Assembly (NCBI RefSeq): GCF_003008695.1
Contig: NZ_PXZT01000002.1
Location: 124,001-188,000 of the forward strand
Reading direction: 5' to 3'
From: Trichococcus alkaliphilus
GTDB lineage: Bacteria > Bacillota > Bacilli > Lactobacillales > Aerococcaceae
DNA length: 64,000 bases
The translations under genes were made by a program, and so were the position numbers. A model generated the notes under the pieces. It did not search any database, was not told where the DNA came from, and was given only the letters and a program-made list of their open reading frames with translations. Shown in pieces: positions 1 through 64,000 of the stretch (position 1 is the stretch's first letter; each line of letters opens with the position of its first letter).

Positions 1-608
1 AACGCCTTCTCGAATCCCGCCGTCCTGGCATTCCCGTGGCCGCCCTTAGTCAGGCTGCCGCCCGTACAATAGGCGATTTTTTTGTAGCCTTTCCCGATCA
101 GGTAGTTTGTGGCTTCAAAAGTCGCCTGTTCCTGATTCGTATAGACTTGCGGAATCGTCGAACCCGGGATCCTTTCGTTGCAGAAAACGATGGGTCCGTA
201 CTCTTGGTACGTTTCGATCACATCGGGATTTCCTTCTACTGAGCACATGATCAATCCTGTGATCACCTGTTGCTTCAGCAGCTCCAGCATCTTCAGTTCG
301 GCCGCCGGATCGTCATAGGTCTGCATGACCAACACGTTGTAGCCCAACAGCTTGCTGTTCTTTTCGATTGAATCCACCAGATAGGAGAAAAATGGATTCG
401 TTATGCGCGAAACCAGGATCCCGATCATGGTGCCTTTTTTGGAACGCAATTGCGTCGCCACCATGCTGGGCGAATAGTTCAATTCATCCATCGCGTCTTT
501 GATGCGTTTCTTCTTATCATCCGAAATATAAGGATGGTCGTTCAGATACCGGGATACTGTCGAAACGGACAGCCCTGCCTTTTTCGCAACGTCCTTGATT
601 GTCGCCAT
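1..608 (-). CDS. LacI/GalR-family transcriptional regulator (3' truncated by window edge)
   Basis: About 202 codons are visible and the reading frame runs off the left edge. The N-terminus is a canonical LacI-type helix-turn-helix (begins MATIKDVAKKAGLSVSTVSR, residues 1-20), followed by the hinge region and the start of a periplasmic-binding-protein-like effector domain (ILVSRITNPFFSYLV, then VLVMQTYDD). The ATG at 608 has a good Shine-Dalgarno (GAGGAG about 8 bases upstream). The family binds DNA as a dimer and responds to a sugar or related ligand; the ligand cannot be told from this part. A strong promoter with two LacI-type pseudo-palindromes lies just upstream, suggesting autoregulation. 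Its target genes are presumably further left, outside the window. Confidence 0.93.
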   Translation of the reverse strand, partial: MATIKDVAKKAGLSVSTVSRYLNDHPYISDDKKKRIKDAMDELNYSPSMVATQLRSKKGTMIGILVSRITNPFFSYLVDSIEKNSKLLGYNVLVMQTYDDPAAELKMLELLKQQVITGLIMCSVEGNPDVIETYQEYGPIVFCNERIPGSTIPQVYTNQEQATFEATNYLIGKGYKKIAYCTGGSLTKGGHGNARTAGFEKA

Positions 609-631
609 GCGAATCACTCCTCTCATATTTG

Positions 632-672
632 TGGTATCGATTTCATAAACAAAGTATAATGGAACCGATTCC
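632..672. promoter_or_regulatory. Two LacI-type operator-like pseudo-palindromes
   Basis: GGAACCGATTCC (661-672) lies between the -35 and -10, and TGGTATCGATTTCA (632-645) lies just downstream of the -10. Both have the central CG typical of LacI/GalR operators. Occupancy of either would block the promoter, so autorepression is inferred. Confidence 0.55.
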
Positions 673-681
673 GAATGTCAA
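653..681 (-). promoter_or_regulatory. Promoter of the LacI-type regulator
   Basis: Reading on the minus strand there is a perfect -35 (TTGACA, 676-681), a 17-base spacer and a near-perfect -10 (TATACT, 653-658), 45 bases upstream of the start codon. Direct sequence match to a sigma-A promoter. Confidence 0.85.
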
Positions 682-702
682 CAGCGATTTTTTAAATTGT
701 TT

Positions 703-726
703 TTTTTATTTTTATTTTTATTTTTA
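703..726. repeat. Hexanucleotide tandem repeat (TTTTTA)x4
   Basis: Four perfect units with A at 708, 714, 720 and 726. It sits 22-45 bases upstream of the -35 of the LacI-type gene, so on that strand it could act as an A-rich UP element, or it may be a slippage-prone tract. Function is inferred. Confidence 0.7.
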
Positions 727-737
727 TGCTGCAGGCT

Positions 738-785
738 CCAAAAAAGAGGAACGAAAGCAATCATCAGATGCCTCCGTTCCTCTTT
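738..785 (-). terminator. Rho-independent terminator after the SDR pseudogene
   Basis: An 11-bp perfect stem (743-753 with 775-785) is followed on the minus strand by a run of T. It lies 13 bases after the stop codon of the broken SDR copy. It is different in sequence from the terminator of the intact SDR at 5186-5222. Confidence 0.75.
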
Positions 786-797
786 CTGCAATTATTC

Positions 798-1291
798 TTA
801 AAGATCGATCACATCGCCGCCGGTCACGCCATAGATTTGGGCGGTCACATAGCTAGCGTTATTGGATGCCAGGAAGACATAGACATGCGCCAGTTCGACC
901 GGCTGCCCCGCTCTTCCCAACAACGTTTTTTGTCCGAATTCCGGCAACGCGCCTTCCGGTTGCCCGTGATCCAGTTGCAACGGCGTCCAGATTGGACCCG
1001 ACGCCACGCCGCTCACGCGGATGCCTTTCTTGGCGAACTGTTTCACCAAACTGATCGTGAAGCTGGCGTTTGCAGATTTGGTGGCGGCATAATCCATCAA
1101 ATGGGCACTCGGATTGTATGCCTAAACCGAGGTTGTCGGGGGATGATGGCGTCCACCACCAGCAAATGCGGTTAAGCAGCTTTCACCAGTCCGAACATCG
1201 AAATGATGTTGCCCACGAGAGTATCTTTGCTTTGTTCCAACGGCAATTACGAGATAGGCTTCCGCACAATTTTTTGTGCGACGTTCAGGAC
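798..1291 (-). pseudogene. Broken SDR oxidoreductase, partial duplicate of the gene at 5294-6187
   Basis: The last 100 codons (798-1100) match the C-terminus of the intact SDR at 5294-6187 with only six amino-acid differences, including the catalytic YAATK motif. Further upstream the nucleotide match continues to about 1291, but with many more changes: a Gln codon has become TAG just before the conserved AYxPSAH segment, and about two extra bases near 1140 shift the frame. The 5' half of the gene, with the NAD-binding glycine motif, is missing. A protein from an internal Met at 1100 would lack the Rossmann nucleotide site, so I call it a pseudogene. It forms a direct repeat with the intact copy and brackets the foreign-looking ATPase gene. 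Confidence 0.88.
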
Positions 1292-1364
1292 TAATGAAAG
1301 ACTATCAAATGTTTGTTCCTTAATTGTATATTTTTTATTAAAATAGCCCTCTACAATAATACTC

Positions 1365-1380
1365 TTAGTTAATTAACTAA
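1365..1380. promoter_or_regulatory. 16-bp perfect palindrome upstream of the RloC-like gene
   Basis: TTAGTTAATTAACTAA is fully self-complementary and lies 45 bases upstream of the ATG at 1425. A -10-like TACAAT (1352-1357) precedes it, so a bound dimer would sit at the expected transcription start. A role as operator is inferred from position and symmetry. Confidence 0.45.
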
Positions 1381-1424
1381 AAACATGTTAATATTAAACA
1401 ATAAAGTATAAAGGAGTTAAGCGA

Positions 1425-3965
1425 ATGATTATTGATGATATTCTTGTTTGGGTACAAAAACTGCCATATTGGCAACAGCTTATATCTGAAAAAATTTTAC
1501 AAGAAAGTCAAATTCAAGAGGAATTTTTGAATGAGATTTACTCCATTTTTAAACAAGAGAATGAACTATTGAATCAATCATTAATTGAAGAAAAAATTAT
1601 TTTCCCAGTAAAGGCAAAAAAAACAACTACGGATACCGCAATCAAATGGAAAGGCTTGGGCAATGTTTCTGGTGTCAATGCTTTGAAATCAAACGAAACT
1701 TTAGAAATTGGTAATCAACTTACTTTAGTCTATGGTGAAAATGGCAGTGGAAAATCTGGTTATACTCGAATTTTAAATAATATATTTATTTCTCGAGGCG
1801 ATAAAAATATATTACCCAATATTTTCAAAGATACTCAACAAGACACCCCTTCTGCAAAGATATTTTTTCAAGGTGGAGATGGTACTTCAGAAGAACTTTT
1901 ATTCCCGGAAGATCGAGACCATTCCTACTGTAAAAAAATTTCTGTTTTTGATTCTACGAGTGCATTAAATGATTTAACCAAAGAGTCAGAGTTAAATTTT
2001 GCTCCCATTGAATTTCAATTTTTTGATCAGTTATTACAGTTTACCAACGAAATAAAGAAGAAATTAGAAAAAGAAATCGATGGAAGAACCTTAGATAATG
2101 ATTTCCCTAATTATTTTGATAAAAACACATCTATAAAGAATTTATTATCTAAATTAGATGGGAATACCGATATAAATGAATTTATGCTACAAGTTAAAAT
2201 AACAGAGGAAGACACTGATTTTTATAACGAAAAAGCAAAACGAAAGGTGCAATTACAAGCTCTTAATTTAGAAGGTAAACTATCTGAATATAACAAATTA
2301 ATCTCCAACATAGAAGACATGAAAGTAAAAATAAAAATCTTGAATGAGCAGTTCGATTCGGAACGATTATCAAAAATGAAAGAATTATTATCTGAAAGGG
2401 AAGCTTATAGAATTTTATCTTTCAAAGAAGGCCTAGAACAATTCGAAAATGAAAAAATTGAAAACTTAGGATCAGCTGAATGGAAAGAATTTATAGTAGC
2501 TGCCCAAAAGTATTATCTGAGTATTGGTAAAGAGATTAACTATTGCATGTTCTGTAAACAGGATTTAGATGGAATTGAAGTAATTGATAAGTATTGGAAA
2601 TATTTACAAAGTAGTGCTGAAAAGAAATCGAACGACCTTAATAGAAATATAAAAAAAACACAGGACAATTTTTCTACTCTTGATTATGAAATCCTTACTA
2701 ATGGAACAAAAATCTATGATTGGCTTCAAGAAAATCAAATTACACTGTTTGAAACTTTAATAGATAGTGAGCAGAAGTTTAAATTATTGAAAGAAAAAAT
2801 TGTTCAATCTCTTCAAACATACATTTGGGCCCCTGAAATAGAAGAACTTTCCTTAGATATAGAAATTTTTAACTCTGCAATAACTTTATTAAATGAAAAG
2901 ATATCTTCATTGGATTCCGAAAAGGTAAAAAGGGAAATTAATGAAATCCAAAGTTTTGAAGATGAATACTTAGATAAATTAAAGGTTGAAAAGTTAATAC
3001 CTAAAATCAAAATATTTATTCTAAACAGTTTGTGGGTTGGCCTCGCCAACAAAAAGAAAATATCTACTCGACAAATAACTTTATATCAAAATCAATTATT
3101 TTCAAAATATGTTACAACTGAATATGTGTCAAAATTCAATGAAGAATGTATAAAACTTAAAGCAAATTTTTCTGCAGAAATATCTCAACGAGGAAGTAAG
3201 GGCACTACTCTTAACAAACTTACTGTAAAAGGGAAAAAAACCGTAGAAATTCTGAGTGAAGGAGAACAAAGGTCTATTGCTTTAGCAAATTTTCTAGCTG
3301 AAACTAGTCTTCACAATGAAAATATATGTGTCATTTTTGATGACCCTGTTTCTTCTTTAGATTATAAGAGGAGAGAGGTAATATCAAACCGTTTAGTTGA
3401 GGAAGCTAAGAAAAAGCAAGTTGTCATTCTAACTCACGATTTGACTTTTTCACTATCAATACAAAATAGATGTTCTGATCAAAAAGTGGATTGTATTTCT
3501 ACGACTATCAGAAAGATCCAAAAAACAACTGGAATTATTGATAACTCAATACCGTGGATTGGAATGCCTGTAAAGCAAAGAATAGCACATTTGAAAAATA
3601 AGCTTCAACAAATAGAAAAAGATTATAAAACTATCACCCCAGAATCAATAGAAACATATCACGAATATCACGAATTAGCTAAACGTTGGTGTGGAGATTT
3701 AAGAGAAACATGGGAAAGAACGATTGAAGAAATATTATTCAATAATTCTGTTCAAAGATTTAGTCCTGCAATACAAACACAAAGGTTAAAATCCGCTACT
3801 TTCACTACAGCACTTTACGATGAAATTGAGAAAGGCATGGGGAACTGTTCTAACTGGGTTCACGATCGAGCATCAGGATTAGGAGAAGATATCCCTTCCC
3901 TCGATGACTTAAAAAAATATCTCATTGAGTGTGAAACTTTTATAAAAAATAACAGACCAAAATAA
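1425..3965 (+). CDS. RloC/PrrC-like ABC-ATPase, candidate anticodon nuclease (phage defence)
   Basis: The 846-residue protein has an SMC/Rad50-like ABC ATPase split by long coiled coil. Walker A is GENGSGKS (104-111), the ABC signature LSEGEQ (610-615), Walker B ICVIFDD (634-640) and an H-loop LTHD with His671. Midway in the coiled-coil region is a CMFC (374-377), placed like the zinc hook of RloC. After the ATPase core, Arg760-x3-Glu764 and His813 resemble the Arg-Glu-His nuclease triad described for PrrC/RloC tRNA anticodon nucleases; the E-to-H distance (49) is longer than in PrrC (32). This fits the AAA_13 family. The start has a strong ribosome site (AAAGGAG) and the gene has its own terminator. 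Base composition is far more AT-rich than the neighbours, indicating horizontal transfer. No restriction-modification genes are adjacent, as is usual for RloC but not PrrC. The ATPase assignment is firm; the nuclease activity is inferred. Confidence 0.85.
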   Translation: MIIDDILVWVQKLPYWQQLISEKILQESQIQEEFLNEIYSIFKQENELLNQSLIEEKIIFPVKAKKTTTDTAIKWKGLGNVSGVNALKSNETLEIGNQLTLVYGENGSGKSGYTRILNNIFISRGDKNILPNIFKDTQQDTPSAKIFFQGGDGTSEELLFPEDRDHSYCKKISVFDSTSALNDLTKESELNFAPIEFQFFDQLLQFTNEIKKKLEKEIDGRTLDNDFPNYFDKNTSIKNLLSKLDGNTDINEFMLQVKITEEDTDFYNEKAKRKVQLQALNLEGKLSEYNKLISNIEDMKVKIKILNEQFDSERLSKMKELLSEREAYRILSFKEGLEQFENEKIENLGSAEWKEFIVAAQKYYLSIGKEINYCMFCKQDLDGIEVIDKYWKYLQSSAEKKSNDLNRNIKKTQDNFSTLDYEILTNGTKIYDWLQENQITLFETLIDSEQKFKLLKEKIVQSLQTYIWAPEIEELSLDIEIFNSAITLLNEKISSLDSEKVKREINEIQSFEDEYLDKLKVEKLIPKIKIFILNSLWVGLANKKKISTRQITLYQNQLFSKYVTTEYVSKFNEECIKLKANFSAEISQRGSKGTTLNKLTVKGKKTVEILSEGEQRSIALANFLAETSLHNENICVIFDDPVSSLDYKRREVISNRLVEEAKKKQVVILTHDLTFSLSIQNRCSDQKVDCISTTIRKIQKTTGIIDNSIPWIGMPVKQRIAHLKNKLQQIEKDYKTITPESIETYHEYHELAKRWCGDLRETWERTIEEILFNNSVQRFSPAIQTQRLKSATFTTALYDEIEKGMGNCSNWVHDRASGLGEDIPSLDDLKKYLIECETFIKNNRPK

Positions 3966-3976
3966 ATACTTGTACT

Positions 3977-4009
3977 AAGCAGTCTTGTAATATCTAGATT
4001 GCTTTTTTA
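3977..4009 (+). terminator. Terminator of the RloC-like gene
   Basis: A nine-pair stem (AAGCAGTCT at 3977-3985 with AGATTGCTT at 3996-4004, one G-U pair) is followed by six T, starting 12 bases after the stop codon. Confidence 0.8.
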
Positions 4010-4285
4010 TTTGGAGAAACAATTTTGAAACAAAAGATTCGCAATAGTTTATGTACTAATACTTTCATATATATTTTTATCCATAACAACACTTCCCAAT
4101 CGAATTGAGAAGTGTCCAAATTGGAATATTCAGAATGTCAATTTTTTGAATATTATGAAGATCTGCGAGTTTTCTTTAGACCTGGTTTTGCATATTTTCC
4201 TAGTATTTAACAGCTATAATTCCCCTCCCAACAACAATATTTCTATCTTCTTCTCTGCCCTCTTTGGTAAGAATGATTATATACT
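4010..4285. other. AT-rich intergenic stretch with one long hairpin
   Basis: No gene is recognised. CACTTCCCAAT (4090-4100) and ATTGAGAAGTG (4104-4114) form an 11-bp stem with one mismatch and a three-base loop, without a T-run on either strand. Composition resembles the ATPase gene, so this is probably part of the same imported segment. Confidence 0.5.
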
Positions 4286-4861
4286 TTAAAAATTAGTGTC
4301 GCGAAGCTCCTCAGCAGCATCGGCCAACCAGTTTACGTTGCGGATAAGCGCTCTGCCTTGCAGAATCAGGTCTGCCTGGTTGGTTTGAAGGATGTGTTCG
4401 CACAAGCCAGGATTGTCCAGTAGCCCTACCGTGGAAACCGGAATCGAAACAACTTCTTTCATCGCAGTGGTGTAAGGGACTTGATAGCCTGGACGGACGG
4501 GGATGTTCGGTTTCTTATCAATAAGCCCGCCTGTGGAAACGTCGATGCAATCGATGCCGCCTTTTTCAAGCCATTTCCCGATTGTTTTCCAATCAACCAA
4601 GCTGTTTTGTTTTTCTGAATCATCATATGCCGTCAGGGATAACCTGATCCAAAAGGAACTATTGAAGGCGCCGCGTATTTGCTCGATGATTTCTTTTGCA
4701 AACAGGTAACGGTTTTCCAGCGAACCAGCGTATACATCCGTCCGTTCGTTGGTCAACGGGGACAAAAATTGATTGATCAGATAGCCGTGTGCGCCGTACA
4801 GCTCGATCATGTCGACGCTAGCAAATGCGGTACGTTCTGAAGCTGAATCCTCATAAGTCAT
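4286..4861 (-). pseudogene. Truncated old-yellow-enzyme (YqjM-like NADH:flavin oxidoreductase) fragment
   Basis: 191 codons match the second half of YqjM-type ene-reductases: a HAAHGYLIHEFLSPL-like block (here ELYGAHGYLINQFLSPL), then SLENRYLFAKEI, the RLSLTAYDD strand, STGGLI, PGYQVPY and the C-terminal FMN-phosphate-binding segments GLLDNP and DLILQGRALIRN. About 150 N-terminal residues of the TIM barrel, including the flavin-contacting first strands, are missing. The first His of the substrate-binding HxxH pair is Tyr. The family's C-terminal arginine-finger tail is also absent. There is no ribosome site before the Met at 4861. I conclude it is a decaying fragment. Confidence 0.8.
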
Positions 4862-5185
4862 GGATATTTATTGGCTGGCAAACCGAATATATTCTGATAC
4901 TTAGTGAGGATTTTTTTACACTGATGGAGGCTATCCGAAACCATGGGCCTGGTCCATGGTTTTCATTTCCACAAAATAAAAACTCTATCCCTTTTGATAT
5001 GGATAGAGCATGTAATACGCCAGTTTTTTTTAAATTGGACTTATTTTTTATGATCCTTCTGTTCCAAATCAGGTAGAGGACGAATGCAGCCAAGACAATG
5101 ACAATCGGCAGAGCCACAAACAGCGGTATGCTGATGGGCTACAGCATACCGCTGGATACCGCCGTTGAGCGCAAAAGTAAAGACG
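4862..5185. other. Decayed intergenic region with three strong hairpins and a membrane-segment remnant
   Basis: On the minus strand a short reading frame encodes one hydrophobic stretch (LPIVIVLAAFVLYLIW, near 5115-5065), which looks like the remnant of a small membrane protein; it has no convincing start. Perfect inverted repeats are AAACCATGG/CCATGGTTT (4938-4946/4954-4962), CTCTATCC/GGATAGAG (4983-4990/5001-5008) and a 13-bp pair CAGCGGTATGCTG/CAGCATACCGCTG (5121-5133/5142-5154). Confidence 0.5.
4973..5008 (-). terminator. Minus-strand terminator in the decayed region
   Basis: An eight-pair perfect stem (4983-4990 with 5001-5008) is followed on the minus strand by TTTTTATTTT. The gene it once served appears to be lost. 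Confidence 0.65.
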
Positions 5186-5222
5186 AAAAAAAAGGACAAA
5201 AGCACTTGGATGCTCTCGTCCT
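5186..5222 (-). terminator. Terminator of the SDR oxidoreductase
   Basis: A 12-pair stem (5193-5204 with 5211-5222, two G-U pairs), six-base loop and eight T on the minus strand, about 70 bases after the stop at 5294. Confidence 0.85.
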
Positions 5223-5293
5223 TCCTTCTTCTTGTTTTGAAATTATTTTTTCTGAATAGTATCTTCAACAATTTATGATCGAAGATTCATAAA

Positions 5294-6187
5294 TCACAGA
5301 TCGATCACATCGCCGCCGGTCACGCCATAGATTTGGGCGGTCACATAGCTGGCGTTGTTGGATGCCAGGAAGACGTAGACATGCGCCAGTTCGACCGGCT
5401 GTCCCGCCCTTCCCAACAAGGTTTTCTGCCCGAATTCCGGCAAAGCGCCTTCCGATTGCCCATGATCCAACTGCAACGGCGTCCAGATTGGTCCTGGTGC
5501 CACCCCGTTCACGCGGATGCCTTTCTTGGCAAATTGCTTCGCCAAGCTGATCGTGAAGCTGGCAATTGCGGATTTGGTGGCGGCATAATCCATCAAATGG
5601 GCACTTGGATCGTATGCCTGAATGGATGTTGTCGTGATTATGGCGCCTCCCGCCGGCAGATGCGGTTCTGCAGCTTTCACCAGTCCGAACATCGAGATGA
5701 TGTTGACTGTGAACGTATCTTTGACCTGTTCCAACGGCAATTCCGAAATGGACTCCCGCGCAATCTGCTGTGCGGCATTCAATACAAGTGTGTCCAGACC
5801 GCCCAATGCTTCGACGGTTTTATCGATTATTTCTTGGTATTTACTCTCATCGCGAAGGTCATATGGAAGCAAGACAGCTTTCCTGCCGGCCTTCTTTATG
5901 TATTCGGCAACTTCGTCAGCATCGCGTTCTTCCCCAGGGAAAAATTGGATCGCCACATCGGCGCCTTCTCTGGCATAAGCGATCGCTGCAGCTCGTCCGA
6001 TTCCGGAATCGCCACCAGTGATCAATATACGGCGATTCTCCAACAAGTGGTTGCCTACGTAGCTTTCCTCCCCGCAATCGGGTTTCGGTAGCATCTTATC
6101 TTGCAAAACAGGGGTGTCTTGATCCTGATCTGTAAATTTTCCAGTGTGATACAACTCTCTTGGATCCTTCAAAATAGGTTCAGCCAT
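5294..6187 (-). CDS. SDR-family oxidoreductase (YhdF/YdaD-like general stress dehydrogenase)
   Basis: The 297-residue protein is a classical short-chain dehydrogenase with the extended N-terminus of the YhdF/YdaD/YghA group (around 50 residues before the Rossmann fold). The nucleotide-binding motif is TGGDSGIG (57-64), catalytic Ser188 lies in TTTSIQAY and YxxxK is YAATK (201-205). The C-terminus GVTGGDVIDL is typical of this subgroup. Members are NAD(P)-dependent dehydrogenases of uncertain substrate, often under general stress control in bacilli. The ATG at 6187 has an AAAGGAG site. It is monocistronic with its own terminator. A damaged copy of its 3' half lies at 798-1291 in the same orientation. 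Confidence 0.93.
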   Translation of the reverse strand: MAEPILKDPRELYHTGKFTDQDQDTPVLQDKMLPKPDCGEESYVGNHLLENRRILITGGDSGIGRAAAIAYAREGADVAIQFFPGEERDADEVAEYIKKAGRKAVLLPYDLRDESKYQEIIDKTVEALGGLDTLVLNAAQQIARESISELPLEQVKDTFTVNIISMFGLVKAAEPHLPAGGAIITTTSIQAYDPSAHLMDYAATKSAIASFTISLAKQFAKKGIRVNGVAPGPIWTPLQLDHGQSEGALPEFGQKTLLGRAGQPVELAHVYVFLASNNASYVTAQIYGVTGGDVIDL

Positions 6188-6368
6188 CTAATTCACTCCT
6201 TTGTCTTTGTAAGAATAGTCTAATACACTTACTTACAATTTGGAAATGATAAGCCTTAGAAAATCTGAACAGATTCGTTTAGACTTGAATAGAATAGAAA
6301 AATTTTTACCTCGCAATTTTCTCTTCATCCGCCTTGTATGAGTTCTTAAAGAGATAGATATCTATATC
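6188..6368. other. Intergenic region upstream of the SDR gene
   Basis: This holds the promoter region of the SDR gene. No clear consensus promoter is visible on the minus strand and no other feature is recognised. Confidence 0.4.
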
Positions 6369-6404
6369 AAAAAGACCTCACTCTTTCAGGAAATGAGGTC
6401 TTTT
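6369..6404 (-). terminator. Terminator of the marR-nitroreductase-monooxygenase operon
   Basis: AAAGACCTCA (6371-6380) pairs perfectly with TGAGGTCTTT (6394-6403), with T-runs on both sides. On the minus strand it ends the operon whose last gene stops at 6488; it may work in both directions. Confidence 0.8.
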
Positions 6405-6487
6405 GGGCTAAAGCTGAGTATACTTATTTTAAAGAAATGCAATTTTATCAAGCATCTTTTGCAATTTGGTTATTGAGAAGATTTTAA

Positions 6488-6775
6488 TTACTCTTTTACA
6501 AGACTAACCGTAATTTTAGGAGCGTTACGACTATAATTAGGAACTTTCTCAGCGAATTTTTGCAAGTGAGACATTTTATTATGTAACTCAATCGCTTCTG
6601 CGCTTTCCCATTTTTCAACCATTACAAAACTATTTTCATCTGTAATAGCTTGGTAAAGTTGATAAGATAAGCAGCCTTCTTCTTTCTTAGATTCCTTAAT
6701 TAGTTCTGAAATTTCAATTAAAAATTGTTGTTTTTGCTCGGTTATAATATAAAATTCTGCATTGATTACTATCAT
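6488..6775 (-). CDS. Antibiotic biosynthesis monooxygenase (ABM/YgiN-like) domain protein
   Basis: A 95-residue single-domain protein with the dimeric ferredoxin-like ABM fold pattern: an N-terminal beta strand (MIVINAEFYI), helix, then GCLSYQLYQAITDENSFVMVEKWESAEAIELHNKMSHLQKF split over strands and helix, which is the family's recognisable core. Relatives are cofactor-free quinol monooxygenases or heme-degrading enzymes; the YgiN-like quinol type fits the oxidoreductase neighbour best, but this is inference. The ATG at 6775 has a GGTGGAG site. It follows the nitroreductase gene by 8 bases, so it is its operon partner. Confidence 0.85.
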   Translation of the reverse strand: MIVINAEFYIITEQKQQFLIEISELIKESKKEEGCLSYQLYQAITDENSFVMVEKWESAEAIELHNKMSHLQKFAEKVPNYSRNAPKITVSLVKE

Positions 6776-6783
6776 TTCTCCAC

Positions 6784-7422
6784 CTACTTAAAATTAGTGA
6801 TTTTCTCTGGCGCAAACCGAACGGATTCGTAGCCTTCTTCCATTGCCTTCCCGATAGATAAGATCATGACCGGGACATATCTTTCTTTATCCAAATCAAC
6901 TGCCTCCGCCAATTGATCAGCTTCAAAGCCGCCGATGGGATTTGTGTCATAGCCATGAGCACGGGCCACAAGCATGAATTGCATCGCTGCCAAGCTGGAA
7001 TCGATTTTGACAACATCATTCATCTGCTCTTTTGAAAAGTTTTTGTAGTAAGGAATGATCGCAGCCAATTGTTGGTCCCGAACTTCTGCGGACATTTTCC
7101 CTTGTTCGACGGCTGCGTTATAGATTTCTTCCCCATGCTCATAGCATTGCATATCCCCGAATATCAAAACCATCGCTGACGAAGTATCATTTTGTCTTGT
7201 GTTGAAACGGATCAGCGGTTTCAATTTGACTTTTGCTTCCTCGCTCTCGACTACCACAAAACGCCAAGGTTGCATATTTACGGATGACGGTGTCGTTGTG
7301 GCTTCCTGGATCATTTCCAGCATTTCTTTTTGACTGATTTTAAAATTTTCATCATAAAGACGGATGGATTTTCTTCCGAATGCGATATCCGAAAAATCGT
7401 TGTTGATGAGTTTTTTTGTCAT
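6784..7422 (-). CDS. Nitroreductase-family NAD(P)H-dependent flavin oxidoreductase
   Basis: The 212-residue protein shows the FMN-binding nitroreductase fold: RKSIRLYD (17-24) with the phosphate-contacting Arg-Lys-Ser, TPSSVNMQPWRFVVV (residues 45-59) with the isoalloxazine-contacting segment, and a C-terminal PIGGFE block near 162-167. The family reduces quinones, nitro compounds or flavins using NAD(P)H. It is the middle gene of a three-gene operon, 19 bases after the MarR gene. Control by the MarR protein through the paired palindromes at 7901-7927 is likely. The substrate cannot be told from sequence. Confidence 0.92.
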   Translation of the reverse strand: MTKKLINNDFSDIAFGRKSIRLYDENFKISQKEMLEMIQEATTTPSSVNMQPWRFVVVESEEAKVKLKPLIRFNTRQNDTSSAMVLIFGDMQCYEHGEEIYNAAVEQGKMSAEVRDQQLAAIIPYYKNFSKEQMNDVVKIDSSLAAMQFMLVARAHGYDTNPIGGFEADQLAEAVDLDKERYVPVMILSIGKAMEEGYESVRFAPEKITNFK

Positions 7423-7441
7423 GGTAATAGCCTCTTTCTTT

Positions 7442-7855
7442 TTATCTTTTCAAGTATAGTTTGTTCAGCAAATCGGATAATTGTTCTGCCTCCTCAGCGC
7501 TTAATGACAGCGATAAGGAAGATTTACCCTGATCATGTTCTTTTCCGCAGGCTGCCAAATCTTGGATTGCCTGCTCTGATAATTGAACAAAGACCTCTCT
7601 GTTGTTCTCTGCATTCCGATTTCGGATGACATAGCCCTTTTGTTCCAATATTTTCAGATGGCGCGTGATTGCCGCACTGTCTATCTTCAGTTCTGTCTGG
7701 ATCTGATTTTGGGAGCACGTCCCCTTTTCTTTCAGGAACATCAGCATCTCATATCGCGTCAAACTGAAGCCCGTTTCTTTTTCGAACAGCGTATTGATTT
7801 CCTGATTTGTGAGTTTGATCTGATATAGCAACCTGCTGATCTCTCTCAAGTTCAT
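7442..7855 (-). CDS. MarR-family transcriptional regulator
   Basis: A 137-residue winged-helix protein. The DNA-recognition part is visible as MLMFLKEKGTCSQNQIQTEL, then KIDSAAITRHLKILEQKGYV (about 39-77), followed by the wing (IRNRNAENNREVFVQLSEQ) and a C-terminal dimerisation helix. MarR proteins repress their own operon and are released by phenolic compounds or oxidants. The ATG at 7855 has a GAGGTG site. It heads the operon with the nitroreductase and ABM genes, a typical quinone or electrophile detoxification arrangement. Two TTGA-N4-TCAA palindromes lie upstream. Confidence 0.92.
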   Translation of the reverse strand: MNLREISRLLYQIKLTNQEINTLFEKETGFSLTRYEMLMFLKEKGTCSQNQIQTELKIDSAAITRHLKILEQKGYVIRNRNAENNREVFVQLSEQAIQDLAACGKEHDQGKSSLSLSLSAEEAEQLSDLLNKLYLKR

Positions 7856-7900
7856 AAATGTTCACCTCGATTATGCGGATTTTCCTGGCTGACCGAACGA

Positions 7901-7927
7901 TTGACTGGTCAACTGTTGATTAATCAA
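7901..7927. promoter_or_regulatory. Paired MarR-type operator sites
   Basis: TTGACTGGTCAA (7901-7912) and TTGATTAATCAA (7916-7927) are two TTGA-N4-TCAA palindromes with centres 15 bases apart, 46-72 bases upstream of the marR start. Position and symmetry fit MarR autorepression; binding is inferred. Confidence 0.6.
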
Positions 7928-8003
7928 TCATAAAGCAGCAGCTAACTTTTGTAAAGCAATTTGCCTGGAAAGCAATCAGACATGCTGCCTTCTTATGATC
8001 CTA

Positions 8004-8034
8004 TAAAAAAAAATCCCACTCTTCCGAATAGGAT
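8004..8034 (-). terminator. Terminator of the small membrane-protein pair
   Basis: A nine-pair stem (8013-8021 with 8026-8034, two G-U pairs), four-base loop and about nine T on the minus strand, 82 bases after the stop at 8116. Confidence 0.75.
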
Positions 8035-8115
8035 CACCCAATTTGTAACATGCGAGCAGCAAGTGCACCGCCCATGAATTATCTTTTGGAAGTCACAAGA
8101 GTTATGTAAGGATAG

Positions 8116-8454
8116 TTACTTACTGACTAAATAGAGTAAAATACCTGCAATTAGCCCACCACGAAGTGCAGCCGATAATAAGTATAGTGATTTTTGAAAA
8201 CTTTTTCCTCCTAACAATCCATACACAAATATACCTACGCCAGTTGCTAATCCCATATCAACAAAAGCTCCTCCAGTTTGGTGTATAAGAGAAAAAGTCA
8301 TTCCATGGTTCAGTAACCAAATTGGACCAACAATTAGAAAAGCCGACAAAAAACCTCCAACTACTTTCCAGCGGTTTACCAACCTTCCCCATACTTGTAT
8401 GATAGCGAAAGGTAATATAAATCCGCCTATAATTGTTAATATTTCTCTATACAT
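8116..8454 (-). CDS. Small membrane protein, second of a paralogous pair (Lin0368-like?)
   Basis: I choose the ATG at 8454 (112 residues) because it has an AAGGAAGGGGG site 6-8 bases upstream; a start at 8478 would lack one. The protein is very hydrophobic with about four membrane segments (ILTIIGGFILPFAII, VVGGFLSAFLIVGPIW, VDMGLATGVGIFVYGLL, C-terminal GLIAGILLYLV). A GPIWLLNH motif and a later GGAFVDMG motif are shared with the upstream neighbour, so the two are paralogs. Tandem pairs of about 120 residues resemble the Lin0368-type putative glycerol transporter subunits of Listeria, from memory and not checked. It overlaps the end of the upstream gene by 8 bases, suggesting translational coupling and a heteromeric membrane complex. 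Confidence 0.75.
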   Translation of the reverse strand: MYREILTIIGGFILPFAIIQVWGRLVNRWKVVGGFLSAFLIVGPIWLLNHGMTFSLIHQTGGAFVDMGLATGVGIFVYGLLGGKSFQKSLYLLSAALRGGLIAGILLYLVSK

Positions 8455-8803
8455 CGGGAGCCCCCTTCCTTCTTTCAAAGTAGTGTGAAACTACTGCTGC
8501 AAACACTGCACCGATTGATAAAAGAATAATTGTCGGTAATGATGAAAAGCTATTATTAACCCCTTTAGATAAAACATCTCTCGTAAAAACAGCAATCGCG
8601 ATGCCAGCTCCCATATCGACTGTCGCTGCCTCACTGTCTTGATAGATTAGACCCTTGTAGTGAACAATATACCAAACGGGTCCAATTATTAATATTGCCG
8701 CTGCAAAACCAGCATAAATTCCCAAAATGGAAACATAACTCCAAAGGTAAGGGACCAAAAAACCAGCTAAACAATACGCCAAAAATGTTCTGATATAGTT
8801 CAA
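8447..8803 (-). CDS. Small membrane protein, first of a paralogous pair (Lin0368-like?)
   Basis: About 118 residues from a TTG start at 8803 (AGGGGG site 7 bases upstream); no in-frame ATG fits better, and a TTG at 8827 would add eight residues. Membrane segments are seen at the N-terminus (FLAYCLAGFLVPYLW), around AAAILIIGPVWYIVHY, at GAGIAIAVF and at LPTIILLSIGAVFAAVV. The motifs GPVWYIVH and AATVDMG match GPIWLLNH and GAFVDMG of the downstream gene. The shared acidic VDM within a membrane context could be a functional site. The function is not known to me beyond the possible Lin0368 similarity. A long inverted repeat upstream (8875-8926) may be its operator. Confidence 0.75.
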   Translation of the reverse strand: MNYIRTFLAYCLAGFLVPYLWSYVSILGIYAGFAAAILIIGPVWYIVHYKGLIYQDSEAATVDMGAGIAIAVFTRDVLSKGVNNSFSSLPTIILLSIGAVFAAVVSHYFERRKGAPDV

Positions 8804-8874
8804 AGACAACACCCCCTGATACCACAAATAATAACATGAGTCCTCTTGTTAATCAGTCAAATTGTTCATTTAAT

Positions 8875-8926
8875 AACACCGTTTACAATTTGTTCACGAA
8901 AGTTAATAATTATTGTAAACAGTGTT
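8875..8926. promoter_or_regulatory. 15-bp spaced inverted repeat upstream of the membrane-protein pair
   Basis: AACACCGTTTACAAT (8875-8889) and its near-exact reverse complement at 8912-8926 (one mismatch) are 22 bases apart. There is no T-run, so it reads as a regulator site or two half sites about 3.5 helical turns apart, upstream of the gene pair starting at 8803. Confidence 0.5.
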
Positions 8927-9018
8927 CTAAGAACGGAGATATTCTGCTATTAAGTTAAGGCTTGACTAACTATCCATTCTCCCCTATTGAATTTGAGACT
9001 GCCCCTCATTTCCATAAA

Positions 9019-9047
9019 AAAAAGACCCCGCTCTTTCGATTGGGATC
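9019..9047 (-). terminator. Terminator of the 42-residue protein gene
   Basis: A GC-rich stem (GACCCC with GGGATC plus flanking pairs, GAAA-type loop) followed by eight T on the minus strand, about 22 bases after the stop at 9069. Confidence 0.7.
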
Positions 9048-9068
9048 TCCAAAATATCATAGATTAAC

Positions 9069-9197
9069 TTACTTATTATAAATCTTTGGACCTTTGCGCA
9101 TGTTCTTAATATCATTTTTCGGCGTGTCGATTTGTTTAGACCTTCCGCCGCCTTGTTTATTCTTGATTATTTCTAACATTTTTTCTTTTGGACTCAC
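9069..9197 (-). CDS. Small conserved-looking basic protein (42 residues)
   Basis: An open frame from GTG at 9197 to TAA at 9069. It begins MSPKEKMLEIIKNK, continues with a GGGRSKQ turn and ends MRKGPKIYNK; about a third of residues are Lys or Arg. An AAAGGCGG ribosome site lies 8 bases upstream and a terminator follows directly, so the unit looks like a genuine monocistronic gene. The pattern (short amphipathic helix, glycine linker, MRKGPKI-NK tail) is reminiscent of tiny hypothetical proteins seen in other Lactobacillales, from memory. The high positive charge suggests binding to nucleic acid or the ribosome; this is inference. Confidence 0.75.
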   Translation of the reverse strand: MSPKEKMLEIIKNKQGGGRSKQIDTPKNDIKNMRKGPKIYNK

Positions 9198-9255
9198 TGT
9201 TTACACCGCCTTTGTTGATGGAACACTCCATATTTTCATTCTATTGAATTGATGC

Positions 9256-9289
9256 CATAAAAAAAGCATCAGCAAAATGCCGATGCTTT
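9256..9289 (-). terminator. Terminator of rplM-rpsI
   Basis: AAAGCATC (9263-9270) pairs with GATGCTTT (9282-9289) and is followed on the minus strand by seven T, downstream of the rpsI stop at 9374. Confidence 0.85.
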
Positions 9290-9373
9290 AAGGCTGTTAA
9301 TTGATTTGTCAAATTGGTCTTTTGAACCAAATTGAAGCAAAAAACTTTTTTAAAAACGTTGATACAATAAATA

Positions 9374-9766
9374 TTAACGTTTTGAGAATTGTGATGCTTT
9401 ACGAGCTTTTTTCAAACCTGGTTTCTTACGTTCAACCATACGTGGGTCACGTGTTAACAGACCAGCTGCTTTCAATGGTCCGCGGAAGTCAGGATCTACT
9501 TCTAATAATGCACGAGAGATACCGTGACGAGCTGCTCCAGCTTGTCCAGTGAATCCGCCGCCGTTTACGTTAACGAAGATATCGTAGCTACCTAAAGTAC
9601 CTGTAAGGTTTAAAGGTTGTTTGATTACTTCATATAAGTAAGCGAATGGGATGTATTCTTCCATGTCTTTTTTGTTGAAGATGATTTTACCTGTTCCAGG
9701 TAATAAACGTACGCGTGCAGTCGAATTCTTACGACGACCAGTTGCGATATATTGTGCTTGTGCCAA
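9374..9766 (-). CDS. rpsI: 30S ribosomal protein S9
   Basis: 130 residues, the usual length. It has the conserved N-terminus [20 protein letters not shown], the central [19 protein letters not shown] block and the basic tail [17 protein letters not shown], whose last Lys-Arg reaches the P-site tRNA. The start is a TTG at 9766 with a strong GGAGGG site. It is the second gene of the rplM-rpsI operon, 13 bases after rplM. Confidence 0.98.
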
Positions 9767-9779
9767 TGAAATTCCCTCC

Positions 9780-10223
9780 TTAAATTAGGTTAGTGATGTC
9801 TAAAACTTCTGGTAGTTGAGCTTCGTGTGGGTGAACTGCTTCACCGTATACGTGTAACTTAGTGAATTGTTTAGCACCTAAAGAGTTCTTAGGTAGCATG
9901 CCTTTAACAGACAATTCAACTAATTTTCTTGAATTCTTAGCACGTAATTCACCAGCTGAAATTTGTTTTAGCCCACCTGGATAACCTGAATGACGGGAAT
10001 AAATTTTGTCAGATGCTTTTTTACCTGTTAATGTAACTTTGTCTGCATTGATAACAATCACATAATCACCAGTGTCTACGTGTGGTGTGAAAGTTGGTTT
10101 GTTTTTACCGCGTAAAATAGTTGCAACTTGTGTTGATAAACGTCCCAATGGGATGTCAGTCGCGTCGATTACGAACCATTTGCGGTCGATCTCGTTTGCT
10201 TTAGCCATGTATGTTGTACGCAC
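9780..10223 (-). CDS. rplM: 50S ribosomal protein L13
   Basis: 147 residues when started at the GTG at 10223, which encodes the conserved [20 protein letters not shown] start and has a GGAGG site 7 bases upstream. An upstream in-frame Met at 10319 would add 32 residues that no L13 has; those bases are instead the structured leader. Core motifs [19 protein letters not shown] and GMLPKNSLG are intact. L13 is an early-assembly 50S protein. Confidence 0.98.
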
Positions 10224-10318
10224 GTTTGTTTCCTCCATATTCTTCTCTGTCTGTTTGATCCAATTGAGTTTCCGGGGCTCATCGTGGGGCAAACAATACC
10301 GTCTTATATGATACGACA
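10224..10318 (-). promoter_or_regulatory. L13 leader (ribosomal protein leader RNA)
   Basis: The untranslated stretch before rplM contains the segment GTTTGCCCCACGATGAGCCC and CCGGAAACTC, which resembles the L13 leader family of low-GC Gram-positives as I remember it. In that family L13 binds its own mRNA leader to limit rplM-rpsI expression. A covariance search against the L13_leader model would settle it. Confidence 0.55.
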
Positions 10319-10370
10319 TCCCAAAGGAATTGTCAAACGATTCAAAAGAAATAATTTATCATTTACTTCG

Positions 10371-10402
10371 TAAAAAAGTCTCCACATACCGCATGGACTG
10401 CG
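10371..10402 (-). terminator. Probable terminator of the unrecognised gene at 10422-10775
   Basis: On the minus strand AGTCCA ... TGGAGACT forms a bulged stem followed by TTTTTT (plus-strand A-run near 10369-10374). It is weaker than the other terminators here. Confidence 0.45.
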
Positions 10403-10421
10403 ATAGTGAAGGCTTCTCAGA

Positions 10422-10775
10422 TTATTTTTTCAAATATAAATATAATTGCTCGATGACCTCTGCTGGCACAAATGGATAGGACCCTTTGCTGGAGGTCTTG
10501 TGCGGCTTGAACGCTTCGATGATACTGTTATCCTTCACAATATCCTCCACCGAGACGAACGCGCCTTTTTTCGTGAGCGTCAATTCAAATGCTTCATATT
10601 CTTCTACTGCGACATTCTTTTTCGGAACCGAGTAATGCGCCATGCTGGCTTGCACGGAAAGGACCACATCATTCGGCAGACCGATTGCTTCATAAAACTG
10701 GGGCATAGCGGCAGCCACAAAATCCGGCACATCGCCGCGTGGGATGCGTTTGAGCTCTTTGATGAACGTTACCAT
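10422..10775 (-). CDS. Unrecognised 117-residue protein
   Basis: I place the start at the ATG at 10775, which has an AAGGAGAG site; the in-frame Met at 10793 lies inside that site. The protein is soluble-looking with no signal peptide or membrane segment. It begins MVTFIKELKRIPRGDVPDF, has a middle segment of alternating hydrophobic residues and ends in a helix (VIEQLYLYLKK). I do not recognise a family. It stands alone between the rplM leader and divergent metI, interrupting the truA-rplM neighbourhood common in Firmicutes. Confidence 0.75.
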   Translation of the reverse strand: MVTFIKELKRIPRGDVPDFVAAAMPQFYEAIGLPNDVVLSVQASMAHYSVPKKNVAVEEYEAFELTLTKKGAFVSVEDIVKDNSIIEAFKPHKTSSKGSYPFVPAEVIEQLYLYLKK

Positions 10776-10845
10776 TATTCCACTCTCCTTCATTCATTCT
10801 TATACTTCCATTATACGCGAGTTTCGTAATTTTAACATCATTCCA

Positions 10846-10881
10846 GAGAAATAACCGTTCAAGCGTGATCGGTTATTTCTC
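10846..10881. repeat. 12-bp perfect inverted repeat between divergent genes
   Basis: GAGAAATAACCG (10846-10857) and CGGTTATTTCTC (10870-10881) with a 12-base spacer and no T-run. It lies 33 bases upstream of the metI -35, so it may be an operator for metI or the divergent gene. Confidence 0.5.
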
Positions 10882-10913
10882 GCAACTTCACTGACTTTAA
10901 ATACATAAAAATA

Positions 10914-10942
10914 TTGACCACTTTAAGCCCTCATGCTACCAT
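10914..10942 (+). promoter_or_regulatory. metI promoter
   Basis: TTGACC (10914-10919), a 17-base spacer and TACCAT (10937-10942), about 75 bases before the start codon. No SAM riboswitch or T-box is visible in the short leader. Confidence 0.65.
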
Positions 10943-11017
10943 TGCACTAACATTAATTTTAAATGATAAATAAATGATAATGCACTTATGTATGTCATTT
11001 CGCATAAAGGAGAATCG

Positions 11018-12133
11018 ATGATGGACAATATCAGCATTCAAAGTTATCTTGCGCAATTGGGCAACAGAAAAGATCCGAAAACCGGCGCCGTCAGTGCACC
11101 GATTTATTTGTCCACAGCTTATGGACATCCTGGTTTGGGCCAATCGACCGGCTATGATTACACCCGCACTGCCAATCCGACTAGGGATATCCTTCAGGAA
11201 GGCTTGGCTGTTCTTGAAAACGGCGTCCAAGGCTTCGCCACCAGCTCCGGCATGAGCGCCATCCAGCTCGCCTTCAGCATTTTTCCGGCCAACAGCCATT
11301 TCGTCGCGTCGAGGGACCTTTACGGCGGCAGCTTCCGTTATTTCCAGGATATGGAGAAAAAAGGCTTCTACTCCTTCACTTATGTCGATGATCCGATCGA
11401 TATCGCGTCCGCCATTCAGGACAATACGGCCGCTGTCTACATTGAAACGCCGACGAACCCGTTGATGAAGGAAACGGATATTTCAGCTGTGGCTGAGATC
11501 GCAAAAAAACACGGTTTACTGGTGATTGTGGACAATACCTTCTACACCCCTCTTTTGCAGCGTCCTTTGGATCTGGGCGCGGATATCGTCGTCCACAGTG
11601 CCACCAAGTACCTCGGCGGTCATAACGATCTGTTGGCTGGTGCGGTCGTGACGAACGACAAGGCGCTCGGCGAACAGTTGGCTTTCCAACTGAACACGGC
11701 AGGCGGCACTTTGGACGCCTTTGACTGTTGGCTCTTGGTCCGCGGACTGAAGACATTGCCGTTGCGCATGAAGCAGCATCAGGCGAATGCACAGGCTGTC
11801 GTTGCTTATCTGGAATCGGAAACTCTGGTCAAATCGGTCTATTATCCGGGCAAAGGCGGGATGCTCAGCTTCACTCTCCATGATAAAGCATACATCCCTG
11901 TCGTGTTGGATGCCTTGAACATCTTCACTTTCGCCGAAAGCCTGGGCGGTGTCGAAAGCCTGATCACTTATCCGACTACCCAGACCCATGCCGATATTCC
12001 GGTTGAAGTCCGCGAATCATACGGTTTGACGGACGATCTGCTGCGCATCTCGACAGGAATCGAAGATCCGGATGATCTGATCGCCGATCTGCGTCAGGCC
12101 TTTGCGAAGGCTGCGGTTGTTGCCAAAGTCTGA
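11018..12133 (+). CDS. metI: Cystathionine gamma-synthase / O-acylhomoserine sulfhydrylase (MetI type)
   Basis: A PLP enzyme of the Cys/Met metabolism family, very close in pattern to Bacillus MetI along its whole length (NRKDPKTGAVSAPIYLSTAY start, ETPTNPLMKETDI, VDNTFYTPLLQRPLDLGADI). The Schiff-base lysine is Lys197 in HSATKYLGGHND. It joins an activated homoserine to cysteine (or sulfide), the committed step of methionine synthesis. The start is at 11018 with AAAGGAG upstream; the next codon is also ATG (11021). The frame extends to 10988 but that stretch lies before the ribosome site. It is monocistronic, with no metC partner, which may mean it works mainly by direct sulfhydrylation; this is inference. 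Confidence 0.94.
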   Translation: MMDNISIQSYLAQLGNRKDPKTGAVSAPIYLSTAYGHPGLGQSTGYDYTRTANPTRDILQEGLAVLENGVQGFATSSGMSAIQLAFSIFPANSHFVASRDLYGGSFRYFQDMEKKGFYSFTYVDDPIDIASAIQDNTAAVYIETPTNPLMKETDISAVAEIAKKHGLLVIVDNTFYTPLLQRPLDLGADIVVHSATKYLGGHNDLLAGAVVTNDKALGEQLAFQLNTAGGTLDAFDCWLLVRGLKTLPLRMKQHQANAQAVVAYLESETLVKSVYYPGKGGMLSFTLHDKAYIPVVLDALNIFTFAESLGGVESLITYPTTQTHADIPVEVRESYGLTDDLLRISTGIEDPDDLIADLRQAFAKAAVVAKV

Positions 12134-12162
12134 TAAGGCAGATCGCAAAAGAAAATATGTTG

Positions 12163-12207
12163 AAAACCTCCGACGGGCGTTTAGCGCTTGCGGGGGTTTT
12201 TGTTTTT
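12163..12207 (+). terminator. metI terminator
   Basis: AAAACCTCC (12163-12171) pairs with GGGGGTTTT (12192-12200), followed by a T-run, about 30 bases after the metI stop. Confidence 0.8.
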
Positions 12208-12408
12208 GGCGCTGTCCGGTGGTTTCCTCAGGTGCCCAATGTTTTTTTCTCCGGTGAACGGAGGCCTCGCCGGAGTTCAGACATTTCGCGGGAGCGGCAG
12301 CTCCTGTGGGGGTTGCTTCATAGGAGCTGGCGGAGATTGCAGAAGCTGTCCTTCGAGGAGTGATGGCTACACCGGAGTTGGAGCCGCTAGCCACCGCTCA
12401 AGCACGCA
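12208..12408. other. GC-rich structured intergenic region
   Basis: No gene is credible. Several overlapping inverted repeats are built from CTCCGG/CCGGAG and AGCTCC/GGAGCT words (for example AGCTCCT near 12299 and AGGAGCT near 12321). Both strands have open frames, but these lack ribosome sites and family resemblance. It may be a palindromic interspersed element. Confidence 0.4.
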
Positions 12409-12455
12409 AAAAAGCGGCTGTGGAAAAGATTTCGTCTTTTCCACAGCCGCTTTTT
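12409..12455 (-). terminator. Very long terminator after chorismate mutase
   Basis: A 21-bp perfect stem (12409-12429 with 12435-12455) with a five-base loop and A/T ends on both sides. It ends the minus-strand aroQ-truA-side transcript and could also stop plus-strand readthrough from metI. Confidence 0.9.
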
Positions 12456-12471
12456 CAGCATGCTTTTTGCT

Positions 12472-12738
12472 CTATTCTTCGTTCTGTTTGGTTTCGAATG
12501 CTTTCGTGATCGTCATCAGGGAACGGAAGAGGTCTTCCACGCTGCCTTCGTAGGCTTTGTTCTCGGTCAGCCCGCGCACTTTATCAAGCACCTTGTCTTC
12601 CCTGGATTGGTCCAGAATCGGCAGTTCATTTTCTTTCTTGATCCGCGCGATTTCCGTGACTGCATCCATCCGGCGTTCGAACAGCTTCACCAATTCCTGG
12701 TCGATGGCATCGATTTCCGCTCTTTCCTTTTTAAACAT
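12472..12738 (-). CDS. aroQ: Chorismate mutase, AroQ type
   Basis: An 88-residue all-helical single-domain enzyme: helix 1 has IDAIDQELVKLFERRMDAV with the conserved active-site Arg, then IARIKKEN with the active-site Lys, then DQSREDKVLDKV and a final helix. It converts chorismate to prephenate for Phe and Tyr synthesis. The ATG at 12738 has a TAGGAGGA site. It follows truA by 11 bases and is probably cotranscribed with it, although the functions are unrelated. No DAHP synthase or prephenate dehydratase domain is fused. Confidence 0.92.
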   Translation of the reverse strand: MFKKERAEIDAIDQELVKLFERRMDAVTEIARIKKENELPILDQSREDKVLDKVRGLTENKAYEGSVEDLFRSLMTITKAFETKQNEE

Positions 12739-12749
12739 CCCGCTTCCTC

Positions 12750-13523
12750 CTATCCATTCCTTAATCTTTCTTCATCGTAATAAACTTCCACGAGATACAA
12801 TCCCTGCGACGGGGCTGTCGGCCCGGCTTGACGTCTGTCCTTCACTTCCAAAAGGCGGTCGATTTCCTCGACCTTTTTCAGGCCGTCAGCGATCTGCAGC
12901 AGCGTCCCCACGAAAATGCGGATCATATTGTAGAGGAAGCCATTGCCTCTGAAGGTGAAGACCAGCTCATTGTTTTCCTCGTCCTTCCTCACGCTCGCTT
13001 CGTAGACGGTCCGGACCAAATCGGTCTTATCCGTTTTTGTCGAACAAAAACTGGTGAAGTCGTGCTCGCCTTCCAGTTTTTTGATGGCCTGCTCCAGATT
13101 CGCCATATTGAAGCGGTAAGGATGATGCGTTGTATACAGTCGCTTGAAGGGATTCGGGAAGCGATCGAGATCGACCCGGTAAATGTATTTTTTCCCCATC
13201 GCATGGTAACGCGAATGGAATTCTTCTGGAGCGAACTCCACGGAGGTGATCAAAATGTCATCGGGCAGCAAGCTGTTCAACGCCCGCAGCAGATGATCAG
13301 GCTTGATCGCAGCTGGGTAATCAAAATGGATGACTTGTCCGAGCGCATGGACACCTGAATCGGTTCGGCCGGATGCATGGATCGGAATGATCTGCCCATT
13401 CGACATTTTTTTCAACGCCTTTTCGATTTCCGTCTGGACACTGTTGCCGTTAGGTTGGACCTGATAGCCCACATAACCCGTTCCGTCATATTGCACGATG
13501 CATTTGAATCGTTGTACACTCAT
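12750..13523 (-). CDS. truA: tRNA pseudouridine(38-40) synthase
   Basis: 257 residues, the usual size. The catalytic aspartate is in SGRTDSGVHALGQVIHFD (about residue 53), with other TruA landmarks FCSTKTDKTDLVRTVYEA and RGNGFLYNMIRIFVGTLL. It isomerises U38-U40 in the tRNA anticodon arm. The ribosome site before the ATG at 13523 (AAAGGGG) is rather far away. It follows ecfT, the order common in Firmicutes (rplQ-ecfA1-ecfA2-ecfT-truA). Confidence 0.97.
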   Translation of the reverse strand: MSVQRFKCIVQYDGTGYVGYQVQPNGNSVQTEIEKALKKMSNGQIIPIHASGRTDSGVHALGQVIHFDYPAAIKPDHLLRALNSLLPDDILITSVEFAPEEFHSRYHAMGKKYIYRVDLDRFPNPFKRLYTTHHPYRFNMANLEQAIKKLEGEHDFTSFCSTKTDKTDLVRTVYEASVRKDEENNELVFTFRGNGFLYNMIRIFVGTLLQIADGLKKVEEIDRLLEVKDRRQAGPTAPSQGLYLVEVYYDEERLRNG

Positions 13524-13577
13524 GGGTGGCGTATGCCCCTTTCTTATCTTTCTGATGTATGGTTATGGTTTTTTCTA

Positions 13578-13610
13578 TTTTAAAAGGGACCGGAAATACT
13601 ACCCGGTCCC
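13578..13610 (-). terminator. Terminator between ecfT and truA
   Basis: GGGACCGG (13586-13593) pairs perfectly with CCGGTCCC (13603-13610), followed on the minus strand by TTTTAAAAT. It separates the ECF operon from truA, so truA needs its own promoter or readthrough. Confidence 0.75.
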
Positions 13611-13649
13611 CAGACTCGTTCTATAGCTGCAAATTGCGCCTGTATGCGC

Positions 13650-14447
13650 TCAAGATCGGAAGAACAGCAACAACCCGGTCAGTGCGACAAACGCCAGCAT
13701 GCTCAGCGTATCCAGCCTCTGCCAATCGAGGATGCGGTATTTCGTCCGGCCTTCCCCGCCCTGATATCCACGTGCTTCCATAGCGTTCGCCAATTCATCG
13801 GCACGATTGAACGAGCTGACGAAAAGCGGCACCAAGATCGGTGTGACTGCCTTCATCTGCTTCACGATATTGCCTTCGCCGAATTCGACACCGCGAGCCC
13901 GTTGCGCATTCATGATCTTCGAAGCTTCATCCATCAATGTCGGCACGAAACGCAACGCAATGGAAAGCATCAGCGCGATTTCGTGGACAGGAACCTTAAA
14001 GCGTTTCAGAGGCCCCAGCAGTTTTTCGATCGCATCGGTCAACGACAACGGCATCGTCGTGAGCGTCAGCAACGTCGAAATGAAGATGATCAGGACGAAG
14101 CGCATAAAAATGAAAGCCCCGTTGATCACCCCGAAGGAAGTGATGCTGATCGGTCCGAGTTCAAAATATGTTTCCCCGCCCCGTGTGAAGAGGATCTGAA
14201 GCAATACCGTGAACATGATCAACCAAATCAGCGGCTTCACACCGTTCAAGAAGACCGACAGTTTGATGTCGGAAAGGATGACGCACAGGAAAGTGAACAA
14301 TGTCATGATCAAATAAGTCTGCCAGTTGTTGGCCAGGAAGATGACGATGATGAAATAGAAAGCACCGATCAACTTCGCGCGCGGATCCATTCTATGGACC
14401 AGCGAGTTGCCTTGGATGTAGCGCCCGAAAAGTAATTTATCCAACAT
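13650..14447 (-). CDS. ecfT: ECF transporter transmembrane subunit EcfT
   Basis: 265 residues with several membrane segments (LIGAFYFIIVIFLA, YLIMTLFTFLCVIL, LIWLIMFTVLLQILF, FIFMRFVLIIFISTLL, C-terminal LSMLAFVALTGLLLFF). The two cytoplasmic coupling-helix motifs are AQRARGVEF and AMEARGYQG, the conserved Ala-Arg-Gly pair that docks on the two ATPases. It is the scaffold of a group II ECF importer that serves various vitamin-binding S components encoded elsewhere. It overlaps ecfA2 by 11 bases. Confidence 0.96.
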   Translation of the reverse strand: MLDKLLFGRYIQGNSLVHRMDPRAKLIGAFYFIIVIFLANNWQTYLIMTLFTFLCVILSDIKLSVFLNGVKPLIWLIMFTVLLQILFTRGGETYFELGPISITSFGVINGAFIFMRFVLIIFISTLLTLTTMPLSLTDAIEKLLGPLKRFKVPVHEIALMLSIALRFVPTLMDEASKIMNAQRARGVEFGEGNIVKQMKAVTPILVPLFVSSFNRADELANAMEARGYQGGEGRTKYRILDWQRLDTLSMLAFVALTGLLLFFRS

Positions 14448-15348
14448 CTATGCCACCCTCTTTCTTAGCGACATTTTTTGTGCTTTTGTTCTCATTTATT
14501 TTGGCGATCAGCACAGCCGCCAGTTGTTCCGTACGCAGCGGTCTTTCGCTTCCGAAATCGATGCCTGTCTTTTGGCTCAACGTATCGAGGAAAGCAAGTG
14601 CGGACGGCAAGCCCAATTGTTTCTCCCGGAGCCAAGCGGCATCCTGGAAAATTTCTGCAGGCGGCCCCATCCGGACAACCGTCCCCTTCTCAAGGATGAC
14701 CACATGATCCGCAAACGTTGCGACATCATTCATCTGATGCGTGACCAATACGATGGTAAGCCCGTTATCGATATGGAGTTGATAGAACATATTCATAATT
14801 TCCCGTCTGCCCGCAGGATCCAATCCGGCCGTCGGTTCATCCAGGACCAGCACTTCCGGTTCCATCGCCAATACCCCAGCAATCGCTACACGTCTCATTT
14901 GACCCCCTGAGAGGTCGAATGGGGATCGTTCCATGAAGGACTCATCCAAGCCGACCAAAGGCAACACGCGCCTCACGATCGCCATTGCGTCCGCTTCGCT
15001 GACGCCGAAGTTCATCGGACCAAACGCGATATCCTTCGCGATCGTCTCCTCGAACAGCTGCGACTCCGGAAACTGGAAAACGATCCCCACTTTTTTGCGC
15101 AGGTCCTTCAGATTTTTGTTGTTCGATTTGTTCGTAATGATGCGGTCACCGATCGTTACGCTGCCTTCCGTTGGCTTCAATAAAGCATTGAGATGCTGCG
15201 TGACCGTCGATTTGCCGCTGCCTGTATGCCCGATCAACGCCGTATAACTGCCATCCGGGATATTCAGGTTCACATCATAGAGGGCCCGGTTTTCGAAAGG
15301 CGTTCCGGCAGAGTAGGAATAGCCTACTTTTTCGAAAGTAATGTCCAT
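14437..15348 (-). CDS. ecfA2: ECF transporter ATPase EcfA2
   Basis: About 303 residues from the ATG at 15348 (GGTGAG site; the upstream TTG at 15354 is less likely). Walker A is GHTGSGKST, Q-loop FQFPESQLFEETI, signature LSGGQMRRVAIAGVLA, Walker B VLVLDEPTAGLDP, and the C-terminal extension typical of EcfA subunits follows. It forms the ATPase heterodimer with EcfA1. Overlap with both neighbours implies translational coupling. Confidence 0.96.
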   Translation of the reverse strand: MDITFEKVGYSYSAGTPFENRALYDVNLNIPDGSYTALIGHTGSGKSTVTQHLNALLKPTEGSVTIGDRIITNKSNNKNLKDLRKKVGIVFQFPESQLFEETIAKDIAFGPMNFGVSEADAMAIVRRVLPLVGLDESFMERSPFDLSGGQMRRVAIAGVLAMEPEVLVLDEPTAGLDPAGRREIMNMFYQLHIDNGLTIVLVTHQMNDVATFADHVVILEKGTVVRMGPPAEIFQDAAWLREKQLGLPSALAFLDTLSQKTGIDFGSERPLRTEQLAAVLIAKINENKSTKNVAKKEGGIDVG

Positions 15349-16163
15349 AACCAACTCACCATCCCTTCCTCAGTCAAATATTCTTCAGGAACTTCCAGTC
15401 CCTGTCTCTTCAATTGGTACTTAAGCTTCTCAGGGAATGGGATATCCAAACCGATATCGATGATTTCCTTGCCCAAGCTGAATATCTCTTCCGGGGTGCC
15501 GATCCGTTTCAACTGCCCGGCTTCCATCACAAAGATGCGGTTCGCTTTCGCAGCCTCGTCGATGTCATGAGTGATCGAGATCACCGTCAAATTTTCTTTT
15601 TCCTTGATTTCTTGGATGGTCTCGATGACTTCATGACGGCCTTCTGGGTCCAACATAGTCGTCGCCTCATCAAGGATGATAATGTCCGGAGACAAAGCTA
15701 CGATCCCAGCGATTGCCACCCGTTGCTTCTGTCCACCCGAAAGACGTGCCGGCTCCTTGTCCATGAAGTCGGCCATGTTCACAGCCGCTACAGCATCAGC
15801 AACGCGCTTCACCATTTCCTCGCGGGGAACACCGACATTCTCCAAACCGAACGCAACATCGTCCTGTACGGTCGAACCGACGAACTGATTGTCCGGATTC
15901 TGGAAAACCATCCCGATTTTTTTGCGGACGTCCCAAACCGTCTCTGCATTCAAAGGTATCCCTTCAATGATCACTTCTCCGGAGTTCGCTTCTATCAAAC
16001 CGTTGATCGTTTTGGCCAAGGTTGACTTGCCTGAACCGTTAGGCCCGATGATGGCAATCCATTCACCCTGCTGGATTGTTAACGAAACGTTGTTCAATGC
16101 CGGTCTTGCATCTTCCTCTGAATAGGAAAAAGTCACATTGCGCAACTCGATAATTTCATTCAT
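15324..16163 (-). CDS. ecfA1: ECF transporter ATPase EcfA1
   Basis: 279 residues with Walker A GPNGSGKST, Q-loop FQNPDNQFVGSTV, signature LSGGQKQRVAIAGIVA, Walker B IIILDEATTMLDP and the EcfA1-type C-terminus. The DEATTMLDP variant is characteristic of EcfA1. It is the first gene of ecfA1-ecfA2-ecfT, downstream of rplQ, and overlaps ecfA2. A terminator-like structure lies in its leader (16240-16311). Confidence 0.96.
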   Translation of the reverse strand: MNEIIELRNVTFSYSEEDARPALNNVSLTIQQGEWIAIIGPNGSGKSTLAKTINGLIEANSGEVIIEGIPLNAETVWDVRKKIGMVFQNPDNQFVGSTVQDDVAFGLENVGVPREEMVKRVADAVAAVNMADFMDKEPARLSGGQKQRVAIAGIVALSPDIIILDEATTMLDPEGRHEVIETIQEIKEKENLTVISITHDIDEAAKANRIFVMEAGQLKRIGTPEEIFSLGKEIIDIGLDIPFPEKLKYQLKRQGLEVPEEYLTEEGMVSWLWTLLSKK

Positions 16164-16239
16164 GATGGCTGTCCTACTTTCTCTATTGTTGAATCTTTAA
16201 ATCCGTATCCGTCCATCCGTTCCACTGACAATTAAGTAT

Positions 16240-16311
16240 AAAAAAAGATGAAAAATACGGAAAAGGAATGTCTACTTAGTAAGTATAAACTACTCCTCCC
16301 TATTTTTCATC
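16240..16311 (-). promoter_or_regulatory. Attenuator-like structured leader upstream of ecfA1
   Basis: On the minus strand GATGAAAAATA (16301-16311) pairs perfectly with TATTTTTCATC (16247-16257), followed directly by seven T. The 43-base interior holds a smaller palindrome TACTTAGTAAGTA (16273-16285) and a GGAGGAG run. It lies 77 bases before the ecfA1 start, where a transcription attenuator or riboswitch expression platform would sit; no known riboswitch class is recognised. Confidence 0.5.
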
Positions 16312-16354
16312 CACTGTCTTGACACAGCACGGAAATAAAACGCTTTTATTTATA

Positions 16355-16404
16355 TATCAAAAGAAACTAGAAAATATATTGGCATTTTCTAGTTTCTTTT
16401 GATA
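16355..16404. repeat. 21-bp perfect inverted repeat between rplQ and ecfA1
   Basis: TATCAAAAGAAACTAGAAAA plus T (16355-16375) is exactly complementary to 16384-16404, with an eight-base loop. It lacks a proper T-run beyond the stem. It may be a second terminator for the ribosomal cluster or the trace of a mobile element end. Confidence 0.6.
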
Positions 16405-16420
16405 AAAAAAGCACTTTTTT

Positions 16421-16463
16421 TGATGAAAAAATGCCCTTCCGAAGATCATGCAATCTTCGGAAG
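16421..16463 (-). terminator. Terminator of the ribosomal-protein/rpoA cluster
   Basis: CTTCCGAAGAT (16436-16446) pairs perfectly with ATCTTCGGAAG (16453-16463); on the minus strand GGCA and then six T follow. It lies about 95 bases after the rplQ stop. Confidence 0.75.
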
Positions 16464-16557
16464 AACCTTGAGCTAGACTAGGGAAGCCAGAAGCAATCCC
16501 ATCATCATAACACTCTATTTCATCTAAAAGTGAACGTTTCATCTTTATGCGATTGAA

Positions 16558-16938
16558 TTATACTAATTCAATGATAACCATTGGTGCAGCATCGCCACGA
16601 CGAGGTTCTGTCTTCAAGATACGTGTGTATCCGCCTTGACGTTCTGCATAGCGAGGTGCGATATCAGAGAACAATTTTTGTAAAGCTGATTGAACAACGA
16701 TTTTGTCATCTTCTTCACGTACATCTGCAACTTCGTTACGAACGTATGCTGCAGCTAAACGACGAGCAGATAAATCTCCACGTTTGCCTAAAGTAATCAT
16801 CTTTTCAGTAGTTGAACGAATTTCTTTAGCACGAGCTTCAGTTGTAACGATTCGTTCGTTGATGAGTAAGTCAGTAGTCAAATCACGAAGCATTGCTTTT
16901 CTTTGGGCGCTTGTGCGTCCTAATTTACGGTAAGCCAT
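16558..16938 (-). CDS. rplQ: 50S ribosomal protein L17
   Basis: 126 residues beginning [20 protein letters not shown], the conserved L17 start, and ending [14 protein letters not shown]. It is the last gene of the alpha operon, 26 bases after rpoA, with AAGGAGGA before the ATG. Confidence 0.98.
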
Positions 16939-16964
16939 CCTAGGTTTTCCTCCTTTGTACAGTA

Positions 16965-17909
16965 CTAGTCGTCTTGACGCAAGCCTAGATTAAGATCATT
17001 CAGCTTGTTTTTCACTTCTTCAAGTGATTTGCGTCCCAGATTACGTACTTTGATCATCTCTGCTTCAGACTTGTCTGTCAATTCTTGGACTGTGTTGATG
17101 CCTGCGCGTTTCAAACAGTTATAAGAACGTACGGATAAATCCAATTCTTCAATAGTCATTTCCAGCATTTTCTCTTTATGAGTTTCTTCTTTTTCAACCA
17201 TTATCTCAGCCTTACGAGCTTCATCGGTCAGATTAACAAAAATATTCAAATGTTCCGTTAAAATTTTGGCAGCCAAGCTGACTGCTTCTTCCGGGCTGAT
17301 GGAACCATCTGTCCAGACATCCAACGTTAATTTATCATAAATATTTTTTTGTCCGATACGAGTGTTTTCAACTTGATAATTTACTTTGCTGATTGGAGTA
17401 TAAATGGAGTCGACTGGCAAAACACCGATCGGCATATCTTCCGTTTTGTTATATTCGGAACGAACATAACCACGGCCATTTTTTACATCCAAGCGAACAT
17501 GAAAATGTGCTCCCTCTGAAACTGTACATATATATAAATCAGGGTTTAAGATTTCCACATCGCTGTCATGGGTAATATCCGCTGCAGTTACTACTGCTGG
17601 ACCTTTTACGTCAATCTCGATTGTTTTGTCTTCGTCCGTATACAATTTCAAAGCTAATTTTTTGATGTTCAGAATGATTTGGGTAACATCCTCGACAACA
17701 CCATCAATCGTTGAAAATTCGTGTAGAACACCATCGATTTGGATAGTTGTTACAGCTGTACCAGGAAGTGAAGATAATAGAATTCGACGTAATGAGTTCC
17801 CAAGTGTTGTTCCATAACCGCGTTCTAGTGGTTCTACAACGAATTTACCAAATTTGGCATCTTCGCTGATCTCAATCGTTTCAATTCTTGGTTTTTCAAT
17901 TTCGATCAT
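16965..17909 (-). CDS. rpoA: DNA-directed RNA polymerase alpha subunit
   Basis: 314 residues. The N-terminal assembly domain contains [26 protein letters not shown]; the C-terminal domain, after an acidic linker near 235-250, contains [16 protein letters not shown] and [13 protein letters not shown], which contact promoter UP elements and activators. It lies between rpsK and rplQ in the usual alpha-operon order. Confidence 0.99.
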
Positions 17910-17990
17910 TTATCAATTTACCCCTTTCAAAACGTGAAGTTCATGTTAGTGAGTCCATTGCGTTTCGTTACATATCAGTACAATTCTCAA

Positions 17991-18377
17991 TTAAACACGA
18001 CGACGTTTTGGTGGACGGCATCCATTATGAGGAACGGGCGTTACGTCGCGGATTGCGGTAACTTCCAAACCTGCTGCTTGTAATGAACGAATGGCAGCTT
18101 CACGTCCAGAACCAGGACCTTTAACAGCTACTTCAACTGTTTTCATGCCATTTTCCATAGAAACTTTAGCTGCTGCTTCTGCAGCCATTTGTGCAGCATA
18201 AGGAGTAGATTTACGAGAACCTCTGAATCCTAATGAACCTGCTGATGACCATGAAATAGCATTTCCATGAACATCTGTAATCATAACAATAGTATTATTA
18301 AAAGTTGAACGGATATGTGCGATACCAGCTTCAACATTCTTTTTTACGCGGCGTTTGCGAGCTACTTTTTTAGCCAT
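17991..18377 (-). CDS. rpsK: 30S ribosomal protein S11
   Basis: 128 residues with the hallmark [18 protein letters not shown] and the C-terminal basic [11 protein letters not shown]. It lies on the 30S platform next to the mRNA exit. It follows rpsM by 27 bases. Confidence 0.99.
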
Positions 18378-18404
18378 GAAGTTTTGACCTCCTTCACTTA
18401 ATTA

Positions 18405-18770
18405 TTATTTTTTCTTGCCAGTGACTGCTTTAGCTGGGCCTTTACGAGTGCGTGCGTTGTTCTTAGTGTTTTGTCCGCGAACAGGCAAACCACGACGGTG
18501 ACGCATTCCTCTGTAAGATCCAATTTCAATCAATCGTTTAATATTTAGGTTAACTTCACGACGAAGGTCACCTTCAACCTTTAATTTATCCACTTCAATA
18601 CGGATACGGTCTAATTCATCATTCGTCAAATCACGAACACGTGTATCTTCTGAAACTTCAGCTGCAGCTAAAAGCTTTTGAGCTGTGTTCAATCCGATAC
18701 CAAAAATATAAGTTAATGAAATAACCACACGTTTGTCACGCGGAACATCTACTCCTGCGATACGAGCCAT
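18405..18770 (-). CDS. rpsM: 30S ribosomal protein S13
   Basis: 121 residues beginning [21 protein letters not shown], with [18 protein letters not shown] in the basic tail that reaches P-site tRNA. Length and ends match the family. Confidence 0.99.
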
Positions 18771-18790
18771 TTATAGGCACCTCCTTGTTA

Positions 18791-18904
18791 TTATCCTTGG
18801 CGTTGTTTGTGTTTGGGATTTTCGCAAATCACCATAACACGACCATTGCGGCGAATGACTTTGCATTTTTCGCAAATGGGTTTTACTGATGCTCTAACTT
18901 TCAT
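18791..18904 (-). CDS. rpmJ: 50S ribosomal protein L36 (zinc-binding form)
   Basis: A 37-codon gene between infA and rpsM. The protein begins [17 protein letters not shown] and ends KHKQRQG. The zinc ligands Cys11, Cys14, Cys27 and His32 are all present, so this is the C+ form. GGAGGGA lies upstream of the ATG at 18904. Confidence 0.98.
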
Positions 18905-18937
18905 TTAAATTCCCTCCTATTTAGTGATGGAGTGCAA

Positions 18938-19156
18938 TTATTTAAAGCGGTAAGTAATGCGTCCACGAGTAAGATCGTACGGTGATAATTCTACCGTAAC
19001 TTTATCGCCTGGCAAAATGCGGATGTAATGCATTCTAATTTTACCAGATACGTGAGCTAATACTATGTGACCATTTTCAAGTTCGACTTTAAACATTGCA
19101 TTGGGCAAAGTTTCAACGACAACTCCTTCGATCTCAATTACATCGTCTTTCGCCAC
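18938..19156 (-). CDS. infA: Translation initiation factor IF-1
   Basis: 72 residues, the invariant size, forming a single S1/OB domain: [20 protein letters not shown], then [19 protein letters not shown] and [16 protein letters not shown]. It blocks the A site during initiation. It lies between adk and rpmJ as in other Firmicutes. Confidence 0.99.
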
Positions 19157-19291
19157 GCCTGCTAACCTCCTAACATTCTGTTGAGCTGATTAATCTTATG
19201 TCTTGGCAATTTTTACTCTAACTGCTAGATTATACCATAGCAAGTATCGATTGAAAAGAAATTTTCGATTAATTTCAAATGACAGTTGCAA

Positions 19292-21295
<2,004 letters not shown>

Positions 21296-21296
<1 letters not shown>

Positions 21297-21736
21297 TAGA
21301 TCACCTCAACAGTCCCACCTGCAGCTTCGATAGCTTTTTGTGCTGCTTCGGAGAATTTATTAGCTTTAACTGTCAGTTTTTTCTCAACGCTTCCGTTGCC
21401 TAAAACTTTGATGCCTGATTTTTCATCTTTGACAATACCAGTTTCAACTAATAAAGCTGGAGTAACTTCTGTACCATCTTCGAAACGGTTTAAGATTTCT
21501 AAGTTGATGACAGCATATTCCTTACGGTTGATGTTCGTGAATCCACGTTTTGGAAGACGACGGAACAATGGAGTTTGTCCACCCTCGAATCCAAGTCTCA
21601 CACCGCCGCCTGAACGGGCTTTTTGGCCTTTATGTCCACGACCGGATGTTTTACCATTACCGGATGAAGATCCGCGACCGACACGGTTACGTTCTTTACG
21701 TGAACCTACAGCAGGTTTTAATTCATGAAGTTTCAT
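21296..21736 (-). CDS. rplO: 50S ribosomal protein L15
   Basis: 146 residues. Basic Gly/Arg/Ser-rich N-terminus [20 protein letters not shown] with [26 protein letters not shown] split across the loop, and a globular C-terminus. It is followed directly by secY. Confidence 0.99.
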
Positions 21737-21769
21737 AGTAACTTGGCACCTCCTTTAATCTGATGTTTA

Positions 21770-21952
21770 TTATTTAACTTCTTCTGATGTAACTAAGTGG
21801 CTTACTGTGTTGACCATGCCCAAGATAGCTGGGTTAGCTGGTTTAACAACAGATTTGCCGATTTTGGACAATCCCAAAGCTTTGCAAGTATCTTTTTGGT
21901 TTTGAGGACGTCCAATCAAGCTGCGTTTTAAAGTGATTTTTACTTCTGCCAT
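21770..21952 (-). CDS. rpmD: 50S ribosomal protein L30
   Basis: 60 residues: [19 protein letters not shown] and a single alpha/beta fold; the short bacterial form. It lies between rpsE and rplO in the spc operon. Confidence 0.98.
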
Positions 21953-21965
21953 TATGTAGTCCTCC

Positions 21966-22466
21966 TTATCCTAGTAATTCTTCAACTGTTTTGCCGCGTA
22001 ATTTCGCAACGTCTTCAGCATTTTTCAACTGTTTCAAGCCATCGATTGTAGCACGTACCATGTTGATAGGTGTGTTAGAACCAAGGGATTTGCTTGTGAT
22101 ATCAGCGATACCAGCTAATTCGACAACGGCACGGACTGGTCCGCCTGCAGAAACTCCGGAACCGGATTTAGCAGGTTTCAACATTACGTTACCGCCACAG
22201 AAAGATCCGATAACTTTGTGAGGGATTGTTGATTCAGACATTGGAACTTCGATAAGGCTCTTTTTAGCAGATTCGATAGCTTTACGAATAGCTTCAGGAA
22301 CCTCAGCTGCTTTACCAGTACCGAATCCTACATGTCCGTTTCTGTCTCCTACAACAACTAAAGCAGCAAAACGCAGACGACGTCCACCTTTAACAACTTT
22401 TGTTACACGATTGATCGCAACAACGCGGTCTTCTAATTCAATATGATTTGGGTCAACATAAACCAT
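21966..22466 (-). CDS. rpsE: 30S ribosomal protein S5
   Basis: 166 residues with the double-stranded-RNA-binding N-domain ([37 protein letters not shown]) and the C-terminal [17 protein letters not shown] block. It contributes to decoding accuracy. Confidence 0.99.
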
Positions 22467-22486
22467 GTGTGGTTATCCTCCTTTTC

Positions 22487-22843
22487 TTAGAAATCTAGTC
22501 CATTTTCGCGAGCAGCTTCAGCTAAAGCCTGTACACGGCCATGGTACAGATAGCCACCACGGTCAAAGACTACTTTTTTGATACCTTTAGCAACAGAACG
22601 TTCAGCAATCAGTTTTCCAACTGCAGCAGCAGCTTCAGTTTTAGTACCGGTTGCGATTTCTGTTTCTTTTGTAGAGGCACTTGCTAGCGTCACACCCGCT
22701 ACGTCATCAATTAATTGAGCGTAGATGTTTTTGTTGGAACGGAAAACGTTCAAGCGTGGGCACTCTGCAGTACCAGAGATTTTTCTTCTTACGCGTGCGT
22801 GTCTAGCTTGGCGCACTTTGTTTTTATCTGGTTTAGTAATCAC
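22487..22843 (-). CDS. rplR: 50S ribosomal protein L18
   Basis: 118 residues from the GTG at 22843, which gives the family's MITKPDKNK start with a GAGGTG site upstream; the frame can be read three codons further, but that uses the ribosome site itself. The C-terminus [20 protein letters not shown] binds 5S rRNA. Confidence 0.98.
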
Positions 22844-22907
22844 AATTGTCACCTCGTTATATTTATTTTGTTGCGTCGTTCAGGAAGCAAGTAATAATAG
22901 CGGACTA

Positions 22908-23444
22908 TTATTTACCTGTCTTACCTTCTTTACGACGGATGATTTCGTTAACGTATTTGATACCTTTACCTTTGTAAGGCTCTGGTGGGCGTACGCCGCG
23001 GATGTTGGCTGCCAAAGCGCCAACTTTAGCTTTATCGTAACCTTTAACGATGATTTTAGTGTTAGTTGGTACTTCCACTTCAATACCGTCTTCAGGTGTG
23101 AATTCAACTGGATGAGAATAGCCGACGTTCAATACAAGTTTTTTGCCTTGCAATTGAGCACGGTACCCAACCCCTACTAAGTCCAATTCTTTCATAAATC
23201 CTTCAGATACACCTACAACCATGTTGTTTACCAACGCGCGTGTAGTACCATGAATGGATTTAGTGAATTTCTCTTCGTTAGGACGAGTGAAAGTAACAGT
23301 GTTTCCATCGATCTTGATGCCGATCATTTCATTAAATGTGCTAGTTAATTCGCCTTTAGGGCCTTTAACTGTAACAGTGTTACCTTGTTGAGTAACGGTT
23401 ACGCCAGCTGGGATTTCGATTGCTTTATTTCCAATACGACTCAC
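22908..23444 (-). CDS. rplF: 50S ribosomal protein L6
   Basis: 178 residues in two homologous domains; starts [17 protein letters not shown] and carries the C-terminal signature [16 protein letters not shown]. It lies near the sarcin-ricin loop and factor-binding site. Confidence 0.99.
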
Positions 23445-23484
23445 AGGGCTGCACCTCCTTTATTTTCTCTTATTTTTTTAAAAA

Positions 23485-23883
23485 TTACCAAATGTAAGCT
23501 AATACTTCGCCGCCGATGTTTTTCGCTCTTGCTTCTTTGTCGGTGATAACACCTTCAGAAGTTGACACGATTGCGATTCCTAAACCATTCAATACTTTAG
23601 GGATGTCGCCAGTTTTAGCGTATACACGCAAACCTGGTTTTGAAATACGTTTCAAACCAGTGATGACGCGTTCGTTGTTTGGACCGTATTTTAAGAATAC
23701 ACGGATAACACCTTGTTTGTCGTCTGAAGTGTAATCAAAGTTTTTGATGAAACCTTCAGCCTTAAGAATGTTAGCGATCTCTAATTTTGTCTTTGATGCA
23801 GGCACTTCTAAAGATTCGTGACGTACCATGTTGGCATTACGAATACGAGTTAAGAAATCTGCGATTGGATCTGTCATGACCAT
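23485..23883 (-). CDS. rpsH: 30S ribosomal protein S8
   Basis: 132 residues: [20 protein letters not shown] start and the C-terminal [13 protein letters not shown] signature. It is a primary 16S rRNA binder and in other bacteria the translational repressor of the spc operon. Confidence 0.99.
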
Positions 23884-23917
23884 TTACATTATACCTCCTT
23901 TTGCGAGTATGGTTAAA

Positions 23918-24103
23918 TTACCAGCTAGCCTTTTTCACGCCGGGAATTTGTCCTTTATAGGCAAGTTCACGGAAGCAAATACGGCAAAGTTTGAATTTGC
24001 GATAAACTGAATGTGGACGTCCGCAACGTTCACAACGAGTGTAAGCTTGTGTAGAATGTTTAGCGGGACGCTTGTTTTTAGCAATCATGGATTTTTTAGC
24101 CAA
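23918..24103 (-). CDS. rpsZ: 30S ribosomal protein S14, zinc-binding type
   Basis: 61 residues with four zinc ligands Cys24, Cys27, Cys40 and Cys43 (CERC ... CRIC), so this is the short zinc-dependent form. Many lactic-acid bacteria also keep a zinc-free paralog elsewhere, of interest because a Zur-like box occurs at 63877-63897. Confidence 0.98.
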
Positions 24104-24123
24104 TTATCATTCGCCTCCTTAGC

Positions 24124-24663
24124 TTATTTTTGGAATGGCATTCCAAGTTGTGTCAATAATTCTCTTGATTCTTCGTCAGTGTTAGCAGTAGTTACGATAA
24201 CGATATCCATACCACGTACTTTGTCGACTCTATCATAGTCAACTTCTGGGAAAATCAATTGTTCTTTGATACCTAAAGTATAGTTTCCACGACCATCAAA
24301 AGATTTTTTGCTGATCCCACGGAAGTCACGTACACGTGGTAATGAAACTGTTACTAGTTTATCCAAGAAGTCGTACATTCTTTCGCCACGTAAAGTAACT
24401 TTAGTGCCGATAGGCATACCTTCACGTAAACGGAATGCAGCGATTGATTTTTTAGCTAACGTGATGACTGGTTTTTGACCAGAGATCAAAGTTAGTTCTT
24501 CAACTGCTTTATCTAGGTTTTTTGTGTTTGAAACTGCATCACCCACACCCATGTTGATGACAATTTTGTCAATTTTAGGTGTTTGCATAATTGATGTGTA
24601 TTCAAATTTTTCCATCAATGATGGAACGATTTCTTTTGTGTATCTTTCTTTTAAACGGTTCAT
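24124..24663 (-). CDS. rplE: 50S ribosomal protein L5
   Basis: 179 residues with [15 protein letters not shown] and the [17 protein letters not shown] segment. It binds 5S rRNA and contacts P-site tRNA. Order rplX-rplE-rpsZ is standard. Confidence 0.99.
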
Positions 24664-24689
24664 TTAGAATATCCTCCTTCCTCTAATAA

Positions 24690-24998
24690 TTAATCAATGA
24701 TTTCGCCGGTTTTTTTGGAAACGCGGACTTTTTTGCCATCTACGACTTTAGATCCTACGCGAGTAGGTTCGCCAGTTTTAGCATCAATTAACATAATGTT
24801 AGAAACATGGATAGGTGCTGCTTCTTCAAGAATTCCACCTGTTGGGTTTGTTTGAGAAGCTTTGCGATGTTTCTTGACAATATTAATGCCTTCGACAATA
24901 ACACGATCTTTTTTAGGGAAAGTTTTAAGGATGACTCCTTCTTTACCTTTATCTTTTCCAGTAATGACTTTAACTTTATCACCAGTTTTTACGTGCAT
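24690..24998 (-). CDS. rplX: 50S ribosomal protein L24
   Basis: 102 residues from the ATG at 24998 ([22 protein letters not shown] motif). A Met seven codons upstream lies at the ribosome site, so it is not used. L24 starts 50S assembly. Confidence 0.97.
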
Positions 24999-25032
24999 GC
25001 TTTGTTGCACCTCCTTCATTTATGACAGTTGA

Positions 25033-25401
25033 TTACAATACTTCTGGAGCAAGGGAAACGATCTTCATGTAGTTGTTGTCACGCAATTCACGTGCAACTG
25101 GTCCAAAGATACGTGTTCCACGAGGGCTCTTGTCGTCACGAATGATTACACAAGCATTTTCGTCAAATTTGATGTAAGAACCATCTTTACGGTGCGCGCC
25201 GTGTTTCGTACGAACGATAACAGCTTTAACTACGTCACCCTTTTTGACAACACCACCGGGTGTAGCTTGTTTTACTGTGCAGACGATTGTATCACCAATT
25301 CCTGCGAATTTGCGGTTTGAACCACCTAACACTTTGATAGTTAACACTTCTTTAGCGCCTGAATTATCGGCAACTCTTAAGCGGGATTCTGTTTGTATCA
25401 C
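25033..25401 (-). CDS. rplN: 50S ribosomal protein L14
   Basis: 122 residues: [20 protein letters not shown] start and the [19 protein letters not shown]-terminal signature. It forms part of bridge B5/B8 at the subunit interface. Confidence 0.99.
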
Positions 25402-25444
25402 GTCAGTATCCTCCTTCCGGATATAAAAATATTTATTTGTCTGA

Positions 25445-25711
25445 TTAGATGATTACTGATTCTTCAACAACTTCAAGCAAGCGGAAGTTTTTAGTAGCAG
25501 ATAGAGGACGAGTCTCCATAATTCTAACTACATCTCCCATTTTAGCTTGGTTGTTTTCATCATGTGCTTTGTACTTTTTAGAGTACTTAACGCGTTTACC
25601 ATAAGTTGAATGTGTTTTTGTTGTAGATACTTCTACAACGATTGTTTTATCCATCTTATCAGAAACAACAACACCTTGGTAGACTTTACGTTGGTTACGT
25701 TCTTCAGTCAT
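25445..25711 (-). CDS. rpsQ: 30S ribosomal protein S17
   Basis: 88 residues, an OB-fold protein: [20 protein letters not shown] start and [20 protein letters not shown] signature. A primary binder of the 16S 5' domain. Confidence 0.99.
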
Positions 25712-25738
25712 TTCGTTGTGACCTCCTTTGCTGATCTA

Positions 25739-25933
25739 CTATTTTTGCAATTCTTGTTGTCGCAATACAGTTTTAATACGTGCAATTGATTTGCGTACTT
25801 CTTTCAAGCGGGCAGTATTTTCTAACTGTCCGGTTGCAAGTTGGAATCGTAGATTGAATAATTCATCTTTGAATTGTTTTTCTTTTTCAATCATTTCAGC
25901 AGTGGATAACTCTTTAAGTTCATTAGCCTTCAT
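25739..25933 (-). CDS. rpmC: 50S ribosomal protein L29
   Basis: 64 residues from the ATG at 25933 ([14 protein letters not shown]); a GTG/Met five codons upstream is not used, because GGTGGTG there serves as ribosome site. The gene start overlaps the rplP end by 11 bases. Two-helix protein near the exit tunnel. Confidence 0.97.
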
Positions 25934-26357
25934 TCGATTCACCACCAATTTCTTTACGTTTTACAATTTTTGTTTTAACTGGCAATTTGTGAGATGCAAG
26001 ACGTAGAGCTTCGCGTGCCACTTCTTCAGGGACGCCTGCTACTTCGAACATGATCTTGCCGCGTTTAACTGGAGATACCCAACCTTCAGGTGCCCCTTTA
26101 CCAGAACCCATACGGACTCCGATAGCTTTGGATGTATATGATTTGTGAGGGAATATTTTGATCCAAACTTTCCCGCCACGTTTCATGTAACGAGTCATAG
26201 CGATACGAGCAGCTTCGATTTGACGGTTTGTGATCCAATGAGAGTCAACAGCTTGCAAACCATATTCGCCGAAAACTACTTCTTTTCCGCCTTTAGCTTC
26301 TCCGCGCATTTTTCCACGGAACTCACGACGGTGTTTTACACGTTTAGGTACTAACAT
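25923..26357 (-). CDS. rplP: 50S ribosomal protein L16
   Basis: 144 residues beginning [20 protein letters not shown], with the [19 protein letters not shown] signature. It helps position A-site tRNA. Confidence 0.99.
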
Positions 26358-26360
26358 TGG

Positions 26361-27017
26361 TTATTTCCCTCCTTTCTCAGTTGTTTTTTTTGCTGGTAAA
26401 ACTTCACCACGGTAAATCCAAACTTTAACGCCTAATTTACCATAAGTTGTGTCTGCTTCTTCCCAAGCGTAGTCGATGTCCGCACGCAATGTATGCAATG
26501 GAACAGTTCCTTCAGCATGAGTTTCAGCACGAGCGATATCTGCACCATTCAAACGACCAGAAACTTGCGTTTTGATCCCTTTAGCGCCAGATCTCATTGT
26601 ACGTTGAATTGCTTGTTTTTGCGCACGACGGAAAGCTACACGGTTTTCCAACTGTTTAGCGATACCTTCAGCAACTAATTTAGCATCCAAGTCTGGTCTT
26701 TTGATTTCCACGATGTTGATGTGTACTTTTTTACCAGTAAGTTCATTTAACTCTTTACGAGTTTTTTCAACTTCAGAACCGCCTTTACCGATTACCATTC
26801 CAGGTTTGGCAGTATGAATAGAAACGTTCACGCGGTTAGCTGCACGTTCAATTTCAATTTTAGAAACAGAAGCTTCGCTTAAGTTCTTTGCGATGTATTT
26901 ACGGATACGTAAATCTTCATGTAAGAAAGCTGCGTAATCTTTTTCAGCGTACCATTTAGCATCCCAGTCACGAATGATGCCGACACGTAATCCTAATGGA
27001 TGAATTTTTTGACCCAC
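26361..27017 (-). CDS. rpsC: 30S ribosomal protein S3
   Basis: 218 residues: [20 protein letters not shown] start, KH domain with [11 protein letters not shown] (the GxxG loop), and C-terminal [13 protein letters not shown]. Lies at the mRNA entry channel. Confidence 0.99.
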
Positions 27018-27020
27018 AGA

Positions 27021-27377
27021 TTATCCCTCCTTCTTTTCTGATACCACGATTGTGATGTGGCTAGTACGTTTCAAGATTGGTGAAGCTGATCCTTTTGCAC
27101 GTGGACGGAAACGTTTCATCGTTGGTCCTTCGTTAACATAAGCCTCGCTTACTACCAAGCTTTCGATATCTAAGTCATAATTATGTTCTGCATTAGCAAT
27201 TGCTGACATCAACACTTTTTCTACAACGGGCGAAGCGCCACGCGGTGTGAATTTCAGAATGGAGATTGCTTCTCCGATGCTCTTGCCTCTGATAAGATCC
27301 ACTACTAAACGAACCTTACGAGCGGCAATGCGAACAGTTTGTGCAGATGCTTTTGCAGCTGTGATTTGTTCTGGCAT
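27021..27377 (-). CDS. rplV: 50S ribosomal protein L22
   Basis: 118 residues; [17 protein letters not shown] and the extended-loop signature [20 protein letters not shown], whose tip lines the exit tunnel where macrolides act. The loop looks wild-type. Confidence 0.99.
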
Positions 27378-27397
27378 GTTATTTCCTCCCCTCGTAA

Positions 27398-27679
27398 TTA
27401 ACGGCGACCTGTTTTCTTGTCGTCTGCGGCATGGCCACGGTATGTTCTTGTTGGAGCGAATTCTCCTAATTTGTGTCCTACCATGTCTTCTTGAATGTAA
27501 ACTGGAACGTGTTTTCTTCCATCATAAACTGCAATCGTTTGTCCGATGAATTGTGGGAAAATTGTTGAGCGGCGAGACCAAGTTTTAATTACTTGTTTCT
27601 TTTCGCTAGCTAGAGCAGCTTCAACTTTCTTAATTAAATGTTCATCGACAAAAGGTCCTTTTTTCAAACTACGACCCAT
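27398..27679 (-). CDS. rpsS: 30S ribosomal protein S19
   Basis: 93 residues: [20 protein letters not shown] start and [20 protein letters not shown] end. Head protein near A-site tRNA. Confidence 0.99.
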
Positions 27680-27732
27680 GGTGAAGCCTCCTTTCGATTA
27701 TGTGTTGCTTCAGTCACTTATTGTTGTGATAA

Positions 27733-28563
27733 TTATTTTTTACGTCCACGAACGATCAGCTTGCTAGATTTAGCTTTCTTGCTACGAGTTTTGTAACCAA
27801 GAGCAGGTTTACCCCAAGGAGTAACTGGCGCTTTGCGTCCGATTGGAGATTTACCTTCACCACCACCGTGTGGGTGATCGTTCGGGTTCATTACAGATCC
27901 GCGGACAGTAGGGCGTTTACCCAACCAACGGTTACGTCCAGCTTTACCGATGTTGATCAATTCGTGTTGTTCGTTACCTACTGAACCGATTGTTGCACGG
28001 CAAGTTGAAAGGATTAAACGTACTTCGCTTGAGTTCAAACGAACTAGTGTATATTTACCTTCTTGTCCAAGTACTTGAGCACTTGTACCAGCTGAACGGA
28101 TCAATTGACCGCCTTTGCCTGGTTTTGTTTCGATGTTGTGGATAACAGTACCGACTGGGATGTTTGCCAATGGCATAGCGTTTCCGATTTTGATATCAGA
28201 TCCTACTCCAGATTCGATTTGTTGGCCTACTTCGATGCCTTTAGGGGCAATGATGTAAGTTTTGATTCCATCAACATATTGGATCAACGCGATGTTTGCA
28301 GTGCGGTTTGGATCGTACTCGACAGCTTTGACGATACCAATGACTCCATCTTTATTACGTTTGAAGTCGATCACACGGTAAGCACGTTTGTGTCCACCAG
28401 CTTGATGACGAACGGTAATTTTACCTTGGTTGTTGCGACCGGCTTTTCTTTTGATTGGTTCGACCAAAGATTTCTCAGGTGTTGTTTTTGTAATTTCTGC
28501 GAAATCAGAACCAGTCATATTACGACGGCCGTTTGTGGTAGGTTTGTATTTCTTAATCGCCAC
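27733..28563 (-). CDS. rplB: 50S ribosomal protein L2
   Basis: 276 residues: [17 protein letters not shown] start, and the [13 protein letters not shown] loop containing the histidine important for subunit joining and peptidyl transfer. Order rplC-D-W-B as usual. Confidence 0.99.
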
Positions 28564-28597
28564 GTTTTTTCCCCTCCTATTTGATTATTTCAGTAAA

Positions 28598-28882
28598 TTA
28601 ATTTTCGAATAATTCGATTGTTTTAGAATTTTCAGTCAAAGTGATGATTGCTTTACGGCGTTTTTTTGTATAGCCTTTGTATTTGCCCATACGTTTAAGT
28701 TTGCCGCGTACATTCATGATGTTTACGTTTTTAACATCTACACCGAACAATGATTCGATAGATTGTTTAACTAATGTTTTGTTAGCACGTACATCTACTT
28801 CAAAGGTATATTTCTTTTCATCCATTGCAAGCATAGAAGCTTCCGTGATGATTGGGCGTTTGATAACGTCTGTTGCTTCCAT
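28598..28882 (-). CDS. rplW: 50S ribosomal protein L23
   Basis: 94 residues; [20 protein letters not shown] start and the [20 protein letters not shown] hairpin. Docking site at the exit tunnel for trigger factor and SRP. Its ATG overlaps the rplD stop by one base. Confidence 0.99.
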
Positions 28883-29505
28883 TATATAAGAGCCTCCTCT
28901 ACCTTAGAAAGAGCAGCTTGTGTCAAGACTAATTTGTTGTTTGAAACAACATCCAATACGTTGATTCCTGTTTCGTTAACGACTGTTACGCCAGGAAGGT
29001 TACGTGCTGATAATGCTGCAAAATCGTTGTCGTTTTCTACAACAACCAATACTTTCGTATCAACGTTAAGGTTTTTCAACACATTTGCAAATTCTTTTGT
29101 TTTTGGTGCGTCGAAGTTCAATGTTTCAACTACGATCAAGTCTCCTTCAGCAACTTTCGTTGAAAGAACTGATTTGATAGCTAAGCGACGAACTTTCTTG
29201 TTTAATTTATAGCTGTAAGAACGAGGTGTTGGTCCAAAGACAACTCCACCGCCAACCCATTGTGGTGAACGGATTGAACCTTGGCGTGCACGGCCTGTTC
29301 CTTTTTGTTTCCATGGTTTACGACCACCACCGCTGACAGCGCTGCGGTTTTTTACTGCGTGAGTTCCTTGTCTTAAAGAAGCGCGTTGCATGATGATTGC
29401 ATCGTAAACAACGTTTTCGTTAGGCTCGATCCCAAAGATTTCTTCATTCAAAGTTACTTCACCGTTTTGTGTTCCATCTTGTTTAAATAAGGCTACGTTT
29501 GGCAT
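28882..29505 (-). CDS. rplD: 50S ribosomal protein L4
   Basis: 207 residues with the tunnel loop [19 protein letters not shown]. In Gammaproteobacteria L4 autoregulates the S10 operon; here no such leader is proven. Confidence 0.99.
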
Positions 29506-29531
29506 TTTTCTCGTTCCTCCTCTCTTTTATA

Positions 29532-30170
29532 TTATTTGTTTGCAGCTTTGCGGGCTACTTTGATTTCGATTAATGATTTTTTAGAACCAGGTACGTTACC
29601 TTTGATCAGGATTACGTTTTTCTCAACGTCAACCATAACGACTTCAAGGTTTTGGATAGTAACGCGATCGTTACCCATACGTCCTGCTAATTTTTTACCT
29701 TTGAATACGCGGGATGGGAATGAAGCAGCACCCATTGAACCCGGACGACGATGGTAACGAGATCCGTGGGCCATTGGTCCGCGGCTTTGTCCGTGACGTT
29801 TGATTACGCCTTGGAAGCCATGTCCTTTAGTGGTACCAGTGACATCAACAATGTCGCCGGCTGCAAAGATATCAACTTTGATTTCTTTTCCTACTTCGTA
29901 TTCTCCTAGCTCAACATTGTTAAATTCACGAATGAAGCGCTTAGGAGCAGTTTTTGCTTTTGCTGCATGACCCTTAGCAGGTTTGTTTGACAATACTTCA
30001 CGCATTTCTTGGTAGCCTAGTTGTACCGCTTCGTAGCCGTCTGTTTCGTTGGTTTTAACTTGTAAAACAACGTTTGGAGTAGCTTCGATAACTGTAACTG
30101 GTACTAACTCACCGTTTGCAGTAAAGAATTGAGTCATTCCTACTTTTTTGCCTAAGATTCCTTTGGTCAT
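29532..30170 (-). CDS. rplC: 50S ribosomal protein L3
   Basis: 212 residues: [20 protein letters not shown] start and the central loop [20 protein letters not shown] reaching the peptidyl-transferase centre. Confidence 0.99.
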
Positions 30171-30208
30171 GGTAACACCTCCGTTTGTTTTTTATATGAT
30201 AGGTTTGA

Positions 30209-30517
30209 TTATAATTTGATTTCGATGTCTACGCCGCTTGGTAAGTCAAGCTTCATCAAAGCGTCAACAGTTTTTGTTGTTGGGTTGATGATGTCGATTA
30301 GACGTTTGTGTGTAAGCATTTCGAACTGCTCACGAGAATCTTTGTACTTGTGAGTAGCACGGATCACTGTGTATAGTGATCTTTCAGTCGGCAATGGAAT
30401 CGGACCAGAAACGGTAGCTCCCGTTCTTTTTGCTGTTTCCACGATTTTATCCGCTGATTGATCAAGAGCACGGTGTTCATATGCTTTTAAACGAATACGT
30501 ATTTTTTGTTTTGCCAT
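30209..30517 (-). CDS. rpsJ: 30S ribosomal protein S10
   Basis: 102 residues: [20 protein letters not shown] start and [20 protein letters not shown]. Also the NusE partner of NusB in antitermination. First gene of the S10 operon; its promoter is about 180 bases upstream. Confidence 0.99.
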
Positions 30518-30660
30518 GTTGTTCCCTCCTTCGTCAGATGTAATTCATAAGACTAGCTCCACGAAAATTCCCCGGCACACCCGCCGTGACAAAGCGACCG
30601 GGTGTGTCGCAACCTCTCGTCTCTTAGCTGCAGTTTCCGAATGAACGGTCCCCAATACAT
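30518..30660 (-). promoter_or_regulatory. S10 operon leader with strong hairpin
   Basis: The transcribed leader between the promoter and rpsJ contains an 11-bp GC-rich inverted repeat (30573-30583 with 30599-30609, one non-canonical pair). This could be an autoregulatory structure; no known leader family is recognised. Confidence 0.45.
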
Positions 30661-30690
30661 TATTCATAACCATGAATGCCGTACCAATAT

Positions 30691-30719
30691 ATTATACATA
30701 ATCGCATTAGTTAAAGCAA
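30691..30719 (-). promoter_or_regulatory. S10 operon promoter
   Basis: On the minus strand TTGCTT (30714-30719), a 17-base spacer and a perfect TATAAT (30691-30696). It lies about 175 bases upstream of rpsJ and can drive the ribosomal supercluster. Confidence 0.85.
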
Positions 30720-30720
30720 G

Positions 30721-30874
30721 TCTTTTCTGAAAATAATATTCAATTTCTGTTATTATCCAAATGACCAGTATTGCCTGAGCACTATGAAGCATTTTGTCCC
30801 TTCACTATTATACTGATCCGCAAGAAGAATGCAAGCCCATTAGCCATGTTGAATAGTCGGACTCAAGAAATGTA
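30721..30874. other. Intergenic region between amt and the S10 promoter
   Basis: No gene or recognisable site is seen. Confidence 0.4.
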
Positions 30875-30919
30875 ACAAAATTAAATAAGGGGCGGTCTCG
30901 TATGAGACAACCCCTTATT
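30875..30919 (-). terminator. Terminator of the amt-PII gene
   Basis: AATAAGGGG (30884-30892) pairs with CCCCTTATT (30911-30919), with an inner GTCTC/GAGAC stem; T-rich sequence follows on the minus strand. It isolates amt from the ribosomal operon. Confidence 0.75.
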
Positions 30920-30921
30920 GC

Positions 30922-32715
30922 TTATTCGTTCGGATATTCCAAAGCTTTCTTGCCTTCATCCCCTGTGCTGACGCGGATGACGTTTTCTACATTATAGATG
31001 AAGATTTTTCCGTCACCGATATTGCCTGAGTACAAAGCTTTTCTGGCAGCGTCCACGACTTCTTGGACGGGAACCGTGCTGACGACAACTTCGACACGGA
31101 TCTTCGGCAGTAGGTCAGCTTCTGTCTCGACGCCACGATAATAAGTAGAGTGGCCTTTTTGCATGCCGTAGCCGAATACATCGAAAACGGTCATACCTGT
31201 GATGCCGATACTGTTCAACGCTTTTTTCAGACCTTCAAATTTACTTTCATTCGTGATGATTTCTATTTTGGTGATTTTTGTTTGTGGACCTTGACCGCCA
31301 GTTGTTGCGCCGGAGGCTTGGTATTCCACAACCACTGATTTGTCCAAGTCTTCAAGGGATGCATTCGCGAAGGCCAATTCCTGATCGTTGCCTCCGAAAG
31401 TGCGCTCTTGGAATTTTTGGAAAGCCGTTCTCAATTCGCCCGGCACAATCGATCCAGCTGTATTTGAATAATTGGTATCGCTCAGTGCTACAGCCAGACT
31501 ACCATATGCTGTTTCGCCATGGAGAGCATAATCCAATCCGATTTCTTCTTCTTCTGCAGAGACACGCACTGGCATAAATTTACTGATCAATTTCAACAAG
31601 AGGTAGGACATGATGCCGGCGTATGCAAGTACAGCCAAAATGCTGATTATTTCTGCTATCAAAAGTGATGCGCTGCCGTCAACCAAACCGCCTTCGATGG
31701 CAGGGTTGATGCTGCTTGATGCAAAGATACCTGTTGCGATTCCGCCCCAGATTCCGCCGATGCCATGGCAACCGAATGCATCAAGCGCATCATCATAATC
31801 AAATTTCTTCTTCAGGACGGATACGCCATAGAAGCAGACGATTCCGCCGATGAAACCGATGGCTAATGCTGAAATCGGGCTTACGAATCCGGCACCAGGC
31901 GTGATGGAAACCAAACCAGCTACGATCCCGCTGACGAATCCAAGTGCAGTCGGTTTCTTGTGGATGATCCATTCGCAGATCATCCAGCTTATGCCGGCAG
32001 TTGCAGCGGCAGTGTTTGTCGTGATGAAGGCATCCAGTGCAATATCATTGATCGCCAGCGCGCTTCCGGCGTTGAAACCGAACCAACCGAACAACAATAG
32101 ACCGGCGCCGATCATAGTCATCGGAATATTATGTGGCTTGACGGAATCGTGATTTTTCCTTTTTCCAAGATAAATGGCCGCTACCAGAGCAGATATACCG
32201 GAACTGATATGAATGACGCTCCCGCCAGCAAAGTCGAGTGCACCCAGTTCGCGGATCCAACCGCCATTTCCCCAGATCCAATGGGCAATCGGATCATAGA
32301 CGAAAGTCGTCCATAAAAGGATGAAGGCAAGGAATGCTGGGAACTTCATGCGTTCCGCAATGCTTCCTGAAATCAAGGCTGGGGTGATGATTGCGAAAGC
32401 CATCTGGAACATCATGAATAATTGATGCGGAATGGTCGGTGCATAATCAATCGGCGTGAAGCCTACACCGTTGAGTAATGTGAAAGACAAATCGCCGAAA
32501 AATTTCGAGTCGCCTCCGAATACAAAAGAATATCCGAATAATAGCCATTGGATAGAAACGATTGCGATGGCAGCGTAACTGTGCATCGTCGTGCTGAGAA
32601 CATTTTTCTTCCGGACCATCCCTCCGTAGAATAGGGATAAAGCGGGCGTCATCATCATGACTAAAATCGTTGCAAGGAAGACGAAAGTTGTATCTGCATA
32701 ATTAATGTTCTCCAT
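30922..32715 (-). CDS. Ammonium transporter fused to a C-terminal PII (GlnK-like) domain
   Basis: 597 residues. Residues 1 to about 390 are a complete Amt channel: signal-like first segment, ISGSIAERMKFPAF, DPIAHWIWGNGGW and DAFGCHGIGGIWGGIATGIF with the two pore histidines. A linker of about 85 residues follows (SAEEEEIGLDYALHGETAYG and a Ser/Gly-rich stretch). Residues about 479-597 form a PII domain: ITKIEIITNESKFEGLKKAL, T-loop FGYGMQKGHSTYYRGVE with the modifiable-type tyrosine, LLPKIRVEVVV and the GDGKIFIYNVENVIRVSTG ATP-binding block. Amt and GlnK are normally separate partners; GlnK plugs the channel when 2-oxoglutarate is low. Here they are one chain. The gene is preceded by a perfect GlnR/TnrA box, so nitrogen control is likely. 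It sits unusually between tuf and rpsJ. Confidence 0.96.
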   Translation of the reverse strand: MENINYADTTFVFLATILVMMMTPALSLFYGGMVRKKNVLSTTMHSYAAIAIVSIQWLLFGYSFVFGGDSKFFGDLSFTLLNGVGFTPIDYAPTIPHQLFMMFQMAFAIITPALISGSIAERMKFPAFLAFILLWTTFVYDPIAHWIWGNGGWIRELGALDFAGGSVIHISSGISALVAAIYLGKRKNHDSVKPHNIPMTMIGAGLLLFGWFGFNAGSALAINDIALDAFITTNTAAATAGISWMICEWIIHKKPTALGFVSGIVAGLVSITPGAGFVSPISALAIGFIGGIVCFYGVSVLKKKFDYDDALDAFGCHGIGGIWGGIATGIFASSSINPAIEGGLVDGSASLLIAEIISILAVLAYAGIMSYLLLKLISKFMPVRVSAEEEEIGLDYALHGETAYGSLAVALSDTNYSNTAGSIVPGELRTAFQKFQERTFGGNDQELAFANASLEDLDKSVVVEYQASGATTGGQGPQTKITKIEIITNESKFEGLKKALNSIGITGMTVFDVFGYGMQKGHSTYYRGVETEADLLPKIRVEVVVSTVPVQEVVDAARKALYSGNIGDGKIFIYNVENVIRVSTGDEGKKALEYPNE

Positions 32716-32820
32716 ATAGATTCTCCTTCTGCTGATAATTTTTTTGGTGTATTACTGCTTTGTGATGTTTCTTACTTTACACCTTAAAAAAAAGAAAATC
32801 ATCAAAATGATGACGACATA

Positions 32821-32837
32821 TGTGATGATATGTGACA
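32821..32837. promoter_or_regulatory. GlnR/TnrA binding site
   Basis: TGTGATGATATGTGACA exactly fits the TGTNA-N7-TNACA consensus of GlnR and TnrA. It lies 106 bases upstream of the amt-PII start codon. Nitrogen-responsive control is inferred from this match and the gene's function. Confidence 0.8.
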
Positions 32838-33174
32838 TTAACAAGGCGTTGCGGATGGATAAGACTGCACAAGTTGCTCTAACAGCAAATAAAAGGCTAT
32901 TCCGCCCTCGATAAGTGCTGTAACTGTGTCATGAAAACGGTTCAATCACTAATATTACGTTATATAACCTAACATGGAATGAGGTCACAACAAAAAAAGT
33001 TGGAAATTGGGCAATATATCTGTAAAATAGCTGCGTTCAATGAATGGATTACCTCAACAAGCCCAGTCGGAAATCCTGTTTCTTCTATATAATGTGAACA
33101 CCAATAAAGATAGAACTGAAATGGTAAAAATTCTGGGCTTTCCTTTCCGGGGCCCCCACTGCTCTCCCCCCACA
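32838..33174. other. Intergenic region between tuf terminators and the GlnR box
   Basis: No gene is recognised. A short frame at 32969-33223 crosses both tuf terminators and is not credible. Confidence 0.4.
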
Positions 33175-33175
33175 C

Positions 33176-33201
33176 AAAAAGACGCTCTATTGAAGAGCGC
33201 C
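33176..33201 (-). terminator. Second terminator after tuf
   Basis: GACGCTCT (33181-33188) pairs with AGAGCGCC (33194-33201), one G-U pair, followed by TTTTT on the minus strand. Confidence 0.7.
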
Positions 33202-33221
33202 TTCCTGGATCGAAATTTTCC

Positions 33222-33253
33222 AAAAAAAAAACGGGAGCCGAGGCTCCCGTTTT
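33222..33253 (-). terminator. First terminator after tuf
   Basis: A CGGGAGCC/GGCTCCCG stem (33232-33239 with 33242-33249) followed by ten T on the minus strand, just after the tuf stop at 33277. Two terminators in a row guard this highly expressed gene. Confidence 0.9.
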
Positions 33254-33276
33254 CCGAATTTTATTTTGAAATAAAA

Positions 33277-34464
33277 TTATTTAGTGATTGAAGCTACAAC
33301 GCCAGCGCCTACTGTACGTCCACCTTCACGAATAGAGAACTTAGTTCCGTCTTCGATAGCGATTGGGTGGATCAATTCGATAGTCATAGTAACGTTGTCG
33401 CCAGGCATTACCATTTCAACGCCTTCTGGTAAGTTACATACGCCTGTAACGTCAGTTGTACGGAAATAGAATTGTGGACGGTAGTTTGTGAAGAATGGAG
33501 TGTGACGTCCGCCTTCTTCTTTTGAAAGTACATAAACTTCAGCAGTGAAAGTTGTATGTGGAGTGATTGAACCTGGTTTAGCCAATACTTGACCACGTTG
33601 GATTTGCTCACGTGTAACACCACGTAACAAAGCTCCTACGTTATCGCCAGCTTCAGCGTAATCCAATAATTTACGGAACATTTCAACACCGGTAACAACT
33701 GTTTTCTTAGTTTCTTCAGCAATACCGACGATTTCAACTTCGTCACCAACGCGGACTTGTCCACGTTCAACACGGCCTGTAGCAACAGTACCACGTCCAG
33801 TGATTGAGAATACGTCCTCGATAGGCATCATGAAAGGCTTGTCAGTTTGACGAACTGGAGTTGGGATATATTCGTCAACAGCAGCCATCAATTCTAAGAT
33901 TTTTTCTTCGTAAGCTGGGTCGCCTTCAAGAGCTCTCAAAGCTGAACCAGCGATTACAGGAACATCGTCGCCAGGGAAATCGTAGTCTGTTAACAGGTCA
34001 CGAACTTCCATTTCAACTAATTCCAATAATTCTTCATCGTCAACCATGTCGACTTTGTTCAAGAATACTACGATGTAAGGAACACCAACTTGACGAGACA
34101 ACAAGATGTGCTCGCGAGTTTGTGGCATTGGGCCATCAGCAGCAGAAACTACTAAGATAGCGCCGTCCATTTGTGCAGCACCAGTGATCATGTTTTTAAC
34201 ATAGTCAGCATGGCCTGGGCAGTCTACGTGAGCGTAGTGACGAGTTTCAGTTGAGTATTCAACGTGAGAAGTGTTGATCGTGATACCACGTTCTCTTTCT
34301 TCTGGAGCGTTGTCGATTGCAGCATAGTTAGATGCTTCAGCGAACCCTTTTTTAGCTAAAACTGTTGTGATAGCTGCAGTTAATGTTGTTTTACCATGGT
34401 CAACGTGTCCGATTGTACCAACGTTTACATGGGGCTTTGAACGGTCGAATTTTACTTTTGCCAT
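33277..34464 (-). CDS. tuf: Elongation factor Tu
   Basis: 395 residues: [20 protein letters not shown] start, P-loop GHVDHGKT, switch regions [12 protein letters not shown] and [22 protein letters not shown]. It delivers aminoacyl-tRNA. GAGGAGG lies before the ATG. It has its own promoter in the fusA-tuf gap and a double terminator. Confidence 0.99.
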
Positions 34465-34531
34465 TTTAAATCATTTCCTCCTCATATTGAGTGCTTATAA
34501 TTTGTCTAGACTTTAATCGTCTATCGTATAA

Positions 34532-34560
34532 AGTATACCGATTTGTGCTCGAAAAAGCAA
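34532..34560 (-). promoter_or_regulatory. tuf promoter
   Basis: On the minus strand TTGCTT (34555-34560), a 17-base spacer and TATACT (34532-34537). It lies in the fusA-tuf gap and gives tuf extra expression. Its -35 is identical to that of the S10 promoter. Confidence 0.8.
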
Positions 34561-34584
34561 TATACAAGCTAAGCAACAGCGAGA

Positions 34585-36675
34585 TTACTCTTCGCTATTT
34601 TTTCCGCTCTTCTTGATGATTTCTTCTTGAACAGATTTAGGAACAGCTTCGTAATGATCGAATGTCATTGAGAACGTTCCGCGGCCTTGTGTAGAAGAAC
34701 GTAAAGTTGTAGCATATCCAAACATTTCTGATAATGGAATGCTGCTCTTAACGATTTGTGCGTTACCGCGTGCTTCAGTACCTTCGATACGTCCACGACG
34801 AGAACTTACATGACCCATTACATCTCCCAAATAGTCATCAGGAACTGTAATTTCTACAGCCATCATTGGTTCAAGGATTGCAGGGTCAGCTTTTTTAGCT
34901 GCGTTACGCAAAGCAAGTGAAGCAGCAACTTTAAATGCTGTTTCAGATGAATCGACATCATGGTAAGAACCATCATACAATTTAGCTTTAACGTCAACTA
35001 AAGGATAACCAGCCAACACACCGTTTTCCATTGCGTCTCTCAAACCTGCTTCAACTGCAGGGATGTATTCACGAGGAACAACCCCACCGACGATAGCATT
35101 TTCGAACTCAAAGCCTTTTCCTTCTTCATTAGGAGTAAATTCAACCCATACGTGACCGAATTGACCTTTACCACCTGATTGACGAACGAATTTACCTTCA
35201 GATTGAACTGATTGACGGAATGTTTCACGGTAAGATACTTGAGGAGCACCTACTGTAGCTTCAACTTTGAACTCACGTCTCATACGGTCAACGATGATGT
35301 CCAAGTGCAACTCACCCATACCAGCGATGATCGTTTGACCAGTCTCTGGGTTAGTGGAAGCACGGAAAGTAGGATCTTCTTCAGAAAGTTTCTGTAGCGC
35401 GATACCCATTTTATCTTGGTCAGCTTTTGATTTAGGCTCAATAGCAACTTCGATAACTGGTTCTGGGAAATTCATGGATTCAAGGATTACTTGTTTCTTT
35501 TCATCACACAAAGTGTCTCCTGTAGTCGTATCTTTCAAACCAACTGCAGCAGCGATATCTCCAGCAAATACTTCTGGGATTTCGTTACGGTGGTTAGCAT
35601 GCATCTGTAGGATACGGCCTACACGTTCGCGTTTGCCTTTAGTGGCATTCTGAACGTAAGAACCACTTTGAAGAGTACCAGCATATACGCGGAAGAATGT
35701 CAGACGGCCAACAAACGGGTCAGTCATAACTTTAAATGCTAAGGCTGCAAAAGGCGCTTCGTCGCTTGCAGGAACAGCAACTTGTTCTTCAGTATCTACG
35801 TCAGTACCTGTGATGGCAGCAACATCCAATGGTGATGGAAGGTAGTCAATAACTGCATCAAGCAACAATTGAACGCCTTTATTTTTGAAAGCAGAACCGC
35901 AAAGCATCGGGAAAAATTCTACATTACATGTAGCAGTACGGATACCTTGTTTCAATTCTTCTTTCGTAATTTCTTCACCATCAAGATATTTTTCCATCAA
36001 AGCTTCATCAGTTTCCGCAACAGCTTCAACTAATTTAGTATGCCATTCTTCAGCTGCTTCAAGATATTCCGCAGGGATATCTTCTTCATGGTATTCAGTA
36101 CCTTCGTCGTTGTCATAGATTTCAGCCTTCATTTCGACTAAATCGATGATACCTTTGAATGTATCTTCAGAACCAATCGGCAATTGAATCGGATGCGCAT
36201 TAGCATTCAGACGGTCATGGAGAGTGTCTAAAGAGTACAGGAAATCTGCACCCATTTTATCCATTTTGTTAGCGAATATAATACGAGGAACACCATAAGT
36301 TGTAGCTTGACGCCAAACTGTTTCAGTTTGAGGTTCTACGCCTGATTGTGCATCAAGTAAAGCGACAGCGCCATCCAATACACGTAGGGAACGTTCAACT
36401 TCAATAGTGAAGTCCACGTGTCCAGGAGTATCGATGATGTTTACGCGATACCCTTTCCATTGTGCAGTAGTAGCAGCTGAAGTGATGGTAATACCACGTT
36501 CTTGTTCTTGTTCCATCCAGTCCATTTGTGAAGCACCCTCATGGGTTTCACCGATCTTATGGATTTTACCGGTATAGTACAAAATACGTTCAGTTGCCGT
36601 TGTTTTACCAGCGTCAATATGAGCCATGATACCGATATTTCTCGTATTATGTAGAGAAAATTCTCTTTGTGCCAT
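34585..36675 (-). CDS. fusA: Elongation factor G
   Basis: About 696 residues from the ATG at 36675 ([20 protein letters not shown]), with GAGGTG upstream; an in-frame TTG three codons earlier is less likely. P-loop AHIDAGKTT, switch [27 protein letters not shown], five-domain layout. It drives ribosome translocation and recycling. Confidence 0.98.
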
Positions 36676-36760
36676 CTTCTTCAAACACCTCTCTCTTGTA
36701 AAAGTAATTGCAAGTCCATTTTATTGGAAAAATGGTGACTTATACAACCATAAAGCAAAT

Positions 36761-36788
36761 TTCTTGCAAGAAAAAATTCTTGCAAGAA
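36761..36788. repeat. Tandem 12-bp palindromes between rpsG and fusA
   Basis: TTCTTGCAAGAA occurs twice (36761-36772 and 36777-36788), four bases apart. Together the two copies can also form one 12-13 bp hairpin, with T-rich sequence around it. It starts 5 bases after the rpsG stop. It could be an operator pair, an mRNA-processing site or an attenuator. Confidence 0.7.
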
Positions 36789-36792
36789 AATT

Positions 36793-37263
36793 TTACCAAC
36801 GGTAATGAGCGAAAGCTTTGTTAGCTTCTGCCATTTTATGTGTATCTTCACGTTTCTTAACTGAAGCACCAGAGTTGTTAGCAGCATCCATAATTTCTTT
36901 AGCTAGACGCTCTTCCATAGTATCTTCACCGCGTAGACGAGAGTAGTTTACCAACCAACGTAATCCTAAAGCCATACGACGATCTGGACGTACTTCGATA
37001 GGAACTTGGTAGTTAGAACCCCCTACACGACGTGCTTTTACTTCTAAAACAGGCATGATGTTTTTCATAGCTTGTTCGAAAACTTCCAACGGGTCGTTTC
37101 CTGTAGATTCTTTGATCATTTCAAATGCGTTATATAAGATTGTAGCAGCTTTACCACGTTTTCCATCAACCATGATACGGTTGATTAAACGAGTCACCAA
37201 TTTTGAATTGTAAATCGGATCTGGCATTACTTCACGTTTTGTAACTGGACCTTTACGAGGCAT
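36793..37263 (-). CDS. rpsG: 30S ribosomal protein S7
   Basis: 156 residues: [20 protein letters not shown] start and [19 protein letters not shown] signature. It nucleates 30S head assembly. Second gene of the str operon. Confidence 0.99.
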
Positions 37264-37308
37264 TCAAATTCCTCCTTCCTTAACTTTTGTTTTTCGTTTA
37301 TTGTTTAA

Positions 37309-37725
37309 TTATTTTTTCTTAGGTCTCTTAGCTCCGTATTTAGAACGGCTTTGCATACGGTTGGCTACACCAGCTGTATCAAGAGCGCCACGAACGACAT
37401 GATAACGTACCCCTGGCAAGTCTTTTACTCGTCCGCCACGGATTAGCACCACGCTATGTTCTTGTAGGTTATGTCCGATACCAGGAATGTAAGCTGTAAC
37501 TTCTAACAAGTTAGACAAACGTACACGAGCGTACTTACGTAACGCTGAGTTAGGTTTTTTCGGAGTCATTGTACCCACACGAGTACAAACACCACGCTTT
37601 TGAGGTGAGTTTGTATTTGTTTGAGATTTCTTGAAGCTATTGTAACCTTTTCCTAAAGCAGGAGCAGTTGATTTTACAATAGCAGATTTGCGAGGTTTAC
37701 GCACTAATTGATTGATTGTAGGCAT
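37309..37725 (-). CDS. rpsL: 30S ribosomal protein S12
   Basis: 138 residues from the ATG at 37725 ([13 protein letters not shown]) with an AAGGAGG site; an upstream Met at 37767 would add residues absent from the family. The streptomycin-related segments [15 protein letters not shown] and [17 protein letters not shown] are wild-type. First gene of the str operon. Confidence 0.98.
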
Positions 37726-38023
37726 TGATTTTCCTCCTTCCTCGATGGGATAGCTAGGTCCACACATCCAGGTGGTTCCTTTTTAGTTAAAAAAATAAAT
37801 AAATCGAATATTTCGACCTACTATTCTTTCTGTGACAATCATACACCAGTCAGCACGACTGAAAGATATTGTTCAGGAATCTGTGTATAAAATCACCTTA
37901 TGAATCATAACATGTATATTTCTGACCGTCAACCATTTGTCTTGTATTATTTGCAATATTTTCCGTTTTTTTCATTTTTTTCATTCGATTCCGGGTGCGC
38001 CGGCAGCGCGCTATTCTCTAAAC
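37726..38023. other. Intergenic region upstream of rpsL
   Basis: This holds the str-operon leader and a possible promoter. No gene is seen. The rpoB-rpoC genes that often precede rpsL are not here; lysS is next. Confidence 0.5.
37838..37865 (-). promoter_or_regulatory. Possible str operon promoter
   Basis: On the minus strand CTTTCA (37860-37865), a 16-base spacer and TATGAT (37838-37843). The -35 is weak, so this is only a candidate. Confidence 0.4.
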
Positions 38024-38056
38024 ATACAAAAGGGCTACCGCAAATTGCGGCAGCCC
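38024..38056 (-). terminator. lysS terminator
   Basis: GGGCTACCGCAA (38032-38043) pairs with TTGCGGCAGCCC (38045-38056), one internal mismatch, followed by TTTTGT on the minus strand. Confidence 0.8.
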
Positions 38057-38070
38057 CCCTCACATTTAAG

Positions 38071-39618
<1,548 letters not shown>

Positions 39619-39656
39619 TTAATATTGCCAATAAAAGAGTGAAAAATCAAGCCGTC

Positions 39657-40685
39657 TTAGCTATTTATTTCGATTTTTTCGGATGTAGGCGCTTCTTTTG
39701 AGGCTTCGCGTTCTTCTATTTCAAAAATGAACCGATCCAACAAGTCGACAACTTCTTGTTGTCTGGATGCAGAAGTGACCGCAGCTTTTGTTTTTGAAGC
39801 ACGCGGGATGCCTTTCAGGTAATAACCTGCGATGCTGCGGAACTCTTTGACAGCGACTGTTTCGCCCTTCAGATCCGTCAATCGGTCCAAGTGCAGTTTT
39901 GCGATTTCCAACTTCTCACGCGGGGTCGATTGCGGCAACATCTCTCCGGTTTCCAGATAGTGGACTGTCTGTTTGATCATCCAAGGGTTGCTCAAGGCAG
40001 CCCGGCCGATCATGACACCATCCACGCCTGTTTCGTCCAACATCCGCTTCGCATCTTCAGGCGTCTTCACATCACCGTTCCCCAATAATGGGATGCGCGT
40101 CAAAGCTTGCTTGACTTCCTTGAAGATGTTCCAGTCAGCTTTGCCTTCATACATCTGTACGCGTGTGCGGCCGTGCATGGCAACGGCGGCTGCACCAGCG
40201 CGTTCTGCAGCCAAGGCATTCTCCACTGCAAACAGATGATCGGCATCCCAACCGGTCCGCATTTTCACGGTTACAGGCTTATCAACGGCATCCACGACAG
40301 CGGAAACCATTTCATAGACTTTGCCCGGATCCAACAACCACTTGGCCCCTGCTTCCGCCTTGATGACTTTGCTGACGGGGCAGCCCATGTTGATGTCGAT
40401 GATGGCAGCTTCAGTGTTTTCCGCCACATATTTTGCCGCTTCAACCAGCGTATCCTTGTTGCCGCCCATGATCTGCACGCTCAACGGATACTCATTCGGC
40501 TCGATATGCAGCATCCGCAAAGTCTTCTCATTGCGGAATTGGATGCCCTTATCGCTGATCATCTCGCAGACGACCAAGCCTGCACCCATCTCTTTGACGG
40601 TGACACGGAAGGCAGCGTTGCTGATTCCAGCCATAGGTGCGACTGCGACCGGATTATTGATTTCAATATTGCCAATTTTATACAT
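39657..40685 (-). CDS. dusB: tRNA-dihydrouridine synthase B
   Basis: 342 residues, FMN TIM barrel: NPVAVAPMAGISNAAFRV start, INMGCPVSKV with the active-site cysteine, VKMRTGWD, AMHGRTRVQMYEGKADW and IPLLGNGDVKTPEDA. It reduces specific uridines in the tRNA D-loop. An AAAGGAAG site precedes the ATG. The order dusB-lysS is conserved in bacilli. Confidence 0.96.
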   Translation of the reverse strand: MYKIGNIEINNPVAVAPMAGISNAAFRVTVKEMGAGLVVCEMISDKGIQFRNEKTLRMLHIEPNEYPLSVQIMGGNKDTLVEAAKYVAENTEAAIIDINMGCPVSKVIKAEAGAKWLLDPGKVYEMVSAVVDAVDKPVTVKMRTGWDADHLFAVENALAAERAGAAAVAMHGRTRVQMYEGKADWNIFKEVKQALTRIPLLGNGDVKTPEDAKRMLDETGVDGVMIGRAALSNPWMIKQTVHYLETGEMLPQSTPREKLEIAKLHLDRLTDLKGETVAVKEFRSIAGYYLKGIPRASKTKAAVTSASRQQEVVDLLDRFIFEIEEREASKEAPTSEKIEINS

Positions 40686-40823
40686 TTTTTACTTCCTTTG
40701 TTATTTATTTATGGTGATCTCATCCATTTTCTGGATGCTCGAAAAACTCTTGGACCATTCTATCATCTTACAATCAGTAAGAAAAGAAAAATATCTTGCC
40801 TGATTGCAGATGACGCATCACAA

Positions 40824-40861
40824 ATAAGAAAAAGGACAAGCCATCCAATCGGCCTGTCCTT
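40824..40861 (-). terminator. cysK terminator
   Basis: AAGGACAAGCC (40832-40842) pairs with GGCCTGTCCTT (40851-40861), one non-canonical pair, followed by TTTCTTATTT on the minus strand. Confidence 0.8.
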
Positions 40862-40873
40862 CTTATCCATTTA

Positions 40874-41800
40874 TTATTGTACGCTGAACAGAGGCGTGGA
40901 CAGGTAGCGTTCTCCGTTATCCGGCGCCACAGTCACAACAGACTTGCCTTTGCCTAAACGGATGGCCACTTCGATCGCACCGGCGATGGCAGCCCCGCCT
41001 GAAATACCCACCAGTATGCCTTCTTCCCGTGCGACACGGCGAGCCATTTCGAATGCTTGTTCATTGGAGACTTGGACGATACCGTTGTAAAGTGTCGTGT
41101 CCAAGACAGACGGGATAAAACCCGCCCCGATACCCTGGATTTTATGCGGGCCTTTCGGCTTTCCGCTCAATACGGCCGAATCGGTCGGCTCCAGTGCATA
41201 TATTTCCACGTTAGGATTGACTTTGCGCAATGCCTTGCCGACTCCAGTCACGGTGCCGCCCGTTCCGACTCCGGCAATGAAGGCATCAGGCGTCTTGCCT
41301 TCAAAAGCCTCGATGATTTCCGGTCCGGTGATAGCTTCATGCACAGCCGGATTGGCTGGATTATCGAATTGCATAGGCATAAAGTGATCCGGTTGCGCAG
41401 CGATTTCCCTTGCTTTCGCAATCGAACCGTTCATCCCTTCAGCGCCAGGTGTCAAAACCAACTCTGCGCCATAAGCTGCCAACAACAAGCGTCTTTCCAT
41501 GCTCATCGTATCAGGCATAACAAAAATGGCTTTATAGCCTTTTGCCGCCGCCAACATAGCCAAACCGACACCTGTATTCCCGCTGGTCGGCTCTACGATT
41601 GTATAGCCGGGTTTCAGAAGACCTTCTTCTTCCGCCACTTCGATCATGTTCAAAGCGATGCGATCTTTTACGCTTCCGCCCGCGTTGAACGATTCCAGCT
41701 TGACGTATACATCAGCCACACCCTCGGGTACCACTTTATTCAGTTTGATTATCGGAGTTTCCCCGATCAAACTCGCAATTGAAGAGACTATTTTTACCAT
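40874..41800 (-). CDS. cysK: Cysteine synthase A (O-acetylserine sulfhydrylase)
   Basis: 308 residues, fold-type II PLP enzyme. The PLP lysine is in [14 protein letters not shown], the substrate loop in [14 protein letters not shown], and phosphate binding in [15 protein letters not shown]. It makes cysteine from O-acetylserine and sulfide, feeding MetI. It has its own promoter in the hslO-cysK gap. Confidence 0.97.
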
Positions 41801-41863
41801 GTCGATTCCTCCAGCTCAGATAAATTTTACTGATCAGTTCCGTCAAACGGATAGATTACTTTC

Positions 41864-41892
41864 ATTGTAGATTACGTGAAACCGCATTACAA
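41864..41892 (-). promoter_or_regulatory. cysK promoter
   Basis: On the minus strand TTGTAA (41887-41892), 17 bases and TACAAT (41864-41869), about 65 bases upstream of the start. Confidence 0.75.
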
Positions 41893-41909
41893 GCGAGAAG
41901 CCGGCGCCA

Positions 41910-42812
41910 TCAGATGTTGGCAGCGCGTTTTTCATCAATGGCCGTCACCAGTTCCTGCAGATCTGCTTCCGAATAGTGGTACTTTTCGCCACAGAAATGG
42001 CAAACAACCTCAGCGCCATGATCCTCTTCGATCATTTCATGCAACTCAGTCTTTCCGATCGAACTCAACCCTTCACTGAATCGTTCTCTGGAACAATCGC
42101 AGTGAAAACGCACAGGCATCTTCTCCAGCACTTCAACATTTTCTTCGCCCAGTATGCGCGTCAAAATCTGTTCAGGCGTTTCCCCGTTTTCCATCAATCT
42201 GGAAACCAACGGAATGGCTGCGATATTCTTTTCAACTTTCGAGATGGCTTCATCGCTGGCGTCAGGCATAACTTGGATCATGAAACCGCCAGCGGCTTTG
42301 ATTGAATCATCAGTGTCCACCAGTACGCTCAAACCAATGGCTGAAGGTATCTGCTCCGAGTTTGCCATGTAGTAGGTGAAATCCTCGCCCAATTCACCGC
42401 TGACAAGAGAAACTTGTCCCGTAAACGGTTCTTTCATCCCTAAATCTTTGATGACGGTCAAGGTGCCTTCCGTCCCCACAACTGCACGCACATCCAGTTT
42501 GCCATCGCCGTTCAAGGAAAGGTTGACGTTCGGGTTTGCAATATAGGCTTTGATATCGCCCTTGCCGTTCGCATCTGCGAGTATGCGGCCTCCCAGGCCA
42601 TCCCCATTCACGATGACTGTCATTTTTTCCTCGTTCTTCAAGCCGGCAGCAGCCAGCAACAACGTCCCTACCATCGTGCGGCCTAAAGCTGCAGAAGAGG
42701 CGCTCCATGTATCATGTCTTCTCTGAGCCTCCGCAACCGCTGCTGTAGCATCGATCGCATAGGCACGGAATTGTCCTTCGTAGGCTAATGCTTTAATTAA
42801 ATAGTCACTCAT
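41910..42812 (-). CDS. hslO: Redox-regulated chaperone Hsp33
   Basis: 300 residues. The C-terminal zinc switch is CDCSRERF ... CHFCGEKY (CxC and CxxC), which releases zinc and activates on oxidation. The N-terminal domain starts MSDYLIKALAYEGQFRAYAI. It binds unfolding proteins in the cytosol during oxidative stress. It follows ftsH, as in B. subtilis. Confidence 0.97.
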   Translation of the reverse strand: MSDYLIKALAYEGQFRAYAIDATAAVAEAQRRHDTWSASSAALGRTMVGTLLLAAAGLKNEEKMTVIVNGDGLGGRILADANGKGDIKAYIANPNVNLSLNGDGKLDVRAVVGTEGTLTVIKDLGMKEPFTGQVSLVSGELGEDFTYYMANSEQIPSAIGLSVLVDTDDSIKAAGGFMIQVMPDASDEAISKVEKNIAAIPLVSRLMENGETPEQILTRILGEENVEVLEKMPVRFHCDCSRERFSEGLSSIGKTELHEMIEEDHGAEVVCHFCGEKYHYSEADLQELVTAIDEKRAANI

Positions 42813-42922
42813 ATGTAATCCTCCATCGCATTCTTAAATTGTTTCTCTATCATTCTACTATAGGTCGGGACGAAAGCAACCACACTTTGCTCACTTTCAT
42901 TTTCAGAGTTGCCCTTTGATGA

Positions 42923-42956
42923 CAAAAAGCCCGGGATTGTCATCCCAGACTTTTTG
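42923..42956 (-). terminator. ftsH terminator
   Basis: A 15-pair stem (42923-42937 with 42942-42956, with wobble) that ends in CTTTTTG on the minus strand, 17 bases after the ftsH stop. Confidence 0.8.
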
Positions 42957-42972
42957 CAAAACGCTATTTGTT

Positions 42973-45096
42973 TTATTTTTCTTCAGTATCGGCGGATTCA
43001 TTTTCCGATTCATTTTCTGCTTTTTCATCAGCAACAGGTAATGAAACGTTAGATGAATCTTCGGATTCGGCATCAGCAAGCATCTGCTCTTCTTGACGAA
43101 CTTTTTCAGCCTCTTTCTTTTCAAGAGCCCGTTTGGCTTCTTCAAAAGACTGCGCTTTTTCGCTTGGATATTCTTCTGAATTCGAGTCCGAAGGCATTTG
43201 GCCGGTTTCGAACAAGCTGCGGATTGTTTTCTCGTCCAATGTTTCCAATTCCAACAATTTTTCAGCGATCAGATTCAGTTGTTCACGATGCTCTTCGATG
43301 ATTTGACGCGCTCTGACATGCGCCTCACTCATCATGCGACGGACTTCCGAGTCGATTTGGTAAGCAATATCTTCAGAGTAAGCTTTGGTTTGGCCATAGT
43401 CACGTCCGACGAATACTTGATGGTTCCCTTCATACTGCACAGTGCCCAACTTCTCACTCATACCGTACTCGGTAACCATGCTTCTGATCAAGCCAGTAGC
43501 TTGTTCGAAGTCGTTGCTGGCGCCTGTAGTTTGGACGTTGAAGACAACTTCCTCCGCAACACGTCCACCAAGCAATCCGACAACTTGTTCCAACAATTCA
43601 TCCTTCGTCATAAGGAATCGATCCTCTTTCGGAAGCATGATTGCGTATCCTCCAGCGCGACCGCGCGGAACGATCGTAACCTTGTGGACAATGCGCGCAT
43701 CGCTCAGGACCATACCGACTATTGTATGACCGGCTTCATGGTAAGCAACCATTTCACGTTCGCGCTTGCTGATGACACGATCTCTCTTGGCAGGACCGGC
43801 AATGACACGGTCATGCGCTTCGTCAACATCAAGTGCATCAATTTTTGTTTTGTTCCGTCTGGCCGCGACTAAGGCAGCTTCATTCAACAGGTTTTCAAGA
43901 TCTGCTCCAGAGAAGCCTGGTGTCTGTTGCGCGACAACTTTCAGGTCCACATTACTTGCCAACGGTTTATTGCGGGAATGTACTTTCAGTATCGCTTCAC
44001 GGCCTTTTACATCCGGTCTGCCTACCAAAATCTGGCGGTCAAAACGACCTGGACGAAGCAACGCCGGATCGAGTACGTCCGAACGGTTGGTAGCGGCAAT
44101 TACGATGATGCCTTCATTGCCGGAAAAACCGTCCATCTCAACCAACAATTGGTTCAGTGTCTGTTCGCGTTCATCATGTCCGCCACCCATACCGGCGCCA
44201 CGTTGACGTCCGACAGCATCGATTTCATCGATGAAGATGATTGCAGGAGCTGCTTTTTTGGCTTGCTCGAACAAATCACGTACACGGCTGGCACCGACAC
44301 CGACGAACATTTCCACGAATTCCGAACCGGAAATCGAGAAGAAAGGTACCCCGGCCTCACCAGCGACAGCTTTGGCCAATAAGGTCTTACCTGTTCCTGG
44401 AGGTCCTTCCAGCAAGACACCCGCCGGAATTCTTGCTCCAAGTGCCGTGAAACGACGCGGATCCTTCAGGAATTCCACTACTTCCACAAGCTCTTGTTTT
44501 TCTTCCTCTGCACCAGCAACGTCAGAAAAACGTACTTTCATCGGTTTTTTGGTGGCATCCTCTGACTTTGTTTTACCGAAGTTCATGACATTGCGGTTAC
44601 CGCCTTGCCCGCCTCCAGCTTGTCCCATCATCATGTACATGAAGAAGATGAAGATGACGATCGGCAATACGCTGAACAGAATGCTGATCCATGCGCCGGA
44701 CTGATCTTCTTCCAACGGCACCATCTGTGTATCCGTCGTTTCGGCGATGTCCGTGATCTGTTTCAGAGTCTCATCATTCGGTAAGACTCTGGTTGTGAAA
44801 TTCTTCGTCGTTGTACTGGTCGTATCATCAAACAACAGCAGATCGCTGGATGAATCAGCCACTTCCAGTTCTTGTTCAGTGCGGTATTCACCGCTGATTT
44901 CATAAACGCCTGCACCCGGTTGGATCGTAAAACTATCCACCTCTTCCGAGTTCAAGGCATCCATAAATTCACTTGCTGAAATTTCTTGGCTCGTCTCTGT
45001 GTCCATGCCGCCTGTAATCATCGAAACCACTGCAATGATCGCAAGGAAGATCAGCACATAAAAGCCGCTGCTTTTAAGAAAATTATTTTTTTTCAT
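42973..45096 (-). CDS. ftsH: ATP-dependent zinc metalloprotease FtsH
   Basis: 707 residues. Two N-terminal membrane segments (about 11-30 and 137-157) flank an extracytoplasmic domain; then AAA Walker A GPPGTGKT (231-238), the second region of homology, and the zinc site HEAGH (453-457). The C-terminal 60 residues are acidic and low-complexity. It degrades misfolded membrane proteins and regulators. GAGGAGG precedes the ATG. It follows hpt by 122 bases. Confidence 0.98.
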
Positions 45097-45218
45097 TAGA
45101 ACCTCCTCGTCAGATATCGTTCTTCGCAGACTTTATCTTACGTCTCATCTTTTTTGTTAGTACAATATACTGGTATCTCACTAATCATATCATATCTGAC
45201 CAATTTTAACGAATGATT

Positions 45219-45758
45219 TTACTCATAAACTTCGGTTTTTAAAACCCCGATATAAGGGAGGTTCCGGTACTTTTCATTGAAGTCCAATCCGTATCCGACG
45301 ACGAACTCGTTCGGAACGTTGATACCAATGTAATCCGCTTCCAAATTAACGACGCGGCGTTCTTTTTTGTCCATCAAAGTGACCACTTTTATGGATTTTG
45401 CTTTACGGTATTTGAATATTTCGATCAGGTAGCTCAACGTCCGTCCGGTGTCGATGATGTCCTCCACGATCAACAGGTCGCGTCCGTCCACTGTCGTATC
45501 CAAATCTTTCAAGATCTTCACGTCTCCGCTTGATTCCATTCCCGCTCCGTAGCTGGATACGTCCATGAAATCCAATTCCAGATCGCATGCCATCGCGCGC
45601 GACAAGTCGGTCATGAACATGACGGCACCTTTCAGTACCCCAATCACCAATGGATTTTTCCCTTGATATTCTTTAGTCAATTGCGCGCCCAAGTCTTTGA
45701 CTACTGCGCTGATTTCTTCTTCACTGTATAATACTTCCTTGATATCAGGATGCAACAT
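45219..45758 (-). CDS. hpt: Hypoxanthine phosphoribosyltransferase
   Basis: About 179 residues from the ATG at 45758 ([16 protein letters not shown]) with a GAGGTG site; the frame opens three codons earlier. PRPP loop [13 protein letters not shown] is intact. It salvages hypoxanthine and guanine. It follows tilS by about 18 bases; tilS-hpt-ftsH is a conserved Firmicute group. Confidence 0.97.
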
Positions 45759-45776
45759 TTCTTTCACCTCAAAAAT

Positions 45777-47174
45777 TTATTTAATGTAAATCAATCTGTA
45801 ATACGTTTGTTCGTCGTCATTCTCGGACAACCAGACGGACTGGGCATAGCCCGGCACCCATAAAATACGTCCCTCGTCATCAGTGACGATACAGGCTTTT
45901 CGTCTTTCTTCATCCGGAATTTTTTTATCCACAAAAAGCCGACTCACTTTTTTTGTGAATGGCTGATTTTTGTTCAAAACTATCTTGTCGCCCGAACGCC
46001 GGGAACGCACAGTAAAAGGCATCGTTGCCAATTCGCCGTTGATTCCAACGACCTGAGCATCCATCAAAACTTCTTTTGAAAACGCATTATCGCCATGAAA
46101 TAATCCTATTCTACCATGAGAAGGCAAGGTTACCCATTTATTTAGCTCCAATACTTCAGAAAAATCAGAAAAATCAATCTTGACTGAATCGGGGGATAAG
46201 AAAGTAAGTTTATCATACCTTTTTCTGGCCTGCCACCCTCCCGCCAAAGATATTTGCTTTTGGGGAGATTGGTTTTCGATAAGATCCATGATGGCAGTCA
46301 GTTGGCTCCTGCGGAAGTCTTGCCCTGCAGGTATCATCTGCTCCGTCACAAAATGACTGAGCACGAGCCGTTGCAAGGAAATCTCACATACTTGCCACGC
46401 GGTCAGATCCAATACCCAGTCCGCTTCAACCTTGTTGAACAACGAGCGAAACGACTGGGATACAATAGGTTGAACAACAGTCAATACATCCTGCAGATCT
46501 TCCGAAAAATTGCCGAAATGCCTGGATGCTTGGTTGTTTTCAGCCTTCAGCAGCGGAATGATACTGTTCCGGTATCTGTTCCGCGTGAAAGTCAGCTCTA
46601 AATTGGTGCTGTCTTCCCGATAAGGGATCCCGGCCATTTCGCAAATCCGATAGAGCTCGTCTTTCTGGAACGACAGCAACGGGCGAACGAGTTGCCCTGG
46701 CCCAAAACTGCGCGTCGCAACGATTCCGGAGATGCCCTTCAGCGTGCTTCCCCTCACCAGACGCATCAGAATCGTCTCCAGCTGATCATCCGCATGATGC
46801 GCTGTCGCCAAGTGGGTCGCAGGCCATTTTTCCATCATCTCGGCAAAGAAGGCATAGCGGAATTCCCTTGCTGCCATTTCCAGATTCGACTTCGGGTGGT
46901 TTTCTTCTTCCCAGTGTTCGGCAAAAAATGGTAGCCCTTGGCTCTGACAGTAGTCTTGGACCATCCGAAATTCCTCATCTGACTCTTCCCTGAGATGATG
47001 GTGGACATGCACCACCGCAAACTGCGGTTGCCATTCCGGCGGCAATTGTTGGACAAGCCCCAGCAACGCCATGGAATCCGCACCGCCGGATACCGCCAAA
47101 AGCAAGCGGCTCTCTTTATCCCAAAGTTGCTGGCGCTCCAACTCTTTGCATAGACGCAGAATATATTCCTGCAT
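45777..47174 (-). CDS. tilS: tRNA(Ile)-lysidine synthase
   Basis: About 465 residues from the ATG at 47174 (MQEYILRLCKELERQQLW); the frame extends 16 codons upstream, into the terminator of the previous gene. The N-type ATP pyrophosphatase P-loop is LAVSGGADSMALL, followed by HVHHHLREESDEE and the C-terminal TilS domains. It converts the wobble C of the AUA-reading tRNA to lysidine and is essential. Confidence 0.96.
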   Translation of the reverse strand: MQEYILRLCKELERQQLWDKESRLLLAVSGGADSMALLGLVQQLPPEWQPQFAVVHVHHHLREESDEEFRMVQDYCQSQGLPFFAEHWEEENHPKSNLEMAAREFRYAFFAEMMEKWPATHLATAHHADDQLETILMRLVRGSTLKGISGIVATRSFGPGQLVRPLLSFQKDELYRICEMAGIPYREDSTNLELTFTRNRYRNSIIPLLKAENNQASRHFGNFSEDLQDVLTVVQPIVSQSFRSLFNKVEADWVLDLTAWQVCEISLQRLVLSHFVTEQMIPAGQDFRRSQLTAIMDLIENQSPQKQISLAGGWQARKRYDKLTFLSPDSVKIDFSDFSEVLELNKWVTLPSHGRIGLFHGDNAFSKEVLMDAQVVGINGELATMPFTVRSRRSGDKIVLNKNQPFTKKVSRLFVDKKIPDEERRKACIVTDDEGRILWVPGYAQSVWLSENDDEQTYYRLIYIK

Positions 47175-47208
47175 AACATCCCTGCTCTCTTTACTCGTAA
47201 AGCAAAAA

Positions 47209-47245
47209 AGAGGGTGCGACAATCGGTTTCCCTTTTGCCCATCCT
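47209..47245 (-). terminator. Terminator between the S1-domain gene and tilS
   Basis: On the minus strand an AGAGGATG/CACCCTCT stem with one mismatch and a large loop is followed by six T. Confidence 0.55.
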
Positions 47246-47262
47246 CTAGAAATTACTGTTTT

Positions 47263-47742
47263 CTATCCACGTCTGCCGCCACGGCCGCCGCGTTTGCCTT
47301 CCGTATTGCGCTTGATGGAAGTCAGACGATCTTCGCTGTCCTTCAAGAAGCTGCTCATCAACGAGTCAAAGTCGTTTTTAAGACCTTTATCCTGATGGGC
47401 TGAGAAATCTTTTCTGCCTTTGGAAAAAGAACCTTCTGGACGAGGAGTTGTACTTTTTTGATAAGGTCTGCTTTCACGTTGAGGTCTGGAAACTTCCCCT
47501 GCTGGCTTGTCCACAGCTTTACGGATGGATAAACCGATCTTCCCATCATCCGCAATGGACATAACCTTAACGGTCACTTCATCGCCAACCTTCAAAACAT
47601 CCTTTATTTCCTTTACAAAAGTATCAGAAATTTCACTAATATGAACTAATCCTGTCTTACCGCCACCTAAATCAATGAATGCACCAAAATTTGTAATCCC
47701 TGTAACTTTTCCCGATACTTTATTCCCAACTTCAATTGACAT
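47263..47742 (-). CDS. yabR: S1-domain RNA-binding protein (YabR/general stress protein 13 type)
   Basis: 159 residues. Residues 1-72 form one S1 domain (GNKVSGKVTGITNFGAFIDL, GLVHISEISDTFVKEI, DDGKIGLSIRKAV). The rest is charged and disordered, and ends in an RGG-like tail KRGGRGGRRG that should bind RNA. Relatives in streptococci are post-transcriptional regulators; the role here is inferred. It lies between divIC and tilS as in B. subtilis. Confidence 0.93.
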   Translation of the reverse strand: MSIEVGNKVSGKVTGITNFGAFIDLGGGKTGLVHISEISDTFVKEIKDVLKVGDEVTVKVMSIADDGKIGLSIRKAVDKPAGEVSRPQRESRPYQKSTTPRPEGSFSKGRKDFSAHQDKGLKNDFDSLMSSFLKDSEDRLTSIKRNTEGKRGGRGGRRG

Positions 47743-47829
47743 AAAAAAAAAGTTCCTCCTTCATTTTTGCTCAACTAATTATAACACGGATTATGCAGAA
47801 AAAAATAGAATCTTTATTCATCGCTGTAT

Positions 47830-48264
47830 TCATGAATCCAAATCTGCCGCATTCTCTTGTTTCTCGGCCATTTTTGTTTGATTATCTTCAGGCAAACTGA
47901 AGATGATCTCGCCATCTTTGCTCAAATAATATTTACCGCGCGCCAATTTGGCGATGTATTCATCATCCTGCAACAATTTGACTTCATAGGTCAATTGCGT
48001 ATTTTCGTCCTCAGCCTGCTTTTTCTCTGTTTGGGCCAAAGCGATGGCAGCATCCAGATTACGGATTTCCAGCCAGTTTCCGACTGTTTTCCACAGACAA
48101 GGCACAATCAAGGCAGCGCCGAAGAAAAAAATCAGGGACAATCTTCTCATATGGGCTTTCTTTTCCCTCTGAAATATACGTTTCTGACTGTGCTGCGCCT
48201 TCGTAAACTCATTTTGCATCACGGTTACGTTGTCAGCTGTCCTTTTCTTCGTCTTTTCCTTCAC
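47830..48264 (-). CDS. divIC: Septum formation initiator DivIC
   Basis: About 144 residues from the GTG at 48264 (AAGGAGG eight bases upstream); a Met at 48291 lies before this site. A basic cytoplasmic N-terminus, one membrane segment (LSLIFFFGAALIVPCLW, around 49-65), then a coiled coil (IRNLDAAIALAQTEKKQAED) and a short extracellular domain. It works with FtsL and DivIB at the division site. Confidence 0.92.
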   Translation of the reverse strand: MKEKTKKRTADNVTVMQNEFTKAQHSQKRIFQREKKAHMRRLSLIFFFGAALIVPCLWKTVGNWLEIRNLDAAIALAQTEKKQAEDENTQLTYEVKLLQDDEYIAKLARGKYYLSKDGEIIFSLPEDNQTKMAEKQENAADLDS

Positions 48265-48371
48265 TCTGATCGCCTCCTTGAAAACTTCCACACCCGCATT
48301 ATCTCCGAATAGTTTTACTCATGTAAAAGTATAGAAGAAACAGCGCGGATTGTCCATGGCCTTTCGCTTCA

Positions 48372-48650
48372 TCAGAAGCGATTTTCTTCCGTTCTGGGTG
48401 CAACCGTTTCGCTGATGAGGGTATACATTTCCTGCGCCTCATCCTTTTTGGTCGTTTCCACAATTTTGTCGACGCGCACGACGACGGTTTTGTTCCCGAA
48501 TTGCAGCGTCATTTCATCTCCGGCTTTGATAGTCGAACTCGATTTTGCTTGCTTGCCGTTGATCAGGATGCGCCCTTTGTCCGCCACTTCCTTGGCTACT
48601 GATCTGCGTTTGATCAAGCGGGATACTTTCAAAAATTTATCTAGTCTCAT
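48372..48650 (-). CDS. rqcP: S4-domain ribosome quality-control factor RqcP
   Basis: 92 residues with a single S4 domain: [20 protein letters not shown] and [20 protein letters not shown]. This is the YabO/RqcP (HslR-like) family, which helps RqcH add C-terminal Ala tails on stalled 50S complexes. It overlaps the yabN end by 14 bases. Confidence 0.94.
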
Positions 48651-49695
48651 CGGAATTCCCCTTTTCTTTTGCTTTTATCGCTTGCCACATCTTATCGATT
48701 TCCTCGATCGTATCAGCCTTCACCCCGTCAAAAACATGCGGATGGCGTCTGCGCAATTTTTTGTTCAATGTTTCCAGGATATCCTCCATCGTGAAAAAAC
48801 CTTCCCGCTCGCCGAATGAGGCATGATAGAACACTTGGAGCAGAATATCGCCCAACTCTTCGATCAGGTTATCGATGTCATCGTTCTGGATCGCTTCGGC
48901 CACTTCTTCGCATTCTTCCTTCAGATAGGGCAACAGACTTTCGTGCGTCTGCGATTGCACCCAAACATCTTTTTCTACGATGGCATCCATGTAGGCTTGG
49001 GTCAACTCAAAGCTTTTGGTGCGCTCATCTTTCTCAAGCGGCGGAACATACAAAGAAAGCAAGTTATGCACGCCCTCAAGCCTGTCCATCTCGTACAGCG
49101 GGCACCAGGTCACTTTCTGCATCTTTGTCCCTGCCGCATCGACCAAAGCCACTTGGTGCTCATCCGGATATTTCTCCATCAGCTTCAATTTAACATCACT
49201 GGCCACAAATTCATTGAAAACCTGCATGATAATCAGGTGATTGCCTAAGCTCAGCTGGTCCTGGTGGAAGGACAACCCATCCAACAATTGGAAACCCTCG
49301 ATCGGATCGATGGCCACCGCCTGAAAGAAGTCGTCGATGAAACTCTTCCCTCCGACGATTTCCACTTCGATCCCCGCCTCGTTCTGCATCAGATGCTTGA
49401 CGGAATCCTCCGCAACCAACGGGTGTCCCGGCACTGCATAAATCAGATCCTGCGTTTTTGCTTTTTCCAATAACTGATCTGCGATCTGACGGTATACGTC
49501 ATCAAAATTGTCCTTCGATTCATATATGTCATCAAAACTTTCAAACTGCACGCCTGCAGCCTTCAGATTCTCAACGACAGGATGCTCCTTGGTCCGCAGA
49601 TGGACGAATTCAGCTGCCAGCAAGCGACTGTATACGCCATACGGCAATTGTTCCAAATCACCGGCTCCAAGCCCCATTATTTCAATTTTACCCAT
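48637..49695 (-). CDS. yabN: YabN-type protein: SAM-methyltransferase-like domain plus MazG
   Basis: 352 residues. Residues 1 to about 225 match the tetrapyrrole (corrin/porphyrin) methylase fold: [20 protein letters not shown] start, [15 protein letters not shown]. Residues about 250-340 form one MazG nucleotide pyrophosphohydrolase domain with EECEEVAEA and [14 protein letters not shown], the metal-binding ExxE and ExxD. B. subtilis YabN is longer (about 490), with a second MazG half; here only one is present. It may clear damaged nucleotides; the methylase substrate is not known. Confidence 0.93.
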
Positions 49696-49720
49696 ATATT
49701 TCTCCTTCTGGAAATCTTCC

Positions 49721-51343
49721 CTATTTTAAGTCGCTTGTTTTATCCGGCAATTTGCGCAGCAGTTTTTTTCCGAACGGAATACTTATCCACTCCCGCAAAG
49801 TAAAGAGCCTCACTTTTAGAATATACCATAAGAATACGCCCACACCAGCACAAACCGTCACTGCAGCTATCACAGAATCCGTCAGCCGGTCTCCATCCGT
49901 GAAGAGATACCTTTCCAGACCGACCCGCAACGCCCCTACTGTAACAAAGAGGACAACGCAGCCAACCATAAGTTTGAGGAAAAAGCGATCCCTGAACCAG
50001 ACTTCCCGCAAGGCGCGTTCACTGTTCAGCCAAAGCACAAACAGCATGGCAGCCAGACCAGCTATCAAGGCGATGCTTGCCCCCATCGTACCCAACGGTT
50101 CCACCAAAAGCATATTGCCGAAGAACTTGACCGCAAGACCCGCTGCCAGGGCAATCAAGGAAATCTTGTATTGACCCAGACTTTGCAGGATGGAATGATA
50201 GGCGGTCATGATAGAAGCCGCAAAAATGGCCAAAATATACACGGACAAAACCGCGATGCCTTCCCGGTCCCCGAAGAGCATGTTGTTGACGTTCGGCAAA
50301 ATAGCCAGCAGCCCCGTCACCGCGGCTGCTGAAAAGACACTTGTCATCCGCAGCAAAGATAAGGCGGATCGGGTGAATTCGCCTAGGCGATCTTGTGCAT
50401 GCGCTTGGCTCATCATCGGAATGAAGCTGGCCGAAAACCCGGTCCCCACAACCATGCCCAACTGCACAAGCGGTTGGCCACGGTCATAGATGCCCTTGAC
50501 ATTTTTTGCCAATTCGCTGGCTGTACCGCCATCCAGCAAGCCGTTGTAGAGCGTAAACGAATCGATCAGTTGGAACAGCACCAGGATCGCGCTGAGCAGG
50601 CAAATCGTCGCCCCTTCAGTCGCATAACGGCGGACTAGGCTTCCCCATTGTACGGCGGGCGCCTCTTGTTTTGACTGTCGATCATTAAGTGGTGTCGAAT
50701 CATGATTTCGTCTTTCTTTGTAATAGGCAACCAACAGGATCAGGCTGCCCAGGACCGCACCGACAGTAGCGCCGCTCATGGCATTTGCGCCCATCGCATA
50801 AAGGTCGCCTTTTGTTTTCGTGTACAGATAAGCCGCAAAAAGGATTGCACCGACGCGCACCAGTTGTTCCGATACCTGCGAAATCGCTGTCGGTCCCATG
50901 CGGTAGTTACCTTGGAAGTACCCCCGCAACGTTGCCAGTATCGGCATCCATAAAAACATCCAGGATACCGACTGCAAAATGGATTTCAAGTCCGGGTCCC
51001 CCATCAGCAGCGCCAGTTGACCGGAAAAGCCATAGATACCCATGAACAGGAGGAAGCCGAAGACGCCCAGTATGACCAAGCTACGCCTCACCATCACCCT
51101 GCGGATCCCGCTGTCCGGTGTTTCCGCAATCATCTTGGAAAGAAATACCGGAAAGCCTGACAACGCGAAAGTCATACCGATGCCATAGATAGGATAAACT
51201 TGCTGATAAACGTAAAAGCCTGTATTTCCCACCATGTTCTGGAACGGCACTCGGTACACCGCGCTGAGCACCTTGCTGATGAAAGCAGCCAAAGACAGCA
51301 ACAACGCACCCTTCATCATCTGCTTCAAGCGATTATTTTCCAT
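49721..51343 (-). CDS. MOP-superfamily polysaccharide/lipid flippase (YabM/SpoVB-like)
   Basis: About 540 residues from the ATG at 51343 (MENNRLKQMMKGALLLSLAA) with a GGGAG site; the frame extends into mfd. Fourteen or so membrane segments, typical of the SpoVB/MurJ/Wzx branch (GALLLSLAAFISKVLSAVYR start). Family members flip lipid-linked sugars across the membrane; the substrate here could be lipid II or another precursor. It overlaps the mfd end by 11 bases. Confidence 0.92.
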   Translation of the reverse strand: MENNRLKQMMKGALLLSLAAFISKVLSAVYRVPFQNMVGNTGFYVYQQVYPIYGIGMTFALSGFPVFLSKMIAETPDSGIRRVMVRRSLVILGVFGFLLFMGIYGFSGQLALLMGDPDLKSILQSVSWMFLWMPILATLRGYFQGNYRMGPTAISQVSEQLVRVGAILFAAYLYTKTKGDLYAMGANAMSGATVGAVLGSLILLVAYYKERRNHDSTPLNDRQSKQEAPAVQWGSLVRRYATEGATICLLSAILVLFQLIDSFTLYNGLLDGGTASELAKNVKGIYDRGQPLVQLGMVVGTGFSASFIPMMSQAHAQDRLGEFTRSALSLLRMTSVFSAAAVTGLLAILPNVNNMLFGDREGIAVLSVYILAIFAASIMTAYHSILQSLGQYKISLIALAAGLAVKFFGNMLLVEPLGTMGASIALIAGLAAMLFVLWLNSERALREVWFRDRFFLKLMVGCVVLFVTVGALRVGLERYLFTDGDRLTDSVIAAVTVCAGVGVFLWYILKVRLFTLREWISIPFGKKLLRKLPDKTSDLK

Positions 51344-54300
51344 CTGTTGCTCCCGTTGTTTCGTCTGTTTCGGCGACGCACGCTTTGACGAATGCATTGA
51401 GATGGTTCAGCCATTGGCGGTTCGGTAATTTCCCGATGACAAGACTGACGACCAATTTGGCATTATTCAAATTGATTTGGGCCTTCAACGGTATTTTGCT
51501 GAGGGCTTCAAACACTGCCGGCCCCTGCAAGCGGACTGTCGCTTCCTGCGAGAAGGTGATGACAATTGTTTCGCCTTGGCGTTTGATTGTTTCAATCTGG
51601 CTCTTTTCTGCATAATTTTTGATCAGCCCGACCTCCAACAGATCAGAAACCTCTTGCGGGTAATCGCCGAAGCGGTCGATCAGATCCGCATCGATTTCAT
51701 CATGATCTTCAACGCCGTCGATTCGTTGGATCCGTTTGTAGAAGTCGATTTTCTGGCGCTCGTCCTCTATGTATTCGGCAGGTATGTACGCGTCGATGCT
51801 CAGGTCGATTTCAACGATGGAACGCTTCGTTTTCGCTTTCAGGCCACGCTTGGCCGCAACTGCCTCTCCCAGCATCTCGGAATACAGATCGAATCCGACC
51901 GAGTCGATGAAGCCGTGTTGTTGCGCACCCAAAAGGTTCCCTGCTCCGCGGATGGACAAGTCACGCATGGCAATTTTGAATCCTGCACCCAGTTCCGTGA
52001 ACTCCTTGATGGACTGCAGTCTTTTCTCGCTGACTTCAGTCAGCATTTTATTCGGCTGATACATCAAATAGGCGTAGGCAATCCGATTCGTCCTGCCGAC
52101 ACGTCCGCGCAGTTGGTAGAGCTGCGACAATCCCATCCGGTCGGCATTTTCTATGAAAAGTGTGTTGACGTTCGGGATATCCACACCCGTTTCGATGATG
52201 GTTGTGGTGACAAGCACATCGTAGCGGCCTTCGATAAAATCCATGATGACATTCTCAAGCTGGACTTCGGTCATCTGGCCATGCGCCACTGCAACACGGA
52301 CATCAGGGACGAGCTCGCGGATCTCTTCGGCTTTCTTCTCGATCGTTTCCACCCGATTGTAGAGATAGAAGGCTTGACCTCCGCGGGCCATTTCCCTTTC
52401 GATCGCATCCCGGACGGCTCCGTTATTCTGTTCCATGACATATGTCTGAACCGGATAGCGGTTGGCCGGCGGTGTTTCGATGACAGAAAGATCTCTGACC
52501 CCCAACATTGACATATGGAGGGTACGCGGGATCGGTGTTGCCGTCAACGTCAAGACATCCACTGAGGCTTTCATCTGTTTCAAGCGCTCTTTGTGCTTCA
52601 CACCGAAACGTTGTTCTTCGTCGACCACCAACAATCCCAGGTCAGCGAACACGACGTCCTTCGATAAGATCCGATGCGTGCCGATGACGATGTCGACCGT
52701 GCCTTTCCGGATGCCGGCCAATGTTTCCTCTTGTTGTTTTTTCGTGCGGAAACGGCTCAGCAAACCTATTTCAAACGGGTATTCTTCAAACCGTTGCGTC
52801 AACGATTCATAGTGCTGTTGCGCCAAGATGGTCGTAGGGACAAGGAACGCGGCTTGCTTCCCTTCTTGCACCGCCTTGAAGATGGCGCGCATAGCCACTT
52901 CCGTTTTGCCGTATCCGACATCACCGACCAGCAAGCGATCCATCGGTTTGACGTTCTCCATGTCCGCCTTGATTTCAGCGGTACTGCGCAGTTGATCGTC
53001 GGTTTCGGTATATGGGAAGGCATTTTCGAAGTCGAGTTGCTCCGGTGTATCGGGTTGATAGACGTAGCCTTTTTCGGATTCCCGGTTGGCGTAAAGCTCG
53101 ATCAATTCATCAGCGATATCTTCGATTTTCGAGGCGACTTTCTTTTTCGTTTTCGCCCATTCCGTTCCGCCCAACTTGTGCATTTTAGGCGTTTTGGCAT
53201 CAGAAGACACATATTTTTGAATCAAATGGATTTGCGTCACAGGAATGAATAATTTGGCGCCTTCCTGATAGGCGATCGACATGTAATCCTGGTGGACGCC
53301 ACCGACCTCGATGGTTTCCATTCCCGTGTAGAGACCTATCCCATGATTCACATGAACGACGTAATCACCAGGATTCAGTTCCGTGTAGCTCTTCAATCTC
53401 TCCGCATTCGTCATTTTTTGGCGGCGCGGTTGCTTCTTCGTAACTTTGTTGAAAAGTTCCTTTTCGGTGACGAACACGACTTTTTCCTGCGGCAATTCAA
53501 AACCGTTCGCCATTCCGCCGACCAGGATGTTCACTTTATTCTCGATAAACGGATCGTTGCCTTTGACGTAGCTATGGATGCCGAAATCCGCGAATATCCG
53601 CTGCACCTTTTCGGCTCGTTCGACAGAAGGGACCATCACGAAAATCGTCATATGCTGCTTGAGCCAACGCTCCATTTCCAATTTGACTTGCGGCATCTGA
53701 CTGAAGAAGTTATTCAGCGTGCGGTATTGGAAAGGATAGACTCCGTGGAACCGCATATTTCCGAAGCCTCTGTGGAACAGCGCATAATAGATGCGATGCT
53801 GTTTGGATTTTTTAATCACCTCGCGGATATCGGCGCTGAAATCCTGTGAAGGCAGGCACACGCCTTCCGACACTTTTGCCATTTTCCATTCCGATGATTC
53901 ACTTTCGATTGTCCTTTCAACCTCAAGGATGCGGCTGTAATCGTCCACGATAAGCAGCGCGTCTTCAGCGATATAGTCCAAAACCGTAGGCTGTTCCGGA
54001 TAGACCAAACTTGTGTAAAGTTGCGGATCCCTCGATAATTCGCCGCGCTTCATATTATCCGTCAGCTCGGAGAATACACGTGTCATGCTTTCTTTGACCT
54101 CTTGATTTTTGATGCCTTTGATGGCCTTTTCGGCCTTTTTCTCTACCGCACTGGCCTGCTTGACGATCTCCGCTTTCGTGAAGATCGTGTCATGCGCCGG
54201 CAAGATCCGGACGGTTTCGATAGATTCGCTGGACTTTTGCGTGTAGGCATCAAAATAGCGCAATGTGTCGATTTCGGTATCGAACAGTTCCATTCGCAAG

Positions 54301-54869
54301 GGATTCTCTTCGTTCAGGGAATAGATGTCGATAATGCCCCCGCGTATACTGAACTCGCCCGGGCTGGCAACCATCCGTTCACGGGTATAGCCCATTGCGA
54401 CCAACTTTTCAGGCAAGCTGTCCAAATCCAACTCCATGCCGACGGAAAAATCAAGGCAATGTGTTTCCCAGATCGAAGCTGGAGAGAGGATTTTTTTGAA
54501 TCCGGCAGCCGGGATCACGACGATCCCTTTTTTGCCGTTCTTGAGAAAATCCAACGTTTCGACCCTTTGGCTGCGGTATTCCGGTGATGAAAAAGCCAGT
54601 TCCGCCGCGACCGATTCCTCCACAGGGAAGATATGGATGGGAACATCGGGTGCCATTTGACTGATGTCCTCATACACTTGGGTCGCTTGGAGCAGATTGG
54701 GGGTCAAGACGATGACCGGTTTCTGCAATTCTGCGAACAGGATATTCGTCAACAGATTGCGGCCTGATCCGGAAAGCCCTGCTACCAACTGTGGCAATTC
54801 TGCATTTATTTCAGATAATACTGTCTGTATATTTTTTGTGCTTTTCAAATATTTCTCTATTTCTTTCAT
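51333..54869 (-). CDS. mfd: Transcription-repair coupling factor
   Basis: 1178 residues, the full length. An N-terminal UvrB-like module, the RNA-polymerase-interacting domain (LNPGDYVVHVNHGIGLYTGM), and a RecG-like translocase with Walker A VGDVGYGKTEVAMRA, DEEQRFGVKHKE (DEExQ box) and QLRGRVGR motif VI; a C-terminal TRCF domain follows. It removes RNA polymerase stalled at DNA damage and recruits UvrA. GAGGAG precedes the ATG. Confidence 0.98.
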   Translation of the reverse strand: MKEIEKYLKSTKNIQTVLSEINAELPQLVAGLSGSGRNLLTNILFAELQKPVIVLTPNLLQATQVYEDISQMAPDVPIHIFPVEESVAAELAFSSPEYRSQRVETLDFLKNGKKGIVVIPAAGFKKILSPASIWETHCLDFSVGMELDLDSLPEKLVAMGYTRERMVASPGEFSIRGGIIDIYSLNEENPLRMELFDTEIDTLRYFDAYTQKSSESIETVRILPAHDTIFTKAEIVKQASAVEKKAEKAIKGIKNQEVKESMTRVFSELTDNMKRGELSRDPQLYTSLVYPEQPTVLDYIAEDALLIVDDYSRILEVERTIESESSEWKMAKVSEGVCLPSQDFSADIREVIKKSKQHRIYYALFHRGFGNMRFHGVYPFQYRTLNNFFSQMPQVKLEMERWLKQHMTIFVMVPSVERAEKVQRIFADFGIHSYVKGNDPFIENKVNILVGGMANGFELPQEKVVFVTEKELFNKVTKKQPRRQKMTNAERLKSYTELNPGDYVVHVNHGIGLYTGMETIEVGGVHQDYMSIAYQEGAKLFIPVTQIHLIQKYVSSDAKTPKMHKLGGTEWAKTKKKVASKIEDIADELIELYANRESEKGYVYQPDTPEQLDFENAFPYTETDDQLRSTAEIKADMENVKPMDRLLVGDVGYGKTEVAMRAIFKAVQEGKQAAFLVPTTILAQQHYESLTQRFEEYPFEIGLLSRFRTKKQQEETLAGIRKGTVDIVIGTHRILSKDVVFADLGLLVVDEEQRFGVKHKERLKQMKASVDVLTLTATPIPRTLHMSMLGVRDLSVIETPPANRYPVQTYVMEQNNGAVRDAIEREMARGGQAFYLYNRVETIEKKAEEIRELVPDVRVAVAHGQMTEVQLENVIMDFIEGRYDVLVTTTIIETGVDIPNVNTLFIENADRMGLSQLYQLRGRVGRTNRIAYAYLMYQPNKMLTEVSEKRLQSIKEFTELGAGFKIAMRDLSIRGAGNLLGAQQHGFIDSVGFDLYSEMLGEAVAAKRGLKAKTKRSIVEIDLSIDAYIPAEYIEDERQKIDFYKRIQRIDGVEDHDEIDADLIDRFGDYPQEVSDLLEVGLIKNYAEKSQIETIKRQGETIVITFSQEATVRLQGPAVFEALSKIPLKAQINLNNAKLVVSLVIGKLPNRQWLNHLNAFVKACVAETDETTGATDGK

Positions 54870-54955
54870 GAATATTCTCCTCGTTCATGGTATGTTCTGC
54901 AGAAAAAAGGTTATCGCTTTCATCTTGATTCACCTATGCAGGCTGTGCGGCAGAC

Positions 54956-54984
54956 ACAAAAGAGGTCCAGCTAAAGCTGAACCT
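54956..54984 (-). terminator. Possible pth terminator
   Basis: AGGTCCAGC (54963-54971) pairs with GCTGAACCT (54976-54984), one wobble pair, followed by CTTTTG on the minus strand. The hairpin includes part of the pth stop codon. Confidence 0.55.
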
Positions 54985-55552
54985 AACCTTTTTTATTGAA
55001 TTGATTCATTGTCTCCAAAAAATTGTTCCCTTTGATGAAATGGTCGATCGCATCCACGCTTTCTTTTACGGAGTGCAACATTTCGGCGTGGTCGTCCTTC
55101 GGAAAAGGGCTCAGCACATGCTGAATGACCGTCATATTATGTTGGGGCCTTCCGACTCCGATGCGGATCCGGTTGAAATCCTGTGTGCCTAAGTGCTGGA
55201 TCAAACTTTTAATGCCATTATGTCCGCCAGCCCCACCTTTTTGGCGAAGCCTTATTTTGCCTACCGGCATATCCATATCATCGTACACGACAACCAGATC
55301 TTCGATCGGAATGCTGTAGTAGTCCATCAGCGGCCTGACAGCTCTTCCCGAATCATTCATGAAAGTCAGCGGTTTGACGAATAAAACTTTTTCACCGTTT
55401 ACGGTCGTCTCTATATATACCGCTTCAAATTTATTTTTATTGTATTTCTCTTTATTCTGAAAAGCCCATTCATCCAAAGCAATAAAGCCGACATTGTGCT
55501 TCGTGTCGGTATACTTAGGACCTGGGTTCCCCAATCCAACGATCATTTTCAT
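54983..55552 (-). CDS. pth: Peptidyl-tRNA hydrolase
   Basis: 189 residues: MKMIVGLGNPGPKYTDTKHN start with the catalytic His in KHNVGF, and DDMDMPVGKIRLRQKGGAGG-containing loop, plus HNGIKSLI. It recycles peptidyl-tRNA that has dropped off ribosomes. AGGGGA precedes the ATG. First in the pth-mfd-yabMN group. Confidence 0.98.
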   Translation of the reverse strand: MKMIVGLGNPGPKYTDTKHNVGFIALDEWAFQNKEKYNKNKFEAVYIETTVNGEKVLFVKPLTFMNDSGRAVRPLMDYYSIPIEDLVVVYDDMDMPVGKIRLRQKGGAGGHNGIKSLIQHLGTQDFNRIRIGVGRPQHNMTVIQHVLSPFPKDDHAEMLHSVKESVDAIDHFIKGNNFLETMNQFNKKG

Positions 55553-55730
55553 TTATATTCCCCTATTGTTTCCAGTCATAGTTATGTTCGCTAGGGAGCA
55601 AGCGTGTGCTTGCCTGCTCTTTTACGCCAAAAAAGGCCGCACGGATGCCATCCGCACAGGTTACTTTCGAACAGTATACCACATTCATCGGAGAATCGTA
55701 AGAAATCGGATTGGGACCCGGTAAAAAATA

Positions 55731-55748
55731 TTGTGAACAAAATCGCAA
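55731..55748. promoter_or_regulatory. Rex-like redox operator
   Basis: TTGTGAACAAAATCGCAA matches the TTGTGA-N6-TCACAA Rex consensus with one mismatch. It lies about 190 bases upstream of ldh. NADH-responsive control of ldh is common in Gram-positives; here it is inferred. Confidence 0.45.
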
Positions 55749-55900
55749 TTCCCCATTGAAAACAGCAGTGTTTTATTTTATAATATTTTTATATAATATT
55801 TCACAGGTTGTTCACTGTCTATCACTTTCGCGCAATCATCGCTGGTTCTGAAAATCTTTGCCGAGTGGGATAGGCCCAAAGAGTAATCACCTTTGTTTAG

Positions 55901-55909
55901 TGTTATAAT
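55901..55909 (+). promoter_or_regulatory. ldh extended -10 promoter
   Basis: TGTTATAAT is a perfect TATAAT with the TGn extension; no good -35 is seen at the usual distance. It lies 31 bases upstream of the ATG. Confidence 0.65.
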
Positions 55910-55940
55910 AGAATCAGCAAATAGCGAGAGGAGCATTATA

Positions 55941-56918
55941 ATGGCAGAATTGAGTGGAAATACAGGACAAAAAATTATTTTAGTCGGTGACGGCGCTGTA
56001 GGGTCAAGTTATGCGTTTGCATTGGTTACACAAAATATTGGTCATGAGTTGGGTATCATTGATATCAACAAAGCGAAAACAGAGGGAGACGCCATCGATC
56101 TTTCCCATGCTCTAGCTTATACCTCACCCAAAAAAATCTATGCAGCATCATACGCAGATTGCCACGACGCTGATATCGTTGTATTGACTGCAGGAGCTGC
56201 TCAAAAACCTGGTGAAACACGTCTCGATCTAGTCAGCAAGAACTTGCGCATCTTCAAGTCAATCATCGGAGAAATCATGGCTAGCGGTTTCGACGGCATT
56301 TTCTTGGTAGCATCCAATCCAGTGGATGTCCTCACTTATGCGACTTGGAAATTTTCAGGACTCCCTGCTAACCGCGTCATCGGTTCCGGTACTTCCCTGG
56401 ACAGCGCTCGATTCCGCCAAAGCATCGCTGCGCTAGTAGGCGTAGATACCCGTAATGTTCACGCCTATATCTTAGGGGAACACGGCGACACCGAATTCCC
56501 TGTATGGTCCCACGCTAACGTTGGCGGCCTGCAGATTTACGAATGGGTGAAACAGACTTCTGCTGTCGATGAAAAAGCTTTAGTCGATGTCTTCTTCAAA
56601 GTGCGCGATGCCGCATACGAAATCATCGAGAAAAAAGGAGCGACCTTCTACGGTATCGCTGTAGCCTTAGCCCGCATCACAAAAGCGATCCTGAATGACG
56701 AAAATGCGATCATGCCTTTATCCGTCTATCTGGATGGGGAATATAACCACAAAGATATCTTCATCGGCGTGCCGGCAGTCATCAACCGTACCGGTATCCG
56801 CAACATCATCGAAATTCCTTTATCTGATGCAGAACAGGAAAAAATGGATCTATCCGCTAACACATTGAAAAAAGTGTTGGAAGAAGGATTCGCCAGCCTG
56901 GAAGCAGACGCAAAATAA
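55941..56918 (+). CDS. ldh: L-lactate dehydrogenase
   Basis: 325 residues from the ATG at 55941 ([20 protein letters not shown]) with a GAGAGGAG site; the frame opens further upstream, but across the promoter. NAD site GDGAVGSS, catalytic His181 in [12 protein letters not shown], and the [10 protein letters not shown] segment. It reduces pyruvate to L-lactate and regenerates NAD during fermentation, fitting a lactic acid bacterium. One of the few plus-strand genes; monocistronic. Confidence 0.97.
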
Positions 56919-56932
56919 TCTTATCCGATCTC

Positions 56933-56974
56933 AAACACCCGCCAGTCCCTTTTGGGGAATGCGGGTGTTTTTTT
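56933..56974 (+). terminator. ldh terminator
   Basis: AAACACCCGC (56933-56942) pairs with GCGGGTGTTT (56961-56970), followed by T, 15 bases after the ldh stop. Confidence 0.9.
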
Positions 56975-56997
56975 GTTGCGGGTTTCGGTGATGTGAG

Positions 56998-57112
56998 GTT
57001 TGGGGTTGGGGTTATGTGGGGGCTCGGGGTCCCGAAAACATGGATTCTTCCGAGTTGTTCATCTTTTCCAGCCCCACCAGCCCACCCCACACTACCCCTC
57101 TCCCAAACAAAA
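56998..57112. repeat. G-rich / C-rich imperfect inverted repeat with G-quadruplex motif
   Basis: Four G-tracts of four or five (57002-57005, 57008-57011, 57018-57022, 57026-57029) are separated by 2-6 bases on the plus strand. About 40 bases later a C-rich block (57070-57105) gives a G-tract series on the minus strand. The two arms are imperfect reverse complements of each other. It lies between the convergent ldh and prs terminators. Confidence 0.65.
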
Positions 57113-57138
57113 AAAGCCCTCCAAGGGAGGACTTTTTT
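57108..57138 (-). terminator. prs terminator
   Basis: AAGCCCTCC (57114-57122) pairs with GGAGGACTT (57126-57134), one wobble, with seven T after it on the minus strand. Confidence 0.85.
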
Positions 57139-57152
57139 CAACTAACAGTTTC

Positions 57153-58133
57153 TTAGTCGATGATCACGAATTTTTCTTGGAACAACGGGCTTACTGAGCG
57201 GTTTTCGTGGATACGTTTGATTGCTTCGGCGATCAATTGTGACACGGAAACCATTACGATCTTATCGCTGACTTTGTCAGCAGGGATATTAATCGAATCA
57301 GTAACGATCAATTCTTTGATTACGGAGTTGTTGATGCGGTCCATGGCTGGACCTGACAATACAGCATGTGTGCAGCAAGCATAGACATCCAACGCGCCTG
57401 CATCCTGCAGTGCTTGGGCAGCCAATGTGATTGTGCCGGCAGTATCGATCATGTCGTCGATCAGGATACATTTTTTGCCTTCGACATTGCCGATGATGTT
57501 CATGACCTCGGCAACGTTCGCTTTCGGTCTTCTCTTGTCGATGATGGCGATCGGCGCTTTGATGAACTCAGCCAGTTTGCGGGCTCTTGTCACGCCACCG
57601 TGATCAGGTGAAACAACGACTACGTCATCACGCAAAACTTCATGATCCAAGAAGTAGCTTGCCAATAACGGAGCTCCCAACAAATGATCAACCGGGATAT
57701 CGAAGAAACCTTGGATTTGAGGAGCATGCATATCAAGTGTCAACAATCTGTCAGCGCCAGCATTGGTGATCATGTTCGCCACCAATTTCGCCGTTATCGG
57801 CTCACGTGATTGTGCTTTGCGATCTTGGCGTGCATAACCATAATAAGGCAATACGATGTTGATGGTTTTGGCACTCGCACGCTTCAAAGCATCGATCATG
57901 ATCAAAAGTTCCATCAAGTGGTCGTTTACCGGAGAACTTGTCGATTGGATGACGTAAACGTGGCAACCGCGGATACTTTCGTCGATGTTGATTTTGATTT
58001 CACCATCGCTGAATTGGGATGAAGAAAGGGTTCCTAACTCGACACCAACGTCAGCCGCAATTTTCTCAGCCAAAGGGCGATTTGAACTTAAGGAAAAAAT
58101 CTTAAGTTTTGGATCTTTGTAATGTTCTGTCAT
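57153..58133 (-). CDS. prs: Ribose-phosphate pyrophosphokinase
   Basis: 326 residues: [17 protein letters not shown] start, [15 protein letters not shown], the [18 protein letters not shown] loop and the PRPP loop [13 protein letters not shown]. It makes PRPP for purine, pyrimidine, His and Trp synthesis. It follows glmU by about 96 bases, the same order as in B. subtilis. Confidence 0.98.
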
Positions 58134-58229
58134 GATAATCCTCCGTTAATCTTTTGTTTTTACCAAATTAAACACATACTGATATTGTATTTTCAAAATC
58201 ATTCTACCATACATGTATAAGGTTTTGCT

Positions 58230-59606
58230 TTATTTTTTGGCTGGCGGCAATTTTTCCCAATAGCCGGGTTTGTTCTCCTGGCGGCTGCGGGCGATGCCCA
58301 TCGCGCCTTCAGGAACATCTTTTGTGATGGTCGAACCTGCAGCTAGGAATGTGTTGGCCTCGACTTTGACAGGCGCCACAATGTTCACGTTGCAGCCGAT
58401 GAACGTATTGTCACCGATGCTGGAACGGTGTTTGTGCTTGCCGTCATAATTCACGAAGACAGTGCCGCAACCGACGTTGATGTTTTTACCGAGATCCGCG
58501 TCTCCCACATATGTCAGATGTCCGACTTTTGTGTCTTCGTTCAATACCGCGTTCTTCACTTCCACAAAATTTCCGATGTGGACGCGTTTTCCGATATGGC
58601 TGTTCGGTCTCAGGTGGCTGAACGGACCGATGTTGCTGTCCGATTCCATTACGGAGTCCTCCAGATTTGAACTTCTGACCTGGACACGGTCACCGATTGA
58701 TGTATTGCTCAGTTCTGAGCCTGATCCGATGAAACAATCTTCACCGATGATCGTTTTCCCTTTCAGGAATACGTTCGGTTCAATGACTGTGTCGCTTCCG
58801 ATGATCACATCCGACTCGATGTAGGTATTATCCGGGTCAATCAAGGTAACGCCGTTGCGCATGTGTTTTTCATTGATGCGTCTCTTCATGTAGACAGAAG
58901 CTTCAGCCAAAGCCACACGATCGTTCACGCCCAAAGCTTCGCCCATGTCGCTCATCTGATAAGCCGTCACGATTTCGCCTTGGTTCTTAAGGATTTCGAT
59001 GACATCCGGCAAGTAATACTCGCCTTGCGCATTGTTGTTGCCCACTGATTGCAGCGCAGCAAACAAAAACTTGTTATCGAACGCATACGTACCGGTATTG
59101 ATTTCCTGCACACGCACTTCTTCCGGAGAAGCGTCTTTTTGTTCCACAATTTTTTCTACGTTATCTGAAGCATTTCTGATGATGCGGCCATAGCCGTTCG
59201 GATCAGCAGCATGCGCAGTCAGGATAGTTGCTCTCGCTTTTTTCTCTTCATGGTATTGCAACAAGGATTCCAACGTCTCTGCAGTCAGAAGCGGTGTATC
59301 TCCGCAGATGACCAACGTAGTGCCCTCTTCGTTCTCCAGCACAACTTGCGCTTGCAGGACAGCGTGCCCTGTTCCCAATTGTTGCGCCTGCAATACATAT
59401 TCCGAACGATCCCCCAAGCATCCTTTAACAGTATCCGCACCGTGCCCTACAATTGTCACTACCTTCTCAATTCCAGCAGCCTCTACTTGATCCACGACGT
59501 GCTCTACCATTGGTTTTCCGCAAACTGCATGCAGTACTTTATAAAGCTTACTTTTCATGCGCGTTCCTTGACCAGCAGCAAGTATGATTGCAAAACGATT
59601 AGCCAT
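58230..59606 (-). CDS. glmU: Bifunctional GlmU: glucosamine-1-phosphate acetyltransferase / UDP-GlcNAc pyrophosphorylase
   Basis: About 458 residues from the ATG at 59606, with an AGGAG site. The N-terminal uridyltransferase has [20 protein letters not shown] and [11 protein letters not shown]; the C-terminal left-handed beta-helix shows hexapeptide repeats and [20 protein letters not shown]. It makes UDP-GlcNAc for the cell wall. A consensus promoter precedes it. Confidence 0.98.
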
Positions 59607-59647
59607 AAGCAACTCCTATCTTTTCATTTTATTCCTTCAACTAAATT

Positions 59648-59676
59648 ATCTTAGCGTAAAAACTTGCTTTTTTCAA
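59648..59676 (-). promoter_or_regulatory. glmU-prs promoter
   Basis: On the minus strand TTGAAA (59671-59676), 17 bases and TAAGAT (59648-59653), 42 bases before the ATG. Confidence 0.75.
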
Positions 59677-59812
59677 TATGATGTCGTACATAAATACCGA
59701 CTTCTTTTCATTTTCTAATGGAAATACGAAGAATGCGGATACATTGTTTCTTATTGACCGGTTTTTTGGATATACTTGTAGACAGGAAGACACACTGAGA
59801 GGATTGATCCCA

Positions 59813-60346
59813 ATGACAAAACCGACTGCATCATTTTGGATACACGAACTGTTGCTTCAGCCACATGCGGAAGGCGGCTATTTTCGTGAAACCGGCCATT
59901 CCCCCGAACTGATCGTTACCGAAGATCGGAGAGAACGCTATCTCTACAGCAACATCCTCTTCTTGTTGACTGCAGACAACCCTTCGCATTTTCACCGCTT
60001 GAAATCCGATGAAGTCTGGTATTTCCATGAAGGCAGCACGTTGACGATCCATCTGTTGCATCCCGACGGCCGCTACGAGGCGATCAAGATGGGGCGCCAT
60101 CCCGATAAAGGCGAACTTTTCCAATTTACGGTTCTGAAAGGGGTCATCTTTGGGAGCAGCATCGAAGGATCATCCGGAGACTATGCGCTCGTGAGCTGCA
60201 TGGTCTCCCCAGGATTCGATTACCGTGATTTTGAATTGCTGCCTTATGATGCGTTGCTGAAAGACTATCCTGATTGCGGGAGCATTCTGGAAAAATTAGC
60301 CTACAAAAAGCTGCCGGGTGATGCTTTCAGGAATGAAAAAGTCTGA
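59813..60346 (+). CDS. Cupin_5-type (DUF985) protein
   Basis: 177 residues from the ATG at 59813 (MTKPTASFWIHELLLQPHAE) with AGAGGA upstream; the frame opens at 59678, but the extra part overlaps the divergent glmU promoter. The small beta-barrel core is visible: EGGYFRETGHS, SNILFLLTADNPSHFHRLKSDE as consecutive strands, VWYFHEGSTLTIHLL, and SPGFDYRDFELLPYDALL at the C-terminus, which are hallmarks of the DUF985 cupins. Function is not established; some relatives are sugar or nucleotide-sugar binding. It is a single plus-strand gene between glmU and purR. Confidence 0.9.
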   Translation: MTKPTASFWIHELLLQPHAEGGYFRETGHSPELIVTEDRRERYLYSNILFLLTADNPSHFHRLKSDEVWYFHEGSTLTIHLLHPDGRYEAIKMGRHPDKGELFQFTVLKGVIFGSSIEGSSGDYALVSCMVSPGFDYRDFELLPYDALLKDYPDCGSILEKLAYKKLPGDAFRNEKV

Positions 60347-60406
60347 ACTACACCCAATCCCACTTAGGGAATCGCATTTTTCCTTCCCAACACACCAAAG
60401 AGCCGG

Positions 60407-60435
60407 CCCTTAGTCTTAAGGTCCAGCTCTTTTTC
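60407..60435. terminator. Convergent terminator between the cupin gene and purR
   Basis: AAAGAGC (60407-60413) pairs with GCTCTTT (60426-60432), with a further inner stem; five T follow on the plus strand. It may serve both genes. Confidence 0.75.
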
Positions 60436-60445
60436 ATGCTTATTA

Positions 60446-61273
60446 TCAATCAGTGCTTGAATCGAAATAATTGCCCAAGCCCACGCTGATGGAATGATCT
60501 TTCAAGTCGATATTGTTTACGCGGATCAGTGACGTATAATCGAACACTTCGCGCTTGGAATTGTAACCAGCTTCAGCGAATACCGTCACGCCGACTGTCT
60601 CCGATTCGAATTCGGAAATCATGCTGCGCATACCGTTGATGGTACCGCCGCCTTTCAGGAAATCATCGACGATGAGAACTTTTGAACCGCGCGGCAAACT
60701 GCGTTTGGATAGCTCCATTTTTTCAACACGATCGGATGAACCTGAAACGTAATTGATGCTCACTGTGGAGCCCTCGGTAATTTTCGAATCACGGCGCACG
60801 ATGACGAACGGCACATTCAGATAAGTGGCTACTGCTTGCGCGATCGGAACCCCTTTAGTGGCGACAGTCATGACTGCATCGACTTTTTTTTCTACGTATT
60901 GAGCCGCGATGACACGCCCGATTTTCTGCAGGATTTCCGGATTGCCCAACATGTCGGAAAGATAAACGTATCCCCCTGGCAACAGACGATCTTTGCTGTT
61001 CATGATTTCGCACATTTCTTCTATAATTTCGCGGGCATTTTTTTTGGTGATTGTCGGAATATATTTGACGCCGCCTGCTGCACCCGGAAGCGTTTCGACA
61101 ATCCCTGTTCCCCGATCTTCAAATGTTTTCTTGATGATGGATAAGTCTTCACTGATGGATGATTTCGCTGATTCATAACGTTTAGCGAAATAGGTCAATG
61201 AAATCAACCGATGCGGTCTCTCTAATAAGTAACGGGTCATATCGACTAACCGTTCACTGCGCTTTATTTTCAA
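60446..61273 (-). CDS. purR: Purine operon repressor PurR (Bacillus type)
   Basis: 275 residues from a TTG start at 61273 (GAGGAG seven bases upstream). An N-terminal winged helix (RSERLVDMTRYLLERPHRLI, then YFAKRYESAKSSISEDLSII) is joined to a type I phosphoribosyltransferase fold with PRPP motif VLIVDDFLKGGGT. PRPP (made by Prs, next door) or (p)ppGpp is the effector known for this family. It controls purine synthesis genes, as repressor in bacilli and activator in lactococci. Confidence 0.97.
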   Translation of the reverse strand: MKIKRSERLVDMTRYLLERPHRLISLTYFAKRYESAKSSISEDLSIIKKTFEDRGTGIVETLPGAAGGVKYIPTITKKNAREIIEEMCEIMNSKDRLLPGGYVYLSDMLGNPEILQKIGRVIAAQYVEKKVDAVMTVATKGVPIAQAVATYLNVPFVIVRRDSKITEGSTVSINYVSGSSDRVEKMELSKRSLPRGSKVLIVDDFLKGGGTINGMRSMISEFESETVGVTVFAEAGYNSKREVFDYTSLIRVNNIDLKDHSISVGLGNYFDSSTD

Positions 61274-61377
61274 TCCAAATCTCTCCTCATATTGCGTTCT
61301 TTTCCCTATTATATAGTTGATTCCTGAAAAATGGAAGCTTTTAATTGTTGATTGTTCGTTTTTAATCGAATTTAAGT

Positions 61378-61408
61378 CAAAAAAACAAGAGCAATGTTCT
61401 GCTCTTGT
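61378..61408 (-). terminator. Terminator of the adcACB operon
   Basis: ACAAGAGCA (61385-61393) pairs perfectly with TGCTCTTGT (61400-61408), followed by six to seven T on the minus strand, 24 bases after the adcB stop. Confidence 0.85.
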
Positions 61409-61431
61409 CCATATATCTTATTGTTAAGATT

Positions 61432-62241
61432 CTACTTCTTTTCAGCGATGACCTTATAGATGCTGGTCAAAATGAACATGGCCACGAAAACCAAGGTGAT
61501 TGTGGCACCGGGAGGCGTCCCGTACTGATAGGATGCGAACAAACCTCCGTACATTCCCGTCAAACCGATGCCTATCCCAAGCAGGATGACGCCGTTGAAG
61601 GTATGCACCAATCTCATCGAGATGGCTGCCGGCAGAATCATGATTGAGGAAACCAGCAATGAGCCGGTAATCGGCATCACCACACTGATTGCGACCCCTG
61701 TGATTACAGAAACCAACAACGACATCATGCGGACCGGCAAGCCCGCTGTATGGGCCGTGTCTTCATCAAACGTCAACACATACAACGGTTTGCGGAAAAT
61801 CAGATACAATAAAACGACTATGATTGCCAATGCCAACAAGATAACGATCTGCTCATCATTTATGGTGATGATCGACCCGAACAGAAACTGCTCGACACTA
61901 GCGTTCTGTTTCCCGGATACGAAACTCATCAAAACCAATGCTACCGCCATTCCCGTAGCCATCAGGATTGCGATGGATATTTCCGAATAGCCTTTGAAGA
62001 TGACACGCAAATATTCGATCCCGATCGCCGCCAAAATGACGACGGCTAATGTTGTAAGCGTCGGATTGATGTTGAGGAGCATACCTAAAGCAACTCCGGC
62101 CAAGGAAACATGCGACAGCGTATCCGCCATCAAGGATTGCCGGCGCAAAATCAGCAGCAGGCCCAAAATGGGTGCCATGATTGCGATCAATGTTGATGCT
62201 TGGAAGGCTCTTTGCATAAATCCATAGAGAAACATCTCCAC
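61432..62241 (-). CDS. adcB: Zinc ABC transporter permease AdcB
   Basis: 269 residues from a GTG at 62241 (AGGAGG seven bases upstream). Nine or so membrane segments of the ABC-3 (ZnuB/MntB) family; DTLSHVSLAGVALGMLL carries the conserved His, and GLPVRMMSLLVSVITGVAIS follows. It overlaps adcC by 55 bases in another frame, so translation is coupled. Confidence 0.94.
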   Translation of the reverse strand: MEMFLYGFMQRAFQASTLIAIMAPILGLLLILRRQSLMADTLSHVSLAGVALGMLLNINPTLTTLAVVILAAIGIEYLRVIFKGYSEISIAILMATGMAVALVLMSFVSGKQNASVEQFLFGSIITINDEQIVILLALAIIVVLLYLIFRKPLYVLTFDEDTAHTAGLPVRMMSLLVSVITGVAISVVMPITGSLLVSSIMILPAAISMRLVHTFNGVILLGIGIGLTGMYGGLFASYQYGTPPGATITLVFVAMFILTSIYKVIAEKK

Positions 62242-62894
62242 GGCGAATCCTCCTTTCTGACCAACTGAATATGGGTATCCATAAATTCTTTGATATCTTC
62301 GTGCTCATGCGTAACCATGATGATTGCTTTGTTGTGGACTTGTGAATTGTGTTTCAGCAAGCGATAGAAACGCTCGCGCGATTCCTTGTCCATTCCGGTT
62401 GTCGGCTCATCGAGCACAAACAAGTCCGGATCGGTTGCGAAAATGCGGGCCAAAGCGATGCGTTGTTTTTGCCCACCGGATAGTTCACCGATTTTTTTGT
62501 TGCGCATCTCCCACATTCCCACTGATTCCAAAGCTTTTTTTACATGGGTATTATCTTCTTCATCCAATTTTTTGAACCATTTGCCTTTTTGGTATCTGCC
62601 CGACTCCACAAACTCAAGTACCCTGCTCGGAAACCCGATATTGAACGACGAAATTTGCTGCGGTGCATAACCGATCGTAAGCTTTTCCCCACGATAGTTC
62701 ACCTTCGAAATCGTCGCGCTGCCCTCCCGGGGATTCAACAGGCCCAGGATGCTCTTCAACAAAGTGGATTTCGCCGCGCCATTCTCGCCTGTAAGGATGA
62801 CGAATTCCCCTTCGTGCACTTGGAATGTGATATCCTGCAGGACAGGTTCATCATCGTAATAGAACGACAGATGCTGTACATCGATATATTCCAC
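62187..62894 (-). CDS. adcC: Zinc ABC transporter ATPase AdcC
   Basis: 235 residues. The P-loop reads GENGAAKST, with Ala where most ABC proteins have Gly before the Lys; streptococcal AdcC proteins share this, so it is a family trait and not damage. Signature LSGGQKQRIALARIFA, Walker B LFVLDEPTTGMD, and the AdcC-type end QLVRKEDSPWRCF. It powers zinc uptake with AdcB and AdcA. Confidence 0.95.
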   Translation of the reverse strand: MEYIDVQHLSFYYDDEPVLQDITFQVHEGEFVILTGENGAAKSTLLKSILGLLNPREGSATISKVNYRGEKLTIGYAPQQISSFNIGFPSRVLEFVESGRYQKGKWFKKLDEEDNTHVKKALESVGMWEMRNKKIGELSGGQKQRIALARIFATDPDLFVLDEPTTGMDKESRERFYRLLKHNSQVHNKAIIMVTHEHEDIKEFMDTHIQLVRKEDSPWRCFSMDLCKEPSKHQH

Positions 62895-62912
62895 TTGAAT
62901 TCCCCTCTTCTC

Positions 62913-63860
62913 TTACTGGATCACTTTTTTCAAAGCTGTCAAATTTTCTTCCATCACACTCAGGTAATCTTTGCCCGCTTCTTGGTCTTCATCGGTTATC
63001 CCTTCAAGCGGACTCAGCACTTCCAGTGTAGCACCTGCTTCTTCGGCAAGCGTTTCTGCGGTTTTCGAAGAGGCGCTGTCCGAGTAATAAACGGTAGTGA
63101 TCTGATTATCGATCATAAATTGCTGCAGTTCAGCCAGTTTGGCAGGATTCGGTTCCGCATCGGATGACACATCGGATACCGCCACTTCAGTCAATTCGTA
63201 GCGGCGGGCGATATAGCCGAAAGCTGCGTGCTGGACGACGAATGTGCGGTTTTCGGCACTCTCAAAGGCAGTCTGATAGGCTGCATCCAGTTCCGCCAAC
63301 TTTTCGTTAAAGGCAGCTGCATTCGCTTCGTAACTCTCTTTGTTGGCTTCATCCGCCTCAAGGACTCCGGCCAAAATGGCGCTCACAAGCTCTTGTGCAT
63401 ACACCGGATCCAACCAGACATGCGGATCGACGTTGTGGGCAGCTTCGCCTTCTTCATCACTGTGCTCTTCTTCGGCAGCCTCTTCCAACTCAAAAAGCGC
63501 GATATCCTCGGCAGCCTCGACGACGATCACATCGCTCGATTCAATGGATTCCAGCACGCTGGGTACCCACGTTTCCATTTCATCGCTGTTGTATACGAAC
63601 ACATCAGCGTCAGCAATGGCCGCGATATCCTGTGGCGTCGGCTCATAGCCATGCGATTCTTGTCCGGCATCCAACAAAACGGAAACTTCGCCATTATCGC
63701 CTACCACATTTTTCGCAAAGTCATACATCGGATAGAAGGTTGTGACAACCTGTATCCCATCTTCAGAAACGGCTGTTTCATCGCTTCCGCTCGTTCCGCA
63801 ACCAACCAGAACAAGGGCTGCTGCAGACAGAATGCCTGTCAGTTTCAATCTATTTATCAT
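62913..63860 (-). CDS. adcA: Zinc-binding lipoprotein AdcA (ZnuA-like)
   Basis: 315 residues. A lipoprotein signal peptide ends LVGCG, with Cys21 as the lipid anchor. Cluster A-1 substrate-binding protein: QESHGYEPTPQDIAAIADAD, an acidic loop with few His (EEEHSDEEGEAAHNV), then DPHVWLDPVYAQ, HAAFGYIARRYEL and SDVSSDAEPNPAKL. Zn ligands are the three conserved His plus an acidic residue. The C-terminal AdcA-type ZinT domain is absent. A Zur-like box overlaps the region just before the ribosome site. Confidence 0.95.
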   Translation of the reverse strand: MINRLKLTGILSAAALVLVGCGTSGSDETAVSEDGIQVVTTFYPMYDFAKNVVGDNGEVSVLLDAGQESHGYEPTPQDIAAIADADVFVYNSDEMETWVPSVLESIESSDVIVVEAAEDIALFELEEAAEEEHSDEEGEAAHNVDPHVWLDPVYAQELVSAILAGVLEADEANKESYEANAAAFNEKLAELDAAYQTAFESAENRTFVVQHAAFGYIARRYELTEVAVSDVSSDAEPNPAKLAELQQFMIDNQITTVYYSDSASSKTAETLAEEAGATLEVLSPLEGITDEDQEAGKDYLSVMEENLTALKKVIQ

Positions 63861-63876
63861 AATTTATTATTCCTCC

Positions 63877-63897
63877 AAAACGTAATGATTCCTGTTT
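63877..63897. promoter_or_regulatory. Zur-like zinc operator of adcACB
   Basis: On the minus strand the 21-base site (AAACAGGAATCATTACGTTTT read over 20 of its bases here as AAACAGGAATC and ATTACGTTTT halves) matches 16 of 20 defined positions of the Bacillus Zur box. It lies 17 bases before the ATG. Zinc repression is inferred. Confidence 0.6.
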
Positions 63898-63968
63898 AAG
63901 TCCCGATAGACACTTTATCACAATTGGATGCAACGCGTCAACCATTCCGCTTCCGTTTCACAAGCAAA

Positions 63969-64000
63969 AACCGCGAAACCCTTCAGGGGGTTTCGCGGTT
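63969..64000 (-). terminator. Terminator of a gene beyond the right edge
   Basis: AACCGCGAAACCC (63969-63981) pairs perfectly with GGGTTTCGCGGTT (63988-64000), and T-rich sequence follows on the minus strand. It must end a minus-strand gene outside the window. Confidence 0.8.

Follow-up and report, generated by a model that had tools for sequence, protein, structure and literature searches.

The open reading frame at 1425..3965 (forward strand, stop included) probably encodes a stand-alone RNase of the RloC type that acts on tRNA, as judged from its motifs and its relatives. It lies in a 64,000-nucleotide stretch of DNA, which we call the window. We regard its product as an ordinary member of the RloC family and thus as a protein of known kind. 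The gene itself appears to be a horizontally acquired single-gene insertion of foreign composition, placed at a site whose defence genes change from genome to genome in the genus.

Motifs and conserved residues of the predicted protein

The frame begins with ATG and is intact over 846 codons. It matches Pfam AAA_13 above the cut-off (E 9.4e-13) and is the sole AAA_13 match in the genome at E 1e-5; the Pfam SMC_N model aligns to residues 235-673 with 37.8 bits, just below the 40-bit cut-off. Four PADLOC PDC-S06 models match over the full length of the protein, with E values from 1.8e-159 (model PDLC04891, residues 2-842) to 4.4e-74.

All motifs that the first-pass annotation had picked out by eye sit at the residues it named. 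These are, on the forward strand, Walker A (GENGSGKS, residues 104-111, 1734..1757), a zinc-hook-like CxxC (CMFC, residues 374-377, 2544..2555), the ABC signature (LSEGEQ, residues 610-615, 3252..3269), Walker B (VIFDDP, residues 636-641, 3330..3347) and the H-loop (T670-H671 in the motif LTHD, residues 669-672; 3432..3437). They are followed by a C-terminal putative nuclease domain (residues 690-846, 3492..3962) that carries R760 (3702..3704), E764 (3714..3716) and H813 (3861..3863) in the arrangement Arg-x3-Glu-x48-His. The RloC-like architecture proposed in that annotation is supported: the protein has the ABC motifs, its ATPase is interrupted by a CxxC insert, and a C-terminal triad follows. 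The insert reads as helical, and the flanks of the CxxC, which would make up the putative coiled coil, are poor in proline, with one proline in residues 200-370 and two in residues 380-560.

We aligned the protein first with 18 full-length homologues and next with 16 others, drawn from a second collection, and one shared sequence; pooling gave 34 sequences (our protein and 33 homologues with 18-51% identity to it) from records of Bacillota, Bacteroidota and Pseudomonadota and from prophage-like contigs. The plasmid loci in this set were drawn from 17 that were fetched out of 191 matching records, of which 15 were aligned and two partial ones (L051 and L052) dropped; 15 of 34 viral-contig loci were aligned, the remainder being broken, partial or matches to the ATPase stretch alone. 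Both cysteines of the hook motif, C374 and C377, are invariant (34/34), as are R760, E764 and H813, which bears out both the zinc-hook-like CxxC between Walker A and signature and the Arg-Glu-His triad claimed earlier. Of the 172 query columns that start at residue 675, only G703, R760, E764 and H813 are 34/34, so that on this alignment the C-terminal domain has the triad proposed by eye as its conserved core. R778 (3756..3758) is a further conserved basic residue, present in 33 of the 34 sequences. The C-terminal domain (690-846) is matched by none of the Pfam or PHROGs models, and its profile found no credible match among PDB sequences (one chance hit, E 3.5).

Among PDB sequences the ATPase part is most closely related to Rad50 and AriA, which together with the CxxC insert would be expected of a DNA repair or DNA-tethering protein like Rad50 or SbcC that lacks nuclease activity. 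However, the invariant residues past the H-loop are of catalytic types, and according to PMC2610378 Rad50, SbcC and T4 gp46 have no counterpart of the RloC C-region. The patchy distribution of the family and the defence hotspot in which the gene lies (both below) also argue against this alternative, which we consider very improbable.

The insertion site and the distribution of relatives

Gene 1425-3965 has a GC content of 0.299. This is the lowest value in the window when all 44 ORFs that do not overlap and have 150 aa or more are compared, this gene being one of them (mean 0.460, sd 0.048). The strong AT bias noted at first reading is therefore real, and the foreign composition supports the horizontal acquisition that had been proposed with it. 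A ribosome-binding-like AAAGGAG, inferred from the sequence, lies at 1410..1416 (forward strand), 8 bases before the ATG. The terminator ascribed to the gene corresponds to a terminator-like hairpin at 3977..4004 (forward strand; predicted −10.0 kcal/mol) that runs into T6; a consensus terminator scan did not list this hairpin because the loop limit of the scan is 8. The foreign composition, and the decay of a flanking gene copy described below, might be taken to suggest that the gene is a degenerate or silent copy. Nevertheless, its 846-codon frame is unbroken, the ATPase and triad residues are all present and both expression-like signals accompany it, so that degeneration seems a quite remote prospect.

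Homology to relatives on the left flank stops at 1287 (against G003) and homology on the right begins at 4146 (against G010), which delimits a segment of ~2.9 kb (1288..4145) that contains this gene alone and is absent from the site in relatives. In two genomes of the same genus (G003 and G011) the sequence corresponding to window positions 3-1287 continues directly into an SDR gene with no insert, and the coordinates of G007 also read as uninterrupted at the site. In G010 and G005 the DNA to the right of ~4146 and ~4242, respectively, is collinear with the window, and between it and the left flank lie other genes. According to PADLOC and Pfam matches, the site holds genes for the S, M and R subunits of type I restriction-modification (R-M) in G010 and for MzaB, MzaC and MzaE plus a cytosine methylase and Vsr in G012. 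In G005 it holds genes for a type II restriction enzyme together with a cytosine methylase and Vsr. Other genes occupy it in G001 and G009, and the left flank was unmatched in G002, G004 and G008. Since the site is uninterrupted in some relatives and holds R-M or Mza genes in three, the interval between the LacI-type regulator and the SDR gene (window 1288-5293) is, by these sequence comparisons, a defence hotspot within the 13 genomes of the genus.

A 10-base match, CAATTTTTTG, occurs near both edges of the insert (1267 and 4139) and is too AT-rich to weigh. At the left edge lies a decayed partial SDR gene (802..1296, reverse strand) that duplicates 5298-5790 of the SDR gene at 5294-6187 (300 nt at 91% and 155 nt at 78%). 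These duplicates bracket the insertion and are possibly a footprint of recombination.

Nine neighbouring genes were scanned with PADLOC and none gave a restriction or modification match (0/9), in agreement with the earlier remark that no modification enzymes adjoin the gene. The nine encode an Oxidored_FMN fragment, SDR, ABM, nitroreductase, MarR, DUF6905, LacI-type, amylase and PTS proteins, where the labels MarR and amylase rest on matches to HTH and GlgB-like models. The Oxidored_FMN protein (4289-4861, reverse strand) covers model positions 156-340 of 342 and looks like the product of a truncated gene; in G010 and G005 the hotspot likewise carries related pieces.

The solitary position of the gene is no obstacle to an RloC-type function, because the RloC of A. 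baylyi is described as functioning without its R-M genes (PMC3874168). By analogy with the RloC work reported in PMC2610378 and PMC3874168, the nuclease would be kept silent by the ATPase and the zinc-hook coil, and this silencing would be relieved by DNA ends or by other damage that a phage causes to DNA. The C-terminal domain would then cut tRNA in the anticodon loop, which would stop translation and abort the infection. An R-M partner in cis would be unnecessary for such a response. Elsewhere in this genome type I S genes occur at two places, so help in trans might be possible.

Among 148 other relatives from the family and order, a near full-length relative was found in one (G019, 49% identity) and an N-terminal piece of a relative in another (G027). 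At E 1e-30 the family model matches 4 of 398 genomes of the phylum, the present one included. On plasmids 191 records match, 157 of them over at least 80% of the query, and the 50,697 INPHARED phage records gave no match at E 1e-5. Viral contigs yielded 34 loci at the tblastn threshold, some over the ATPase stretch alone, and a search of genome contigs with the single query sequence yielded one locus. As far as these searches reach, the family has a patchy and mobile distribution of the kind shown by defence genes.

We surveyed the neighbourhoods of the 15 full-length plasmid loci, of which 14 are annotated and four have clear defence neighbours. The homologue sits between hsdS and hsdR in L039, adjoins a BsuBI/PstI-type (type II) restriction pair in L045 and precedes dsr1 in L044; in L038 a DNA methyltransferase and a DEAD-box helicase come after it, an arrangement that we read as type III-like. 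At the remaining plasmid loci it stands alone or amid transposition, regulatory or unknown genes. The relative in G019 (L228) lies near a phage integrase beside rpsI (S9), at 8052-9344 and 9373-9762. The window's own rpsI (9377-9766) is ~5.4 kb from the gene studied here, with no integrase between them among the genes scanned.

Two sets of RloC-like sequences

The definition of RloC given in PMC2610378 comprises ABC motifs, a CxxC insert, a length of 658-897 aa and the arrangement Arg-x3-Glu-x36-52-His. With a Glu-His gap of 48 and a length of 846 aa, our protein lies within it. The first-pass annotation had taken the long Glu-His spacing as a possible mark of a new, divergent nuclease subtype. 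That idea fails, since 48 is inside the range published in 2008 and all 34 aligned long-set proteins (defined next) have gaps of 48-52.

The RloC-like sequences that we collected fall into two sets, a short one with Glu-His gaps of 36-47 (n=39) and a long one with gaps of 48-52 (n=34, including our protein). In the short set the hook Cys lies at 236-335, Ser precedes the triad His in 39/39 and the Glu is kept in 37/39, with Asp in the other two. In the long set the hook Cys lies at 373-398 in 19 aligned proteins and at 285 in the N-terminally cut L075, and the conserved R778 is a feature of this set. The short set was gathered with the other PDC-S06 models of PADLOC and a scan of viral contigs; it represents 39 of 43 loci tried (L059, L060, L066 and L067 were dropped by the ORF filter) and contains near-identical sequences, which were not thinned. 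One of the dropped loci, L067 (617 aa), has the hook and no Arg-x3-Glu. In a tree that contains no PrrC, the PrrC segments having been removed by the filter, and just two intermediate sequences, and that is unrooted in any biological sense, all 34 long sequences group with L035 with a support of 0.954. L035, L186 and L187 are further relatives within PDC-S06 in which a His follows Arg-x3-Glu (gaps of 51-54 by motif) and whose C-termini are otherwise different, and they are possibly a third group.

The joint range of the gaps in the two sets, 36-52, is exactly the published one, which suggests without proving it that both sets were already represented in the 2008 list. The definition in PMC2610378 spans two sets of sequences, and the assayed proteins appear, by their published residue numbers, to belong to one of the two. 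The Geobacillus kaustophilus RloC, for which that paper gives the residues R692, E696, H737 and C291 (a gap of 40), fits the short set by those numbers, and the Acinetobacter RloC (826 aa, hook C314; PMC3874168) probably belongs there too by its hook position. As the assayed RloCs are placed in the short set by their residue numbers, and as the literature searched yielded no assayed long-set protein, the long set seems to be without a published enzyme assay. Being compact and stand-alone and lying in a natural defence hotspot, the present gene offers a clean test case for tRNase activity in this set.

We compared C-terminal profiles with HHalign to gauge how closely the sets are related. The long set scored Probab 8.0 against the short set and 0.4 against five PrrCs, and the short set scored 19.5 against PrrC. 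Against an enlarged short set the long set reached 18.2, compared with a maximum of 16.3 in 100 column shuffles and 14.9 for the reversed profile; in this enlarged set 15 of 80 C-termini lack Arg-x3-Glu-x30..56-His, two of them owing to Asp in place of Glu. The local alignment of the two sets covers the His end and not Arg-x3-Glu. A signal between the long and short C-terminal profiles thus appears to exist, but it is small. Set CC, intended as a negative control, turned out RloC-like and did not serve that purpose. Although RloC and PrrC are placed together among HEPN proteins in PMC3710099, the HEPN motif R-x4-6-H does not occur in our protein and is absent from 25/34 long-set proteins; it is present in 9/34 of the long set, 23/39 of the short set and 5/5 PrrCs.

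The weak profile link leaves some room for a DNA-triggered RNase of the same build with a substrate other than anticodons (mRNA, rRNA or phage RNA), in which the long set would have kept Arg-x3-Glu and His while the pocket was reshaped. The Ser before the His in all 39 short-set proteins and not in ours, the R778 peculiar to the long set (33/34) and the lack of long-set RloC activity in the literature searched all accord with this reading. Nevertheless, each of the three triad mutations is reported to have abolished the activity of the G. kaustophilus RloC (PMC2610378), and the same Arg, Glu and His are kept here in the same order and at a published spacing. We therefore judge a change of substrate to be distinctly less probable than the tRNA-cutting RloC that we favour. 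A broader form of the idea is that the long set is a separate kind of hook-ABC RNase, with an active site of R760, E764, R778 and H813 and no HEPN R-x4-6-H, which may cut RNA other than anticodon loops, such that the name RloC covers two enzymes with a shared switch and different targets; this is speculative and, in our estimate, only slightly less doubtful.

Comparison with known systems

Like our protein, Rad50 and SbcC combine an ABC head with a CxxC hook insert, but as described in PMC2610378 they are without the C-terminal nuclease region. PrrC likewise joins an ABC ATPase to a C-terminal Arg-x3-Glu...His. However, it is about half the size and has no hook insert, in the five fetched loci it has an hsdS-like gene on one side and an hsdR-like gene on the other, its Glu-His gap in those loci is 31-38 rather than 48, and it keeps R-x4-6-H (5/5), which our protein is missing. 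Membership in PrrC was rejected given the length of 846 aa against ~341-416 aa, the lack of linked R-M genes and the lack of a match to the PADLOC PrrC model at E up to 1, a model that 4/5 short-set proteins do match.

PDC-S06 is, according to PMC11811056, a single-gene candidate of Payne et al. 2021, whose proteins, as that paper puts it, often bear another DefenseFinder label; such genes have already been flagged in the DefenseFinder and PADLOC literature (as in PMC11811056, PMC11514479 and PMC12322248). Our protein shares full-length model matches with this class, but the label is heterogeneous, as short-set proteins match other PDC-S06 models best. It spans at least two sets that differ in hook position, in Glu-His gap and in the residue before the His.

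The nearest known system is RloC as defined by Davidov and Kaufmann in 2008, of which the proteins from G. kaustophilus and A. baylyi have been assayed. Our protein differs from these in its hook position (Cys374 versus Cys291 in Geobacillus and Cys314 in Acinetobacter), in its Glu-His gap (48 versus 40 in the Geobacillus RloC) and in the ~70 additional residues that it carries ahead of Walker A relative to the short set. It also has Val (V812) rather than Ser before the triad His, a Ser that the text of PMC2610378 describes as 'often' found in RloC and not as required. It nonetheless shares with RloC the CxxC-split ABC ATPase, the Arg-x3-Glu-x36-52-His arrangement and the length range of the published definition, and like most RloCs in that account it is unlinked to R-M genes.
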